Source: Dasypus novemcinctus | Lineage: Eukaryota; Chordata; Mammalia; Cingulata; Dasypodidae | Assembly (NCBI RefSeq): GCF_030445035.2 | Contig: NC_080689.1 | Location: 23,403,278-23,467,277 of the forward strand | Reading direction: 5' to 3' | DNA length: 64,000 bases | Shown here: in pieces, positions 1-64,000 of the stretch | How the letters are laid out: each line of letters opens with the position of its first letter | Numbering within the stretch: position 1 is the stretch's first letter | Translations under genes and position numbers: made by a program | The notes under the pieces: model-generated | Databases searched by the model: none | Told to the model about the DNA's origin: nothing | What the model saw: only the letters and a program-made list of their open reading frames with translations

Positions 1-1190
1 CAGATTAAACCTCAGGTTTCCATTCTCTAATCTCATTCTATTTTCTGGTGATTTATATTTTAACTATTAATTCTATGAGTTTGCTCATTGTATTTAGTCC
101 ATAATAGCAAAATCATACAATATTTGTCCTCTGTGCTTGACTTGCTTTACTCAACATAATGCCCTCCAGGTTCATCCCTGTTGTCATATGCTTCACAACT
201 TCATTTCTTCTTACAGCTGAATAATATTCCATCACATATCTATATGTGATATAGATATATACCACAATTTATTTTTCCATTTTTTGTTTGATAGACACTT
301 GGGTTGTTTCCATCTTTTGGCAATCATGATTAATGCTGCTATTAACATCAGTGTACAGATGTCTTTTCATGACCCTGCTCTCAGTTCTGGTTATATACGT
401 AGCAGTGGTATTGCCAGGTCACATGGCAGATATATATCTAACCTCCTTAGGAACCACCATATAGATTTGTACCGTTCTACATTCCTACCAACAGTAAATA
501 AGCATTTCTATCTCTCCACATACTCACCAACACTTGTAGTTTCCTGTTGTTTTTTTAAAATAATGGTCATTCTAGTAGGTGTGAAATGATATCTCATTGT
601 AGATTTGAATTGCATTTCCCTAATTGCTTGTGATGTTGAATTTTTTTTTTCACCACTTGTATTTTTTCTTTAGAAAAAGGTCTATTCAAGTGTTTTGTCC
701 ATTTTTTAATCATGTTGTTTGTCTTTATTGTTGAGTAACAGGATCTCTTTATATATCATGGGTATGTGTGTCCAATTATTTTCTACCATTGAGTAGGCTG
801 CCTTTTTACCCACTTCACAGAGTCCTCTGAGATACAAAAGTGTTTGATTTTGAGGAGGTCCCATTTATCTATTTTTTTTCCTTTTGTTGGTTGTGCTTTC
901 GGTTTAAAGTTTAAAAGACATCCCCTCCACACCCCCACTACAAGGTCTTGTAAATATTTCCCTACATTATCTTCTAGGAGTTTTATAGCCCTGGATTTTA
1001 TGTTTAGGTCTTTGATCCATTTTGAGTTGATTGTTTAGGGAATGTGACAGGGGTCCTCTTTAATTCTTTTGGTTATGTACATCCAGTTTACTCAGACCAT
1101 TTGTTGAAGAGACTGTTCTGTCGAAGTAAAGTGGACTTGGTAAGCTTATCAAAAATCAATTGACCATAAAGGTAAGGGTCTATTTCTGTA
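1..1190 (-). mobile_element. L1 fragment, ORF2 3' part and 3' end, antisense
   Basis: The plus strand reads as the reverse complement of the L1 ORF2 C-terminal region: the antisense of the 'gaatattattcagc' segment near 220, followed by the 'cacttgggttg' and 'tttccatcttttggcaa' stretch near 295-330. The same text recurs in the antisense L1 at 22.1-22.5 kb. Many stops break every frame, so it is an old dead copy. Boundaries are approximate and the left end may run out of the window. Confidence 0.8.
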
Positions 1191-1264
1191 ATAATAATCT
1201 CTTAATTGAACTCCTTGCTTCTATCTATATACCACTTATGTCTATGTCTGTCAGTACAGACAAA

Positions 1265-1625
1265 GTTATCCTTCTAAATTTAAAACATTTTAGATTATAT
1301 CACTAAAACTCTGCTCAAAACTCTTCAGTGGCTTTTCTTCTCAATCCGAGTTAAACACCAAACATCTTGCCATGGTTACCAAGACTTTCCACGATCTAGT
1401 CCCCTGCTACCTCTCTGATCTCATTCCCTTCCACTCTTCCCCTCTTTCACATAGGTCTTCTTGTTTGTCTATCAGCATGCCAAACACATTCCCACCTCAG
1501 GTTCTCTGAACTTGCTCTTTCCATGAAAGAACTCTTTCAAATTACAGCTGGCTTGTTTCCTCATTTAAATTCGGTGTCTGCTCAAATATTAAAGATACCT
1601 TCTCTGGTCACCTTATATAAAATAG
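1265..1625 (+). mobile_element. L2 (LINE-2) 3' fragment
   Basis: Text such as 'aaactcttcagtggcttttc', 'ccacgatctagtcccc' and 'tacctctctgatctcattcc' follows the recognisable order of the mammalian L2 3' region in sense orientation. It is strongly diverged and the ends are estimated. Confidence 0.6.
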
Positions 1626-1684
1626 CATAGGATCTCTCAATCTCTATTATCCTGCTCTGATTTCATTTCTCTCCTTTGAATTTT

Positions 1685-2450
1685 ATTTCAACTTTTGTTA
1701 TAAAAATTGCAAATGTACAGAAAATTCAAGAATAGAGTATAATAAGTTCCTTACATACCCACCACTTCGATTTAAAATGATTAACATTTTGATATATTGA
1801 CAATATTTTCTGGCCTGAACATATCTGCCACCATGTTGGTTGGGGCTGGTGGGGATGGGAGGGGGACTTTTTTGAAAAGAATTCTCCTAGAAAGGAGGCA
1901 AGGCTGAAAAGAGCAAACAACTATTAACATGTCATTTTATTTTCTCCATCATCTTGCTCTCCTCTCCATTATCATTAATTTTTTCTGGACTATTTTTGGA
2001 AGCAAGCTATATTTCTAGTGCCCCACTGTTCCTAAATATTCTATTGTGTATTTCTTCAAACAAGGCACAATAACTCATACAACCTTCCAACTTAAGAAAT
2101 CATCACTGGTACAGCATTACCATCTAATCCACAGAACCCAGTCAAATTCCAAGTCATCTGAAAAAGTTCCTTTTTCCTGTATGTTTTAGAATACCATTGA
2201 GGAACACATTGCATTTGGTCAGGATTTCTTTCTAGTTTCCTCTAATCTGGATCAGCTATCAGACATTACCTGTCTATCATGTCCTTGATAGTTTTAAAGG
2301 GTACAAGACTTATATTCTGTAAAATGACATTCAACCTGGGTCCATCCAATGTTTCCTAATAACCAGACCCAGATTCAGGTCATGATTTTTGCACAAACCC
2401 AATAGGAATGATGCTGTGCTCTTCTTAGTGCAATTCAATTAAGAGGAAAT
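1685..2450. mobile_element. Probable old L1 3' UTR remnants
   Basis: The stretch has wording shared with old mammalian L1 3' UTRs, for example 'cccagtcaaatt' near 2140 and 'tgtttcctaataaccagacc' near 2350. I could not fix subfamily or orientation. No coding content. Confidence 0.4.
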
Positions 2451-2454
2451 ATCT

Positions 2455-3600
2455 TTACAATAAATGGAAGAGTTGGATATTTTTATGCAGAAGATGAACT
2501 TCAATCCTTATACTAAAAATAAGTTGAAATGAATAATAAACCTAAAAAAAGAAAAACTATAAAGCTTCTAGAGGAAATTATAGAATATCTTTGCAAATGA
2601 GGCAGGTAAAAATGTCTTAGTATACAGAAAGCAATCATTAAAAACAACCCAACAAATTAGTCATTTTAAAATTTAAAAGTGTTCATCCAAAGATAGCTTT
2701 AAGAAACTAAGTAGGCAAGCCACATACTGTGCTAAAGTATTCCTAAAACTTTCATCTGACAAATGACCAAAAACAAACAAGCAAAATGGGTAAATGATGT
2801 TATCAAGGACCTCTTATCACAAAAAAAAGCTATATGAATGACAACTAAGTACATCAACACCACACTGTGGTGGAACATTTGTTACATATTATGAGATAAT
2901 ATTATCAGACTATTACCATTAACCATGGTCCACAGCATTTTTGTTGTCATTTCTTCTTCAACCATTGGCTTACTGAGATCTGAGGAGCTCTGTTTTGAAA
3001 TGCGGGGGTTTTTCTAGTTGGGAAATCTTGATGGGAACTATATAGGAGTTCTGCATATTAAAATTAGAAATTTTATGTGAGATTTAAATTATTTCAAAAT
3101 AAATTATTATAGAAAGAAATTAAGGCAAGTGGCATACAAAATTTATGACTTTAGAATGAGATAGGTCAGTTCAGATATAATTGCAACAATTTGGAAATAA
3201 TCTTTATGATATATACATAAAGAATCATAAAAATGTCCACACACTTTGACCAAGTAATTCCATTCTTGGAAGTTTATATGAATATTAATCATACCAAAAA
3301 ATTATGCACAAAATGTGTTTTGCAGAAATATGTATTATGGCAAAAAGGAAACTGGTCATAAAGTTTAATAATGAGGAAGAGTAAAAACAAATCATGGTAC
3401 AATGACATGATGAAAAGTAATAGAAGGATTTAAAAAAATATGAAGACTTCTCAGCAGAAAGATAAGTATTCATTAAAATCATAATATAAAAATGTACTCT
3501 AAACATTTATAATTTAAACAGTGCTATTATAGGTAGAGTGGGATTCTAGATACATTTGTGTTTATGTTAATACTATTATGATGTTTTTCCCACAATAAAT
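2455..3600 (+). mobile_element. Old L1 ORF2 3' fragments, sense
   Basis: A-rich text resembling the L1 ORF2 C-terminal region, including 'aactataaagcttctagagg' near 2557 and 'accaagtaattccattcttg' near 3249. No open frame remains. Two separate fragments may be present, with a break near 2900-3100. Confidence 0.5.
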
Positions 3601-3689
3601 AGTATTTTTAAGGCAGTTGTAGCACAAGTGACTCTAAAGTCCTTAAGCATGAAATTGAACAGAAATCAAGGGGTGTTTTTTATGTTTTC

Positions 3690-4371
3690 TTTTTAATTTA
3701 TTGTGTCCCCATTTATTTATCTTTTTGTCTTTATTTTCTTAATGTTACATTAAAAAAATATTAGGTGCCCACATACCCCCCACCCCTTTCATGCCACTCC
3801 TCCCCCCATAGCAACAATCTCCTCCATCATCATGAGACATTCATTGCATTTGGTGAATACTTCTCTGAGCATCATTGCACCTCATGGGCGACAGTCCACA
3901 TCATAGCCCACACTCTCCCATGTTCCATCCAGTGGGCCATGGGAGGACATACAATGTCTGGTAACTGTCCCTGCAGCATCACCCAGGACAACTCCAAGTC
4001 CCGAAAATGCCTCCACATCTCATCTCTTCCTCCCATTCCCCACACCCAGCAGCCACAATGGCCACCTTCTCCACACCAATGCACATTTTCTTTGATTACT
4101 AATCACAATAGTTCATGAATAGAATATCAGTAAGTCCACTCTCATCCATATTCTATTCCACCATCCTGTGGACCTTGGAATGGTTGTGTCCACTCCACAT
4201 CTATATCAAGAGGGGGCTTAGATTCCACGTGGATGCTGGATGCAATCCTCCTGCTTTCAGTTGTAGGCACTCTCGACTCCCTGGTGTGGTGGTTGACCTT
4301 CTTCACCTCCATGTTAGCTGAGTGAGGTAAGTCCAACAAACCAGAGTGTAGGAGTTGAAGTCTGTTGTGGC
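3690..4371 (-). mobile_element. L1 3' UTR, antisense, xenarthran type
   Basis: The reverse complement matches the 3' UTR of the younger L1 at 7865-8360 block by block: the 'tccatccagtgggcc' segment at 3926, the 'gcatccag' region and the 'actcagctaa' region near 4315. The two copies differ at many positions, so this is an older relative. Its 3' end is the T-rich text near 3690-3750. Small open frames here are accidental. Confidence 0.75.
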
Positions 4372-4435
4372 TGTGGAAATCATTAAAACATCCCTGAAGC
4401 CTCAGACTTCAAGGGATGTTTTAATGATTTCCACA
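4372..4435. repeat. Near-perfect hairpin, 28/29-bp arms
   Basis: The left arm 4372-4399 and right arm 4407-4435 are reverse complements except for one extra T in the right arm. They are separated by a 7-base loop (4400-4406). The hairpin lies exactly where the antisense L1 3' UTR text stops. Folded RNA from either strand would be a tight stem. It may be a snap-back insertion scar. Confidence 0.9.
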
Positions 4436-4439
4436 CATT

Positions 4440-5039
4440 AACTTAGAAAGTGATAACCAGAAGAAGATGAGTAAAGGTAAAATATGTGCAGATTTTGGGG
4501 AAAAACATGCATATAACATCTATATTCACTGCTTGAATACTTTTTAGACATTTGCTACAAAATGCTTGAAATAAAGAGGACCTGAATAGTTGTGGCAGTA
4601 GAAAGAGACATTTTGAAAGACAAACCACCTAATTTAGTGATTAAATGATGATGTAATCAAAGTTGACTTCAAGGTTTTGAGTCTAGGCAATTGGGAAAAA
4701 TGATAATTTCATTGATGGGGACATGAAAACTGAGAAGGGGAATTTGTTTCGGGCAAAATGACTATGCCAACTTTCATTACATTTCATTGAAAGCAACAAG
4801 AAACTTAATAGAAATGTGCTTTAGGAAATATAACTCAGAAAAGAAAAAGGAGTTAGAAGTATGACTTTTGAAGTTATCAATAATATAGTTTATAATTTAA
4901 ACCAAGAATATAGATATGGAAAGATAAAAATGTTTTTATTTTAAGGCAACATCTTTGAAAGTATAGACAGAATGAAAGCATAAATGAAGCTGAGTTTGGA
5001 GTTTAAACAAAAGTATTCTCTTGTAGGTGGCATATAAAT
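4440..5039. other. Unassigned AT-rich sequence
   Basis: No gene, recognisable repeat or RNA found. The only open frames are short and lack any family resemblance. Confidence 0.5.
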
Positions 5040-5510
5040 AGGTCTTGATTTTTATCCAGTCTGTTCATCTCTGCCTTTAAATTGAAGTTTTAACCCACTT
5101 GCATTTAATATTATTATTGATATGATTAGAAATCAGTCCATTATCGTGCTATTTGTTTTCTTTTGTCCCATTTCTTTTTTAGTTCTTCCATTTCTCCTTT
5201 CCTGCCTGCTTTTGTTTGATCATATAATTTTGTATTCCACTTCAGTTCTTCTATTGGTTTGGGAGCAATACCATTTTTTGTATTTTTTGGTGGTTATTCT
5301 GGGAATTACAATATACATCCTTCATTTATCATAGTCTCCTTTAAGTTAGCATTATGCTACATCACATAAGCATAATAAACTTGCAACAGTGGTTCCATTA
5401 TATTTATGTGGTTCCCTAATTTTGTTATCACATGTATTACATATAAATTACATCAACAGGTGCTATAAACTACACAATAAAGTATTAAATATTTTGCTTT
5501 AAAAACAGTC
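5040..5510 (-). mobile_element. L1 ORF2 5' region fragment, antisense
   Basis: Text such as 'tttatccagtctgttcatct' (5051) and 'cccacttgcatttaatatta' (5095) is the antisense of the L1 ORF2 endonuclease region. Similar wording occurs in the antisense L1 at 25.4-25.5 kb. Decayed. Confidence 0.6.
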
Positions 5511-6109
5511 ATAGAAGTGATTGACTTTCAGTATGACAGCATGAGGAGTTCCTCTGACTTGCACCCCAGGAACATTGGTGAAAATTTTAAAAAGACAAAC
5601 ATTAAAAGACTCTGGAAATAGCCCTAAGGGCAAATAGCAAATAAAGAAACATCTACAAGAAAGTCTATGAAAATTCATACCTGCTTCATTTCTAACAGAA
5701 CAAGAAAAAGTTAAAATCTAAGGTGCTTTCAAGAATAGTAGAGATTCTGGTGAAAGGCAATTGGGAGGAGACATGTGGATTTAATGAAGATACTCCATGC
5801 CATATAAACCAGGTAGTCTGAGGTGAGTACCAGGGAATGAAATAGCTGAAAGTATCCCTTCTGCTGTCAGAACAAATATCAAACACTGACCTCAGAAACC
5901 ACTGCTTCAAAGAAATCACAATTTGATTGAATAAGTTTGTAGAGCAATTTAAACGTCAAGGCATTGTGGAAAGCAATCAAGCAACTGGTCAGCAATTAGT
6001 ATAGTGGAGTTTAACAGTTGGCTGTGTTCTGAGAAAGAGAGGAGGAGACCCTTACCAATACCACCGTCATCCAGAGTGAATGTAGGCATTCCCAAAGCTG
6101 TACCTCCCT
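5511..6109 (+). other. Probable L1 5' UTR-like segment, continuing at 8430-8590
   Basis: Non-coding, A-rich, and interrupted by the young L1 insertion. The same sequence resumes after its right target duplication. The style resembles L1 5' regions, as at 28190, but I cannot assign it firmly. Confidence 0.3.
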
Positions 6110-6123
6110 GAAAAGCAGTATCA
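6110..6123 (+). repeat. Target-site duplication, left copy (L1 6124-8415)
   Basis: The 14-mer gaaaagcagtatca occurs here and again at 8416-8429, directly after the A-tail. It marks one insertion event covering both the inverted and the direct L1 halves. Confidence 0.92.
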
Positions 6124-6801
6124 AACTCCTTTGAGGTGCAGAAGGCTTTAATTTTGAGGAAGTCCCATTTATTTATTAGCTCTTTTGCTGCTCGTGCTTT
6201 TGATGTTATATTCATGAATCCATTTCCTATACAAGGTCCTGTAGATGTTTCCCTACACTGCTTTCCAAGGTTTTTATGGTCTTGGCTCTTATATTTAGGT
6301 CTTTGATTCATCTTGAGTTGATCTTTGTATTAGGTGTGAGATGGTAATCCTCTTTCATTCTTCTAGATATGGCTATCCAGTTCTCCAGGCACCATTTGTT
6401 GAATAGGCAACTCTCTCCCAGTTGAGAGGGTTTGGTGGCTTTATCGAATATTATATGGCTATATATGTGAGGTTCTATATCAGAGCTTTCAATTCGATTC
6501 CATTGGTCTGTGTGTCTCTCCTTATGCCAATACCATGCTGTTTTCACTACTGTAGCTTTGTAGTATGTTTTGAAGTCCGGTAGTGTGATTCCTCCAATTT
6601 CGTTTTTCTTTTTCAATATGTCTTTGGCTATTCGGGGCCTCTTTCCTTTCCAAATCAATTTCATAGTTAGTTTTTCTAGTTCCTTAAAGAAGGCTGTGTT
6701 GATTTTTATTGGGATTGCATTGAATGTGTAGATCAGTTTTGGTAGGATAGACATCTTAATAATATTCAGTCTTCCTATCCATGAACAAGGAATATTCTTC
6801 C
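6124..6801 (-). pseudogene. L1 ORF2 C-terminal part, inverted half of a 5'-inverted L1
   Basis: Read on the minus strand, this gives about 148 residues of well-preserved L1 ORF2p (frame 6308-6754) with '[18 protein letters not shown]', '[15 protein letters not shown]' and '[12 protein letters not shown]'. Another ORF2p piece follows (below 6311) in a shifted frame, with 'AAKELINKWDFLKIKAFCTS'. The good preservation shows a comparatively young L1. The segment is truncated at both ends: it joins the 3' UTR of the same element in the opposite orientation near 6801. It encodes no RT active site and cannot retrotranspose. Confidence 0.88.
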
Positions 6802-8415
6802 ATTGACATTATATTGGGCTTCAATTTTCAGGAGGTTTTGGATCACAGAGTGGTTCGGCAGTGGTGGCGGAGGAATACTGGTATAGGACACAATTGACAG
6901 GTGATATAGGGCTGACAGGGAGCTATACAGGGCATATGTCCAGGGTGCATGGTAATGTTTGGATATACTCATAGTGGCAACAATTAAAAACTAAAGCTGG
7001 GGGGGTACTGGGTTCCTGGCCAGGGGTGCTCTGTCGTGGCCCCTAGGGGAGCAGCGGCAGTCCCCCAGGTGCAAAGGCATGGACCAGGAAGGAATGAGGG
7101 TCCAACAGTGAGAGCATGATACTAATGACTATGCCTGTGAGCCTATATGCCTGAAATAAGAACAAGGCCTAGAGCAGCACTATGCCTGGGAATTTCCTCC
7201 TGACAGCCTTCATGTTACTCAAATGTGGCCAGTCTCGAAGCCAAACTCAGTATGTAAATGCAATGCCTTCCCCCCAGCGTGGGACATGACACCCGGGGAT
7301 GAGCCTCCCTGGCACCGAGGGATCACTACCAAGTACCAACTGATGATGCAACTGGAAAATGACCTTGAATTGAAGGTTCAATGCGGATCAGCAGAATATC
7401 ACTGTCTACATATAATAACATGACTTTAAAATGCTGTTTGACCTAAAGTAAGGTGGAAATGGAAAGAAGAAATGAGTTTATATGGCTACGAGTCTCTACA
7501 AAAGAGTCTGGAGGCTTTCAGAAGGATTGCCCTTAAGCACAACTGAGCAGAGTCTAAGAGACAGATAAAGTAGATACAACCCAGGTATTCGTTCCTTTGA
7601 GGGCTAAAGAGACCCACGGGTTCTATGGTCATGGCAGATGCGGTTTATTGCCATGGCAGATGGCCCTTCTTTGGAGCCGGTGTTTCTGCGTGATGGAGCT
7701 GGACTCAGATGGGATCTCTTTGCACAAGACTTTCATGCTACTTTACTGGAATTGTAGTTGGTGTTGGGGTTTAAGATATATTTAGGGGATTTGAATCTCT
7801 GGACTGTCAATATGATAGCCAGGCCCTGAGCCCCAACAGACTTCAGCTCCTACAATCTGATTTATTGGACTCACCTCACTCAGCTAAGATGGAGTTGAAG
7901 AAGGACAACCACCACACCATGGAGTCTAGAGGGCCTACAACTGAAAGCAAGAGTATTGCATCCAGTATCCATGTGGAATCTGAGCCTCCTCTTGACACAG
8001 GTGCAACGGACACAACCAATCCAAGATCCACAGAGAAAAGGTGGCATTGGAGTGGGAAAAGTGGACATGGTGGCTGATGGGTATGGGAGAGATGGGAAGA
8101 GATGAGAGGTGGAGGCGCCTTTGGGACTTAGAGTTGCCCTGGATGGTGCTTCAGGGGCAATCACCGAACATTGTAAATCCTCCCAGGGCCCACTGGATGG
8201 AATGTGGGAGAGTATGGGCCATGATGTAGACCATTGACCATGGGGTGCAGAGATGCCCAGAGATGTACTTACCATGTGCAATGGATGAGTCATGATGATG
8301 GGACTGAGGGTTGCTGGGGGGGGGGAGTGGTGGGGTGGGGGTGGTAGGGTTGAATGGGACCTCATATTTTTTTAATGTAATATTTTTACAAAATCAATAA
8401 AAAAAAAAAAAAAAA
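6802..8415 (+). mobile_element. L1 3' UTR with A-tail, direct half of a 5'-inverted L1
   Basis: A long (about 1.6 kb) GC-moderate L1 3' UTR in sense orientation. It ends in a polyadenylation signal and A-run at 8395-8415, just before the right target duplication. A diverged antisense copy of its last 500 bases lies at 3765-4360, which confirms it as a repeat. The exact junction with the inverted half is near 6801. The open frames inside (for example 7865-8365 on both strands) are not conserved between the two copies and are not genes. Confidence 0.88.
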
Positions 8416-8429
8416 GAAAAGCAGTATCA
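8416..8429 (+). repeat. Target-site duplication, right copy
   Basis: Second copy of the 14-mer at 6110-6123, immediately after the L1 A-tail. Confidence 0.92.
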
Positions 8430-8808
8430 GAGGTTTAACACTGGAGTGGGGGTTGTAGATGTCATTAATATGATCAAGCCAGCAAACAAATAAACAAGAA
8501 AATAACAATAGCAAGCACCAGATAAATGGCATCTATGGAAATGAACAGCTAACATACATAATGTTATAATTTAAATGTTTTCCCCTAAGAGGAGGATCAA
8601 GACGAGAATGTCTACTCTCACTTCTTCTATTCAACATTTAACTGGAGATTCTAGGCAGAGAAATTAGTCAAGAAGAAAAGATAAACAGCATCCAGATTGG
8701 AAAGGAAGAAATACAACAATCTTGATTTGCAGATGGCATAATCTCATATATAGAAAATCCAGAGGAATTCACTAAAAAATCTATTAGAACTATTATAATA
8801 AATGAGTT

Positions 8809-9238
8809 TGGGAAGCAGATGTGGCTCAATTGATAGAGCGTCCACCTACCATATAGGAGGTCCAGGGTTCAGTACCCAGGGCCTCCTGATCTGTGTTGTG
8901 AGTTGGCCCAAGCCCAGTGCTGCCACGCTCAAGGAGTGCTGTGCCACACAGGGGTGTCCCCCACATAGGGAGCCCCACACAAGGAGTGCCCCTGCAAGGA
9001 GAGCTGCCCTGCACAAAAAAAGGACAGCCCACCCAGGAGTAGTGCTGCACACACAGAATACTGATGCAGCAAGATGATGCCACAAAAAGAGACATAGATT
9101 CCCAGTGCTGCCTGACAAGAATGCAAGTGGACACAGAAGAACACACAGTGAATGGACACAGAAAGAGCAGCCAACAGGGGTGGAAAGGGAGAGAAATAAA
9201 TAAAAATAAGTCTTTAGAAAATAAAGAAATAAATAAAT
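8809..9238 (+). mobile_element. DAS-type SINE, tRNA-derived head
   Basis: The head at 8811-8880 has pol III box A (gtggctcaattgatagagcg) and box B (gggttcagtaccc) remnants. It is followed by the body with 'aggagtgctgtgcc', 'caggggtgtccccca' and a 3' run of A and (TAAA)n near 9195-9238. It interrupts L1 ORF2 text. The same body is seen at 12060 and 18195. Open frames within are fortuitous. Confidence 0.88.
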
Positions 9239-9710
9239 GCATTCGACAAGGATTTAAGACAAAACATCATTAAGGAAAAATCAATTGTATTTTTATACCC
9301 TTGTAATGCACAGTTCAAGATGAAATTAGGAAAACAATTCCATTCAAATCGTACCAAAAAATAAAATACTTAGGAATAAATTTAATAAAAGAAATGGAAA
9401 ACTTCCACTCTGAAACTAAAAAAATATTGATTCAAGAAATGTAAAAAGATCTAACCAAATGAAAAAAACATCCTATATTCATGGATTGGAAATATTGCTA
9501 ATGGTAGTGCTCCTCAAATTTATCTGGACAGTCAATGCAATCCCTATTAAAATTCCCTGTCATAATCTCAGCTGACTTCTTCATAGAAATTGATAAGCTG
9601 AAACTAAAGTACACATGGAACTGAAAGGATTCCAGAACAGTCAAAACAATCTTTTAAAAAAAGAACAGAGTAGGAGGAACACACTTCCTGATTTCAAAAC
9701 TTAACTACAA

Positions 9711-10192
9711 GGGAACAGATGTGGCTCAAGCAATTGAGTGCCCACCTCTGACATGGGGGGTCCCAGGTTCAGTTCCTAGTGCCTGCTGAAGAAGACAAAC
9801 AACAAGCAGAGAACGAGTTGACATCAAGCAAAAACAATAGCAGACAACAAGCAAAAAACAACAAGCAGACAAGAAAAAACAAATGGATAACAAGTGAACA
9901 ATGAGCAAAAGAAAAACCAACAGCAAAAACAACAAGGAAGACAATGAACAAACAACAAGCAGACAACAAGCGGAAAAAAAAAAAAAAGAGCAGGTAGCAG
10001 ACATAGCTGAAGCGGTTGAGTGCCCACCTCCGACATGGAAAGTTCTGGGTTTGGTTCCCAGTGCCTTCTAAACAAAACAAAACCAGACGATGAGCACACA
10101 CACACACAAACAACAGGCAGAAAATGAGAATAAAAACAGTGAACAAATAAACAATGAACCCACAGACAAGGGAGACATTTTGGGGGTGGGGG
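9711..10192 (+). mobile_element. Dimeric DAS-type SINE
   Basis: Two tRNA-like heads in tandem, at 9713-9785 (gatgtggctcaagcaattga; box B gttcagttcct) and at about 10003-10070 (acatagctgaagcggttgag; box B gtttggttccc). Each is followed by a CAA/GCAGACAA-rich tail. One pair of target duplications encloses both units: 9697-9710 and 10193-10206, 14 bp with two mismatches, both matching L1 target text. No duplication is visible between the units, only an A-run at 9974-9987. This favours a single insertion of a dimer. Confidence 0.8.
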
Positions 10193-10884
10193 AAACCTTA
10201 CTACAAAAATCAAGAGAGTACATTATTAGCACAAGTATAAGTATATAGATCACTGCGTTAGAATTGGGCCCAGAAATAAACCTAATACATCTAGAACCAA
10301 CTGATCTTTGACAAGGATTCCATGACCATTAATGGCAGGAAAATTTTATTTCAGATGAATGGGGATAGGTTGTTGTATAGCCAGAAGTAAAAATTGAAAT
10401 TTGGCCCTTACTTCATGCCATATACCATTATCAACTAAAAATGGATCAAAAAGTTAAGTTTAAGGCTAAAACTATAAAATTCTTAAAGGAAAAGATAGGG
10501 CTATATATCCACGACTTCAGATTTGGCAATAGATTCTTAGATATGGCACAGAAAGCATGAACAACCAAAGAGAAAAAAAAAAAAGATAAATTGTACTTCA
10601 TCAAAATAAAAAATCTTTTAGCTTTAAAAAACACCATCAAGAAAGTAAAAAGAGAACCACAGAATGGGAGAACATATTTGCAAATCATATATCTGATAAG
10701 ATATTTGTATCCATAATATATAAAGAACTCTCAATAAAAAAAGACAAATATCCCAATTTAAAATGCACAAAGGATCTGAATAGATATTTATCCAGGGATG
10801 ATATACACATGGTCAATGAACACATGAAAAGATGCTCAACATCATTAGTCATGAGAGAGATGCAAATGAAAACTACAATGAGGG

Positions 10885-11335
10885 AATGCCAAGGCTGCAA
10901 TCCCCACTTGGCCTCTGCAGCAACCATTATGGGTATCAGATTTTTAGAAGTTATTAAATCTCTCTGTGCAATTCTACCAGAAATTCAGAAACCTGAAAGG
11001 AAAATCCAGTTTAGAGAGAAGATACTATAGACTACTTAACTCTCTTCATTATTTCAGTGTGTTGTCATTTACTGCTCTTTGGAACCATGTCGTTGGATTT
11101 TGCTGATCCTGTCTATTGCATAAGAGTGATTATTGCATCCAATAAAGGAACTTCAATGGTTTGGGGTATCTCCCCAATTGTATCAGCTGATTTGATGATG
11201 CAGTTTTCAGTTGGACCCAAAATTTTTGAGGATGAAGATATACCCAAAGATAGAGCTCTGTTCAACAAGGCCCAGAAATATGAGCACTGAATTGTGCACA
11301 ATAAAAGAGTCTTTTCCACACTTGGGGGGAAAAAA
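10885..11335 (+). pseudogene. SEC61A: Processed pseudogene of SEC61A (Sec61 alpha), 5' part only
   Basis: An ATG at 10929 opens about 33 residues reading [20 protein letters not shown] and so on. After a stop at 11028-11030 and a one-base shift, the frame from about 11057 reads [20 protein letters not shown], then [13 protein letters not shown] and [14 protein letters not shown]. This is the N-terminal part of the Sec61 translocon alpha subunit (ER protein-conducting channel). The parent protein is about 476 residues, but similarity stops after roughly 120, at a TGA (11288-11290). A polyadenylation-signal-like ataaaa and an A-run at 11330-11335 follow. Upstream is 5' UTR-like sequence without introns. 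The insert sits in L1 ORF2, flanked by imperfect repeats (aactacaatgagg and gcaaaatgaga). The gene is dead. Whether SEC61A1 or SEC61A2 is the parent is not determined. Confidence 0.85.
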
Positions 11336-12059
11336 GCAAAATGAGAAACCACTTCATGCATATTAGGATGGCTAGAATTTAAATGTCAGTCAATGGCAAG
11401 AGTTGGCAAAGATGTGGAGAAATCTGAACCCTCTAACTGCTGGTGGGAACGTAAAATGATACAGCTGATTTGTTAAACAGTTCATCACTTCCTCAAATGA
11501 TTAAACATGCTATAGAAATTCCATTCCTAGCTATGTTCTCAATAGAAACAAAAACACAGGTCCACACCAAAACTCGTACATGAATGTTTACAGCATCATT
11601 ATTTATAATAGTCAAAAGGTGGAAGCATCTCAAATGTTCATCAACTAATCAATGGATAAACAATGGAATATTATTTGGCCATTATAGGAATGAATTACTG
11701 TTACAAGCTACACTGTGGATGATGCCTGAAAACCTTATGCTCAGTGAGAGAAGCCAGTCACAAAAGACCACATATTATACAATTTCCTTCTTATTAAATC
11801 AAGAAAAGGGACAGAAAATAGATTAGTGGTTCCTTTGGGCTGGGAGTAGAGGTGAAGGGTGAGAAGGGAGAATGATAGTTATAGGGTAAGGGATTCCTTT
11901 TTAAGGTGATGAAAATGTTCTAAAATCAGTTGTGGTAATATTGCAGATATCTGTGAGTATCCTAGAAGCCACTGAATTTTAAATGGGTGAATTATATTGT
12001 ATGTGAATTATATCTCAATAAAGCTATAAACAAAAATGTTTAATTAAAAATATTAATTT

Positions 12060-12440
12060 GGAAACAGACTTGGTCCAGTGGTTAGGGCGTCTGTCTGCCA
12101 CATGGGAGGTCTGCGGTTCAAACCCCGGGCCTCCTTGACCCGTGTGGAGCTGGCCCGTGTGCAGTGCTGATGTGCACAAGGAGTGCTGTGCCACGCAGGG
12201 GTGTCCCCCATGTAGGGGAGCCCCACGCGCAAGGAGTGCGCCCATAAGGAGAGCCGCCTAGTGGGAAAGAAAGTGCAGCCTGCCCAGGAATGGCACCGCC
12301 CACACTTCCAGTGCCGCTGACCGACAACAGAAGCGGATAAAGAAACAAGATGCAGCAAATAGACACCAGACACCGAGAACAGAAGACAACGGGGGGGGGG
12401 GGGGGGGGGGGGATTAAATAAATAAATAAATCTTTTTAAA
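12060..12440 (+). mobile_element. DAS-type SINE with poly-G tract
   Basis: The tRNA-like head (cttggtccagtggttagggc, then cggttcaaaccccgggcc) is followed by the shared body and a 3' (TAAA)n tail. A run of 22 G lies at 12391-12412 just before the tail. Flanks at about 12047-12060 and 12442-12455 share a nearly identical 'aatattaatttg' target duplication. Confidence 0.88.
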
Positions 12441-12455
12441 AAATATATTAATTTG

Positions 12456-14100
12456 CCTTAATTCTTTTTTTAATATATTTCTATTTATTGTAAAAGATAC
12501 ATAGGTCACATAAAATGTTACATTAAAAAAATGTAGGAGAACCCCATATGTCCCACTCCCCACACCCCCCAGTTTTCCCATATCAACAACTTCTTTCATT
12601 AGTACCTTCATTCTTAAAGAATATTTTTGATGGCTATAGATTTCCACTTGACAAGGATAATTTTCCCCCTTAGAACATTTTAACAATGTCATCCCATTGA
12701 TTTTGTAATCCTAAACTTTATTTTCAGAGAAGATTTGGATTACAGAAAAGTTACATCAAAAGAATAGGGGATGTGCATATAACCTCTCCCACCCCATCCC
12801 CATATTTCCCCCTATTACATTACACCCCACCCCCACATTTTCCCCTATTACATTACACTCCATCCCCACATTTTCCCATTTTACATTAGTGTGATGCATT
12901 TGTTACAATTGATGAGCCAATATTGAAGCATTGCTACAAACCAGTCTATAGTTTACATTATGGTTCACACTTTTCACTGAACAGTATTACAGGCTTTTGA
13001 CAAACTGATTTGACTGCCACTGTTTCTGATGAGAAGCTAGACATCATTCATTTTGTAGGTAAGGGATCATTTTCTCTCCAACTGTTTTCCAGATTTTCTC
13101 TTTGTCTCTGGTTTCCAGTATTTTAAAGATGATATTCCACTGTGTAGTTTTCTTTGTATTTATTCTGGTTGGGGTTTGCTGAGCTTCTTGAATATCTAAA
13201 TGTATGTCTTTCACAATCTTTGAGAAATCTTTCCTCAAATATTTTTTCTGCCCCATTTCTTTTTCCTCTCCTTTTGTTCCAATAGCATGTATATTGGACC
13301 AAGCAATAATACCCCATAGGGCACTGGGGATCTGTTCATTATTTCTTTCTATTTCTCAGATCAGATAACTTGTAGTGATCAAGCTTCAAGTTCACTGATA
13401 GTTTACTCTGCAATCTAAATTTTACTTTCAGATATTGTACTTTCAAGTTCTAGAACTGCCATTTTAAAAATTTTTGAAGTTTTCATTTCAATTCTGAGAT
13501 CTCCCATCTGATTATTCACTATGGCCATAATTTTATTATTTAAGTCCTTGAATATATATATAATAACTCTTTAAAAATCTTTGTTAATTTTTGGTTAGTC
13601 TCTACTGACCTTTTTTGACTAAGGGTTATATAGTCCTATTTCTTCTCAAGTCTAATAATTTTTATTGTATATGTGAGATTGTGGCTAATGAGAATATAGG
13701 CAGACTGAATTAAGACATCATCCCTTAAATGTGCTGACTTTTTTCATAGCAGTCAGTGAAATTATGTAGAATCATTTGGGTCCTCTAGGACTTGATTCTT
13801 ACATTTTGTTGGGGTTGGTTTCTTTGGTTTGTATTTTATATTCACTACAGGATGTGCTCAGTTTCCTAAAGTGTTGCCTTTCTGTGGTATCCACTGAAAA
13901 CTCGAGGTGCTCGGCAATGTCTCTCCACTCTGGCTGGGATGCAACGTCAACATATTCCAGAACTGCAGGACCTCTAGTATCACGGTTCACCTCTAAGCCC
14001 TTCATCAGGCAACCTCTGCTAGACCTTGTGAACCCTTCCCTCCCTCCATATGTGCAGTTAAATCCTTGATTCATGAGGAATCTCTTCACATATTTCTAGG
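12456..14100 (-). mobile_element. L1 3' UTR and ORF1-region fragments, antisense
   Basis: 12456-12660 resembles the antisense end of the L1 3' UTR (compare 3740-3790). 12715-13010 is antisense text of an older L1 3' UTR, with a C-rich triplicated segment near 12790-12890. From 13015 the text matches the antisense ORF1 region (compare 26050-26700), with 'ttgctgagcttcttgaatat' near 13176. The order implies fragments or internal deletion. All are broken. Confidence 0.62.
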
Positions 14101-15379
14101 TTCTCCCTTTGTTCAGCTACCTCTTCTCATGTTCTGTTCCACAGTTGATTCAAGAGCATGGAATCTTGATTTTCTGATTCATCAGCCCAGCACGACCGGT
14201 TTTCTGCTTGGACTCTACCTTGTTGCTCCAAAAGAGCAAAGTGCCCCAAGTGGAAATCCAGGGAAATCTTGGATAATTATCATATTTGATTCATCTTGTG
14301 TGTTTGCTATCTTAGGGAGCATTGTACTGCAGTGTCTTTTGTTCAATAACTGAAAACAGTAATTTCATATACTTAGTTCAGTTTTATGGATTTTTTTAAA
14401 TTGAGAAGGCAAGTCTGTTACCAGCTATCTATTGTGACCAGAAGTTCATCCTGACTTATTTTTTCTCATGATAGCTATCAATCCTTGACATATAATAAAT
14501 TGTTAAATTTTTGCTTAATTTTGTCTCCCACACTATCTTGAACCAAAGCTCTGTGAGAGCCAAGATTTTGTCTGTTGTTTAATGCTCTAAATATTGCATC
14601 TAGAAAAGTAACTAGCTCATCTGAAGTTCTAAAAAAAAAAATTATTTGTTGTTCAAAGGATAAATGAACAATTCCATAATTCAACTTCAGATATTCTCAT
14701 TAAATTGGTTTCTAAAAATAATAGTACATACTTAAAATTCTTTCTGTAATTGTTAAGCAGGTATTTCTAAACTGGTATACCTTAGCTGAAAACTGTTATC
14801 AATATTTCAGTCCCATAAAGAGTTCTCTTTGTAGGACTTTGCATTACCTAATAGGTGAAATATATCCCATATATGAATATGGATATATATATAATTTTAT
14901 ACAGTTTCAATAATAATAATAAAATAAAATCTATGAATCTATGAGTCTATCATGTAACTTATGAAGCCATATGTTACCATTAACTTTGAAAATCCCTGTG
15001 TGCCCTCCCTGAAACCATCATCTTCTCTTTAAGAGTACAGTCTTAATTTTTTTGTATTAATTATTCTTTTGCTTTTTTTTTTCTGAGTTTATACATGGGT
15101 TAAATACATGCATGTATAACTCTTGAACTGGCATATTTATTATATGTAGTCTGATTTTCTTTTTCCACTCATGCTAATGCATGTGGTTATGATTTCATTT
15201 TCTATAATAAACCAATATATGAATATACTGTTATCCATTTCATGTTGAACATTTGATCTGCTTCCCTTTTTTTTTTTTTTTTTTGCTTTTACAAAAAATT
15301 CTGATGTGGATATTTTTATGCATATCTTTAGATATAGATGTGCCAAAGTTCAAAGTTTCCACAGGGTATAAATACTTAG
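14101..15379. other. Unassigned AT-rich sequence
   Basis: Nothing recognisable beyond simple AT-rich and T-rich runs (14632-14642, 15269-15284) and short dinucleotide stretches near 14880. No gene seen. Confidence 0.5.
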
Positions 15380-15765
15380 AAGCAGAATTTTAGATATATT
15401 GAAATCCTAATCCTTAGTACCTCAGAATGTGACCGTATTTGGAAATAGGGTAATTACAAATGGAATTAAGCAAGTTTAAAATGGGGAAACTCCAGAGTAG
15501 GGTGAGCCCTTAATCCAATAAGATTGGTGTTGTTATAAGAAGAAATTTGGACATAGTCAGGAGAGAATCCCATGAGACAACTGAAGCAGAGAATGCCATG
15601 GATTACTGGCAAGCCACCACCAGAAGTCCGGAGAGAAACATGGAGCACATTCTCCTATAGATTTCAGACGTCAAACTTCTAGAATTATGACAGAATAAAC
15701 TTCTGTTGTTTTAATCCATCCATTTTGTGGTATTTTCTTTCAGTAGCCCTAGGAAACTAATACAT
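15380..15765 (+). mobile_element. Old LTR-like repeat fragment (ERVL/MaLR type, tentative)
   Basis: Text such as 'acctcagaatgtgaccgtat', 'gtgagcccttaatccaataa' and the end 'agccctaggaaactaatac' belongs to a common ancient mammalian LTR-type repeat. The family name and 5' end are not certain. Confidence 0.45.
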
Positions 15766-16432
15766 GGACATTATCACAGAAAAAAATGTCAAACGATTGC
15801 AAGTTTTTAATCATAAAAGTGACATGACTAGGTTGTATTTTTAAAAACCCCTGTGGACACCGTGGCTGGAGATGGAGAGACTACAGCAGTGCCCCAGGCT
15901 AGGATTTTTGGTGTCGTGGACTTGGATAATGGCAGTGGGGATAGAGAAGAAAAGAGATTAGATCCACTCTTAGGAGGCATGATCCATAGGCCTAGCTGTG
16001 AAGCACAAGTGAAGCGGAGTATTAAATGACACCCAGTGTTTTAAGCTGCACCACTGAGTAGATAGACAAAATCATATTTTTTTAAGATAAATCTAAGAAC
16101 AGAAGTGGGTAAAAAGATGATGGCTTCCAGTTGGATCATATTAACTCTGAAGTATTGAACACCCAAGCAGAGTTGTTCAGAAGAATATACTACTCTAAAT
16201 CTCAACAGGGAAATAAAGATTTGGAAATCACCAGCATATAGATATTAATTGTAACTGAAATCAAGGCAGTAAATGACTCACCTAAAAAGAGAGAGGAAAC
16301 AGTGAAAATAGAAAAGCACTAAGAGCCCGTAAAAATACTAAAATTTTAAAGATAGAACAGGAACTCTCAAAGGATACTGAAATGAGGGACGAATCAGGAA
16401 CGTGGAATATATAGGAAGGTATGGAAAGAGAG

Positions 16433-16645
16433 TGTTCTAGGGAACAGTGCACACTGGCAACCTAAACAATCGTGATGATGTGGTGGAAGCAAACTCAAAA
16501 TTACAGTTGGTGGATGAGTGAAAGGAAGGTGAGAAGCTGAACACATCATGTGGAGGTAGGTCTCAACTGATATACTGCACTTCCTCTTCCTGTCTATACT
16601 GCAGACTCCATTACAAAATTAGGTCTAAACTCCTTACAGTTGATT
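16433..16645 (+). repeat. Inverted-duplication block, copy A (213 bp)
   Basis: The reverse complement of this block recurs at 21398-21610 with about 16 mismatches in 213 bp (about 92% by hand alignment) and no gaps. The last part of copy A runs on into an L2 fragment that continues to 16960, while copy B stops at the block edge. Copy A therefore looks like the source. Confidence 0.92.
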
Positions 16646-16960
16646 ACAAGAACCTCTTTGACTGGTCCCTTATGTGGCTGAATTCCTTCAGCTTCAATTA
16701 CTCCCCTCAATATCTCATCTTATTTCCATCCAGTTGCCCAAATGTACCAGAGTGATTCATGCTTCTGAGTTTTTATATACAATGCTTTATTTCCTCTGTA
16801 TGCCTTCCACACCTTATCCACTTAGCAAACTCCTCCACAGCCTTTTATAAGTCATTCAGGTCACCTTCTCTGTGAAATCCCCCTGACAGCTTTCTCCTCC
16901 AACCTTAAAAGAGATTCCTCTAATACAACATACATATTTGTTTCTTTCATGGCAAATGTA
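16570..16960 (+). mobile_element. L2 (LINE-2) fragment
   Basis: Follows L2 3' text order in sense ('gtctaaactccttacagttg', 'ttgactggtcccttatgtgg', 'tttctcctccaacctt'). Diverged, with approximate ends. Confidence 0.55.
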
Positions 16961-18194
16961 CAGACCAAATCCAAGCACCCTATTTCTTTAAAAGACTTCA
17001 CATTTTCTTTCAGTAGAGACAAACTTCTTAAAATATCATAATTAGCATATTCTTATTTCATCAAAATCCTCATAGTATGCAAAGTAAAAATCACCAAGAT
17101 TTTATATTTTATGCAGCAAAGGGAGGACACATAAAGGCACTTCATGTTGCAAAAATCTAAACACACAATTTTTAATTGATTCTTCATATTAAGCAGAGAA
17201 AACTTGTAATACCATCAATATTTGAAATGAATTGTAGAATTCAATTCCTTAATAGAAAGAGTTCTCTAAATCCACTCAATCAACTATTTCATGAGATTTC
17301 CCCTGCTTCACAAATGTTATCAGCTTTCAGGAAGTGGTTAGCATGTTACTCCCAGATGAAATTTAAAAGTGGATTAGGAAATACTATATTGGAAATGAAG
17401 CTGAGTAATAAGAAGCCCTGTAGGAAATAAGGATTAGGAACATAGTGAAGAATGACCTTCTATTCTTCAAGAAAAGAAATAATTCTAAGGGTGATGCTAT
17501 GATTTGTAAAAAAATTAAAAATAACAATAATCTTCCAAACTACCAGCTTTTGTTGCATAAAAAAGGAAAATTTAAGATGCCAGGTTATATAGTCTCAAAT
17601 TCAGCTAAAGTATTGACAAATTTAAAATGAGAGGATATAAGATAAAATATACTGTTAATAAAAATACATGAAAGAGAATCCTTCTTAATAAATTAAAGCT
17701 ATCAGTCAAATAGAATTGCAGGGAGAACAAGGCAAGATATAATGGGTCCGGTGAAAAATAAGATCAAGTTTGTTAAAGCCTACTTAAACCTATTTTGCAG
17801 TTTATTGAGGTATTAGAAAAGTTGATTAAATATGTGAAACCTTCACAAAATCCAGTGTTCAAAGCATTAAATATTTATATTTACATTCTTTCTTTGGAAA
17901 TATTTATATTCTTTCTTTGTAAAATATCGAACACAGAACTGTAGATTCAGAGAGTAAGAAGCAGAACAGAATAAATAATTTATCTGATTTAGTCACCTTT
18001 TTTCTGTTATATCTCTGCATTGAAACTCTTTTCAGGTGTGGAAGTAAATTGCTTCAGAGACTGTAATAAAGGAAATCAAGCTAGTAATATGAAATTGGAC
18101 CAAACATAGACTATGATGTCAAAGGACTTTTTTCAGTATCAATAGGTGATGAAAGACTTATGAAAATCAGAGATTTCTTTGATTAAAACCATAT
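16961..18194. other. Unassigned AT-rich sequence
   Basis: Two small open frames (17176-17430 and 17445-17630) have no recognisable motif and compositions typical of random AT-rich DNA. No gene supported. Confidence 0.5.
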
Positions 18195-18615
18195 GGGGAA
18201 GCTGACTTGGCCCAGTGGTTAGGGTGTCCGTCTACCACATGGGAGGTCTGCAGTTTAAACCCCGGGCCTCCTTGACCGGTGTGGAGCTGGCCCATGTGCA
18301 GGGCTGCTGAGCGCAGGGAGTGCCATGCCATGCAAGTGTGTCCCCCGCATAGGGGAGCCCCATGCACAAGGAGTGCGCCCTGTAAGGAGAGCTGCTCAGC
18401 ACAAAAGAAAGTGCAGCCTGCCCAGGAATGGTGCTGTACACACGGAGAGCTGACACAGCAAGATGACGCAACAAAAAGAAACACAGATTCCCGGTGCCAC
18501 TGATAAAGATAGAAGCGGTCAAAGAAGAACACACAGCAAATGGACACAGAGAACAGACAAACTGGGAGGGCGGGGGGTAATAGGGGGAAGGAGAGAAATA
18601 AATAAAAAATAAATC
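18195..18615 (+). mobile_element. DAS-type SINE
   Basis: The head 'cttggcccagtggttagggt' and 'cagtttaaaccccgggcc' is followed by the same body as 12060 and 8809, ending in (TAAA)n and an A-run near 18600-18630. The B box carries a C to T change. Internal frames on both strands are by-products. Confidence 0.88.
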
Positions 18616-18630
18616 TTTAAAAAAAAAATT

Positions 18631-19379
18631 CTCTACATTGAAGGAAACTACAGAAAACTTTCATTCACTGTATTTTAAATAAGCACCAAGTTGCCAACAT
18701 TTAATTAAATTGCACTATCTGCATATAAATAAATGAGAGAAAACATATTCTCCAATAAATAATTGACTCAAATTCACCAAATGATACATGAGAAACAGAA
18801 GTCTTTAAGTTTATTTAATGTATAGAAAAGTAGACTTATGAGATAGAACCCTCTAAATTCTCATTACTAATGAATGTCTTTGGACCACATCAAAATAATA
18901 ACCTGTCTTTGGTGGATTTCAATAGTATTAAAGCTTGTTCTCACTGTCTTGTTAAAAGGACAACTACGTCACAAAGGATTTGATAATAGGATAGGGTTTT
19001 ATCAAAGTAAAACAGAGGAAGTATTATTTCTTCAAAATAATCCGTATCTCCAGAAGCATAAGTTGGGAAATTTCTTAGTAGACTGAAGACCTATGAGTGA
19101 CAGAAGAGCATGGGGACCAGGGCCTACCTCAAATGACTATTGGACCTGGAAAATAAATGAAGCAGGATATCAGTAGAATACATGTCCTGCAAAAAAAATG
19201 CATGCAATCTCTACTCACCAGGAAAAACATGGCCCTCTTTGGCTAGATCATTTCAGAGAGAAAAGAAATCACTAATTTTTCTAAAATATGTGAAATCTTT
19301 CATTTAATCAATATTACCTAATCTAAATAAAATTGAGGCCCAAACTCAATATACATGTCAGAGGTGAAATAAAAAACAT
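18631..19379. other. Unassigned sequence
   Basis: No recognisable gene or repeat. One 70-residue frame at 18874-19086 lacks family features. Confidence 0.45.
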
Positions 19380-20460
19380 AAAAAGGAAGTTGGGAATTAT
19401 AGATAACACAGGGAGAAAGAAATCATTTTTAAAAATCTCTAACTATCAAAAATGAACAGATAAGCATTGCATTCATAAAAAAGAACAAGATGCTATCAAA
19501 TTTTTACAGATCCATGAAAGAATGTTTTAAATGAAAAAATGCAATACTAAAAAGTATAAAATTAATTGAATAGAAAAAATGAATGAATGGAAGACAAAAT
19601 CTGAAAACCTTCAGACATTTTAACAAAAAAGCGATAGGAAAGTAAAGACATGAAAATTAGAAGATAATTCAAGAAACTTTTGTTTCATATTCCAGTGGTT
19701 TCAGGAAAAGGCCAATGTCAAAATGTAAGGGAAGACATTATCAAATCAATAATATATGACAATGTCCCCAAACTGTTGGAAGTGTATTTCTAGTTTAAAA
19801 AGAGCCTACCAAATGCCCAACAGAATAAACTTTAAAAGATTAACATATTGTAAAATTTCAGAAGACAAAGAATAAAGAGACAATCCTAATATCTTCAAAG
19901 AGGTTTCCATATTTTTAATACACATTTGTAGAACATAAACGGTGAAACAAATTTCAGAATGACAGCAGTTTCCTCAACCATAATCCTGGATTCTAGAAGA
20001 CAGTGGATCAATGCCTTAAAAATTCTGAAGGAAACTTATTTTCAGCCCAGGTTTCTAAACCCACCCAAACTATCAGTTATGATGATACAGTAGTCATTTT
20101 TACATAAGCAAAGATAGAAAAGTTTACTTTCCATGATACTTTAAATCAAGAAAGAACATACATGATACGAGAAACTTGGATTCCAACAGAGAAGAAAGTA
20201 AGTAGAAGTTCCAAGACAACAGCTATGCTATGGTCCTAGTGAGCAATCAGTCCAAACTGGAGCAAGAGAAGAAAGGTTGTAAGAGGAGGAGGTCTCAGGC
20301 ACACATGTAGGGATGTAGGGTTAGGTTTGACTAGGGTAGGAGCTTTGCACAGTAAGAACTTAGAGAGAAGGAGAGGAGAGGAGAGGAGAGGAGGGGAGAA
20401 TATTTTACAAAAGAGTTATGGTAATTATGGACCATAGAATCTATGCCAACAAAAAATACT
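19380..20460 (+). mobile_element. HAL1/L1 ORF1-like remnant, sense
   Basis: A-rich text such as 'aatgccttaaaaattctgaa' (20011) and 'cagcccaggtttctaaaccc' (20043) resembles the ORF1 region of old L1 or HAL1 elements. A short GGAGA repeat lies at 20370-20399. Naming is tentative. Confidence 0.45.
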
Positions 20461-20499
20461 AAATATTTCCAAAGTACATAATTTTTCTCATTTTCTAGA

Positions 20500-20760
20500 T
20501 ATTCCCTTACTTAAGGTTCTTATGAATTCTTTACTGATCTCTTATAATAGCTTCCTAACTGCTCCTTCTACCCATAATCTCTCACTCTTTCAATATATCC
20601 TCTACATTGATTTTAGTATTCCCCAGCATAAAACCCTTCAATGGTTTCTGTGTTCCTGATGAATCATGTTAATCATAGCTAGGAAAGTATTTAAAGAGAA
20701 TTTTAATCTACCTTTAAAGCTTCATTTCCTGTTGTTCCCAACCATGAACTTAGTGCTCCA
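20500..20760 (+). mobile_element. Possible L2 fragment
   Basis: Weak L2-like wording ('aaacccttcaatggtttctg' at 20632). Highly diverged and low confidence. Confidence 0.35.
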
Positions 20761-20939
20761 ATTACCATAAATGACTTGACATTACCTAAATGTACTTTTT
20801 CTTGACTCCATGTCTAATTAGAATAACCCTGAAGTTAATAAAGTTGAGAAAATTATTCAGAATACAATTCACTCATTCTCACCTACAATTGGCCAGTTCT
20901 TAAGACTCAGGTATTAAATCATTCAACTAATGATTATTG

Positions 20940-21372
20940 GATTGTGGCAGCAGAAGTAATCATCAAAACAACTCTGGATTTTGGAATTATTATACCCATT
21001 ATGCAAAGGAAGAAAATTATTCTCATAAAAGTATATAAATTTGATCAAAATAATAAAGCAGTAAATTATATAGGGCCAATATTAGGCAAATTCTGTTTCA
21101 CAGAAAACATGATTTCATATATAGAAATCTCTATTAACAAAGTTCAGCAAAGTTGCATATACAAACATCAATTATATTTCTATACACCAGCAATGAACAA
21201 TTAGAAAATGAAACTAAGAAAACAATTCCATTTTTACAGCATTGAAAATATTTATGAATAAATTAAAAGTGCAAAGATTGTACACAAAAACTATAAAATG
21301 TCATTAAGAGATTAAAGAAGACATAAATGAATGGAAATACATTTTGTGGCCATGGATTGAAAGACTTTTTAA
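20940..21372 (+). mobile_element. L1 ORF2 RT-region fragment, sense
   Basis: Text near 21118-21210 encodes the L1 stretch around 'CIYKHQLYFYTPAMNN', and 'gtggccatggattgaaagac' (21346) matches the ORF2 text found at 43963-43980. Decayed. Confidence 0.6.
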
Positions 21373-21397
21373 ATTTTATTTTAGACATTATATCTCT

Positions 21398-21610
21398 AAT
21401 CAACTGTAAGGAGTTTAGACCTAATTTTGTAACGGAATCTGCAGTATAGACAGGAAGAAGAAGTACGGTGTATCAGTTGAGACCTACCTCCACTTGATGT
21501 GTTCAGTTTCTCACCTTCCTTTCACCCATCCACCAACTGTAATTTTGAGTTTGCCTCTACGACATCATCACAATTGTTTAGGTTGCCAAAGTCCACTGTT
21601 CCCTAGAACA
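21398..21610 (-). repeat. Inverted-duplication block, copy B (213 bp)
   Basis: Reverse-complement partner of 16433-16645. It sits next to the 3' UTR end of the antisense L1 that starts at 21611, and similarity stops sharply at both edges. It has no poly-A tail or terminal inverted repeats, so it does not look like a transposon copy. Confidence 0.92.
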
Positions 21611-24600
21611 GAGAATTTGCAGGTTTAAAGAAAAATCATGCAAAAACACAGAGTTCCTATATACCAACTGCACACACAAATTTCCCTATGATTAACTATT
21701 TACATTAGTGTGGTGCCTTTGTACAATTTATGAAGCAATAATATTAAAATTATACTATTAAATATAATCCATCAATTACATTAGAGTCCACTGCTTGTGT
21801 TGTACAGTCCTCTGGTGTTTTAAAATTTTCATTCTGGTAAAATATAAACAACCTAAAACTTGCCCTTTTAATTAGATTCAAATATCTAATTCAGTATTGT
21901 TGATTACATTTCAATGTTCAGGTAGTGTTACCAGCATTCATTACCAAAACATTTTCATGACCCCAAACAGAAACTCTGCACCAATTAAACATTTCCTTCC
22001 CATTCTCTACACCCACCCTGGCCCCATAGTAAATTGTATTCTAGCTACTGATCTTATGAATTTGCTTATTCTGATTATTTCATATCAGGGTGATCATAAA
22101 ATAATTGTCCTTATTGTCTCACTTATTTCACTCAACAGGATGTCTTCAGGGTTGATCCATGTTGTGGCATCTGTGAGAACTTCATTCCTTTTTACAGGAG
22201 AATAATATTCCATTGTATGGTATGTAATACATTTTTAATAGCCAGTCTTCTTTTGATGGATTCTTGGGTTGCTTCCATCTTTTGGCAATTGTGAATAATG
22301 CTACTATGAACCTCAGTGTACACATATCTATTTGAGTACTGTTTTCAGTACTTTGTGCTATATACCTAGAAATGGAATTGCTGGATCATATGGTAATTCT
22401 ATATTTTCTTAGGAACTGCAAAACTGTACAGCAGCTGCACCATTTTACATTCCCACCAACAATGAACAAGTGTTTTAGCCACATCCTCTCTAATACTTGT
22501 TTTCCATTTTTAAAATAGCAGCTATTCTAGTGGGTATGAAATATATCTCCTGTTTTGATTTGCATTTCCATAATGGCTAATGATGTTGAGCTTCTTTTCT
22601 TGTGCTTTTTGGCCAATTGCATATCTTATTTAGAGAAATGTCTATTCAAGTCTTTGGCCCACTTGTAATCGGGTGGTTTGTCTATTTATTGTTGAGTTAC
22701 AGGATTTCTTTATATATTTTGGGTCTTAACCCAAATATTTGGTTTCCAAATATTTTCTCCCTTTCTGTAGGTTGTGTTTTTACTTTAATAATGAAGTCCC
22801 TTGATGCACGAAATATTTCAATTTTGATGAAGTCGCATTTATTCATTTTTTCTCTTATTACTTTCGCTGTAAAGTCTGTGAAACCATTGCCTAACACGAG
22901 GTCCTAAAGAGGCTTCCCCATACTTTTTACTAGGATTTTTATCACTTGGGGTCTTATACGTAAGTCTTTGACCCAGTTTGAGTTAAATATGGTATATGAT
23001 ATTAGGTAGAGATCATTCTTTTGCATATGGATATCCAGTTTTCCCAGCTCCATTTGTTGAAGAGATTATTCTTTCCCTATGGAGTGGACTTGATACCCTT
23101 GCCAAAAATCAATTGGCCATAGATGTGAGAATTTATTTCTGAACTCTCAGTCTGATTCCATTTGTCTATATGTCTGTCTTTTTAGCAATACTATGCTGGG
23201 GGTTTTGTTATTGCTGTTGTTGTTTTAGGAGGTAATGGCAATTGAATCCAGGACTTTATACATGGGAAACAGGTACTTCACCACTGAGCTGTATCCACTC
23301 CTCTGTGCTGTTTTGATAGCCAGAGCTATTTAATAAATTTAAAAATTGAGAAGCAGAAGTCCTCAAACTTTATTCTTTGTCAATGGCTCTTCAGGGTCCC
23401 CTACACTTCCATATAAATTTGATGATTGACTTTTCCATTTCTGTAGTGAGGGCTGTTGAAATTTTTATTTGGATTGTATTGAATCTGTGCATTGCTTTGG
23501 GTAAAATTGACATCTTAGTGATATTTGGTCTTCCATTCCATGAACATGGAATTTCCTTGCATTTATTTAGGTCTTCTAATGTCCTTCAGCAATATTTGGT
23601 AGATTTCTGTCCATAAGCCCTTTATGGCCATGGTTAAATTTACTCCTAGATATTCAATCTTTAGTTGCTCTTATAAATGGAACTATTTACATGATTTCAT
23701 CTTCAGATTACTTATTACTGTTATATAGAAACACTACTGATTTTGAGGGGTTGATCTTGTATCACACCATTAGCAGAATTTGTTTCTTAGGTCTAACAAC
23801 TTTGTTGAGGATTTGGGGGATTTTCTATAAACAAGATCAAGGTCTCTTCAAATAGGGAAAGTTTTATTTCTTCAATTATATTTGAATTCCTTTTATTTCT
23901 TTTTCTTGTCTAATTGCTCTAGTTAGAACTTTCAATAAAATGTTGAATAACATTAGTAACAATGAGCACCCTTGCCTTGTTCCTGACAATAGAAGGATAA
24001 ATTTTAGTCTTTCACCATTGATTATGATAGTTTTTGTGGGTTCTTCTTATATGCCTTTTATAACACTGAGCAAGTTGCCTTCTATTCCTAGTTTTCTAAG
24101 TGTTTTCATCAACAAGTGTTGCTGGAGTTTGTCAAATGTCTTTTCCATTCATTCCAATAATGTGTTGTATTACATTAACTGCTTTTATTATGTTGAACCA
24201 CTCTTACAAACTGGGATAAATCACTCTTGATCATGGTGTGTTGTGCTGTTGGATTTGCTTTGCTAGTATTTTGTTGAAGATTTTTATAATGATATTCATA
24301 GGGATATTGATCTGTATTTTATTTTATTTTCTTGTGGTATCTTTACCTAGCTTTCGTTATTGAGGTGAACTTGAATGATTCGGGAAGTGTTCCCTTCTCT
24401 TCAATTTTTTGGAGGAGTTTGAATAGCAATGGTTCTTAATTCTTCTTGGGATGTTTGGTAGAATGCACCAGTGAAGACATCTGGGCCTATTCCTTTCTTC
24501 GGATGTTTTTGATTCATAATTCAATCTCTTTTCTTGTTAATGGTGTTTTGAGATCCTCTATTTCTTTGTCAGTCAGTGTAGATATTTGTGAGTTTCTAGG

Positions 24601-26925
24601 TATTTTTCCATTTCATCTAGGTTATCTAAGTTGTTGGCATTCATTTATTCATAGTATACTCTTCAACAATTTTGTAATATATTGTGGGATTGTTAGTAAT
24701 TTCCTCCTTCTCATTTCTGATTTTAGTTATTTGAATCCTTTATTTTTTTCCTTTGTCAGTTTAGCAAAAGGTTTGTCTATTTCACTGAGATTTTCAAAGA
24801 ACCAACTGTTGCTGTTGTTGATTCTATTATGTTGTTGTTGTTGGTCTCTATGTCATTTATCTCTTCTTTAATGTATTTCCTTCCCTCTGGTCACTTTGGG
24901 TTTAATTTGTTCTTCTTTTCTCTAGATCCTCCAGTTGTGATGTTAGGTCTCTGATTTGAGATCTTTCTTTTTTCTCTCTCTTATTTCCTTTCTTTATTCT
25001 TCTTTTTTAATGTAAACAGAACTATAAATTTCCCTCTCAGCACTATATTTGCTGTATTCCATAAGTCTTGGCATTTTGTATTTACATTTTTGTTCATCTA
25101 AAGATATTTCCTAATTTCCCTCATGATTTCTTCATTGACCCATAGGTTGTTTAAAAGTGTGTTTTTTAAATTTCCACATATTTATGAATTTTCCAATTTT
25201 ATCTATTATTGATTTATACCTTCAGTCCATAGAGGTTGGAGAAGATATATTGTATGTTTTAAATAAATTTATATTTATTGAAGTTTTTTTTTTTTGTAAC
25301 CTAATATGTGGTCTATTTTATCTCATATTTATATTGCTAACCCAGCTCTCTTTTGGTTCCTATTTGCATGGTATATATTTTTCTATTCTTTCACTTTTAA
25401 CCTTTTAGTGTCTTTTAATTTAGGTGAATCTCTTGTAAACATCATATAGTTGGGTCATGATTTTTTATCTGTTCTAAAATCTCTGCCATTTGACTGGAGA
25501 ATTTAATCCATTTACGTTTACACCAGTATCGATAATGCAGAAATTTCTTCTGCCATTTTGCTATTTGGACTTTGTAAACCTTATACTTTTTTTTGTCTCT
25601 CAGTTTTTTCATTAACATCTACTTTCACATTTATTTGATTTTTGTATTGTACCATTTTGAGTCCCTTCTCATTTCCTTCTGCATATCTTTTTCAGCTATT
25701 TTTCTGGTTTCAGTGTGGTGTAAACTTAACATCTTAAATCAGTAACAATCACATTTTTATACCAATTTAACTTCAACAGCAAACATCTACAGGATTCCTA
25801 AACCTACCACCCCTCAGCTTTTTATTGTGTTTGTTACAAATTGAATCTTTATACACCGTAGTACAAAACCACATAGGTACCATTACTTTTCATGAATTTG
25901 CATTTTAGAATTATCAAGGAGTAAAAGGTGATGTGTCATAACAAAAAATACAGTACAAAACTATTGGCATTTATAATTACCCATATGGTCATCTTTTCCA
26001 GAGATCTTTATTTCTTTTTCTCATTTCAGCCCACTGTCTGGTGTACTTTCCTTTCATTCTGAAGCATCTCTCTAGCTTAGGTTATAGGGTAATGAATGTC
26101 CTCAGCTTTTCTTTATCTGGGAATGTTTTAATCTCTCACTCAATTTTGAAAGACAGTATGACTGAATATAATATTCTTGGTTGATGATTTCTTTCAGCAC
26201 TTTAAATATTTCATTCCACTGCCTTCTTGTCTCCATGGTGTCTGATGAGAAAATAACACAGCACTTAATCTTACTGGGATTCCCTTGTATATAACTCATT
26301 TATTTTCTCTTGAAGTTTTCAAAATACTCTGTCCTTGGCATTTGACAGCTGGACTGTTATGTGTTTATTCATGGCTTTTTGAAGTTTATCCTTGTGGAGG
26401 TTTGTGGGGATTCTTGAAGGTGTATATTCTATGTCTTTCATCAAATTTGGCAAGTTTTCTGCCACTATTTCATTGAATACCCACTCTGCCCCTTTCTCTC
26501 TTCTCCTACTGGGATTCCCATAATGTATATATTGATATACTTGAAGGTGTTCCTCAAATCCTTTAAGGTCTGCTCATTTTGTCATTCTTCTTTTTTTCTG
26601 TTTCTCAGTCTTAATCACTTCAATTGCCTTATCTTTTCATTCAATTGATTCTATCTTCTACAAGCTCCAATCTGCTACTGATTCTGTACTGGTCTCTGTG
26701 GAATTTTTTACTTCAACTTTAGTATTTTGGGTTAATTTTAAAATTTCTATCTCTTTATTGAGATTCTATATTGTTCTTTATTGTTCTCCTAATACCCTTT
26801 AGTTCTTACTCAATGCTTAACTTTACCTCCTTGAGCATATTGAGGATAGCATTTAAAATTTTTTTGTCCAGTATGTCCAAAGTCTGGTTTTCTTCATTGA
26901 TGGTTCCTGGTTTTTAAATTTTTTT
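21611..26925 (-). mobile_element. Long antisense L1 (3' UTR to ORF1), about 5.3 kb
   Basis: Antisense L1 text is in correct order: 3' UTR (21611-21860), ORF2 C-terminal region (22150-22900; a minus-strand piece at 22697-22897 still reads GNGFTDFTAKVIREKMNKCD), RT (23.4-24.6 kb), endonuclease region (25.0-25.5 kb) and ORF1 (26.0-26.8 kb). It carries an antisense SINE at 23206. Many stops and shifts are present. All plus-strand frames within are antisense artefacts. Confidence 0.85.
23206..23312 (-). mobile_element. tRNA-derived SINE, antisense
   Basis: The reverse complement starts 'ggagtggatacagctcagtg' and contains a B-box-like 'tggattcaattgc', followed by a CAACAA-rich tail (plus-strand TTGTTG near 23210-23225). 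It is shorter than the DAS copies and has a different body, and it interrupts L1. Confidence 0.72.
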
Positions 26926-26960
26926 TAAAGGGCCAACATTTAATGTTGTTGTTGTTTTTT

Positions 26961-27123
26961 CAGGGGAGAGCATGACACAGTCCCCCACTACCACAAATTA
27001 TGCAATTACATTTCCCATACTTGGGGAAATCACAGGGGTCAGCACATCCAGAGTACAATGGATAAGCCTTGCCCTAGGAAAATCGCCTTTGTGATCATGG
27101 CATCTCCCCTGCCAAGGGAATTT
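26961..27123 (-). pseudogene. RNU1: U1 snRNA retropseudogene, full length
   Basis: On the minus strand almost the entire U1 snRNA (about 164 nt) is readable. It has 'ggcaggggagatgccatgat' in stem-loop I, 'aaggcttatccattg', 'ggatgtgctgacccctg', the Sm-site region 'ataatttgtggtagtgg' (the functional AAUUUGUGG core) and the closing 'ctctcccctg'. Several substitutions lie in the first bases that should pair with 5' splice sites and in the loops. An A-rich tail follows on the minus strand (T-run 26954-26960), and no snRNA promoter elements are visible. These facts indicate L1-mediated retroposition, so it is not expected to be expressed. Confidence 0.92.
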
Positions 27124-27299
27124 GTTTTATAATATTTTATTGTATACAATTAGTCTTATACTATTTTATTATACACAGTACATTTTAATATTTTAAAATG
27201 TTAAGTCTCAGATTTAAGCCCTGAGCCATCTGTTGCTTGTATTAATATCCAGCTAGTGATATGAGTGAAATTTATTTGAGACCCTTGAGCTTAAAAAAA

Positions 27300-28185
27300 A
27301 AAAGTGCAAGGCAATATATTTTAAAACACACACACATACACATTTCACAGCCTTTAAAAATTGGTTCTGCATTGGCTGGTATTCTTCAGAGTTTTGCTCT
27401 CCTATCAAGATCAGCTCAAAGCAATTGTGAAGTACAGGACCTTCTCTGTTAAGTCTCTCTAGACTTAATATTTTTATGAGGATAGACATCCCCAGATTTA
27501 TCTACAAATTCAACACAATCTATCAAAATCCCAGTTTCTTTCTTATAGAAACTAAGTTGTTATTAATATTCATATTGAAATGCAAAAGTCACAGGATACT
27601 CAAAAGAATCTTTAGGAAAGAACAAAGTTGAAGGACTCACACTTCATGGTTTCATAACTTACTACAAATTTACAATATTCAAGATTGTATGGTAGTGGCA
27701 AATGAGTAAACATATACACCAATAAAATAGTATTGAGATTCCAGAAATAAATTCTCACTTTTATGGTCAAGACAATTCAATGGGGAAAGTCTATCTTTTT
27801 AACAAGTAGCACTCTAATACTGGGCATCCACACACAAATAATTAAATTAACCCCTAATTCATACCATGTACAAACATTAACTCAAAAAATATACAAAGAC
27901 CTAAAAGTAAAACTATTAAAATATTTGAAGAATATATAGGCATAGATCTTCCTGATCTAGGATTAGAAAATGGTTTCTTTGATATGAAACCATAAACACA
28001 AAGAATTCAGCAAAAGAGAGCAAAACGGATAAATAGAACTTCACCAAATTTTTAAAAGGAAATTTTATGTTCTAAAACATGATCAATTAAGTGAAAATAC
28101 AATCCTCAGAATGGGAGGAGATATTTTCAAATATCTAATAAGGCACCTCTATTTAAATTACATAAATAACTCCAACAACTTACTT
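27300..28185 (+). mobile_element. L1 ORF2 3' fragment, sense
   Basis: Decayed ORF2 C-terminal text, for example 'ttctttgatatgaaaccata' (27975) and 'aatgggaggagatattttca' (28110). A CA microsatellite-like run lies near 27328. It is distinct from the L1 that begins near 28190. Confidence 0.6.
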
Positions 28186-29075
28186 AGAACTTGCTTAATA
28201 CTCTGGAAGATGGTAGAGACTGGAAATGGACTCCAGAAATGCTAAACTGAAGAAAGAGAAACAAATCAGGTAGGCAAGTTCTATCCCAGAACTGCTAGTA
28301 CACTCCCTCTCCTTCACTAAGGCCTGTGCAGCTTGGCAGATGCTTAGAACCAGTAGCTCAGATCCCTTGTACCTCCCACTGGGGACAGTGGTAATAAAGC
28401 CCCATGTATATCCAGGCACAGAGACCCAAGTCCAAAGGTACCTAGGGTAGAACATAAGTCACTGAGTAGTGCTGCATACAAAAGGGACCCCAGGAGGAAA
28501 TAAAAGGAAAAGAGATTCAGTAAAACTGTGGTTGGAAAGTACTGCACTCACTCAACTGAGTTACCTTTGACTGGACCAGTGAAATGCAAAACAGATTTTT
28601 CTGGAGTGATTCACCTTTCTGGATTGATTATATCTGGCTCCCTGGGTGGGATACACAAATAGGAAAGAAACAAAAGCAAAAAGGGGAGGTGGTTAAACTG
28701 AACTGCTGTAAGAGAGGAGGGTCCCAGAACTGAAAAGAGTAAGGTCAAGGGGAAATAACGGGGAGGAGAATTTAAACAAATCATAGGAGCTGGTAAAGAA
28801 ATTCTACACAAACACAAACAGAACAGATCAAGATGAAGGAATAAGGGAAAGGTAATTTTCTCCTGGATATTAAACAATTACACAAAAAGTGGAAATGTAA
28901 AAATTGTACTACATGACCAGGGCAAGAATCAGATGAAGAACAGCTGACAAAATTGGATCAGTTAAACATGTGTTATGCTAAAGGTCTGGGATAAGTTGGA
29001 CCAAATGTCAAAGAAGAGCCTGAACACAAAGCCAATCAACAAAAACAAAAATAAACAAAGCAAGGAGAAACTTAC

Positions 29076-29531
29076 TGTGATGGTTAGGCTATTGTGTCAA
29101 CTCGGCCAGGTAAATGTGCCCAGGTGTTTGGTCAAGGAAGCAGCAGGCTAACTGTAAGACAAGGGCATTTATGAATTTTAGTCACCATTGACTTTACTGC
29201 AGTGGTAAATCATAGATAGCTGGCTATAATTACATCAATCAGGGAGATTGCCATCAGTAAGAGTGACACTTAACCCCATCAATTGAATGCCTTAAAAGAG
29301 GAAGTGATTCCAGTATTTGGAGAGTTTTCCAGCTCATCTTTGGACAGCCAGCATCTCCTGGAGCTTGTCAGGAAACTTTATTGGACTTTTGTTGCAGCTC
29401 CTGGTGGCTGCCTGCCTGTGGAGCCTGGACTTGTGCATCCCTGTGCATACATGAGAGACTCTTGTAGACTTGCAACTGTTAACAGATATCTCTTGTTGAT
29501 TCTATTTCCCTGGAGAACCCTGAGTAATACA
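29076..29531 (+). mobile_element. Solo LTR, ERVL-type, 5-bp target duplication
   Basis: Starts tgtgatggtt and ends gagtaataca, with a perfect 5-bp duplication CTTAC at 29071-29075 and 29532-29536. An opposite-strand relative lies at 42784-43227, which begins on its own sense strand with tgtggtggttagtct. A 5-bp duplication suits class III (ERVL/MaLR) elements. No internal retroviral sequence. Confidence 0.85.
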
Positions 29532-29536
29532 CTTAC

Positions 29537-30644
29537 CTACAGAGTTAACTCATCAAGATAATAAGATGCCTACAAATTGGCAAAAAATTATGAGCCATAC
29601 TAAAAAATAAGAAGAAATGGCTCAGTCAAAGGAACAAATTAAAACTTCAGAGGCAAAGAATTTGGAACAACTAACCAAAGAAGTTCAAATTGCCTAACTC
29701 AGTTCAAGGAGATGAATGAAAATATGCATAAAGAGATAAAGGATATTAAGAAGACAATGTGTGAGCATAAAGAAGCATTTGAAAGTATTAAAAGAAACAA
29801 ATTATGAGGATGAAAGACATAATATTAGAGATTAAAAATACATGAGGATCATACAATAGTAGATTTGAACAGGCAGAAGAAAGAATCAGTGAACTAGAAG
29901 ACAGGACAATAGAAATCATAGAAGAACAAATAGAGAAAAGAATAGAAAAAACAAAGAGCAGTATCTCAGAGATGTGAGTGACAGCATGAAGCACACAAAC
30001 ACATGCATCATGTATGTACCAGAAGGAGAAGAGAAGGGACAAGGGGAAGATTTATTTGAGGAAATAATAGCTCCAAATTCCCCAACTCTTATGAAAAACA
30101 TAACTATACATATCCAAAAAGTACAACATACTCCAAGCAGAATAAATCCTAATAGACCTACTCCAAGACACATGCTAATCAAAATATCAAGTGCCAAAGA
30201 TAAAGAGAATTCTGAAAGTAGCAAGAGAAAAGTGAATCATCTCATACAAGGGATCCTCAATAAGACTAAGTGCTGATTTCTCATCAGAAACCATGAAGGT
30301 AAGAAAGCAGGGGCATGATATATTTAATGTACTGAAAGAGAAAATATTCCACCCAAATTTCTTTATCCAGGAAATCTATACTTCAAAAATGACAGAGAGT
30401 TTAAAATATCATAGACAAACAGAAACTGAAAGAGTTTGTCAACAAGCAAACTGACATACAGAATTATTAATACTAAAGGGAGTTGTGTAGGTTGAAAGGA
30501 AAAGACAGAAGAGAGTGGCTTGGAGTACTGTGAGGAAATGAAGATCATCAGTTAGGGTAACTAAAAGATACATGAAAAACCCAATAGTACTGTAACCTCC
30601 ATATACACTCTACTCTTTAATTCCTAAAGAGTCAGAAAACAATT
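29537..30644 (+). pseudogene. L1 ORF1 remnant (RNA-binding coiled-coil protein)
   Basis: Sense text rich in Lys/Glu codons reads like an L1 ORF1p coiled coil and RNA-binding region. It has 'gaagaaagaatcagtgaact' (29877), and a frame at 29974-30276 contains HIQKVQHTPSRINPNRPTPR and ISSAKDKENSESSKRKVNH. ORF1p coats L1 RNA in the retrotransposition particle. Several stops and shifts break it, and the end is interrupted by the LTR at 30645. Confidence 0.65.
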
Positions 30645-31983
30645 TTGGGCAGTTTGAGATTTGTAGCAGTTTGATATGGTTAGGAATTCCAAAAATAAAT
30701 ATTAGATTAGGTTTGTAAACTGGTCTGTACCTGGGCATGATTAAATATCATTAAGGCTTTGATTGGGACATGTCAGAAGGATGTTGAGTCCTTGCCCCTT
30801 GGTGGGTGGGGACTTACAGATAAAAGACATGGCAAAAGGCAGAGTTTAGGGTTTCTCATGTTGGAGTTTGATTCTGAAGCCTTAAGCTGGAGCCCCAGAA
30901 AGTCAGTATACAGAGGAAAGAGAATTAAGGCCCAGGAAGAGAGGACCTGAGCCAGGAGAACACAGAGGAATAGAGACAGCTCCTTAGACATGGCAGAAAC
31001 CCCAGTGAGAGAGACAGAGCCATTCACCTGATAGTCTACAGCTGACCATGTGGAGAGAGGCAAAGTCTAGAGAGGCTCAGAGTCTACAGCTGACCTTGTG
31101 AAGAAAACAGAGAAGCTAAGCCCAGAGGAACCCAGTAAGCCTAAACCTTCACAGACATCAGCAGCCATCTTGCTCCAACTTGTGGAAATAGACTTCGGTG
31201 AGGGAAGTAATGTATGCTTTATAGCAACTGTAAGCTACCCGTTACCCCCAAATAAATACCCATATAAAAGCCAGCAGATTTCTGGTATTTTGCATCAACA
31301 GCCCTTTGGCTGACTAATATAAGATTATTTTATAAATCCCCAACCGAGAAGGATTGTGTTTTTTAACTAATCTATTCCTGTGAGTGTGATAGCCTTTGAT
31401 TGCAGGTCCTTTAATTAGATTACTTGATAAGATCACTTTAGGGCTTTTGATTGGGCTACATCAGTGGAACATGGTTCATGTTGAGTCTCTACCCTCTTGC
31501 TGGATCTGATAAAAATTGAGACACAAATGGATACAGACAGACACAATTAAAAGCAGCCATCATATTTAGTCCTGCAGGGTGAGGGGGGAAACAATAGCTT
31601 TACTCACAGCTGAGTTGCAAGGAAGGAAGCTCCTGAAAGATTCAAAGAGCTGAGGCACAAGGGGAGATGAGCCATAAACTCAATAACTTGCAGCTGATCT
31701 CAGGAAGAATGCAGAACAGCTGAGATTGATGATGGAGTCCTGGAAGGAGAGAAGCCCTATGCCTGATTGCCCTCAGCTGAGTTCATATATGGGCAGAGAT
31801 CAGCAGCCATCTTGCTTCATCATGTGGCAGCCGAATTTGGTGAGAAAGCACCTTTTATGGAGCCCCAAATTAGATGTTTTGCAGCTGTGGAACTGTAAGT
31901 TTTTACCCCCAAATAAACATCCTTTATAAAGGCCTACCTATTTCTGTTACTTTGACTCTGCAGTTCTTTGGTAAACTAAAACA
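30645..31983 (+). mobile_element. Outer ERVL-type LTR, interrupted by an inner LTR
   Basis: The parts 30645-30661 and 31322-31983 together resemble the LTR at 46933-47505: 'gcagtttgagattattt' near the start, 'cagcagccatcttgcttcat', a gtgag motif and 'ttacccccaaataaaca' near the end. The target duplication CAATT lies at 30640-30644. Its partner is at 40849-40853 because the provirus was inserted at this LTR's last bases. The AATAAA near 31911 suits a plus-strand polyadenylation signal. Confidence 0.8.
30662..31321 (+). mobile_element. Inner ERVL-type LTR nested in the outer LTR
   Basis: Begins tgtagcagtttgatatgg and ends ctgactaatata. The 5-bp duplication AGATT is at 30657-30661 and 31322-31326. 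It matches the LTR at 56741-57242 along its length ('gccttaagctggagccc', 'cagccatcttgctccaac', 'ccccaaataaatacccat'). The AATAAA at about 31251 is the likely polyadenylation signal. It shares the family's last 100 bases with the outer LTR. Confidence 0.88.
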
Positions 31984-31984
31984 C

Positions 31985-32511
31985 TGTCACAGGTTGACAC
32001 TGCTACCATTTTCCACTGGACTGAGGCATCCCTCAGGCTGGTGGGCTTGAACTAGTTGGCCCTGGGGGAGTGAGGACGGATATGGAGACTCTGCACATTC
32101 CTGAGACAGGGTTCTGGACCAAGTCTAACTTTATTACGTAGGAATAACAATTTATAGTTCAGAGCAATAGGGAAGGGGGGCTAGGTGGTATTTGATTGGC
32201 GGGGTCGAATATATGCCCAAACAAGGAGAGGGGTAAGCTATGGGGGATGGTTAGGTTGATCATGTAGGCTGAGTTTTTTCACGCCATACTGCTTGATTGG
32301 TGGGGATTAAACAAAGGGAGAGGGGCTCGGAGAGGAGGAAGAAGACGTGGTGTAGCTGGACAGGGCTTGGTTGCCATTCTGTCTGACTTTGTGGTCAGCA
32401 GCCATTTTGTTTAGCTGTGTGGTTGCCTTAGAGACAGCTTGTCGGCAACTGATAAGCTATGCCTTGTTGGCTGTGCACAGGGTGCTCTTGGGAGCTTTTA
32501 TTTCTCCTACA
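31985..32511 (-). repeat. Provirus 3' LTR
   Basis: A 527-bp partner of the 5' LTR with the same ends. The TATA-like box is at 32149-32156 and AATAAA at 32130-32135 (minus strand). Differences from the 5' LTR are scattered, as expected from neutral decay after integration. Confidence 0.93.
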
Positions 32512-32525
32512 ATTCCTCCTTTTTT
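32512..32525 (-). other. Polypurine tract
   Basis: The minus strand reads aaaaaaggaggaat directly before the 3' LTR. It is the expected plus-strand DNA primer site. Confidence 0.85.
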
Positions 32526-32559
32526 ATATTTTTAAAGAAAGTGGCTTATGAGTAGAGAC

Positions 32560-32730
32560 TTGTGGTGACCGCCCCTTTCTTAGGTTGCCTTCCTCTGAAG
32601 GTCTTACCCGTTATTGGCTGCCAGTCAAGCCTAAGCAAGTGTAATGGTCTAAGGTGGCTGCGCCTGTCTTAGGTTGCCTTCCTCTGAAGATCTTACCTGT
32701 CATTGGCTGCCAAACAATCTCTTAGAAGGA
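32560..32730 (-). promoter_or_regulatory. Putative constitutive transport element (CTE)-like repeat
   Basis: Between the env stop and the 3' LTR, two 46-bp copies (32578-32623 and 32667-32712) sit at an 89-bp period. Each on the minus strand has 'ccaat(g/a)ac(a/g)ggtaaga', a short spacer and 'aacctaaga(c/a)agg'. These are the kind of paired motifs I recall from the type-D retrovirus CTE, which recruits the export receptor NXF1/TAP to unspliced RNA. The location is the same as in those viruses. This is recalled similarity and was not tested by alignment or folding. Confidence 0.65.
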
Positions 32731-33871
32731 GGAGGCCCAGTGTGTACTTTTAGCAAGTTTGTCACACGATCCGATTGATGACAACTGTTTGGTTGTTTTT
32801 ATGGCAACCCAGGTTGAGTAGGGGCTTGTTGGCATGGGTTGTGGCAGGTTAAAAATTGGTTTGAGCTTCAGTTTTCAGTAATGGCTGATATGGCAAGCAC
32901 TGCAATTGAAAAAAGGTTAGTAGGGAGATACTTCGTATTTGTTTCTTAATGAATTTCATGATACAAGGAGCTAGAAGTAAGAAAAAGAACAGGGCTAAGA
33001 GGGGGATAATGGAGGGGCCATCCAAGCTAAGAGTGGAGAGCTGAACCAGGAAAGAAGAATGTTTTGGTTTTGGTTTTTATTGGACAGTTTGATACGTAAG
33101 TTGTGTGAGGTTTGTAGGTCTTGTTCTATGACTGCGGACTCATTTACATAGAAACAGCATTGTTCTTGTAAGAAGAGGCATGTGCCACCTTTTTTCTGCT
33201 GTCAGCAGATCTAGGGTGCAATGGTTTTGAAGGGCTATTTGTACTAGTGAAGTAAGCTGTCTTTGGAGGGCTTCTAGGGATTGTGCTGGGTTTTCAATAG
33301 TGATTTGCAGTGCATCGTTAAAATTGTTAGCGGTGATAACGCTATGACCTAGGGCGCTGCCAGTGATGGCAACAGTAGCGAGTGTGGCAGTAAGACTGGC
33401 ACCCACTAGAATGGGAAGAAATGCTGCTCTTTTAGAGTGGGACTGCAGGAGCAGGTAACTAACCTTACATTCACTATATAGTGTAAGTTGAGGGACTAAG
33501 GCAACTAAGACACAGGGCGTGTTGAAAGATGCGTTTAAACAGGGGGTGAGGGAGTGGTTGCACCAGAAGTAAGGGCCTTTTGGTGCGGGGTAGGATGCAG
33601 CGATGGAGAGGTTGTGCATACATGGGAGAGAGGAAGAGCTAGAGGAAGGAGGGGAGGAGGTGGCAGAGGGGAAAGTAAAGCACATGATGTTGATGAGGCT
33701 GACATTCCAGAGGGGAATGCTGGGCAGTATGGGCTCGTTGCATGAGTTGTTGTTTCCATAAGGGAAAGATGAATTGCAATTGCCAATTGGGACAGTGACC
33801 ATAAGGGGGCGGGCAAGGGAGTCGCATAGGAAACAGTGGATAAGATTGGGGGCTATGTGTGAGTTGTTGAG

Positions 33872-34806
33872 TGCGACGGTTTGCTCGGTCGGTAGAGGTG
33901 GGGTCTGGCTGCGGACGAGGGGTCGGTCCAGCTCAGGACGAGGGGTCGGTCCCGCTTGGGACGAGGGATCGGTCCTGCTTGGGACGAGAGGTCGGTCCGG
34001 CAGCAGACGAGGGGTCGGTCTCACAGGGGTTGCGCAGTTCGGCTGACGGGGTCGCCCGGCGAAGCTGGCGACGAAGGGGTTGCCTGGAGAAGCAGGCGAC
34101 GAACTGGGGACAAGGGAGGCCAGGCCCTTGTCAGGGGCTCTCAGGACTGGAGGGCGCACGGCAGAAGAACTACCGCGGAGACAAGGTAAACACGCAAGTC
34201 CACTTTATTGAGGGAGAGGCAACAGTTTTATAGGGGCTGGGGAAGGCTGATTGGTCGAAGCCACGCCCTGTTCTGATTGGTTGCTGGAGAAAGGTCAGTG
34301 GGCGGTGCTGGATGGGGGTGGTGGTGGTTAGGGATGGGCTGTTGCTGTTGCTGGGGGAAGTGGCAGGGTTTAGTGATTGGTGGCTGCTGTTGCTGGGGTA
34401 GAGGGCAGACTGGAGTTTCCCACCCATGCCTGGCTGTTGCTGCTGTCGGGGGGAGGGAAAAGGGCAGACTGGATTTTTCCGCCCACGCCTGGCTGTTGCT
34501 GCTGTCGGGGGGAGGGAAAAAAGCAGACTGGATTTTTCCACCCTGCGCCTGCGCAGGGAGAAAGAAGAAGAAGGGTTCCGCCCCACAAGGCATCCTGTGG
34601 CGCCATCCGGGAGGAGGGGCGGCCGCGGAAGCATGGCTGCTAAGAAGGGGAGACCCGAGGGCACTCTGCGCCCATGCCGAGCTTCCTTCAGGGGTGGCGG
34701 TGGGCCCGACCAACCACCCTATTATGGGGGCAGCGGAATTAGGCCTACCGCGGCCGCTCCCCTCGCCAGGCCAGCAAACCACACTTCAGCCCGAGGGGAG
34801 ACCGCA
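33872..34806 (-). mobile_element. GC-rich solo LTR nested in env (935 bp)
   Basis: TG...CA ends on the minus strand (tgcggtctcc ... aaccgtcgca) and a perfect 6-bp duplication GTTGAG at 33866-33871 and 34807-34812. It has a TATA-like box at 34226-34232 and AATAAA at 34204-34209 (minus). It contains about five copies of a 23-24-bp gacgaggggtcggtc unit (33912-34029) and a longer imperfect repeat with 'gctgttgctgctgtcggggg' (34408-34555). It is CpG-rich compared with the surroundings. It inserted after the provirus. No internal genes remain. Confidence 0.9.
33912..34029. repeat. Five-copy 23-24-bp tandem repeat in solo LTR
   Basis: Repeated unit gacgaggggtcggtc plus a variable 8-9-bp spacer, lying in the U5/R part on the minus strand, downstream of the polyadenylation signal. 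Confidence 0.85.
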
Positions 34807-35364
34807 GTTGAGGTATTGTTAAGGATGTGTAGCCAGGTAAAAGATGTAATAGAAATTGTGGCTGTGGGTGAATAACGTTTTGGAGTTCTTTTTCTGCTTT
34901 TGAGATTATATTTTTTGTTTTTTGTAATAGAGCAGTGCAATTATATAGGGTATAGAGTCGAGCAACGTCGATGAAGCTGGAGGGAGTGGAGGTATAGGGA
35001 GAATAATACAGTGCTCCTCTGACTCCTGTGGCCCACCTGGGGTGCCAAGGGTCCGTGATGTGTAGGTAAAAGGAGGTACTATTTGCATAGAATAATCCTT
35101 TGGTAAATAGGGCTCTTTGTACCCAGGCATTAAAATAGACCCAGGAAAAATATGGACAGCCTCCGTAGATTGCGTCATACCGGTTTTGAGTGCAGTAGTC
35201 TTTGGTTTGGGTATGGGGAAAACAGGCATAAGGTTATGTGCTCCATCGTTTAGAGCCGAGCTTAATGGCAGTGGGCCTGATGGGAAAAGTAATGGCTTCA
35301 CTGCAACCTGTAAGGGGGCAAGTGGCGGATCCAATATTTTGACTTACGGTCTGTTCAGTGGTGC

Positions 35365-38062
35365 TTATGGTTTCTGGTACGGTGAAAATCTAAGCGTAGT
35401 TGTCAATTTGTATGGTTGGGGAGAAGGGTGAGAAATAGGAGGGGAAGGAGTAGTAGGGGTGTTACCGTACAAGGAGGATGTAGGCGGCTCCAAGGATGTT
35501 GCTGGTCGGAGACACGGGCTAGGAACCCAGATGGGATGTTCAGCATTTTTGGGAAAGATACAAACATATCCTCTACCTTGGGTCAGCAATACATGCGGAC
35601 CATGCCAGTCATTTGTCAGGGGATCCTTCCATCATACCAGGGGCAACGGTGTTGGTGCATTGCGCAGGCCTCCCCAGTGTATGGCTGCAGGGGAAAGACC
35701 TTTTTGATTAAAAGAAAGGTAATTTATAGTTATGAGGACTTTAGTGAGTATTTCTTTGGGGATATCATTATTAGTATTTCCCTCTTTTTGTTTTTTAATT
35801 TGTTGTTTGAGAGTAACATGTGCTCTTTCAACAATACCTTGTCCTTGAGGATTATAAGGAATGCCAGTGGAGTGGGCGATCTTCCAAGTATCACAGAATT
35901 GTTGAAAGCCACGGGATATGTAACATGGGCCATTGTCAGTTTTTAGCTTCCATGGAATGCCCATATGAAGCATGGCTTGCAATAAAGCAAATGTGGCATA
36001 TTTTGTTTTTTCTCCTGTAGAGGCTGTTGCTATTATATAGTGGGAGAAAGTGTATATAATGACAAGCACGTATTTTTGTTTTCCAAAGTTGGCTACATGA
36101 GTAACGTCCATTTGCCATATAGAATTGGGTTTAAGACCTCTAGGGTTTACTCCTTGAGGCTGCAGGGGTCCCAGAGGCAGAAATGGACTGCAGGTGCTGC
36201 AGGCCTGTGTGAGGTGTTTGCACTGCTGTTGTGAGAGTGAGGGAAAGAGTGTATGGAGGGAGTGAGCTGACATGTGGAAGCGTGAGTGAAGAGCCCTGGC
36301 TTGATCAATGACAGAGGCTGTTAGGATGAGGGCTTTATCTGCTTGGTCATTACCCTGTGTAAGGGGCCCTGGCAGGTCTGTGTGAGAGTGTATGTGTTGG
36401 ACATACCAGGGATGCTTTCTGTTTTCCAGTAACTCTTGGGTGTTGGCAAGCATGACGTCTAGGAGATTGTTTTTATCATGTAGAATAGCAAGGGGCAGTG
36501 CCTTAATGACTTGTGCAGCATAGGTGCTGTCGGTAAATATGTTTAGAGGAATATTTTGATGATAGAGAAGGGTATGAAATATGGCATATAATTCCCCTTG
36601 TTGCACTGAGCCAGAATGCTTTTCTCGCCAGATTTTATCGGGATGGCCTGATTGTTTTAGAACGGTTGCACTATGAGTTTTGTTGGTGTCAAGTGAAGAC
36701 GAGAGGAGCGTTAGGAATGGGGGTGGAGGTGGCAAAGGCATATGGTTGGGCGGAACAGGGCAGAAGGGTAAGGCTGGTAATTAGTCTGTGCCTAGGAAGG
36801 TGGTTATCAATTTTTCCAGATAATTTTCTATTAGCAATTGCATTTCAATGTTATGTTGAATAAGGTGGTCTAATTGTTCTGTAGTGGAGGGCAGGATTAG
36901 AACATCAGGTTCAGAGCCATATAGGTGCACAGCAGTACATCTTAGCTTTCTTCCTAACATACAGAGAGTGGTAATATGCAGCACTACTTTGCTTAGACTA
37001 CTGTATGCAAGATGAACCCAGAACAGGGGATTATTTTGGAAGAGAACACCTGTAGGTGTTCCTTTAGTAGCTAAAACTACAGCTAATAAAGGGAGACGAG
37101 GGTCAAACTTGTAGAGCGGTAAGTTGCTTAACTGTAAATTGAATTTTCGAATACATTCAGTGGCAGGGGTATCTAGAATGCGTTTACTGCTGGGTTCAGG
37201 GTCACTTTGCAGGAGATCAAAGAGTGGTCTGAGTTCATAAGTGGTCATATTAAGGTGTGGATGGATCCAGTTAATATCCCCACAAAGTTTTTGTAATTCA
37301 ACTAGGGAGGTGATTCTTGGTAGTTGAATGGAAGGTGTTAAAGGTATTATTTTATCTGTTATATGATATCCCAGAAATTGGAAACGTGTATACATTTGGA
37401 CTTTTTCTGGGGCTATTTGTAGCCTTAACTGGGCTAGATTGTGGAGGAGTACCTTGAAACAGGTGTGCAGGTGACCTTGGTCAGGATGAGAGAGTAAGAT
37501 ATCATCCATGTAGTAAATAATTTGGCAGTATTCAGCTAGTGGGTATACTGCATGATGAGTGAAGGATTGGCATATAGTAGGGCTGTTTTTCATACCTTGG
37601 GGAAGAACTTTCCATTGGAAGCACTGGGATGGGATGGCGTTGTTAATGGAGGGCACGGTGAAAGCAAAATATGGGCGATCATCAGGGTGCAAAGGGATAG
37701 AAAAGAAACAATTTTTTATATAATTGCTATGACAAAATTGTCATGGCAAATGGCAGAGGGATGCAGGAGGCCAGGCTATAAGGACCCCATTGTTTCCATG
37801 TGTGCACTTATGGCTCTTAGATCATGGAGTAATCTCCACTTGTGTGAGGCTTTTTTCTGTATTACAAATATTGGCGAGTTATGGGGGCTAGTAGAGGGCT
37901 CTATGTGATCCGAGTCTAATTGTTGTTGAACTAGATCACAAAGGTGAGTAAGTTTATGTCGAGGCAACAGCCACTGCTCCACCCAGATGGGGCTTTTAGT
38001 ATCCCATCAGAGTTTTATTGGATCTGGTTTGCTTATAGTCAATAATGGTGGAGCAGTGGCCT
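35365..38062 (-). pseudogene. pol: pol remnant (reverse transcriptase, RNase H, integrase)
   Basis: The N-terminal RT frame (below 37982) has [20 protein letters not shown] and [12 protein letters not shown]. It ends with a TAG where the family has a sense codon, and the region with the first catalytic Asp (about 37700-37780) is scrambled by shifts. From 37692 the frame is open, with FQWKVLPQGM and YMDD at 37501-37512. A TAA at 36781-36783 precedes a 370-residue open frame (35632-36741) holding RNase H (Glu50, TDSTY Asp71, Asp132 of that frame) and integrase: an H156/H160/C181/C184 zinc site and a D212, D269, E305 triad (DD35E). A TGA at 35632-35634 interrupts the integrase C-terminal domain, which goes on to 35365 in phase ([20 protein letters not shown]). 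Confidence 0.94.
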
Positions 38063-38469
38063 TTAGAATTGGGGCGGCTGACTGGTAGTTAAAATTATTC
38101 CTAGTTGTTGGAATATATCTCTGCCCCATAAAGTATTTTGTAAATTAGGCAGCACTAGCCATTTAAAGGAGCCTGAATGACCCTCTCAGTCTGACCAAGG
38201 GAGTGGGTCACATGATCGTTGAGACGTCCTTAAGCCTTCAATCCCTTGTATTATTGGGCCTAGGATTAATGGCCAGGATGGATCAGCATCTTTGGCGTTT
38301 AGGACAGAAACATCTGCGCCTGTGTCTATTTGTCCTTTTATTTCTTTACCATGGACTGATAACATCAGCCAGGCCTTCTGCTGCATTATAGGGATAGTCC
38401 AATAAATGCTAAAAGGGTTGTCATTTGTATTGCTTTCTGATTCTTCTCTTGTTATGTAAAAATGGTCAT
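38063..38469 (-). pseudogene. pro: pro remnant (retroviral aspartic protease)
   Basis: Reads WLMLSVHGKEIKGQIDTGAD, in which DTGAD (about 38312-38326) is the catalytic Asp motif of one protease subunit; the dimer would cleave Gag and Pol. A TGA at 38186-38188 interrupts it. The same frame then continues to the C-terminal Gly-Arg-Asp motif (WGRDIFQQLG) and a TAA at 38063-38065. It is in phase with the nucleocapsid knuckles, whereas betaretroviral pro normally needs a frameshift. Only about 85 residues separate knuckle 2 from DTGAD, so the dUTPase domain common in betaretroviral pro is absent. Confidence 0.88.
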
Positions 38470-40212
38470 TATCATTTCTATAGCCTTTTGAGTCCTCTCT
38501 TACTGAACGGGGCTGAGAGGTGCCCTGGAGGGAGTTTAAAGATGGGAGGGGGCAGCCATCAACTTCGGTTTTTGATTTACAATCTCGCTTCCAATGAAAC
38601 CCTTTTTTGCATCGGGGGCACTTGGTAGGGGGAGCCTGATTGGCGGATTGGGAGTTTTGCTTTGATGGGCAATTACGGGCGAAATGCCCAGGTTGATTAC
38701 AGTGGAAGCAGTTACTTGGTCGAGTGAGGGCATTAATGGACAGGTGTTCTGCCAGAGCTGCGGCAAGAATGGTAGCTGAGCTAGAGCTGACGTCCCTGCA
38801 TGCAAGCACCCAATCCTCTGGAGTGCCGTTTCTGAGTGGGGCAATAGCTTTACGACATTCTTCACTGGCACCGTCCCACAGCAAATTAGAAATAAGGGCC
38901 TTTGCTGCATCGCTGTGAGTGACTTTGCACTCCACTGCCTCTTTGACTCGACTATAGAAGTCAGCTAAGCATTCATTGGGCTTTTGGACTAATTGAGAGA
39001 TTTGAATGGGTGTACCTTTAGGATTTAGCTTGCGGAAAGCTCTTTGTGCACAAAGCCAGCACTGGTCAAAATTTCATCATTATCTGCCTGTGCTTCAGGG
39101 GAGGCAAATAGGCCTTCACCCTTTAGAGTGTGTACTGGCACAGGATTTTTTGCAGTTCTATTGCATATGGCAAGGACTTCTGCGTCATCGTAGTAAAGAA
39201 CTTTCCAGGTGATGTAGTTGCCTGGTGGTAGAATAGCTCGGGCTATATTTTTCCAATCTACAGGACAATTTTGCTGGTAGGATAGATTTTCCAACAGCAT
39301 TTGGGCATAGGGGCTATTGAGTCCATCTTCTTGGACAGCCTTCCTGAGGTTTGAGATAGTTTTATGATCATGAGGGTACCAGGCATCAGGGCGCTCAGTA
39401 CCGCGGTGCTGGTTTACAGGGAAGAGTTGTGGGGGCAGAGAGAATGAGTAAGTGCAGCAGTGGTTTTAAGAGGGGGTGGGGGCTTTAGCCTGCAGAGGAG
39501 CAGAGTTATCCTGACTTTTGGGAGGAAATGAGGGAGGGCTCACATAAGGGGAAGTATCTAATTGGGGAGGAGCGGGCTCTTTGTTTCTGAGAAAGGCGGG
39601 GCTGTGGCTTCCACTCTCAGAGGCTGAGCTGTGGTTCCCGCCCTCAGGGGCTGGGCTCTCCAGCAACATGTCTGTTTGGTTTGTTAGCAAGCCTGAGCTC
39701 TGTGCTGGACGAGGAGGAGGGGATAACTCTTGCCTAGTATGCTCTTGTGAGTTGTGCTCAGTAAAACTGATTTTTTCTGACTGGAACTCAGTTAGCGAGT
39801 GGTAAAGGGGCTCCCACAAAGCATAGTAGGGGGGAGAATCGGTGCAGAGGTTGGGGGGATCAAGATCCCTGAGCAGTGGTGTTTGCTCTGAGGCCATTAG
39901 ATCAGGGAGCACGGAAGGAGGTTCATCTGGTGGCGCGCTGGAAAGACAGGCATAGATAGCGAGCAGTGCAAGGATAAGGCCAAGCGGGAAAGTTTTGCCC
40001 TCATTAACCTCAGCAGAACGAACCCTTTTTAACAATTTTGCCCAGGTGTGCGGGTCCCAGAGAGAGGCAGAAGAAAGCCACGGGTTAAAGTGTACAATAA
40101 GATCCCAATACTGATTGAGTTCCTTTTCTGAAATTTTTATGCATCTACTAGCTAGGAGAGCATGAAGTGCCTGCACTTGCAGTGTCCTTGCGGAGGACAA
40201 GAGGTTGCCCAT
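38470..40212 (-). pseudogene. gag: gag remnant (matrix, capsid, nucleocapsid)
   Basis: The likely start is the ATG at 40210-40212, because it gives MGNLLSS with the glycine needed for N-myristoylation and membrane targeting of Gag; an in-frame ATG six codons upstream does not. Matrix text follows (KISEKELNQYWDLIVHFNPW), then a proline/serine-rich stretch. A TAA at 39466-39468 interrupts the frame. Capsid continues in phase with HDHKTISNLRKAVQEDG and later LPPGNYITWKVLYYDD. Near 39075 the frame shifts and gives the capsid C-terminal region, with the major-homology-type VKEAVECKV vicinity. Nucleocapsid has two CCHC knuckles, CFHCNQPGHFARNC (about 38669-38710) and CPRCKKGFHWKRDC (about 38579-38620), which would bind viral RNA. 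The C-terminal boundary with protease is not resolved. Confidence 0.92.
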
Positions 40213-40298
40213 GATAGGGCAGGGGATCACTCAGCTGATAGTGGCGTACAATGCCGTTCCCCAAGGTCCCTGTTCAGCAGGACTGTCTCTGTCCATAG

Positions 40299-40316
40299 GC
40301 CCCACGTTGGTCGCCA
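40299..40316 (-). other. Primer binding site, tRNA-Lys1,2 type
   Basis: The minus strand reads tggcgaccaacgtggggc, two bases after the 5' LTR. It is one mismatch (A for C at position 6) from the primer site complementary to tRNA-Lys1,2 that type-D simian retroviruses use. The leader to the gag ATG is only about 86 bases. Confidence 0.88.
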
Positions 40317-40318
40317 GA

Positions 40319-40843
40319 TGTCGCAGGTTGACACTGCTACCATTTTCCACTGGACTGAGGCATCCCCCAGGCTGGTGGGCTCGTACTAGTTGGCCCTGGG
40401 GAAGTAAGGATGGATACAGAGACTATGCACACTCCAGAGACAGGGTTCTGGACCAAGCCTAACTTTATTAGGTAGGAACAGCAATTTATAGTTCAGGGCA
40501 ATAGGGAAGGGGGGCTAGGCGGTATTTGATTGGCGGGGGCAAATATATGCCCAAACAAGGAGAGAAGTAAGCTATGGGGGACGGTTAGGTTGATCACGTA
40601 GGCTGAGTTTTTTCACACCATACTGCTTGATTGGTGGGGATTAAACAAAGGGGAGGGGCTCGGAGAGGAGGAAGAAGACATGGTGTAGCTGGACAGGGCT
40701 TGGTGCCATTCTGTCTGACTTCGTGGTCAGCAGCCATTTTGTTTAGCTGTGTGGTTGCCTTAGAGACAGCGTGTCGGCAACTGATAAGCTATCCCTTGTC
40801 GGCTGTGCACAGGGTGCTCTTGGGCGCTTTTATTTCTCCTACA
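40319..40843 (-). repeat. Provirus 5' LTR
   Basis: A 525-bp terminal repeat with TG...CA ends, paired with 31985-32511. On the minus strand a TATA-like box lies at 40483-40490 and AATAAA at 40464-40469, only about 20 bases downstream. The polyadenylation signal therefore lies in U3 next to a short R. Confidence 0.93.
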
Positions 40844-40853
40844 AAACACAATT

Positions 40854-42783
40854 GAACAAGAAAAAGGCATAGTTCCTGATAAAAGGCATGGGAAATATAA
40901 AGTTATAAAGTGGGACCAAAACAACATAAAGAAGAGAAAAGGAGGTATATGGGAGAAGAGAACATATTGGTTATTTAAGCTAAGTTGGTATCTTTTCAAA
41001 TTAGTAGGTTATTGATATTAACCTCAGGGTAACCCCAAAAAAAGCACTCCTGTGTAGAAAGAGAAATGAGGAAGGGATCCATGAGATACATCACAAAAGA
41101 TAAACTATACAGAAAAGGAGGTTGCAATAAAAGAAAAGAGATGGGGGGAAAAAAAAAAAAAGATATGATGCCTAACAACCAAAGGACAAAATGACTGAAG
41201 AAAGTATTGCCATTATAGTAATAACACTGAATGCTAATGGAGTAGACTCACCAAAGACACAGAGTGCCAGAATGAATAACAAAAAAGTATGATCAAACTG
41301 TATGTTGCTTAAAAGAGATTCACTTTATACCAAAGACACAAATAGGTAGAAAATGAAAGGATGGAAAAAAGATAATCCATGCAAACAGTAACCAAAAAAG
41401 AGCTATACTAGTATTAGACAAAATAGATTTTAAGTCAAAATTTGTTAAAAGAGACAAAAAAGGACACTATATATTAATAAAAAGGGGCAATCCACCCAGA
41501 ATCCAGAACAAATAATCATAAATATTTAAGCACCTAACCAGGGTACCCCAACATACATGAGGCAAACATTGGAAAAATTAAGGGGAGAAATACATACCTC
41601 TACAATAATAGTTGGACACTTCAGTACACCACTCTCATCAATAAGTAGAATATACAGACAGAAGATCAACAACAACAAAAAAAAAACTTGAATAATATTA
41701 TAAATGAACTAGACTTAACAAACATATACAGAACATTGCACCCAAAAACAGCAGGATAGAAATTCTTCTCAAGTGCACGTGGATCATTCTCCAGGATAAA
41801 GCACATGCTGAGTTACTACAAAACAAGTCTCAATATATTTTAAAAGATTGAAATTATGCAAAGCATCTTCACAGACGATAATGGAATGAAGCTAAAAATC
41901 AACAACAGGCATAGAACTGGAAAATCCACACATATGGACATAAAATAATGCATCTTAAACAATCAGTAGGTTAAGAAGAAATTGCAAGGGAAATCAGCAA
42001 ACATCTTGAGATAAATAAAAATAAGAATACAACATATTGAAACTCATGGGATGCCAGAATGGCAGTGTAGAAAAGGGAGACTTATAGTCCTAAATCCTTA
42101 TATTAAAAAAGAAGGAAGTTGCAAAAACAACTGCACACATGGAAAAACTAGGAAAAGAACAGCAAACTAATCCCAATGTAAGCAGAAAGAATGAAATAAC
42201 AAAGATTAGAGCAGGGAAAAATGAAGTTGAGAATTAAAACACAATTAGAGCATTAAAAAAACCAAAAGATGGTGCTTTGAAAAGATAAAATTGACAAACG
42301 CTGGACTAGACTGAAAAAGGAAAAAGACAGAAAACACAAAAAACTAAAACCAGAAATAAGCCCACAGAAATAAAAAGGACCATAAGAGTATATGGTGAGC
42401 AACTGTATGCCAACAAGTTTGAAAACCTAGATGAAATGGGCAAATTCCTAGGAAAACAAGAACAGCCTACACAAACTCTTCAAGAAATAGAAGACCTCAA
42501 CTGAACAATTACAAGAGATTGAATCAGTCATCAAAAACCTTCCAACAAAGAAAAGCACAGCACCAAATGGCTTCAGACATGAATTCTGCCAATCGTTCTC
42601 AAATTCTTCCAAAAAATTCAAGAAGATACATTCCCTAACTCACCATAATACCAAAGCCAGATAGATACTGCAAGAAAAGAAAATTACAGACAAATTTCTC
42701 TTCTAAGTATATATATCGTAATCCTTAACAAAACACTTATGAATGGAATCCAACAGTACTTTAAAAGACTTAGACACCATGAT
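40854..42783 (+). other. L1 segment between provirus and antisense LTR
   Basis: Continuation of the host L1 from the ORF1/ORF2 junction, with an A-run at 41147-41161, into the endonuclease and early RT regions. No later insertion is seen in this segment. Confidence 0.75.
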
Positions 42784-43227
42784 TGTACTAGTTAGGGTTC
42801 TCAAGGGATGCAGAACCAACAGGAGATATCTGTAAATAGTATAATATTTGTTAAAATTGTCTCACACAACCATAAGGATGCACAAGTCCAAATTCCATAG
42901 TGCAGGCTGAAAACCAGGTGCTCCAATGAGGTTAGTGATGAGCTCCAGGAGACACTGGTTGTCCAAAGTAAAGATGAAAATTCTTGAATTTCCTGAATGC
43001 TGAAATCACTTCTCCCTTAAGACTTTGAACTGATTGGATGCAACATCACTCATTGTGGATGGCAATCTCCTCAGGTGATTGTAGATGTAACAAGCTATCT
43101 ATAAAATCAACCCACTGATTTAAAAAGTCCATTAAATGCCCTTGAATTTCAATTAGTCCAGTGCTTGCTTGACCATACAACTGGCACCATTACCTGGCTG
43201 AGTTGACATACTAGACTAACCACCACA
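42784..43227 (-). mobile_element. Solo LTR, ERVL-type, antisense
   Basis: The plus strand starts tgtactagttagggttctc and ends ctaaccaccaca. The 5-bp duplication ATGAT is at 42779-42783 and 43228-43232. It is the reverse-oriented relative of 29076-29531 (shared 'tgtcaactc(a/g)gccaggtaa' near its 5' end). It interrupts L1 ORF2 RT text. Confidence 0.87.
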
Positions 43228-44273
43228 ATGATCAAATGGGTTTTATTCCAGGTATGTAAGGGAGGATCAACATAAGAAAATCAATTAATTTAATGCATCA
43301 AAATAACAAAATGAAGGAGAAAAACAATGTGATCATCTCCATTGATGCAGAAAATGCATTTGACAAAATCTAGCACTGTCCCTTGATTAAAACACTTTGA
43401 AAACTAGGAATAAAAAGAAACTTCCTCAACATGATAAAGGGCATCTATGAAAAACCCACAGCTAACATTATACTCAATGGTGAAAAAATGAAATCTTTCC
43501 TTCTAAAATCAGAAACAAGACAAAGATGCCCACTGTTACCATAGTTATTTAAAGTTGTACTGGAATTTCTAGCCAGAGCAGTTAGATAAGAAAAAGAAGT
43601 AAAAGTATCCAAATCAGAAAGGAAGAAGTAAAACTTTTACTCTTTGCAGATGACAAGATCCTATAGATAGAAAGTTCCAAAAAATCTACAACAAATCAAT
43701 TAGGACTACTAAATGAATTTGGCTGAGTGGCAGGATACAAGATCAACATGCAAAAATTCAGTAGTGTTTCTATACACTAGTAATAAGCAATCTGAAGAGG
43801 AAATCAAGGGGAAAAATCCATTTCCAATAACAACTAAAAGAATCAAATATCTGGGAATAAATTTAACTAAGGACATAAAGAACTTGTACACAGAAAACTA
43901 TAAAACATTGCTAAAAGAAATCAAAGAAGATCTAATTAAATGGAAGGACATTCTATGTTCATGGATTGGAAGACTAAATTGCATTAGGATGTCAATTCTA
44001 CCCAAAATGATTTACACATTTAACACAATCCTCATAAAAATTCTGACAACCTTTCTTTGCACAAATGGAAAAGCCAATTATCAAATTTATTTGGAAGGGT
44101 AAGAGGCCTCAAATAGCCAAAGAAAATCTTGAAAAAGAAGAATGAAGTTGGAGGACTGATACTTCCTGACTTTAAAGCATATTACAATGTTACAGTAGTC
44201 AAAACAAGATATTGCCACAAAGATAGACATATTGACAAATGAAATCAAACTGAGAGTTCAAAAATTGATCCTC

Positions 44274-44820
44274 TGTAGGGTGGCACCGTGTGGGAGCGCG
44301 GCGACAGCAAGGGTCGGCTCGTCTCCAGGCACCGGTGCGAGTCGGACCCGGGTGGCAGGAACGGGCGTTAAGGCCCTCTGCTTGGGGTTCGGGCGTACTG
44401 CCCGCCCCTCTGCCCAGCTGCATCCGCTTCCCCCTCGGTGGCCTAAGCCCGCCTCTCCCCCGAAGGCCACCGCCACGCCATGACAGCCCCGCCTCGCTGC
44501 CGCTGAGAACCCTGGCTACCCCATCTTCTGCCCGCAACCAGTGATGCACCCCTGCACGAACCTATCAGCCATCTGCCACCTCCCGGCCATGCCCTCTGCC
44601 CCTCCCCCGTCTTCGCCCTATATTAACCGCTGTACTTCCTGAATAAATCAGACTTGCGCACAGATCCTGGTCTCCTCGGTAGTCTTCTTCCTACCGCGCG
44701 TCCTCCACACCTTGCCGGCCCCGGAGCGCCTTCTTGGAAGGCCCCTCCATGTGTTGCAGCCCTCCGCCCGAGCCCACACCGCCCCTGCAGCGGCCCTCCG
44801 GGCAAGCCCACACTGCGACA
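44274..44820 (+). mobile_element. GC-rich solo LTR (547 bp)
   Basis: Starts tgtagggtggcacc and ends cactgcgaca, with a perfect 6-bp duplication ATCCTC at 44268-44273 and 44821-44826. TATA-like tatatta is at 44619-44625 and aataaa at 44642-44647. Strong CpG and GC content stands out against AT-rich L1 ORF2 on both sides. The terminal ctgcgaca is the same as in the 5' LTR of the 40319 provirus, so a betaretroviral origin is likely. Open frames inside are GC artefacts. Confidence 0.9.
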
Positions 44821-46932
44821 ATCCTCTCTTCTGTGGCCTATTGATTTTTGACAAGGCTGCTAAGACCACTCAATTGAGAAAGAATAGTCTTTTCAACAAA
44901 TGGTTCTGGGAGAATTTTTTATCCCTATGCAAATGAATGAAAGAGAACCCCTATAAAAAATTAACCCAAATAGATGAAATACCTAATCAGGACTATAAAA
45001 CTTCTAGAAGTAAATGTACAGGAAGATCTTTGGGATCTTGTACTGGGCAGTGGTTACTTGGACTTTATACCCAGAGCACAAGCTGTAAAAGAAAAAATAG
45101 ATAAATGGAACCTCCTCAAAATTAAAAAACTTTTGTATATTAAAAGATTTTGTCATTAAAGTGAAAAGACAACCTACTCAATGGGAGAAAATTTTTGGAA
45201 ACCATGTATCTGATAAGGGTTTAATATCCAAAATGTACAATGAAGTCCTATAAATAAGTAAAGAAGCCCTCAAAAATTAAATGCCAAACAAGCCAATTAA
45301 AAATGGGCAAAAGACTTGAGTAGACATTTCTCCAAAGAGCCTATATAAACGGCCAAAATTACATGAAAAGGTGCTCAACATCACTAGCTTTTAAGGGAAT
45401 GCAAATCAAAATCACAGTAAGATAAAATTTCATACCTCTAGAATGGCTATAATATACAAAACCAAAAACTACAAGTGTTGGAGAGGATGTGGAGAAATAG
45501 GAATACTAATTCCTTGATGACAGGAATATAAAATGGTACAGCTGCTGTGGAGGATAGTCTGACAGTTCCCAGAAAGCGAAGTATAGAATTACCATATAAA
45601 CTGGAATTCTGCTACTAGGCATATACCCAGAAGAAGTGAAAGCAAGGACTCAAACCAATGTCCATAGCAGCATTATTTACAATTGCCAAAAGACAGAAGA
45701 AACCCAGTGTGCATCAACCAATGAATGGATAAACAAAATGTGGTATACACATACAATGGAATATTATTCAGTTGGAATGAAGTCCTGATCCATGCTACAA
45801 CATGGATGAACCTTGAGGATATTATGCTGAGTGAAATAAGCCAGGCACAAAAGACAAATATTGTATAATCTCACTGATATGAAATAATTATAGTAAGTAA
45901 ACTCATCAAGTTAGAATCTAGAACATAGGTTAATGGGATAGATTGGGGCTATAGAACAAGGAGTTTTCACTTAGTTTGTATAGAATTTCAATTTAGATTG
46001 ATTGTAAAGATTTAGAAATGAATTTTGGTAATGGCAGCACATTATTATGAGGTTAATTAACAGCAATAAATTATATAGGTGATTGTGATTAAAAGGGGAA
46101 ATTTTAGCTCATATATTTTACTAGAATAAAAATTAATTTATGAAACAGGATTGTATAATATAGTGAACCTTAATATAGATGATGGGCAATAGATAATAAT
46201 GCAAGTAATATAAGTATAAGAATATTCTTTCATGAATTATAACAAATGTATGACACAAATACACAGTGTTAATATTAGGATGGTATATGGAAAAAATGCA
46301 CCTATTGTAAACTATCGGCAATACTTAATAGTATTATTTTAGTACTCTCTCAACAATTGTAACAAAGGTTCTACTGTTAAAAACAAATTAGTACAGGGGA
46401 GTAGCTCAAGTGGGAGTTACTACTAATTTGTAAGGTGTTTAATTTGGGTGTGAAATTGCTCTGGAATTAGACAGTGGTGATGGTTACACGACTTTGTAAA
46501 TATATCAAAAATCATTGAAAGGTATACTTTAAATGGGTGAATTTTATGATATGTGAATTATATTTCACTTAAAACTAAAAGTCCATGTGTTCATTTGGTT
46601 CAGGTGTTTCCTCCTCCACCAGATTCATCTCCACCAATGAGCCAAGAGTTTAAGACCAGAAACTGGGATTTTGTGGGAAATCCTAAGGGCACATGGAGCT
46701 CTGAGAAATAAAAGCATTTTTAGCATATGGCTTTCAATAAAACAACAAAAAATGAGTCTGCTTCCAGAGATTAAAATATGCCAGGTAGAAAGTATATCCA
46801 TGAGAGAATGGGGCATTAGGGAATAGAACAGTTGTTTTTTGTGGTTGCATGGAGAGTGGTGGTCAATAGAGACAAGCAAGTGAGTGATAAAGGATTTTCA
46901 TAAAAGGGTAAGGAATTTGGACTTTTTTATGT

Positions 46933-47505
46933 TGTGGCAGTTTGAGATTATTTATGAACCCCCAAAAAGGTAAGGATTTTGTTTGTAAATTGATCTGTTC
47001 CTCTGGGAGTGATACCCTTTGATTGTATTAGACTAAGCTGAGATGTCTTTGATTAAATGATGCTAAGATTAAAGCTTTGATTTGACCATATCAGTAGAGT
47101 ATAACTCAGGATAAGTCCCTGTCCCCAAAGTGGGCTGTATAAAAGGGCACTCACTCAAGAAGACACAGAAGAAGATACATGGGAAGAGAGAGCTCCAGAG
47201 ATGCCAGAGAAGAGAACTTTACTTTGTCATGACATGGAAGAAGAGAGAACTTTGATCATGCAGCCTCGGGAAGAGAGACAAACCCTATGCCAACCTGTGA
47301 CAGAGAGAGAGGAAGGCTGAACCTTCACAGAGATTGGCAACCATCTTGCTTCAACACTTGGCAATTCACTTTGGTGAGAAACTAACTTTGAGTTGGACTC
47401 TTCAGGGCCATGTAACTGCAAGCTTTTACCCCCAAATAAATACCCTTTATAAAAGCCAACGGATTTCTGATACTTTGCATCAGCACCCCTTTGGCTGACT
47501 AATAC
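46933..47505 (+). mobile_element. Solo LTR, ERVL-type
   Basis: Starts tgtggcagtttgagatta and ends ctttggctgactaatac. It is the same family as the outer LTR at 30645. The AATAAA at 47435-47440 follows 'acccccaa'. The duplication is imperfect (tatgt on the left, taatgt on the right), so the right edge is within a few bases. Confidence 0.82.
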
Positions 47506-47904
47506 TAATGTAGATCAAGTAGTTTCAAAACCTAGCATTTTGGAACCTGAGATACTTTTGAAAAATAAAGATTCAACATTTTTCAGTACTACCACTTCAA
47601 AGACGCTGTTTCTAAACATTTCATAGGAGGTAACCCCTCAGAGTATTCTAATATGTAGCCAGTTTCCAGAAATGCTCTTCTAGGTGATGATTGTTACAAG
47701 AATTCTGGTTAAGAAATGAGTAGGGTCTGACTTAAGAGTGGCAATGAAGGTATAAAGGAAGGGACAGATTAGAGGGATATCTAGAGGGGCCTAGTAAAAT
47801 TCATTACACAAATTCATTTATTCCACATATTTTCATTTAATACCGACTTTGTATGAAGTACAGGACTAAAATGGTAAAAATCAGTCCTCATGGAGCTTTC
47901 ATTA

Positions 47905-48071
47905 TATTTTACAAAATACAGAGTATACGAAGGAGGAATAATTTAAATGATAGTTCTTACTTTTCTAGCAAGATGGGCTGGGTAATTGACACTATTCATT
48001 AAGATAGGGAAAACAATAATTGTACCAGCAAATATTTATATGCCTGGCAAGGGCTCTATACACATTCACTC
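47905..48071 (+). repeat. Inverted repeat, left arm (about 165 bp)
   Basis: The reverse complement matches 48571-48732 at roughly 80% by eye, from 'tattttacaaaat' to 'cacattcactc'. It includes the shared 'tttctagcaagatgggct' and 'tgtaccagcaaa' blocks. The last 40 bases are the start of a MIR. Confidence 0.85.
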
Positions 48072-48245
48072 AGTTTTTCATTATAATAACTATATAAGGA
48101 AGATCCTACGTCATCATTCCTGCTTCAGAGATGTGGAAACTCTGACTCAGGGAGGGGAGCAGATCACTTCATCTACTACCACTAGGAGTGGTGGAGCCAG
48201 GATTAAACCAAGTATTCTGGTTCCAGGGAGAGACTATAATGAAGT
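48030..48245 (+). mobile_element. MIR SINE
   Basis: MIR-like order: 'gcctggcaagggctctatac', 'cttcagagatgtggaaactc', 'agtggtggagccaggattaa', 'ttctggttccagggag'. Ancient and diverged. Confidence 0.72.
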
Positions 48246-48570
48246 TAATACTCTGCTCAACCAAAAATCTCACTTTTATTGGATTATTGTACCCCTGACT
48301 CCCATCTCCAGGGTTCTCAATATCTATTCTAGGGCAAACATTCCTCACTGGGGGTTATATATGAGTTTTTGGAGGTCCATGAACCTTTGAAATCGATGGA
48401 AATTTTGCATGTGCAGGCTTATTTGCATTCTTCTTGGTGAGAGAATCTGCAACTGCAATAAAATGAATCTAAGGAAAAAAAAACAGTTTAAAGATCTCTC
48501 TTCTGGCAAGCATTCTTCACATGTATGATGAAATACTTGGGGGGAAGCTTCCTGTGGAAGCATTCTTTTA

Positions 48571-48732
48571 GAGTGAATGTGTATAAAGCCCTTGCCTGGC
48601 ACATACATGTTTGCTGGTACAGTTATTGTATTCCCTGTCTTATGAATAGCAAGACCTAGCCCATCTTGCTAGAAAGGTGAGAGTTATCACTGAATTTCTT
48701 CCTTCTCCATACATCCTATATTTTGTAAAATA
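48571..48732 (-). repeat. Inverted repeat, right arm
   Basis: Partner of 47905-48071, about 500 bp away. It contains the same upstream non-repeat sequence plus only the first part of the MIR. Confidence 0.85.
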
Positions 48733-49329
48733 GAATAAAAGATGCCTCTTCTCTCCTCCCACCCTCCTTTCTAGCACTCTTCTGAGCATGCTACAGAGTA
48801 CAATCAGTGAGGCTGCTTCCAACCATAATGCTAAAATCAGGACCCAATACATGGAGAAAGCATGAATCTGTTCCTTTGCTACCTCACTACCTAACACATT
48901 AAACTAAGATTTTATGAATTAATCAGAATGTCTGAATGTGACTTTTTCTCACCCCATTGATTCACATCTCCCACACTAACTCAGCTCTCTGGAAGAGTGT
49001 ATCTAAGTATAGTTCCCATCAACTTCAAAGAAGGTTCTTGCCTTGAATGAACACTAAGGTTTAAGAAGGCAGCAGAAGTTAGTCTTCGGTATCTCAGTGA
49101 AGACGGCTTTTCCCAGGAGAGGCATGTTCCTTCTAATAGTCCAGTCTTTCAAGGCAAAATTCTAATTTCAAAACATCTGCCCAGTTGTTTAATTTTTAGA
49201 GAAGTTCTCAGATGTTTTGCAAAAGAAGTATCTAGTATTGCTTCAGGGCTTGGGGGAAGGAAGAAAAGAAGAGAAAATTTTTGAAGGCAGGCCTGGTACT
49301 TAAAGAATGTTTTTCAAAAATTAGTTTAT

Positions 49330-49475
49330 CACCAAAGATGCTTGAATCTGAAAAGCAGAAATTCTTGGGACCCACACAAAAGTTCTGAACCGGAATCCCC
49401 CTAGAATCTGCATTGTTAACCAGTATTCCAGGTAATTCTTATGCACGCTAAGGTGATTTAGATGACAGGGAATAT
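49330..49475 (+). mobile_element. MER5-like hAT DNA transposon fragment
   Basis: Contains 'ctagaatctgcattgttaac' and 'ttccaggtaattcttatgca', the familiar MER5-type core order. Ends are estimated. Confidence 0.55.
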
Positions 49476-50384
49476 GTGAGGTTAGATCTTTATAGAAGAG
49501 TGCCGAAATCACAGGACTCCATACCAGATTGCCAGAAGTCATTCAGCCCAACTACTAGTTCCTCCTACCTCCTGGACAACCTCAAGGGCAGAGCAATCAA
49601 TGACTACCAAAGGGATATGCTGAGGCAGTCCCTGTGGCCACCTGACTTTCAGCATCACTGACTGAATCCCATCTTGAAGTAAATGCTATGGGCTGGAGAG
49701 ATCCCACATATTTTCTTACACACCTAACTGTCTTGTGGCACATTTAGCAGCATACACTTTGCAAACCAACAGTCTCCTTTGGGTAAACATTATTTCAAAA
49801 TCTTGTGAGAACAAAGGTTTCAGAGCATAAAGGTGGAAGAAAGGATTGTGTTTTAAATCCCTCTCTCCATACCATTAAACTTCCAGCTATTTATCTTGGA
49901 CTGAACAAACAAATGAAAGTGGGGGAGAGATACAACTTCCAAAACTCAACATTTTGGATAGTTAAGTAACATGGAAAATGTTCTCCTCCATTTTTCCCAA
50001 CTGTCAAGTCTTACTTTGACCTCCATTGTTTTCAGTCAATTCTGAGGCAATATTTTCAGTCATCTGACTTTCTCAGTGCCTGACCACCAGCTCTTATCTC
50101 ACTCAACTCCAGAACCACACACCATCTCCATTTTATTATCTCCCCCCAACATTCATACTTCCCTACAGTGCCAAACTTTAGGGTCTGCTCATCCTCTCCA
50201 ATGAATAGTGATCTCTGAGACCTTTTTGTTCTTCTACCTTTTCCATACCATTTCTGTAAGAGGAATAGTGCTGATCAGGGACAAACAAGGCTGAAGAGTG
50301 TTTGATTTTCTTTAACTTTCTTTGATATAGCTGTCATAGAGGTCTATATATTACAATCATGAACTTAAGAGTAGCAGAAGTATA

Positions 50385-50560
50385 ATAATAAAATAGCTAA
50401 CATCCATCATGGTCGCTATGTTGCCAGCACTGTGTTAATATACAGTGTGTCATTTAATTCTTCTTATAATTCAGTGAGTTGTGTTCCATTATCCCCATTT
50501 TAGAGATGAGGAAACTGAGGTTTGACTCAGTTGAAAGGTCATACAGATATTTGGTGAACC
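50385..50560 (+). mobile_element. MIR SINE
   Basis: Has 'tgccagcactgtgttaatat' and 'ccccattttagagatgagga', then 'aactgagg', a clear MIR core. Confidence 0.8.
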
Positions 50561-53240
50561 TATTATGTCATAAGAATCCACTCAGAACTGTTTGATTTCA
50601 TATCACACACTCTTTTGCTCATTTAGTTTTAAATAATATGAATTTGCCTGCAAATCACAAAATACCTTAGACAAGATGGGTTAATTATTTCAAATAAAGA
50701 AGACTGTAGTTAGGTGTCTCTATGATTAGTTAAATTATGAACTCTCCAGTGTTAGAGTTCTGGGTCATATTTTTTGAGACTTTCTGGTCTTCCCTCATGA
50801 TCATAACATGGCTCCCATGTCACCAAATATCAATTTCTTCATATGACAACATCAAGAGACAGAAAGGAAATGGGGAGGATGTCTCTTCCTACATGCCTCT
50901 CTTTTTAAAGGAAGAAAAATCTTTCCCAGAATTCCAAGCAGGCATCCTTTTCTAATTCATGGGTCAGAAATGTGTGGCAATCCCCTCTGCCTCCAAAAAT
51001 CAGTCATTGGCAAAGCAGAATAGCCTATCCTGTTCATTCTAATCCTGATTCTGTCCATGGGGCTTGTGAAGAAGCCCACCCTCCCTAAGCATATTGCAAC
51101 CTACCCTATTCTCTAAACAAAATCATAGTCTACCTGCCACACATTATGTCTTTTAATTTTTTGAGAAAATTCACAATGCCTCCACACTCATGGATTCTCC
51201 AGAATTTCTTTTACCTATACAGGGCTGAATCTTCAGTGCCCATACCTGAAAATTCACCACATATTCTATACTGGAGAAGAAAAATTATGTAAATTTTAGT
51301 GCATTTTAATCAGGTAGACAAAGTAAATAAAATGATAAATATAAGACTCATTTTCAAATAATTCTAAAGTGATATCAAAAAATGAAAAAGTCAATTACCT
51401 TTCAATTTATAATATTTTACTCTATTTCATTTTAAGCCTCTCCTATTATCCTTTATAGTTGTTTCACAGATTTCCTCTTTTCTTTTACAAACTTCTACTT
51501 TCTCAAAGTTTCTTTATGGTCTTTCTCTGGTTTGTGCCACAACAGTTATTTATGAATGAGAGATGTTATAATTTTTTCTGTTATCCCTTAAACTGTCTAA
51601 GTACTGTCACAAAAAAATTGTTATTTCCCTGCTTTGTTCCAAATTGTTCAAATACTGTCACAAAATACAAATGTGTCTGGATAACTGGGAGTTTATGTAA
51701 TTGGGTAGTTTATCACATTGAGAGATTCAGATTCTGAGTGTTGAGTAATTGGGATCTCTGCGTAAGAATATTTTATTTATGGATAATTTCTTTTTTTCCT
51801 TTGTATAACAAACCTATTTGGCTTGCTGGACCCTTTGGGAGTAGAGAAGCCTTCTGTAATCTTTAATCTCTCACTACTCTGGCCCATATTCACTGCAACC
51901 ACATGTATCTTCTTGCTGCTCCTGGCCTTTAGTTATCCTTTCAAAACCCCAAGTTGCCCTGACTCACTAATCTACCATTCCTGCTTTAAGATCTAAAGTA
52001 AGATTCAGTATTTTAGGAAATGTACCCATTTTTAGAGAAATATTTCTTATTCCAAATCATTCTTTCCACTCTTTATGATCTCATAATCCACAAATTTATA
52101 TTTTTAGGTTAGAAACGAATATAGAAAATTTTCTACTCTATAAATTGGTAACTTGAGCTTGTATAAAGGGAGGCAGCTTGCTCATGGTTACACAGATCCT
52201 TAAGACTTTAAAAGGTTTTCTGCTTTCAAAATCCAGATAAGAATGGGGCAGCTGGTGGGGAACCAATTGAGAAGGAGTAAAGCAATGAGAACTGGAGGTA
52301 TGGGAGTCAAAGAATGGAGGGAGAGAGGAAAACTGCCGTCTAGTGACTGATGAAACCGAATAGCATGGACTCAGTATTTCCCTGTCCTTTATTGTAGATC
52401 CTCCTCTCACCAACCTATGGTTAATTTTCCTCTGAATAGCACCTACCCTTTTAAACATCATCACTACCACTAATTCAGGGCTGCTGGGCAATCTGTTACT
52501 AAATTTTTCAGGGAAAACAACTGTTTTCTGCAAAACTTATCTCAATAAAAATAACACTACATAGAAGATTCCATTACTTATGTCTTGTTAGGTTGCAAGT
52601 GACCAAAAATCAAATTTCAATTCTGTGTTAAGCAATAAGGCTCAGGCAACCAAAAATATTGCCAGGATTCTTACCTACCACCCCTTGATTCTTCTTTTCT
52701 CTGCACACCAGCCTCATTATCACAGATTGATGGTCAACATAGTAAGAAACCTCAAAACTCCATCAGCAGAAACCCAGTTCCAAAAGGAACAAAATGACCC
52801 TGGTGCTCATCCTGGTAGAATATATGTCTGGCCCAATCTGTCTAGTGGTGGCTTGAGGAACTCACCAGCCCAGAACTTACCCTGAGTATAAAAGGAAGCT
52901 CAAAGAGCTCTCCTACAGAACACTGAGGGAAAGCAGTCATGTCATGCTGCCTGGGCCAAGGGATTGCTGGCTGTAGACTATAACGTGCATTTACAGGGAC
53001 CATGAGGAAACTATTTCCTAGGAAAGAGAGGACGTTGGTAACCATGTAAATGAAAGACTTCCTAGGGTCACATGAACATGCCCCAGATAAGACACCTGCA
53101 CAGAAAGGAACTGAGAGGTCACTATGTTTTGCCCTCAAGCTATTTTCAATATAACACATTATATGGATAAGCCCTGAAAGACCATGTGCACAGGTGATCT
53201 GCAAAGAGATCACTGGGAAAAGTCTTTTCTTCTCTTTTTT
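50561..53240. other. Mostly unique non-coding sequence
   Basis: Apart from the MIR piece at 52130, nothing recognisable. Frames at 51459-51737, 52138-52533 and 52842-53213 show no domain or motif. No splice-flanked exon could be supported. Confidence 0.5.
52130..52255 (+). mobile_element. Probable MIR fragment
   Basis: 'ggcagcttgctcatggttac' followed by 'acagatcc' and 'ttctgctttcaaaatcc' resembles the MIR 3' half. It underlies the end of a minus-strand open frame. Confidence 0.5.
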
Positions 53241-53249
53241 TCATTGATT

Positions 53250-54555
53250 TCAGGCATTCAAGAAAGCCCTCTTACAACAGTAGCTGGATACAAGCTTAAG
53301 GAAAAGATCCTGCAGTGTATAAATTTTAGCAATAACACATTAAAATATCAAAATGCCCAGTTTCAACAAAAGATTACAAAACATACAAAGAAACAAAAAG
53401 TGATAGCCCAGGTGGAGAAGAATATTAAAGCATTAGAAATAATCAATGAAGAAAATCAGACCTGGGACGTAAAGACTTTTAAAATGTCCTAAATATGCTC
53501 GAAGAGCTAAAGGAAAACATGGACAAAGAACTAAAGGAAACCAGATAAACATATGAACACAAAGAGAATGTCAATAGAGAGATGGAAATTATGAAAAGGA
53601 AACAAACAGTCCTGAAGACCTCAATAATGAAAATAAAAAATTCCCCGGCAGGATTCAAAGCAGATTGGAACTGGTAGAAGAAAGAATCAGTGAGCATGAA
53701 GATAAGACAATTGAAATCATTTAAATCATTCAGACTGAGGAGCAGAAAGAAGAAAGAATGAAGAAAAGTGAATGGAGCCTGAGGAACTTGTGGGATACGA
53801 TCAAGAAACATACTAATATATTCATTTGTGGGAGAGAAGGAAGGAAGGAAGGAAGGAAGGAAGGAAGGAAGGAAGGAAGGAAGGAAGGAAGGAAGGAAGG
53901 AAGGAAGGAAGGAAGGAAGGAAGGAAGGAAGGAAGGAAGGAAGGAAGGAAGGAAGGAAGGGAGGAGAGAGAGGGGGAAGAAAAAGGGAGGGAGGGAGGAA
54001 GGAAGAAGGGAGGAAGTGAGGGAGGGAGGAAGAGAGAATATTCAAAGAAATAATGGCTGAAAAAGTTCCCAAATTTAATGAAAGGCATGAATATTCACAT
54101 CTAAAATGCTCAACCAACTCCAAACAGGATAAACTCAAATAGAACCATACCATGGCCTTTTATAATCAGATTGTCAAATGCCAAAGATAGAATTCTGAAA
54201 GTCACACAAGAGAAGCAACATGTCACATACAAAGAAGCCTCAATAAGCTTGAGTGCTAATTTCTCATCTGAAACCATGGAGGCAAGAAGACAATGGGATG
54301 ACATACTTAAAGATAGATAATCAGATAGAGAATAGAGAGATACACAGAGAGAAAGAAAGAAAGAAAGAAAGATATAGAGAGATTGATAGAATGATAGGAC
54401 AAATGTAACAAAAAGTTAAAATTGGTGGATCTGGGCATCTGATGGGTGGGGATAGGTAGAGGTATGATGGAGTTCTCTGTATGGGAGTTTGTATTATTTT
54501 TGTAATTTCCTGTAAGTTTGGATGTATTTAAGAATAAAAAATTTTTAAAAATTAT
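53250..54555 (+). mobile_element. Old L1 ORF1 region joined to an L1 3' end, sense
   Basis: ORF1-like A-rich coding text ('gtagaagaaagaatcagtga' at 53674, as in the L1 at 29875) is interrupted by a GAAG microsatellite and resumes to about 54300. A typical L1 tail ('ttctctgtatgggagtttg' at 54473, then aataaaaaattttt) ends near 54555. ORF2 is missing, so an internal deletion is likely. Confidence 0.65.
53837..53961. repeat. (GAAG)n microsatellite, about 31 units
   Basis: A pure 4-bp repeat of about 125 bp, followed by a degenerate purine tract to about 54040. It produces long low-complexity open frames on both strands that are not genes. Confidence 0.97.
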
Positions 54556-54559
54556 CACC

Positions 54560-56100
54560 ACATGATATTTCTCTGATGCATTTAATATTTTGTGGGTTGT
54601 TTTTTTTTATCTTTCTCTGATATTAAACCACCCCTTTCTTTTGCATTTAGTAGATAAAGCTTTTCCTTTTCCTTTGATTTTCAATCCATGTAACTTTTTT
54701 TTCCAGTTATAGTTCTTATAAAAAAACATATCACTGGACTTTATCTTTTAATTGGAAAATTCAATCTATTTACATTCATTGTAAAAAGTGATGTTTCCCA
54801 TCTGTGGGAATAGATTCCCATCTATTTTTGTGTTAATTCTTTGTTAATCTTTTTCCTTTTCTTAGGTTTTCTGTTTTCACTGGATTGAACAAATTACTTT
54901 TGTGTTCTATTTATTTTGCTTTATATTTCAAATCTACTCCCTATATACACTAATAATTTGGAAATCATATTTCTCTCTTTCTGCTAATTCATCATCTTTC
55001 TATTTTAATAGTCATATATAAGCCCATATTTCTCTGCTATTTTACCAAAATCAACGGTACTTCAACCATTTCCCACAAAGACAGGATCTTAAGAATATTT
55101 CAGTCTCTCACATTCTCTCACCATTTCTTAATCCTAGATTTTTCTGCACTAATTTACAAATATGATTTCATATTATAGTTCAGTTTTTCCTTAGAATGTG
55201 TCTCTTCTCAGTGTCCTTATTTAATACTAATATTACAACTCACAACCACTTTATCCTCAGTCACCTAGAGCTACTTATATTTTTTCCTAGATTCATTGCT
55301 CACCACTGTTTATTATATTCCTTATCTACTCAATTTTACTATTTTTTTATGCTGGAGTATATTCTTAAGTAATTTGAATGAGAACATAAGGAGTACACAT
55401 TCAGTTATTACATATCCAAAATATTTCTTCTTTGTCATCATATAAATGCTAACTTTTTGTATAACAGAATTTTTATACCATAGTATTTTCTCCCTCAAAT
55501 GTTTATAAATATTATTCCACTAGCTTTTATTGTGGCATATAAGAAGTCAAAGTCAAATTGATTCCTTTTTTATCATGTGTAAACTGTTCTAGCTGTCTGA
55601 AAACATTTTATGTTTTTTCCCATCCACAGAAACCAGAAATTTCACAAAGATATGTCTAGATATGTCTTTTTCATAATTTCTGCCTAGCTCTTGGTAAGTC
55701 CTTTTGAACTTTTTTTTTTAGATTGGGGGCTGAAGTTTATTACATTGATTATTGATTCCACTCCCGTCTGCTCCTTCTTCTCCTTTTGGAATGCTGATTA
55801 TTTGCATATTATTTCTCCTATGACAGTCCTCCATGTCTCTCATCTTTTCAGTAATGATTTACATTTTTTAGTATTTCTCCTTTGTGTTGAAAGAAAGTTC
55901 CTTTATTTAATCTTCTGATCACAAATTTAGTTTTTGGCAGTACTGATGCCTTTTTTTTTTCACTTTCAATGGAGCAACTTCTCCATCTGAAACCATCTGT
56001 TTCAAGTTTTCAGATTTGTCTCTCTCCTGAACCTTCTTTGCCTGCTCCTGTTAGAAAGTGAGAGTGTTCTCCACATGAACTTTCACCCAGGTCTTCATCA
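54560..56100 (-). mobile_element. L1 ORF2 5' and ORF1-region fragment, antisense
   Basis: Antisense text of the endonuclease region (54580-54900: 'ttcaatctatttacattcat') and ORF1/5' region (55400-56100: 'atttcacaaagatatgtcta'). Broken throughout. Confidence 0.6.
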
Positions 56101-56740
56101 GCAGATAGATTGACAGTTAGTGAAAGATATGATTAGACTTTCTTCAGAGGATGAGGGAGGTAACAGAGCTGAATCAAGTCCGCTGTACTGAAGCTTAGCA
56201 GGTGTAGGCTTCTCCATTATAGAGAACCATCCTCTCCCAGCTATAAGCAAGAGAAGCAATTCCATCCTACCAGATCATTTCCCTCAAACATTTGGCATCA
56301 GCAGGAAAGATGTTCCTTTTAGGGGTGCATGCAGCAAGAGGGTAGGCCAATTCTTCTCCTGCATTAGCTGAGGCCCTCCACCTAAGTTAGTCATGAGCCA
56401 GCAATTCTAACTAGAAGCTTTGGGAGACAGGCAGAGTTACCTCAAAACCCCTCTTAACACTGACAACAGCAGCACACTGAACTTGATCTTCTCATCAATG
56501 AACCTGGGTCTCATGTATTGTTTGGGATCTCTTCCAAGTTTTTCAGTGCCAGATCAGACTTAGACTACTAGTTCGGTACCCCAGTAGAGGATTGAAAGGG
56601 ACAGGAAGGTCATGACAGTGTGTGCTCAGGCTACTTTCTTTTGTTAATGTTAACCTCTGTTGTGACTGGGAGGATTTATTTCTCATGATAAAGGAAATTA
56701 TTCTTATTGTACAAAACTCAAACATTTCAGAAATATATAA

Positions 56741-57242
56741 TGTCACAGTTTGATATGGTTATGAATTCCAAAAATAGATATTGGATTATGCTTGTAATGT
56801 GATCAGTACCTGCGCATGATTGAGTTATGATTAGGGCATTGAGTCCCTACCCACCAAGGGGCATAGCAAAGAACAGAGATGAGGGCTTTTGATGTTGGAG
56901 TTTTGCTGTTGGAATTTCATGCTGAAGCCTTAAGCTGGAGCCCTGGGAAGTAAGCTCACAGAGGAAAGAGAAGCCAGCCCTAGAAAGAAGCAAGCCCTGG
57001 GAAGAAAGGAACCTTGAACCCAGAGAGAAGCAAGACCCTGGAAGGGAGGAACCCAGGAAGCCTTAACCCTGGCAGATGTCAGCAGTCATCTTGCTCCAAC
57101 ATGTGGAAATAGACTTTGGTGAGGGAAGTAACTTATGCTTTATGGCATGGTATCTGTAAGCCCCTACCCCAAATAAATACCCTTTATAAAAACCAACCCA
57201 TTTCTGATATTTGCATCAGCACCCCTTTGGCTGACTAATACA
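56741..57242 (+). mobile_element. Solo LTR, ERVL-type
   Basis: Starts tgtcacagtttgatatgg and ends ctgactaataca, with a perfect 5-bp duplication TATAA at 56736-56740 and 57243-57247. Closest relative is the inner LTR 30662-31321. The AATAAA at about 57171-57176 is the likely polyadenylation signal. Confidence 0.88.
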
Positions 57243-57247
57243 TATAA

Positions 57248-58189
57248 TATACTAAGGGAATGCTGCTGTATTCCCACATCTCCATCCCACTCTACCCCAT
57301 GACAGCCCCAAATGACAATTTGCAGTTTGGAATGATTTTCCCTCAGGTTTTCTTTCTAAACATCTGCTAATATGAGAACAATTTTATTGTAAAGAATTTT
57401 AATTGTAAAAAATAAAGAAAGTATATTTTCTTTATTTTTATACATCAATTCATACTGGCTCGAAAACCCAAGCCTACCTGATGTGAATATTTTATTCAGA
57501 TAGATTTCAGGATTTCTCTCATTCCAATGCATGGATTTCTTGATCAATTCAAGTTTATGATTCAGTCATATCCGAGTTTAATATTTATTCCCAGGTTTTT
57601 TCTCTAACTTGATTGCTCTCTGATTTTTACTGTATCCTTATGAGCTTGCAAGCCTGCTGTTTAATAGGGTTAGTGAGAAAGAAGAGACTTTTTTTTAAGC
57701 CTTGGCCAACGTTGGGCAAGAAGACTCTGCAGATATGCCCCTCTTCTCTGTGCTCACCCTTCTTCAAGCTTCCTCAACTTCCAGCCCAGTAGGTGTTTCC
57801 TGGAATAGGGTTCCTGGGAGATTTCCAACACATACCCTCACTATCCCTGCTTTGGGTTAATCTTTCCTCACATCTACTATGAGGTTATGACTCTCATGTG
57901 TCTACACTTCTGCAATTTCTTGGCCCTTCTCTAAGCAGCTTTTACATCAAACTCAGGGATAAAGGAACATTTGGCTCTCCTCCATTCCACAATGAAATTA
58001 GAGGAACCTCCTATCTCTTCTTTCTCCTATCTCTACATGCCACACAGCCATTTCTTCTGCTCTTTCACACCTTCTGGTACTGGAGTACTTCCACTAGCTT
58101 TCCACTTGTAGAATTATACATGTTGCCCTACACCTAGATCATTCCAAATGACAAGAGAAAATCTGGTTTTCTTTCTCTCCTCATCACAT

Positions 58190-58237
<48 letters not shown>

Positions 58238-61200
58238 GGCATGGTAAGGAATGGAAGACAGGAAAAAGCAGCACAGAAACTTTTATCCTAACAATTCTTC
58301 CTCCTTTTTCTGCCAGATGAGCCACTTTGTTTGCATGTTTTGAAATTGTTTCTTTCCTTTCACACTAGTAAAGAAGAATAAAACATGTGGTTGTTGTAAT
58401 AAATTATCAGTATAAAGTTTTGGTATAACACAGATCAAAGCCTTACATATCAATTAGCATACCAAAACGTTATTGATTTGGTTTATATTATGCCTTCCAG
58501 ATGTTCTGGGTTTCCGTGGGATGTTAGGTTTTTTCTTCACCCACCTTAAACAAACTATCACATGGACATACTAACATGGAAAAATCATTCATTGTTTATC
58601 TAAATTTCAGCTATACCTGGACATCTTATATTTATCTGGCATCTCTACACAATCTCTTTTAACAGGGCTAGTTAGCTTCTTGGCCTGTCTGTCTTCGCAA
58701 TATCAGCACATTCCCTTAAAGGATAACATATCCCCAAATGCCTGGCTTTATTCCCTGTGCCTCTGTTCTCCCCGGGGTTCTGGTTTGGAAATTCATCATT
58801 AGTTGTTGTTATCGTGGTTGTTGTAGTTATTTTATCTCTTTGGTCCTTTCAAGCAGTATCTTAAGATATGTTTCATCTATTATCTAGTTGAGCTAGATCA
58901 CAAGAGGGTTTGGCATGAATTACCAAATCTGGAAACAGAATTCCCCTTGTTCATTTCTTAACATGTCCCACACTGTGGTCTACAAGGTATTGAAGGGTTA
59001 TTACAAGGTGATCCCAGGGCTTTTGTTTTTGATCAACATCACCATCCCAGAGGCAGCGTAAGCTTTTGGTCCCACCCTAAGCCCTGGGTTGACTGCAGAA
59101 GCATTCTAATGAGGTGGGGCACCTGCCTAACTTGGTACTCCCAGGACCTCATCTGTGTGGCACCCAACCTCAGAGGGATACTGGGACTCCTTCCAACTCC
59201 TCTTTTGAGCATTGACTTTAATAACCTAATCCACTACTCATTTCTAATCCCATACTCTCCCCCATACTCTCCACCCACTATGTTTCACTAATAGTAAGGA
59301 TTGTGGGCTTTTCCAGCTTTAGATAAAGTTTGAGTTTTCCAAATAAAGCCACAGCAGGCCAGACCTCAATCTCTAAACTGGACTGCACACACTTAGTCCA
59401 GAGTGCTGTTGATATGTGATTTATTTGAGAGGTGTAGCCTCTCACTTTATGAGCATCATTCAAGTGAGGTAAGGCATTCAGCCTCAGAAACAAGGCACGT
59501 GCCGTTCTGAAGCCATGTTCATTTTCCAGAGATGCACCCTGTAAACTTTGATCCTAGTAATTGTTCAGGGATATATTTCAATCATTGCTCATTTACAGCA
59601 ATGGAATCATATTATGGATAGTCTGTGACAATCTGATTTAACACCGCACTGAAATCTTCTTGTGTACATACATGTAGTTCTATATTATTCCCTTCAATAT
59701 CCATAGTGCTCAATTCCTTAATGTGCCAGAGTTTATTTGAAAACTCAGAATGAACAGAGCTTTTTCTGTAGTCTGTGGGAAAATAGTGTAGCACATATAT
59801 TTAACATGATAGAAAAACGTAAATAAGAAAAATATGATATTTCAGCTTCCAAAATTAACATCTGGGCATGGTTAAGCATTGGTAGCCCAGAAGCAGCTTT
59901 ATCAATCAATAGCATCTGTCCTGAAAGGCCACCCTGGCTCAAAACGTAAACCTGCAAGGGCTGCCTGGGTCTCGGGGCTTGGGGGCTGCTGCCCATTATT
60001 GTTTGAAGGGGTACATCATCCCCTTCATATTCCCTGCAGCGGCTTTTGCATATGTTAAAATCCCTTTCAGACTTGCTTTCCCAAGTCTTCACCGTAAGTC
60101 ATAATATTGCCTTGTACTCCTCAGAAATATTTGAGCAGACTTCTCCTCACTTTACCTTACTACAAACTCTGACTGACCTGAAACATTCTCACCCCTTCTG
60201 CTCATACCTTGTCTCAGACAAAGTTATTTCTCTCCTCCACCTGGACTCAATAAGATTGTCAGATACCACAAGAGTCCCCAAACAGCAATGAATTAGGAAC
60301 CCAGGGATTAAACCGCATGAAAGTTTAACACGTGTGGCTGCCCTAGAAGGTACAAAATTGACGCAAACTGCACATTGAGGGGAGAAAGATGAGGAAAAAG
60401 TGAGCAAGATATTAACAGCTCTATACCTGAGCTTTATGATATTGCAGATCGAAAGCAAGTTAGAGGACGGGATATTGAGTGAAAATCCAAGCATAGCTCT
60501 CTCAAAGCCTTAGCATAGCAGTCTTGACACGGTTATGAGTTATTAGCCATGATTTATCAAAGCTGAGACCATGGAGGGACTTTCTGAACAGCAGCAAATC
60601 CCCAAATTTCAGTGCTAAATCATAGATTAATGTACATATAGATTTTATATTCTTTGAAATTAAATAATTTTTGTAACATTAAAGAAAACAGTCACTAGAC
60701 ACTGGTTGGCGGGGGCAGCAGTTGGGGGCAGGGGGAGTCATAGAATCACAAGCTTGGGAAGAACATCTTTTCAAATACATCAAAGTGCATTTTTTAGTTT
60801 TGTTATAGGATATCTTTCCTTTCTATTACAACTCAATTTTCTGGTTTGATCCTTTTTTCCATGTTTCTTTTGGCCATTAGCCATTCCCTAATGACTGTCA
60901 ATGGTCAATATTATGCTGTTAGAAAAAGAAAAGCATCTCATTTTTTTATAATCACCTGTTTCAGTTTATTAAAGAACATGATTTCCCCTTTAAAACTAGA
61001 ACATGTATGACATGGCATGTTTTTAAATGTCATCCAAATAAAGCACAGGTAAATGTTTTGAACAGTTTACCTGAACATCACAAGGTCTGATATGATTATC
61101 AATATACAGATCTATGTTACAATTTTTAAATATTAAAGAATTGGATTCCACTGAAGCATCAGGTACTTAGGGACAAGAAAGCTCCATTAGAACTGGCAAA

Positions 61201-61354
61201 ATTATGAATTATAAACAGTTTGAGCAAAGGGGATTCTTTAAGAAAGTTTTCACTTTTTGTCTAGGCAAAAAATAGTTATTAATTATTCACTCAAGTGTTA
61301 AACAGTTCCTAAAGAAATCTCTTTGCAGATCCTTAGGGAACCTGACTGGGAAGC
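57248..61354. other. Mostly unique non-coding sequence
   Basis: I see no gene, RNA or clear repeat apart from the GT microsatellite at 58191-58236 and a G-rich patch at 60709-60739. The frame at 59745-60092 (minus) has no recognisable motif. Confidence 0.5.
58191..58236. repeat. (GT)n microsatellite
   Basis: About 23 GT units with one TTT interruption near 58202. Confidence 0.97.
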
Positions 61355-61490
61355 CGTTTTGGTTTAGCGGTCAAGGAAAAGTGCTTGGAGGTTAGACAAA
61401 CCTGGAATCTAATCCCAACATGGTCACTTGCACATTGTGTAACCTCCTAGAGATTAAATTCCTTAAATTACTTCTCTGAGCCTCCTACTT
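61355..61490 (+). mobile_element. MIR SINE fragment
   Basis: 'tttggtttagcggtcaagg', 'acctggaatctaatcccaac', 'tggtcacttgcacattgtgt' and 'ttctctgagcctcctac' follow the MIR order including its tRNA-like B-box region. Confidence 0.68.
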
Positions 61491-64000
61491 GGTTACGAAA
61501 AGACACTACAGTATGGAAACAGCTTAGGAAGTCCCAAAAGTTGGCAGGGGAAGGTATGGAGAACTGGAGAGAGAATGACAGTACCTTAGATTTTAGGACA
61601 ATCCATGTCAGTGATGAGGGAACATTTGTTTGGAGGCAATTACATTTTCTCTTAATTTTATTTACTTTTTCATGCTGCCACCCCTGGATGTACGAAAAAG
61701 CTAATAAGGCTTCTTAAATGCCTGGTACAGTTAAGTAGTCAAATATTTAGAGGCCAAGGATCTTTAATAACCTAAATGCTTTTCTGTGCATACTGATGTG
61801 ACAAAGGTTCATATTTAATTGATTCCAAAGTGACTTTATCCTAAGTAATGATTCACCAAAGAATTTGAAAACCTAGCTATTCCCAATTAAAAAGAATATA
61901 CATCTTCTTCTATGTCAGAGTTGTTACTAGACATGTCAGTGCAAGTAATGAGGTCACTGACACTCCATGGACAGAGGTAGTGAATATGTGTGTCTGTAAG
62001 CATTTGTGTGACTGTGGGAGAAGAAAGACGGTGGAGAAGGAGGGACTTCCGATTATTTTAAAAACTTGCCTTATAAATTCAAGTGAATTTCCCTTGAAGT
62101 ATACTAAAAGCAGAGCTAGTAGACCTGATCAAAATATAACGTTTTGAGAATCCAATACAAGAACACCATGGTAATCTAAGGTTATGAGTTACCAGTACTA
62201 GAAATACATGTTTTGCTATACCAGAATGAATCTCAACAAGCTCTGTGTAGAACTCTCATCAGGCTAAAGGGTATACATACATTTCAGGTATTCATAAGTA
62301 TTTCTTCTACTGTTAGCACTTTTTATTATTTCAAGAGTTAATGTAAATCTAAAAAGCTTAATGAGCATTAATGTATAAAATTATCATCCTCTTGCCTCGA
62401 CTTATCACTGCAATCATTATTTTAACTAGAGGCATGCTAGAGTGGTTTGAAAGCTGAGAGAGAGTAATCAGTGATTTAAGTCACTGGTCTTATTACCTAT
62501 TAACAGAAACCACAAAAAGAACTTGATTTTTAGGAGAATCAGAGCAGCTGGAAAAGAAGATAAGGGGAAGGGAACTTGTGTTGAAAGCCTGTTTTCACTG
62601 AGCCCTTCTGTGAAGTTTAATGAGAAGAATGTTGTATTCTGTAAAGACATTTTAATTCCACTTTCACAAAGGTATAGGGGCACATTTATGACGCCATTTC
62701 TCTAACAATCATTGAATTTATGATAACTATTACATTCAGCCAGTGTTGTCAAGAAATCATGCACACAGATGACGTATTACTGTCGCATTAATGCATTTTA
62801 CCTGGATTTAAATTTTCTTGACTCATACCTGCTGTGTTTCCCACGTAATCATTGCTTTGATAATTATAGTAAAGGGAAGCTCTCCTCTAACCTTCCCACA
62901 CACATATAAACAGAATACAGACATAAATATGAATGTACACACCAGAAATATATTACTCTGACTTAAAAGATTTGGTTTTCCTGTTTCCAGAAGGATACAG
63001 AAGTTTTTGAAGTATATTCCTGTAAAAAAAGGCTATTATCCAAATCCCCAAAACTGAAATCATAGTTTTGAGGCCCAACTGCATATGGAAAGTGGTCACT
63101 TTCTTTCGTCTTCCTAAATTTTTTAACTGTAAAGCAAAACTATAGGTAAGTGACAGTAGGGATAGTTGAAACTGATAAGATCAGTTTCTGTGTTAAGAAA
63201 AAGTTTCAATATTATAATTTGAAATTCAAAATATAATCTTTGTGCACTTAAGATGTGCCTGATGATAGTCTCAGCACTGTATAGGAGGTCTAATAATCTC
63301 AGCTTTGAAGAGCCATATAGAAAAATATTTTTAAATAAAATAAAGAACAATAGAACCTATAATATTCAGGCGCTAAATAATTGCAAGTATTTCCCAATCA
63401 GAAAATTGAAAAGTTACCATGAAAATGGAGGATGTTAGAAATCGTTTAGGAGCAGGCTGGGTTCACAGAGTTCATTGAAGAAGATATAGGATTAGAAACT
63501 CAGAAAAAAAGATGGCATATTTCCTTCCCCCATGACTACTATGACTGTTGATAAGAACATCTATTTTCCCTTTGAATTTATAATCACAATATTAACTTAA
63601 ACTAGATGCAATATACCTTTGACATTTGAAAGAGATATTCCAGAGAACTCTTAATTCTCAATTCATGAACATCACATTGCTTTAAAATGTGTCTCATAAA
63701 TTCAAGTAAAATCAGATTAAATATTTTGAGTTACCCTTAAGTTTTGCTATACAGAAGAAATCCCTGAGAAGAACTCCTGGCAATGGGAAAGTGGCTAGAT
63801 TCTCTTATCAGATCGAAGGGGATGGTGTACATTCACATAGTGACCTCAGCAAGATGACACATGGCAGGCCTTTGGGGTTTCTCACCAATTCAGGATAATA
63901 CTTAAGTCTTGTGGGTTTACCACAGAACCCAAGGTGAGTAAACTTATGTGCATACTTAATTACTTCCAGAGCTTTTAAAAAATACAGAGTCTGTGATTAT
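61491..64000. other. Unique AT-rich non-coding sequence
   Basis: Nothing recognisable. Short open frames (62468-62705, 63123-63438) lack motifs. Confidence 0.5.

What the first reader, a model, noticed from the sequence alone, without database searches (positions are those of the whole stretch)
32560..32730. Possible type-D-retrovirus-like CTE in a xenarthran endogenous provirus
Seen: two 46-bp copies at an 89-bp period between the env stop (32849) and the polypurine tract (32512). Each on the minus strand carries ccaat(g/a)ac(a/g)ggtaaga followed by aacctaaga(c/a)agg. Known: Mason-Pfizer-type viruses carry a CTE at this same place, made of two related motif sets that bind NXF1/TAP and export unspliced RNA without a Rev protein. 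Inference: this old provirus used the same export strategy, which would put CTE-type elements in a lineage far from primates. The similarity is from memory of the CTE motif and needs alignment.
Basis: partly seen in the sequence, partly recalled or inferred. Interest (0 to 1): 0.75.

Follow-up and report, generated by a model that had tools for sequence, protein, structure and literature searches.

The report
Tandem-hairpin RNA export signal in provirus
An old retrovirus in this animal genome carries, just after its envelope gene, two side-by-side RNA hairpins that look like the docking site monkey retroviruses use to get their RNA out of the nucleus, and the same hairpin recurs in other retrovirus groups of the same genome in one-, two- and interlocked-copy forms.

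Summary
The repeat is real and functional-looking. Between env stop (32851-32849) and 3' LTR (32511), minus strand, two units lie 89 nt apart, 86% alike over 65 nt. Each holds both strands of the NXF1/TAP-binding loop of simian type-D CTEs; one strand is identical over 13 nt to an SRV-1 CTE piece printed in PMC4330393. The host genome (3.61 Gb, unnamed) has 178 exact hits of the two-strand pattern and 1,124 of a shorter one; reversed-pattern controls give 0. I compared 125 loci, in 14 flank-defined clusters. Two families share the element but not env tail or start of U3. Stems change in step as two separate hairpins would; local pairing beats cross-pairing in 62 of 62 scorable two-unit loci. 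So the simian two-fold hairpin is not the favoured fold here, though cluster 4 in the same genome has that arrangement. Single units occur behind beta-type (GP41) env (clusters 3, 6; few ORFs) and type-D env (cluster 7). Best reading: a CTE-type, NXF1-recruiting element in tandem half-CTE form. NXF1 binding and export are inferred; the host was not identified.

The parts
31985..40843 (-). Endogenous provirus, 5' LTR about 40319-40843, 3' LTR about 31985-32511, with GTGTTT on both outer sides (31979-31984 and 40844-40849)
   Evidence: LTRs 93.75% identical over 528 columns, K2P 0.0619; flanking 6-mers read
38186..40227 (-). Broken gag/pro pieces, betaretroviral type (Gag_p10, Gag_p24, CCHC, RVP)
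   Evidence: Pfam hits on separate ORFs; the first four solved capsids listed are 2kgf, 4ard, 6hwi, 2v4x (that these are M-PMV and JSRV capsids is recalled)
35632..37737 (-). Broken pol pieces (RT, RT thumb, RNase H, integrase)
   Evidence: Pfam; best solved match 7sr6 'Polymerase'
32849..34201 (-). Broken env TM part, type-D/gamma-like (TLV_coat), last stop codon at 32851-32849
   Evidence: Pfam E 9.7e-16 on ORF 33140-34201; tail frame and stops
32656..32715 (-). Unit 1 of the export element: single hairpin with outer stem 32715-32711/32660-32656, loop strand a 32706-32691, inner stem 32690-32686/32681-32677 capped by AGAG, loop strand b 32675-32663 with AAGACA at 32670-32665
   Evidence: window: outer 4 of 5, inner 5 of 5 pairs
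32567..32626 (-). Unit 2: same design; outer stem 32626-32622/32571-32567, strand a 32617-32602, inner stem 32601-32597/32592-32588, strand b 32586-32574 (AAGAAA at 32581-32576, one change from AAGACA)
   Evidence: window: outer 5 of 5, inner 5 of 5 pairs
32512..32525 (-). Polypurine tract just before the 3' LTR
   Evidence: sequence AAAAAAGGAGGAAT read

Best explanation
The stretch of about 150 nt at 32567-32715 (minus strand) is a CTE-type RNA export element of a type-D-like betaretrovirus, built as two tandem 'half-CTE' hairpins. Each hairpin has an outer stem, an asymmetric internal loop (strand a CCAATRAYRGGTAAGA, strand b AACCTAAGACAGG) and a 5-bp inner stem with a 4-nt cap. Lying after env, it would be in both unspliced and spliced RNA; each loop would recruit one NXF1-NXT1 heterodimer and so carry intron-containing viral RNA out of the nucleus without a Rev-like protein. 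Shown: sequence, position, recurrence in many copies and several clusters, stem covariation. Inferred: NXF1 binding, export activity, absence of a Rev-like protein.
For: Motif: 13 of 13 nt with an SRV-1 CTE strand printed as a primer in PMC4330393; 4 of 2000 shuffles score as well. That paper says each CTE unit holds a conserved AAGACA in its internal loop and takes one Tap-p15 (passage seen). AAGACA is intact in 148 of 171 units with 15-nt spacers, and in 67 of the 89 of these that do not match the exact search pattern. Recurrence: 40 places scored of 515 candidates, all 40 matching the 171-nt query; 178 exact pattern hits, control 0; 1,124 hits of a shorter hairpin pattern, control 0. In family B (21 copies) the element is 83-87% identical to the window's, while env tail and first 112 bases of U3 give no match at E 1e-4. 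Inner stem of unit 1: C-G/T-A exchanges at three of five positions between or within A and B; 144 of 171 units pair 5 of 5. Outer stem: AGTTG/CAACT, AACTG/CAGTT, GGCTG/CAGCC, GACTG/CAGTC, GGCCG/CGGTC all occur. Local beats cross pairing in 62 of 62 two-unit loci, and in forced-fold energy in 39 of 40 aligned copies. The free fold holds at least one local inner stem in 36 of 40 copies, both in 21 of 40, and a cross stem in 0 of 40.
Against: The window copy alone is not unusually stable (z +0.50, 138 of 200 shuffles as good; units z -0.49 and -1.54), and its local and two-fold folds differ by only 0.9 kcal/mol. In the window's own cluster the inner stems do not separate local from cross pairing (9.55 vs 9.55 of 10, 11 loci); only the outer stems and energies do. 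Free folds are on average 2.4 (A) and 2.2 (B) kcal/mol better than the forced local fold, 4 of 40 free folds have neither local stem, and RNAalifold did not recover both full hairpins in A, B or the joint set. Re-dealing the 3' halves among 42 distinct inner stems at its maximum reached the observed 16 fully paired stems (mean 8.2), though not the mean pairs (4.31 vs max 4.12). The match to the second SRV-1 piece is within chance in this copy. Pattern searches fix motif letters, so their hits cannot show motif conservation. No relevant Rfam family. No binding or export data.
Confidence: 0.82

Rival explanations
1. A canonical type-D CTE: one long two-fold symmetric hairpin, strand a of unit 1 facing strand b of unit 2 and the reverse, as in M-PMV/SRV-1.
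For: In the window the cross inner stems are also 5 of 5 and 5 of 5; energy is only 0.9 kcal/mol worse. Cross-complementary spacers exist in the same genome (cluster 4: GGGCTGACCCATCAGTC and CTGATCACTTAACGGGTGCAGCCCC).
Against: Cross pairing is lost in related clusters: inner Watson-Crick pairs of 10, cluster 0 local 9.59 vs cross 2.67, cluster 2 9.2 vs 5.9; 62 of 62 two-unit loci favour local. No free fold of 40 copies has a cross stem. Single-unit clusters cannot form it.
Confidence: 0.1
2. A chance or purely structural tandem duplication in the 3' untranslated region with no export role.
For: The window copy has no unusual folding energy.
Against: Two units 14% apart against about 6% between the LTRs, so the duplication predates integration; kept in families with unlike flanks; paired changes in two stems.
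Confidence: 0.04
3. A conserved hairpin pair with another job (RNA packaging, stability, polyadenylation or translation), resembling a CTE by its loop.
For: PMC11459146 mentions interaction of the host helicase DHX15 with the M-PMV CTE region in a study of RNA packaging (start of the abstract seen in the listing), so CTE regions may have more than one role.
Against: Both loop strands are like the CTE strands, with the AAGACA core.
Confidence: 0.12

Closest known systems
CTE of simian type-D retroviruses (M-PMV, SRV-1)
   Same: Position between env and PPT/LTR; two copies of the loop strands (13 of 13 nt in strand b; 12 of 14 in strand a, the latter within chance, letters from PMC4330393); AAGACA.
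   Different: Two tandem single-loop hairpins by covariation, not one two-fold hairpin.
gamma-CTE of murine leukaemia virus pol (PMC4174252, passages seen)
   Same: Single stem-loop with AAGACA; in that paper one to three tandem copies did little, four and eight raised Gag.
   Different: Lies in pol, about 100 nt; I had no sequence to align.
Tap-binding elements in bat endogenous betaretroviruses (PMC3621094, passages seen)
   Same: CTE-type motifs in non-primate endogenous betaretroviruses, sought as repeats within and after env.
   Different: No structures or architectures are given in the passages seen.
CTE in intron 10 of NXF1 (named in PMC4174252)
   Same: AAGACA loop and receptor, per that paper.
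   Different: Cellular intron; not looked for here.
MER11-derived CTE of SERV-K/MER11 (PMC11379458, passages seen)
   Same: Rev-independent export element of an endogenous betaretrovirus, near the 3' end.
   Different: About 1 kb; the authors found no NXF1-binding-loop motif.
SPRE (PMC8579622, outline and passages seen)
   Same: RNA element at the 3' end of many mammalian endogenous retroviruses.
   Different: Its 17-nt core matches the window region at best in 10 of 17 positions.

Membership tests
Type-D retroviral CTE | Lies between env stop and PPT/3' LTR | tested here: met
   Stop 32851-32849, element 32715-32567, LTR from 32511
Type-D retroviral CTE | Two copies of an internal loop with the conserved AAGACA strand and its partner strand | tested here: met
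   Both units present; AAGACA in unit 1, AAGAAA in unit 2; AAGACA in 148 of 171 units elsewhere and here
Type-D retroviral CTE | One long hairpin with the two loops related by two-fold symmetry | tested here: not met
   Local pairing beats cross pairing in 62 of 62 two-unit loci. In the window copy alone the margin is small.
Type-D retroviral CTE | Direct binding of NXF1/TAP | not testable with these tools
   needs an RNA-protein binding assay
Type-D retroviral CTE | Exports intron-containing RNA without a viral protein | not testable with these tools
   needs a reporter assay; a Rev-like reading frame was not searched for
Type-D betaretrovirus (host provirus) | Betaretroviral gag-pol with gamma-type env | tested here: met
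   Pfam on separate ORFs and solved-structure matches
SPRE | 17-nt SPRE core motif | tested here: not met
   best ungapped match 10 of 17
MusD / IAP transport elements | sequence or structure match | not tested
   I had no sequence of these to align

The most novel reading that the evidence does not exclude
The half-CTE hairpin is the ancestral unit. In this genome it occurs alone behind beta-type (GP41) env, alone or doubled behind type-D env, and as an interlocked two-fold CTE. The simian CTE would then be a strand-swapped pair of tandem hairpins: the window's family pairs equally well locally and crosswise in its inner stems, as an intermediate should. This would also mean that the export signal existed before betaretroviruses swapped in a gamma-type env, which is one of two scenarios left open in PMC3621094. 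The order of events is not shown here; recombination in the other direction would give the same picture.
Probability: 0.4. Interest if true: 0.75.

Novelty: new variant of a known kind. Interest (0 to 1): 0.62.

Why it matters
The best-known CTE is the simian two-fold hairpin, and PMC4330393 (passages seen) argues that a two-fold NXF1-NXT1 platform fits it. A natural tandem form and a natural single form let one ask whether two-fold geometry is needed at all. A single hairpin behind beta-type env also bears on how type-D viruses kept RNA export when they replaced env (left open in PMC3621094). With 1,124 places matching the short hairpin pattern in one genome (86 of the 100 listed have a fully paired inner stem), transcripts that read through such copies might be exported by them too; that is speculation.

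Tried and rejected
Rejected: SPRE (core 10 of 17); Rfam families (at gathering score only U1, elsewhere in the window; one weak below-threshold frameshift match on the other strand); IMG/VR as a source of relatives (the 16-mer gave 94 stretches, which I did not examine further; the two-strand pattern gave 0); alignment of the window copy alone with the second SRV-1 piece (chance level); the canonical two-fold fold for the window family; pure chance duplication.

Led nowhere: RNAalifold did not recover both full hairpins in family A, family B or the joint set. The paper on TAP-binding sequences (PMC114269) is not held; I saw its title only in a reference list. Literature searches showed, in titles and abstract starts, no paper on tandem half-CTE hairpins or on CTEs of xenarthran proviruses; the library holds only CC-licensed PMC papers, and most hits beyond the listed rows were not seen. 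The LTR search of the genome did not complete. Host identity, MusD/IAP alignment, the NXF1 intron and a Rev-like frame were left untested. The 78 of 178 places that one search did not list, and the 1,024 of 1,124 that one search did not list, were not looked at.

Full report
What is there. The window holds a minus-strand provirus with LTRs at about 31985-32511 and 40319-40843 (93.75% identical; K2P 0.0619, 23 transitions and 8 transversions over 526 sites) and the same six bases, GTGTTT, on both outer sides (read). With a recalled neutral rate of about 2.2e-9 per site and year this is roughly 14 million years; the rate for this host is unknown. Separate ORFs match betaretroviral Gag_p10, Gag_p24 and CCHC fingers, protease, RT, RNase H and integrase, and the env TM part matches TLV_coat, the gamma/type-D kind; four further ORFs of 144-184 aa gave no family. 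The capsid piece matches 2kgf, 4ard, 6hwi and 2v4x best (recalled as M-PMV and JSRV capsids). The PBS looks like the Lys1,2 type with one change (read; label recalled).

The repeat. Between the env stop (32851-32849) and the LTR (from 32511), two units of 65 nt, 86% alike, lie 89 nt apart. Each holds strand a (CCAATGACAGGTAAGA or CCAATAACGGGTAAGA), a 15-nt spacer and strand b (AACCTAAGACAGG or AACCTAAGAAAGG). The joint pattern is found twice in the window and in 0 of 100 shuffles. The units differ by 14% and the LTRs by about 6%, so the duplication was in the virus before it integrated.

Likeness to the simian CTE. PMC4330393 prints two primers for the SRV-1 half-CTE (passages seen). Strand b is identical over 13 nt; 4 of 2000 shuffles of the env-LTR interval score as well, and in a scan of overlapping 300-nt bins the element is the best place in the window. 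The strand a piece matches 12 of 14 letters, which 130 of 2000 shuffles equal, and the best places for it in the window lie elsewhere. Taken alone the window copy is thus suggestive. Its folding energy is ordinary (z +0.50).

Other copies. The host genome (G000, 3,610,404,205 bases, 546 contigs, unnamed) has at least 40 places like the 171-nt query (40 scored of 515 candidates, 83-100% identity). I aligned the window and 39 fetched copies. They fall into family A (19, flanks like the window) and family B (21, of which L129 is identical in sequence to L128). In B the element is 83-87% identical to the window's while env tail and the first 112 bases of U3 give no match at E 1e-4; three of the 21 show a weak match (67-72%) in the TM region. 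The TM protein of B is 51% identical to the window's over 136 residues in the hit of best E-value (cluster 2). An exact two-strand search found 178 places, reversed control 0, of which 100 were listed. I held or fetched the loci of the listed places: 30 from the search, 62 by coordinates; the other 8 rows lie in the window or in loci already held. With the window and the first 39 this made 132 loci; 7 were dropped as identical around the element, leaving 125 in 14 clusters by their LTR-side flank. These clusters are not a taxonomy: singletons 9 and 11, for example, have the same units as part of cluster 0. A shorter hairpin pattern with free spacer gives 1,124 places, control 0, 100 listed; of these 100 spacers, 86 pair 5 of 5 and 13 pair 4 of 5, against a mean of 38 and a maximum of 52 fully paired in 1000 re-dealings.

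Structure. Two folds compete. Local: each unit folds on itself. Two-fold: strand a of unit 1 faces strand b of unit 2 and the reverse, as in simian CTEs. Between families A and B the inner stem of unit 1 changes from CCTTC/GAAGG to TCTCC/GGAGA or TCCTC/GAGGA, while unit 2 stays CCTTC/GAAGG; in B local pairs hold in 99 of 105 and 103 of 105 cells, cross pairs in 86 and 82 of 105. Over all clusters 204 units were found, 171 with a 15-nt spacer; of these 144 pair 5 of 5, 24 pair 4 and 3 pair 3. The outer stem varies in step too (AGTTG/CAACT, AACTG/CAGTT, GGCTG/CAGCC, GACTG/CAGTC, GGCCG/CGGTC), and each of the ten stem positions is paired in 156 to 167 of 171 units. In 62 of 62 two-unit loci local pairs outnumber cross pairs. 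Forced folding favours local in 18 of 19 A and 21 of 21 B copies. In free folds, both local inner stems appear in 9 of 19 A and 12 of 21 B copies, at least one in 17 of 19 and 19 of 21, and cross stems in none. Limits: free folds are on average 2.4 and 2.2 kcal/mol better than the forced local fold, and RNAalifold did not recover both hairpins. In the window's own cluster the inner stems cannot decide (9.55 vs 9.55 of 10), and the window copy's two folds differ by 0.9 kcal/mol; there the outer stems decide (9.55 vs 8.45). On 42 distinct stems the re-dealing control reached the count of full stems at its maximum (16; mean 8.2), but not the mean pairs. Folding z-scores are moderate: per-unit means -0.77 to -3.08, whole-element means -0.83 to -1.35.

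Forms. Two units, local: clusters 0, 1 (with the window), 2, 8, 9, 11, at periods of mostly 80, 88, 89 or 112 nt; in cluster 1, 8 of 22 loci showed one unit at my tolerance. One unit: clusters 3 (19), 5 (8), 6 (4), 7 (2), 12 (1). Two-fold: cluster 4 (13 loci; two units seen in 9), whose two spacers are complementary to each other; the four predicted folds printed (L142, L145, L150, L206) pair these spacers in one long hairpin, but the first strand a then folds into a small side hairpin instead of facing the second strand b. Singletons 10 and 13 do not fit cleanly. A TM like the window's was found upstream by tblastn in 26 of 30, 13 of 22, 20 of 20, 9 of 13, 2 of 2, 2 of 2, 1 of 1 and 1 of 1 loci of clusters 0, 1, 2, 4, 7, 8, 9, 11, and in none of the 34 loci of clusters 3, 5, 6, 10, 12, 13; many loci hold only 700-900 bases upstream. 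Pfam on single ORFs gives GP41 (beta-type) env for cluster 6 (L171, E 5e-23) and cluster 3 (L190, E 6e-12; L198 and L164 below the curated cut-off). Other ORFs of cluster 3 gave only below-cut-off matches to unrelated families (L161, L163) or none (L161), a second ORF of L171 none, two short ORFs of cluster 5 none, and the cluster 0 ORF tested (L144) was integrase. Clusters 4 (L145, L150) and 7 (L147) gave TLV_coat. So the env type rests on one or two clear ORFs per cluster.

Mechanism. From PMC4330393 and PMC7551171 (passages seen): the CTE loop with AAGACA takes one NXF1-NXT1 (Tap-p15), which carries intron-containing RNA to the pore without a viral protein. AAGACA stands in 148 of 171 units, and in 67 of the 89 units that do not match the exact pattern. 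The step from this likeness to binding and export is inference. PMC4174252 (passages seen) found for a single-loop hairpin with AAGACA that one to three tandem copies did little while four or eight raised Gag; this is a precedent for adding copies, and a caution that two may be weak.

Verdict. A CTE-type element by sequence, place and covariation, in a tandem half-CTE form that I did not see described in the searches made (CC-licensed papers only). Not filed as a canonical type-D CTE, because the two-fold fold was tested and is not favoured.

Noticed in passing
G000:C2, 20034058 to 20063507: Five hairpin hits 7.2-7.4 kb apart on one strand, which looks like a tandem array of a provirus or its flanking segment.
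   Followed up: no
L194:827-1124: A single half-CTE with a 13-nt spacer, and 252 nt on the first unit of a two-fold type CTE, so two architectures may sit in one locus.
   Followed up: no
window 26961-27123, minus strand: Full-length U1 snRNA match, 109.6 bits; gene or pseudogene not decided.
   Followed up: no
window 34396-34551: A direct repeat of about 97 nt, 59 nt apart and overlapping, 88.7% identical, upstream of the TM ORF, presumably in the env surface-protein region.
   Followed up: no
window 32788-32813, plus strand: Weak match to a flavivirus frameshift element, below the gathering score (E 0.056); probably chance.
   Followed up: no
G000:C7, 124148300-125325900: Five pattern hits within about 1.2 Mb (L180-L184), of which L184 and L181 are identical around the element, suggesting segmental duplication.
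   Followed up: no
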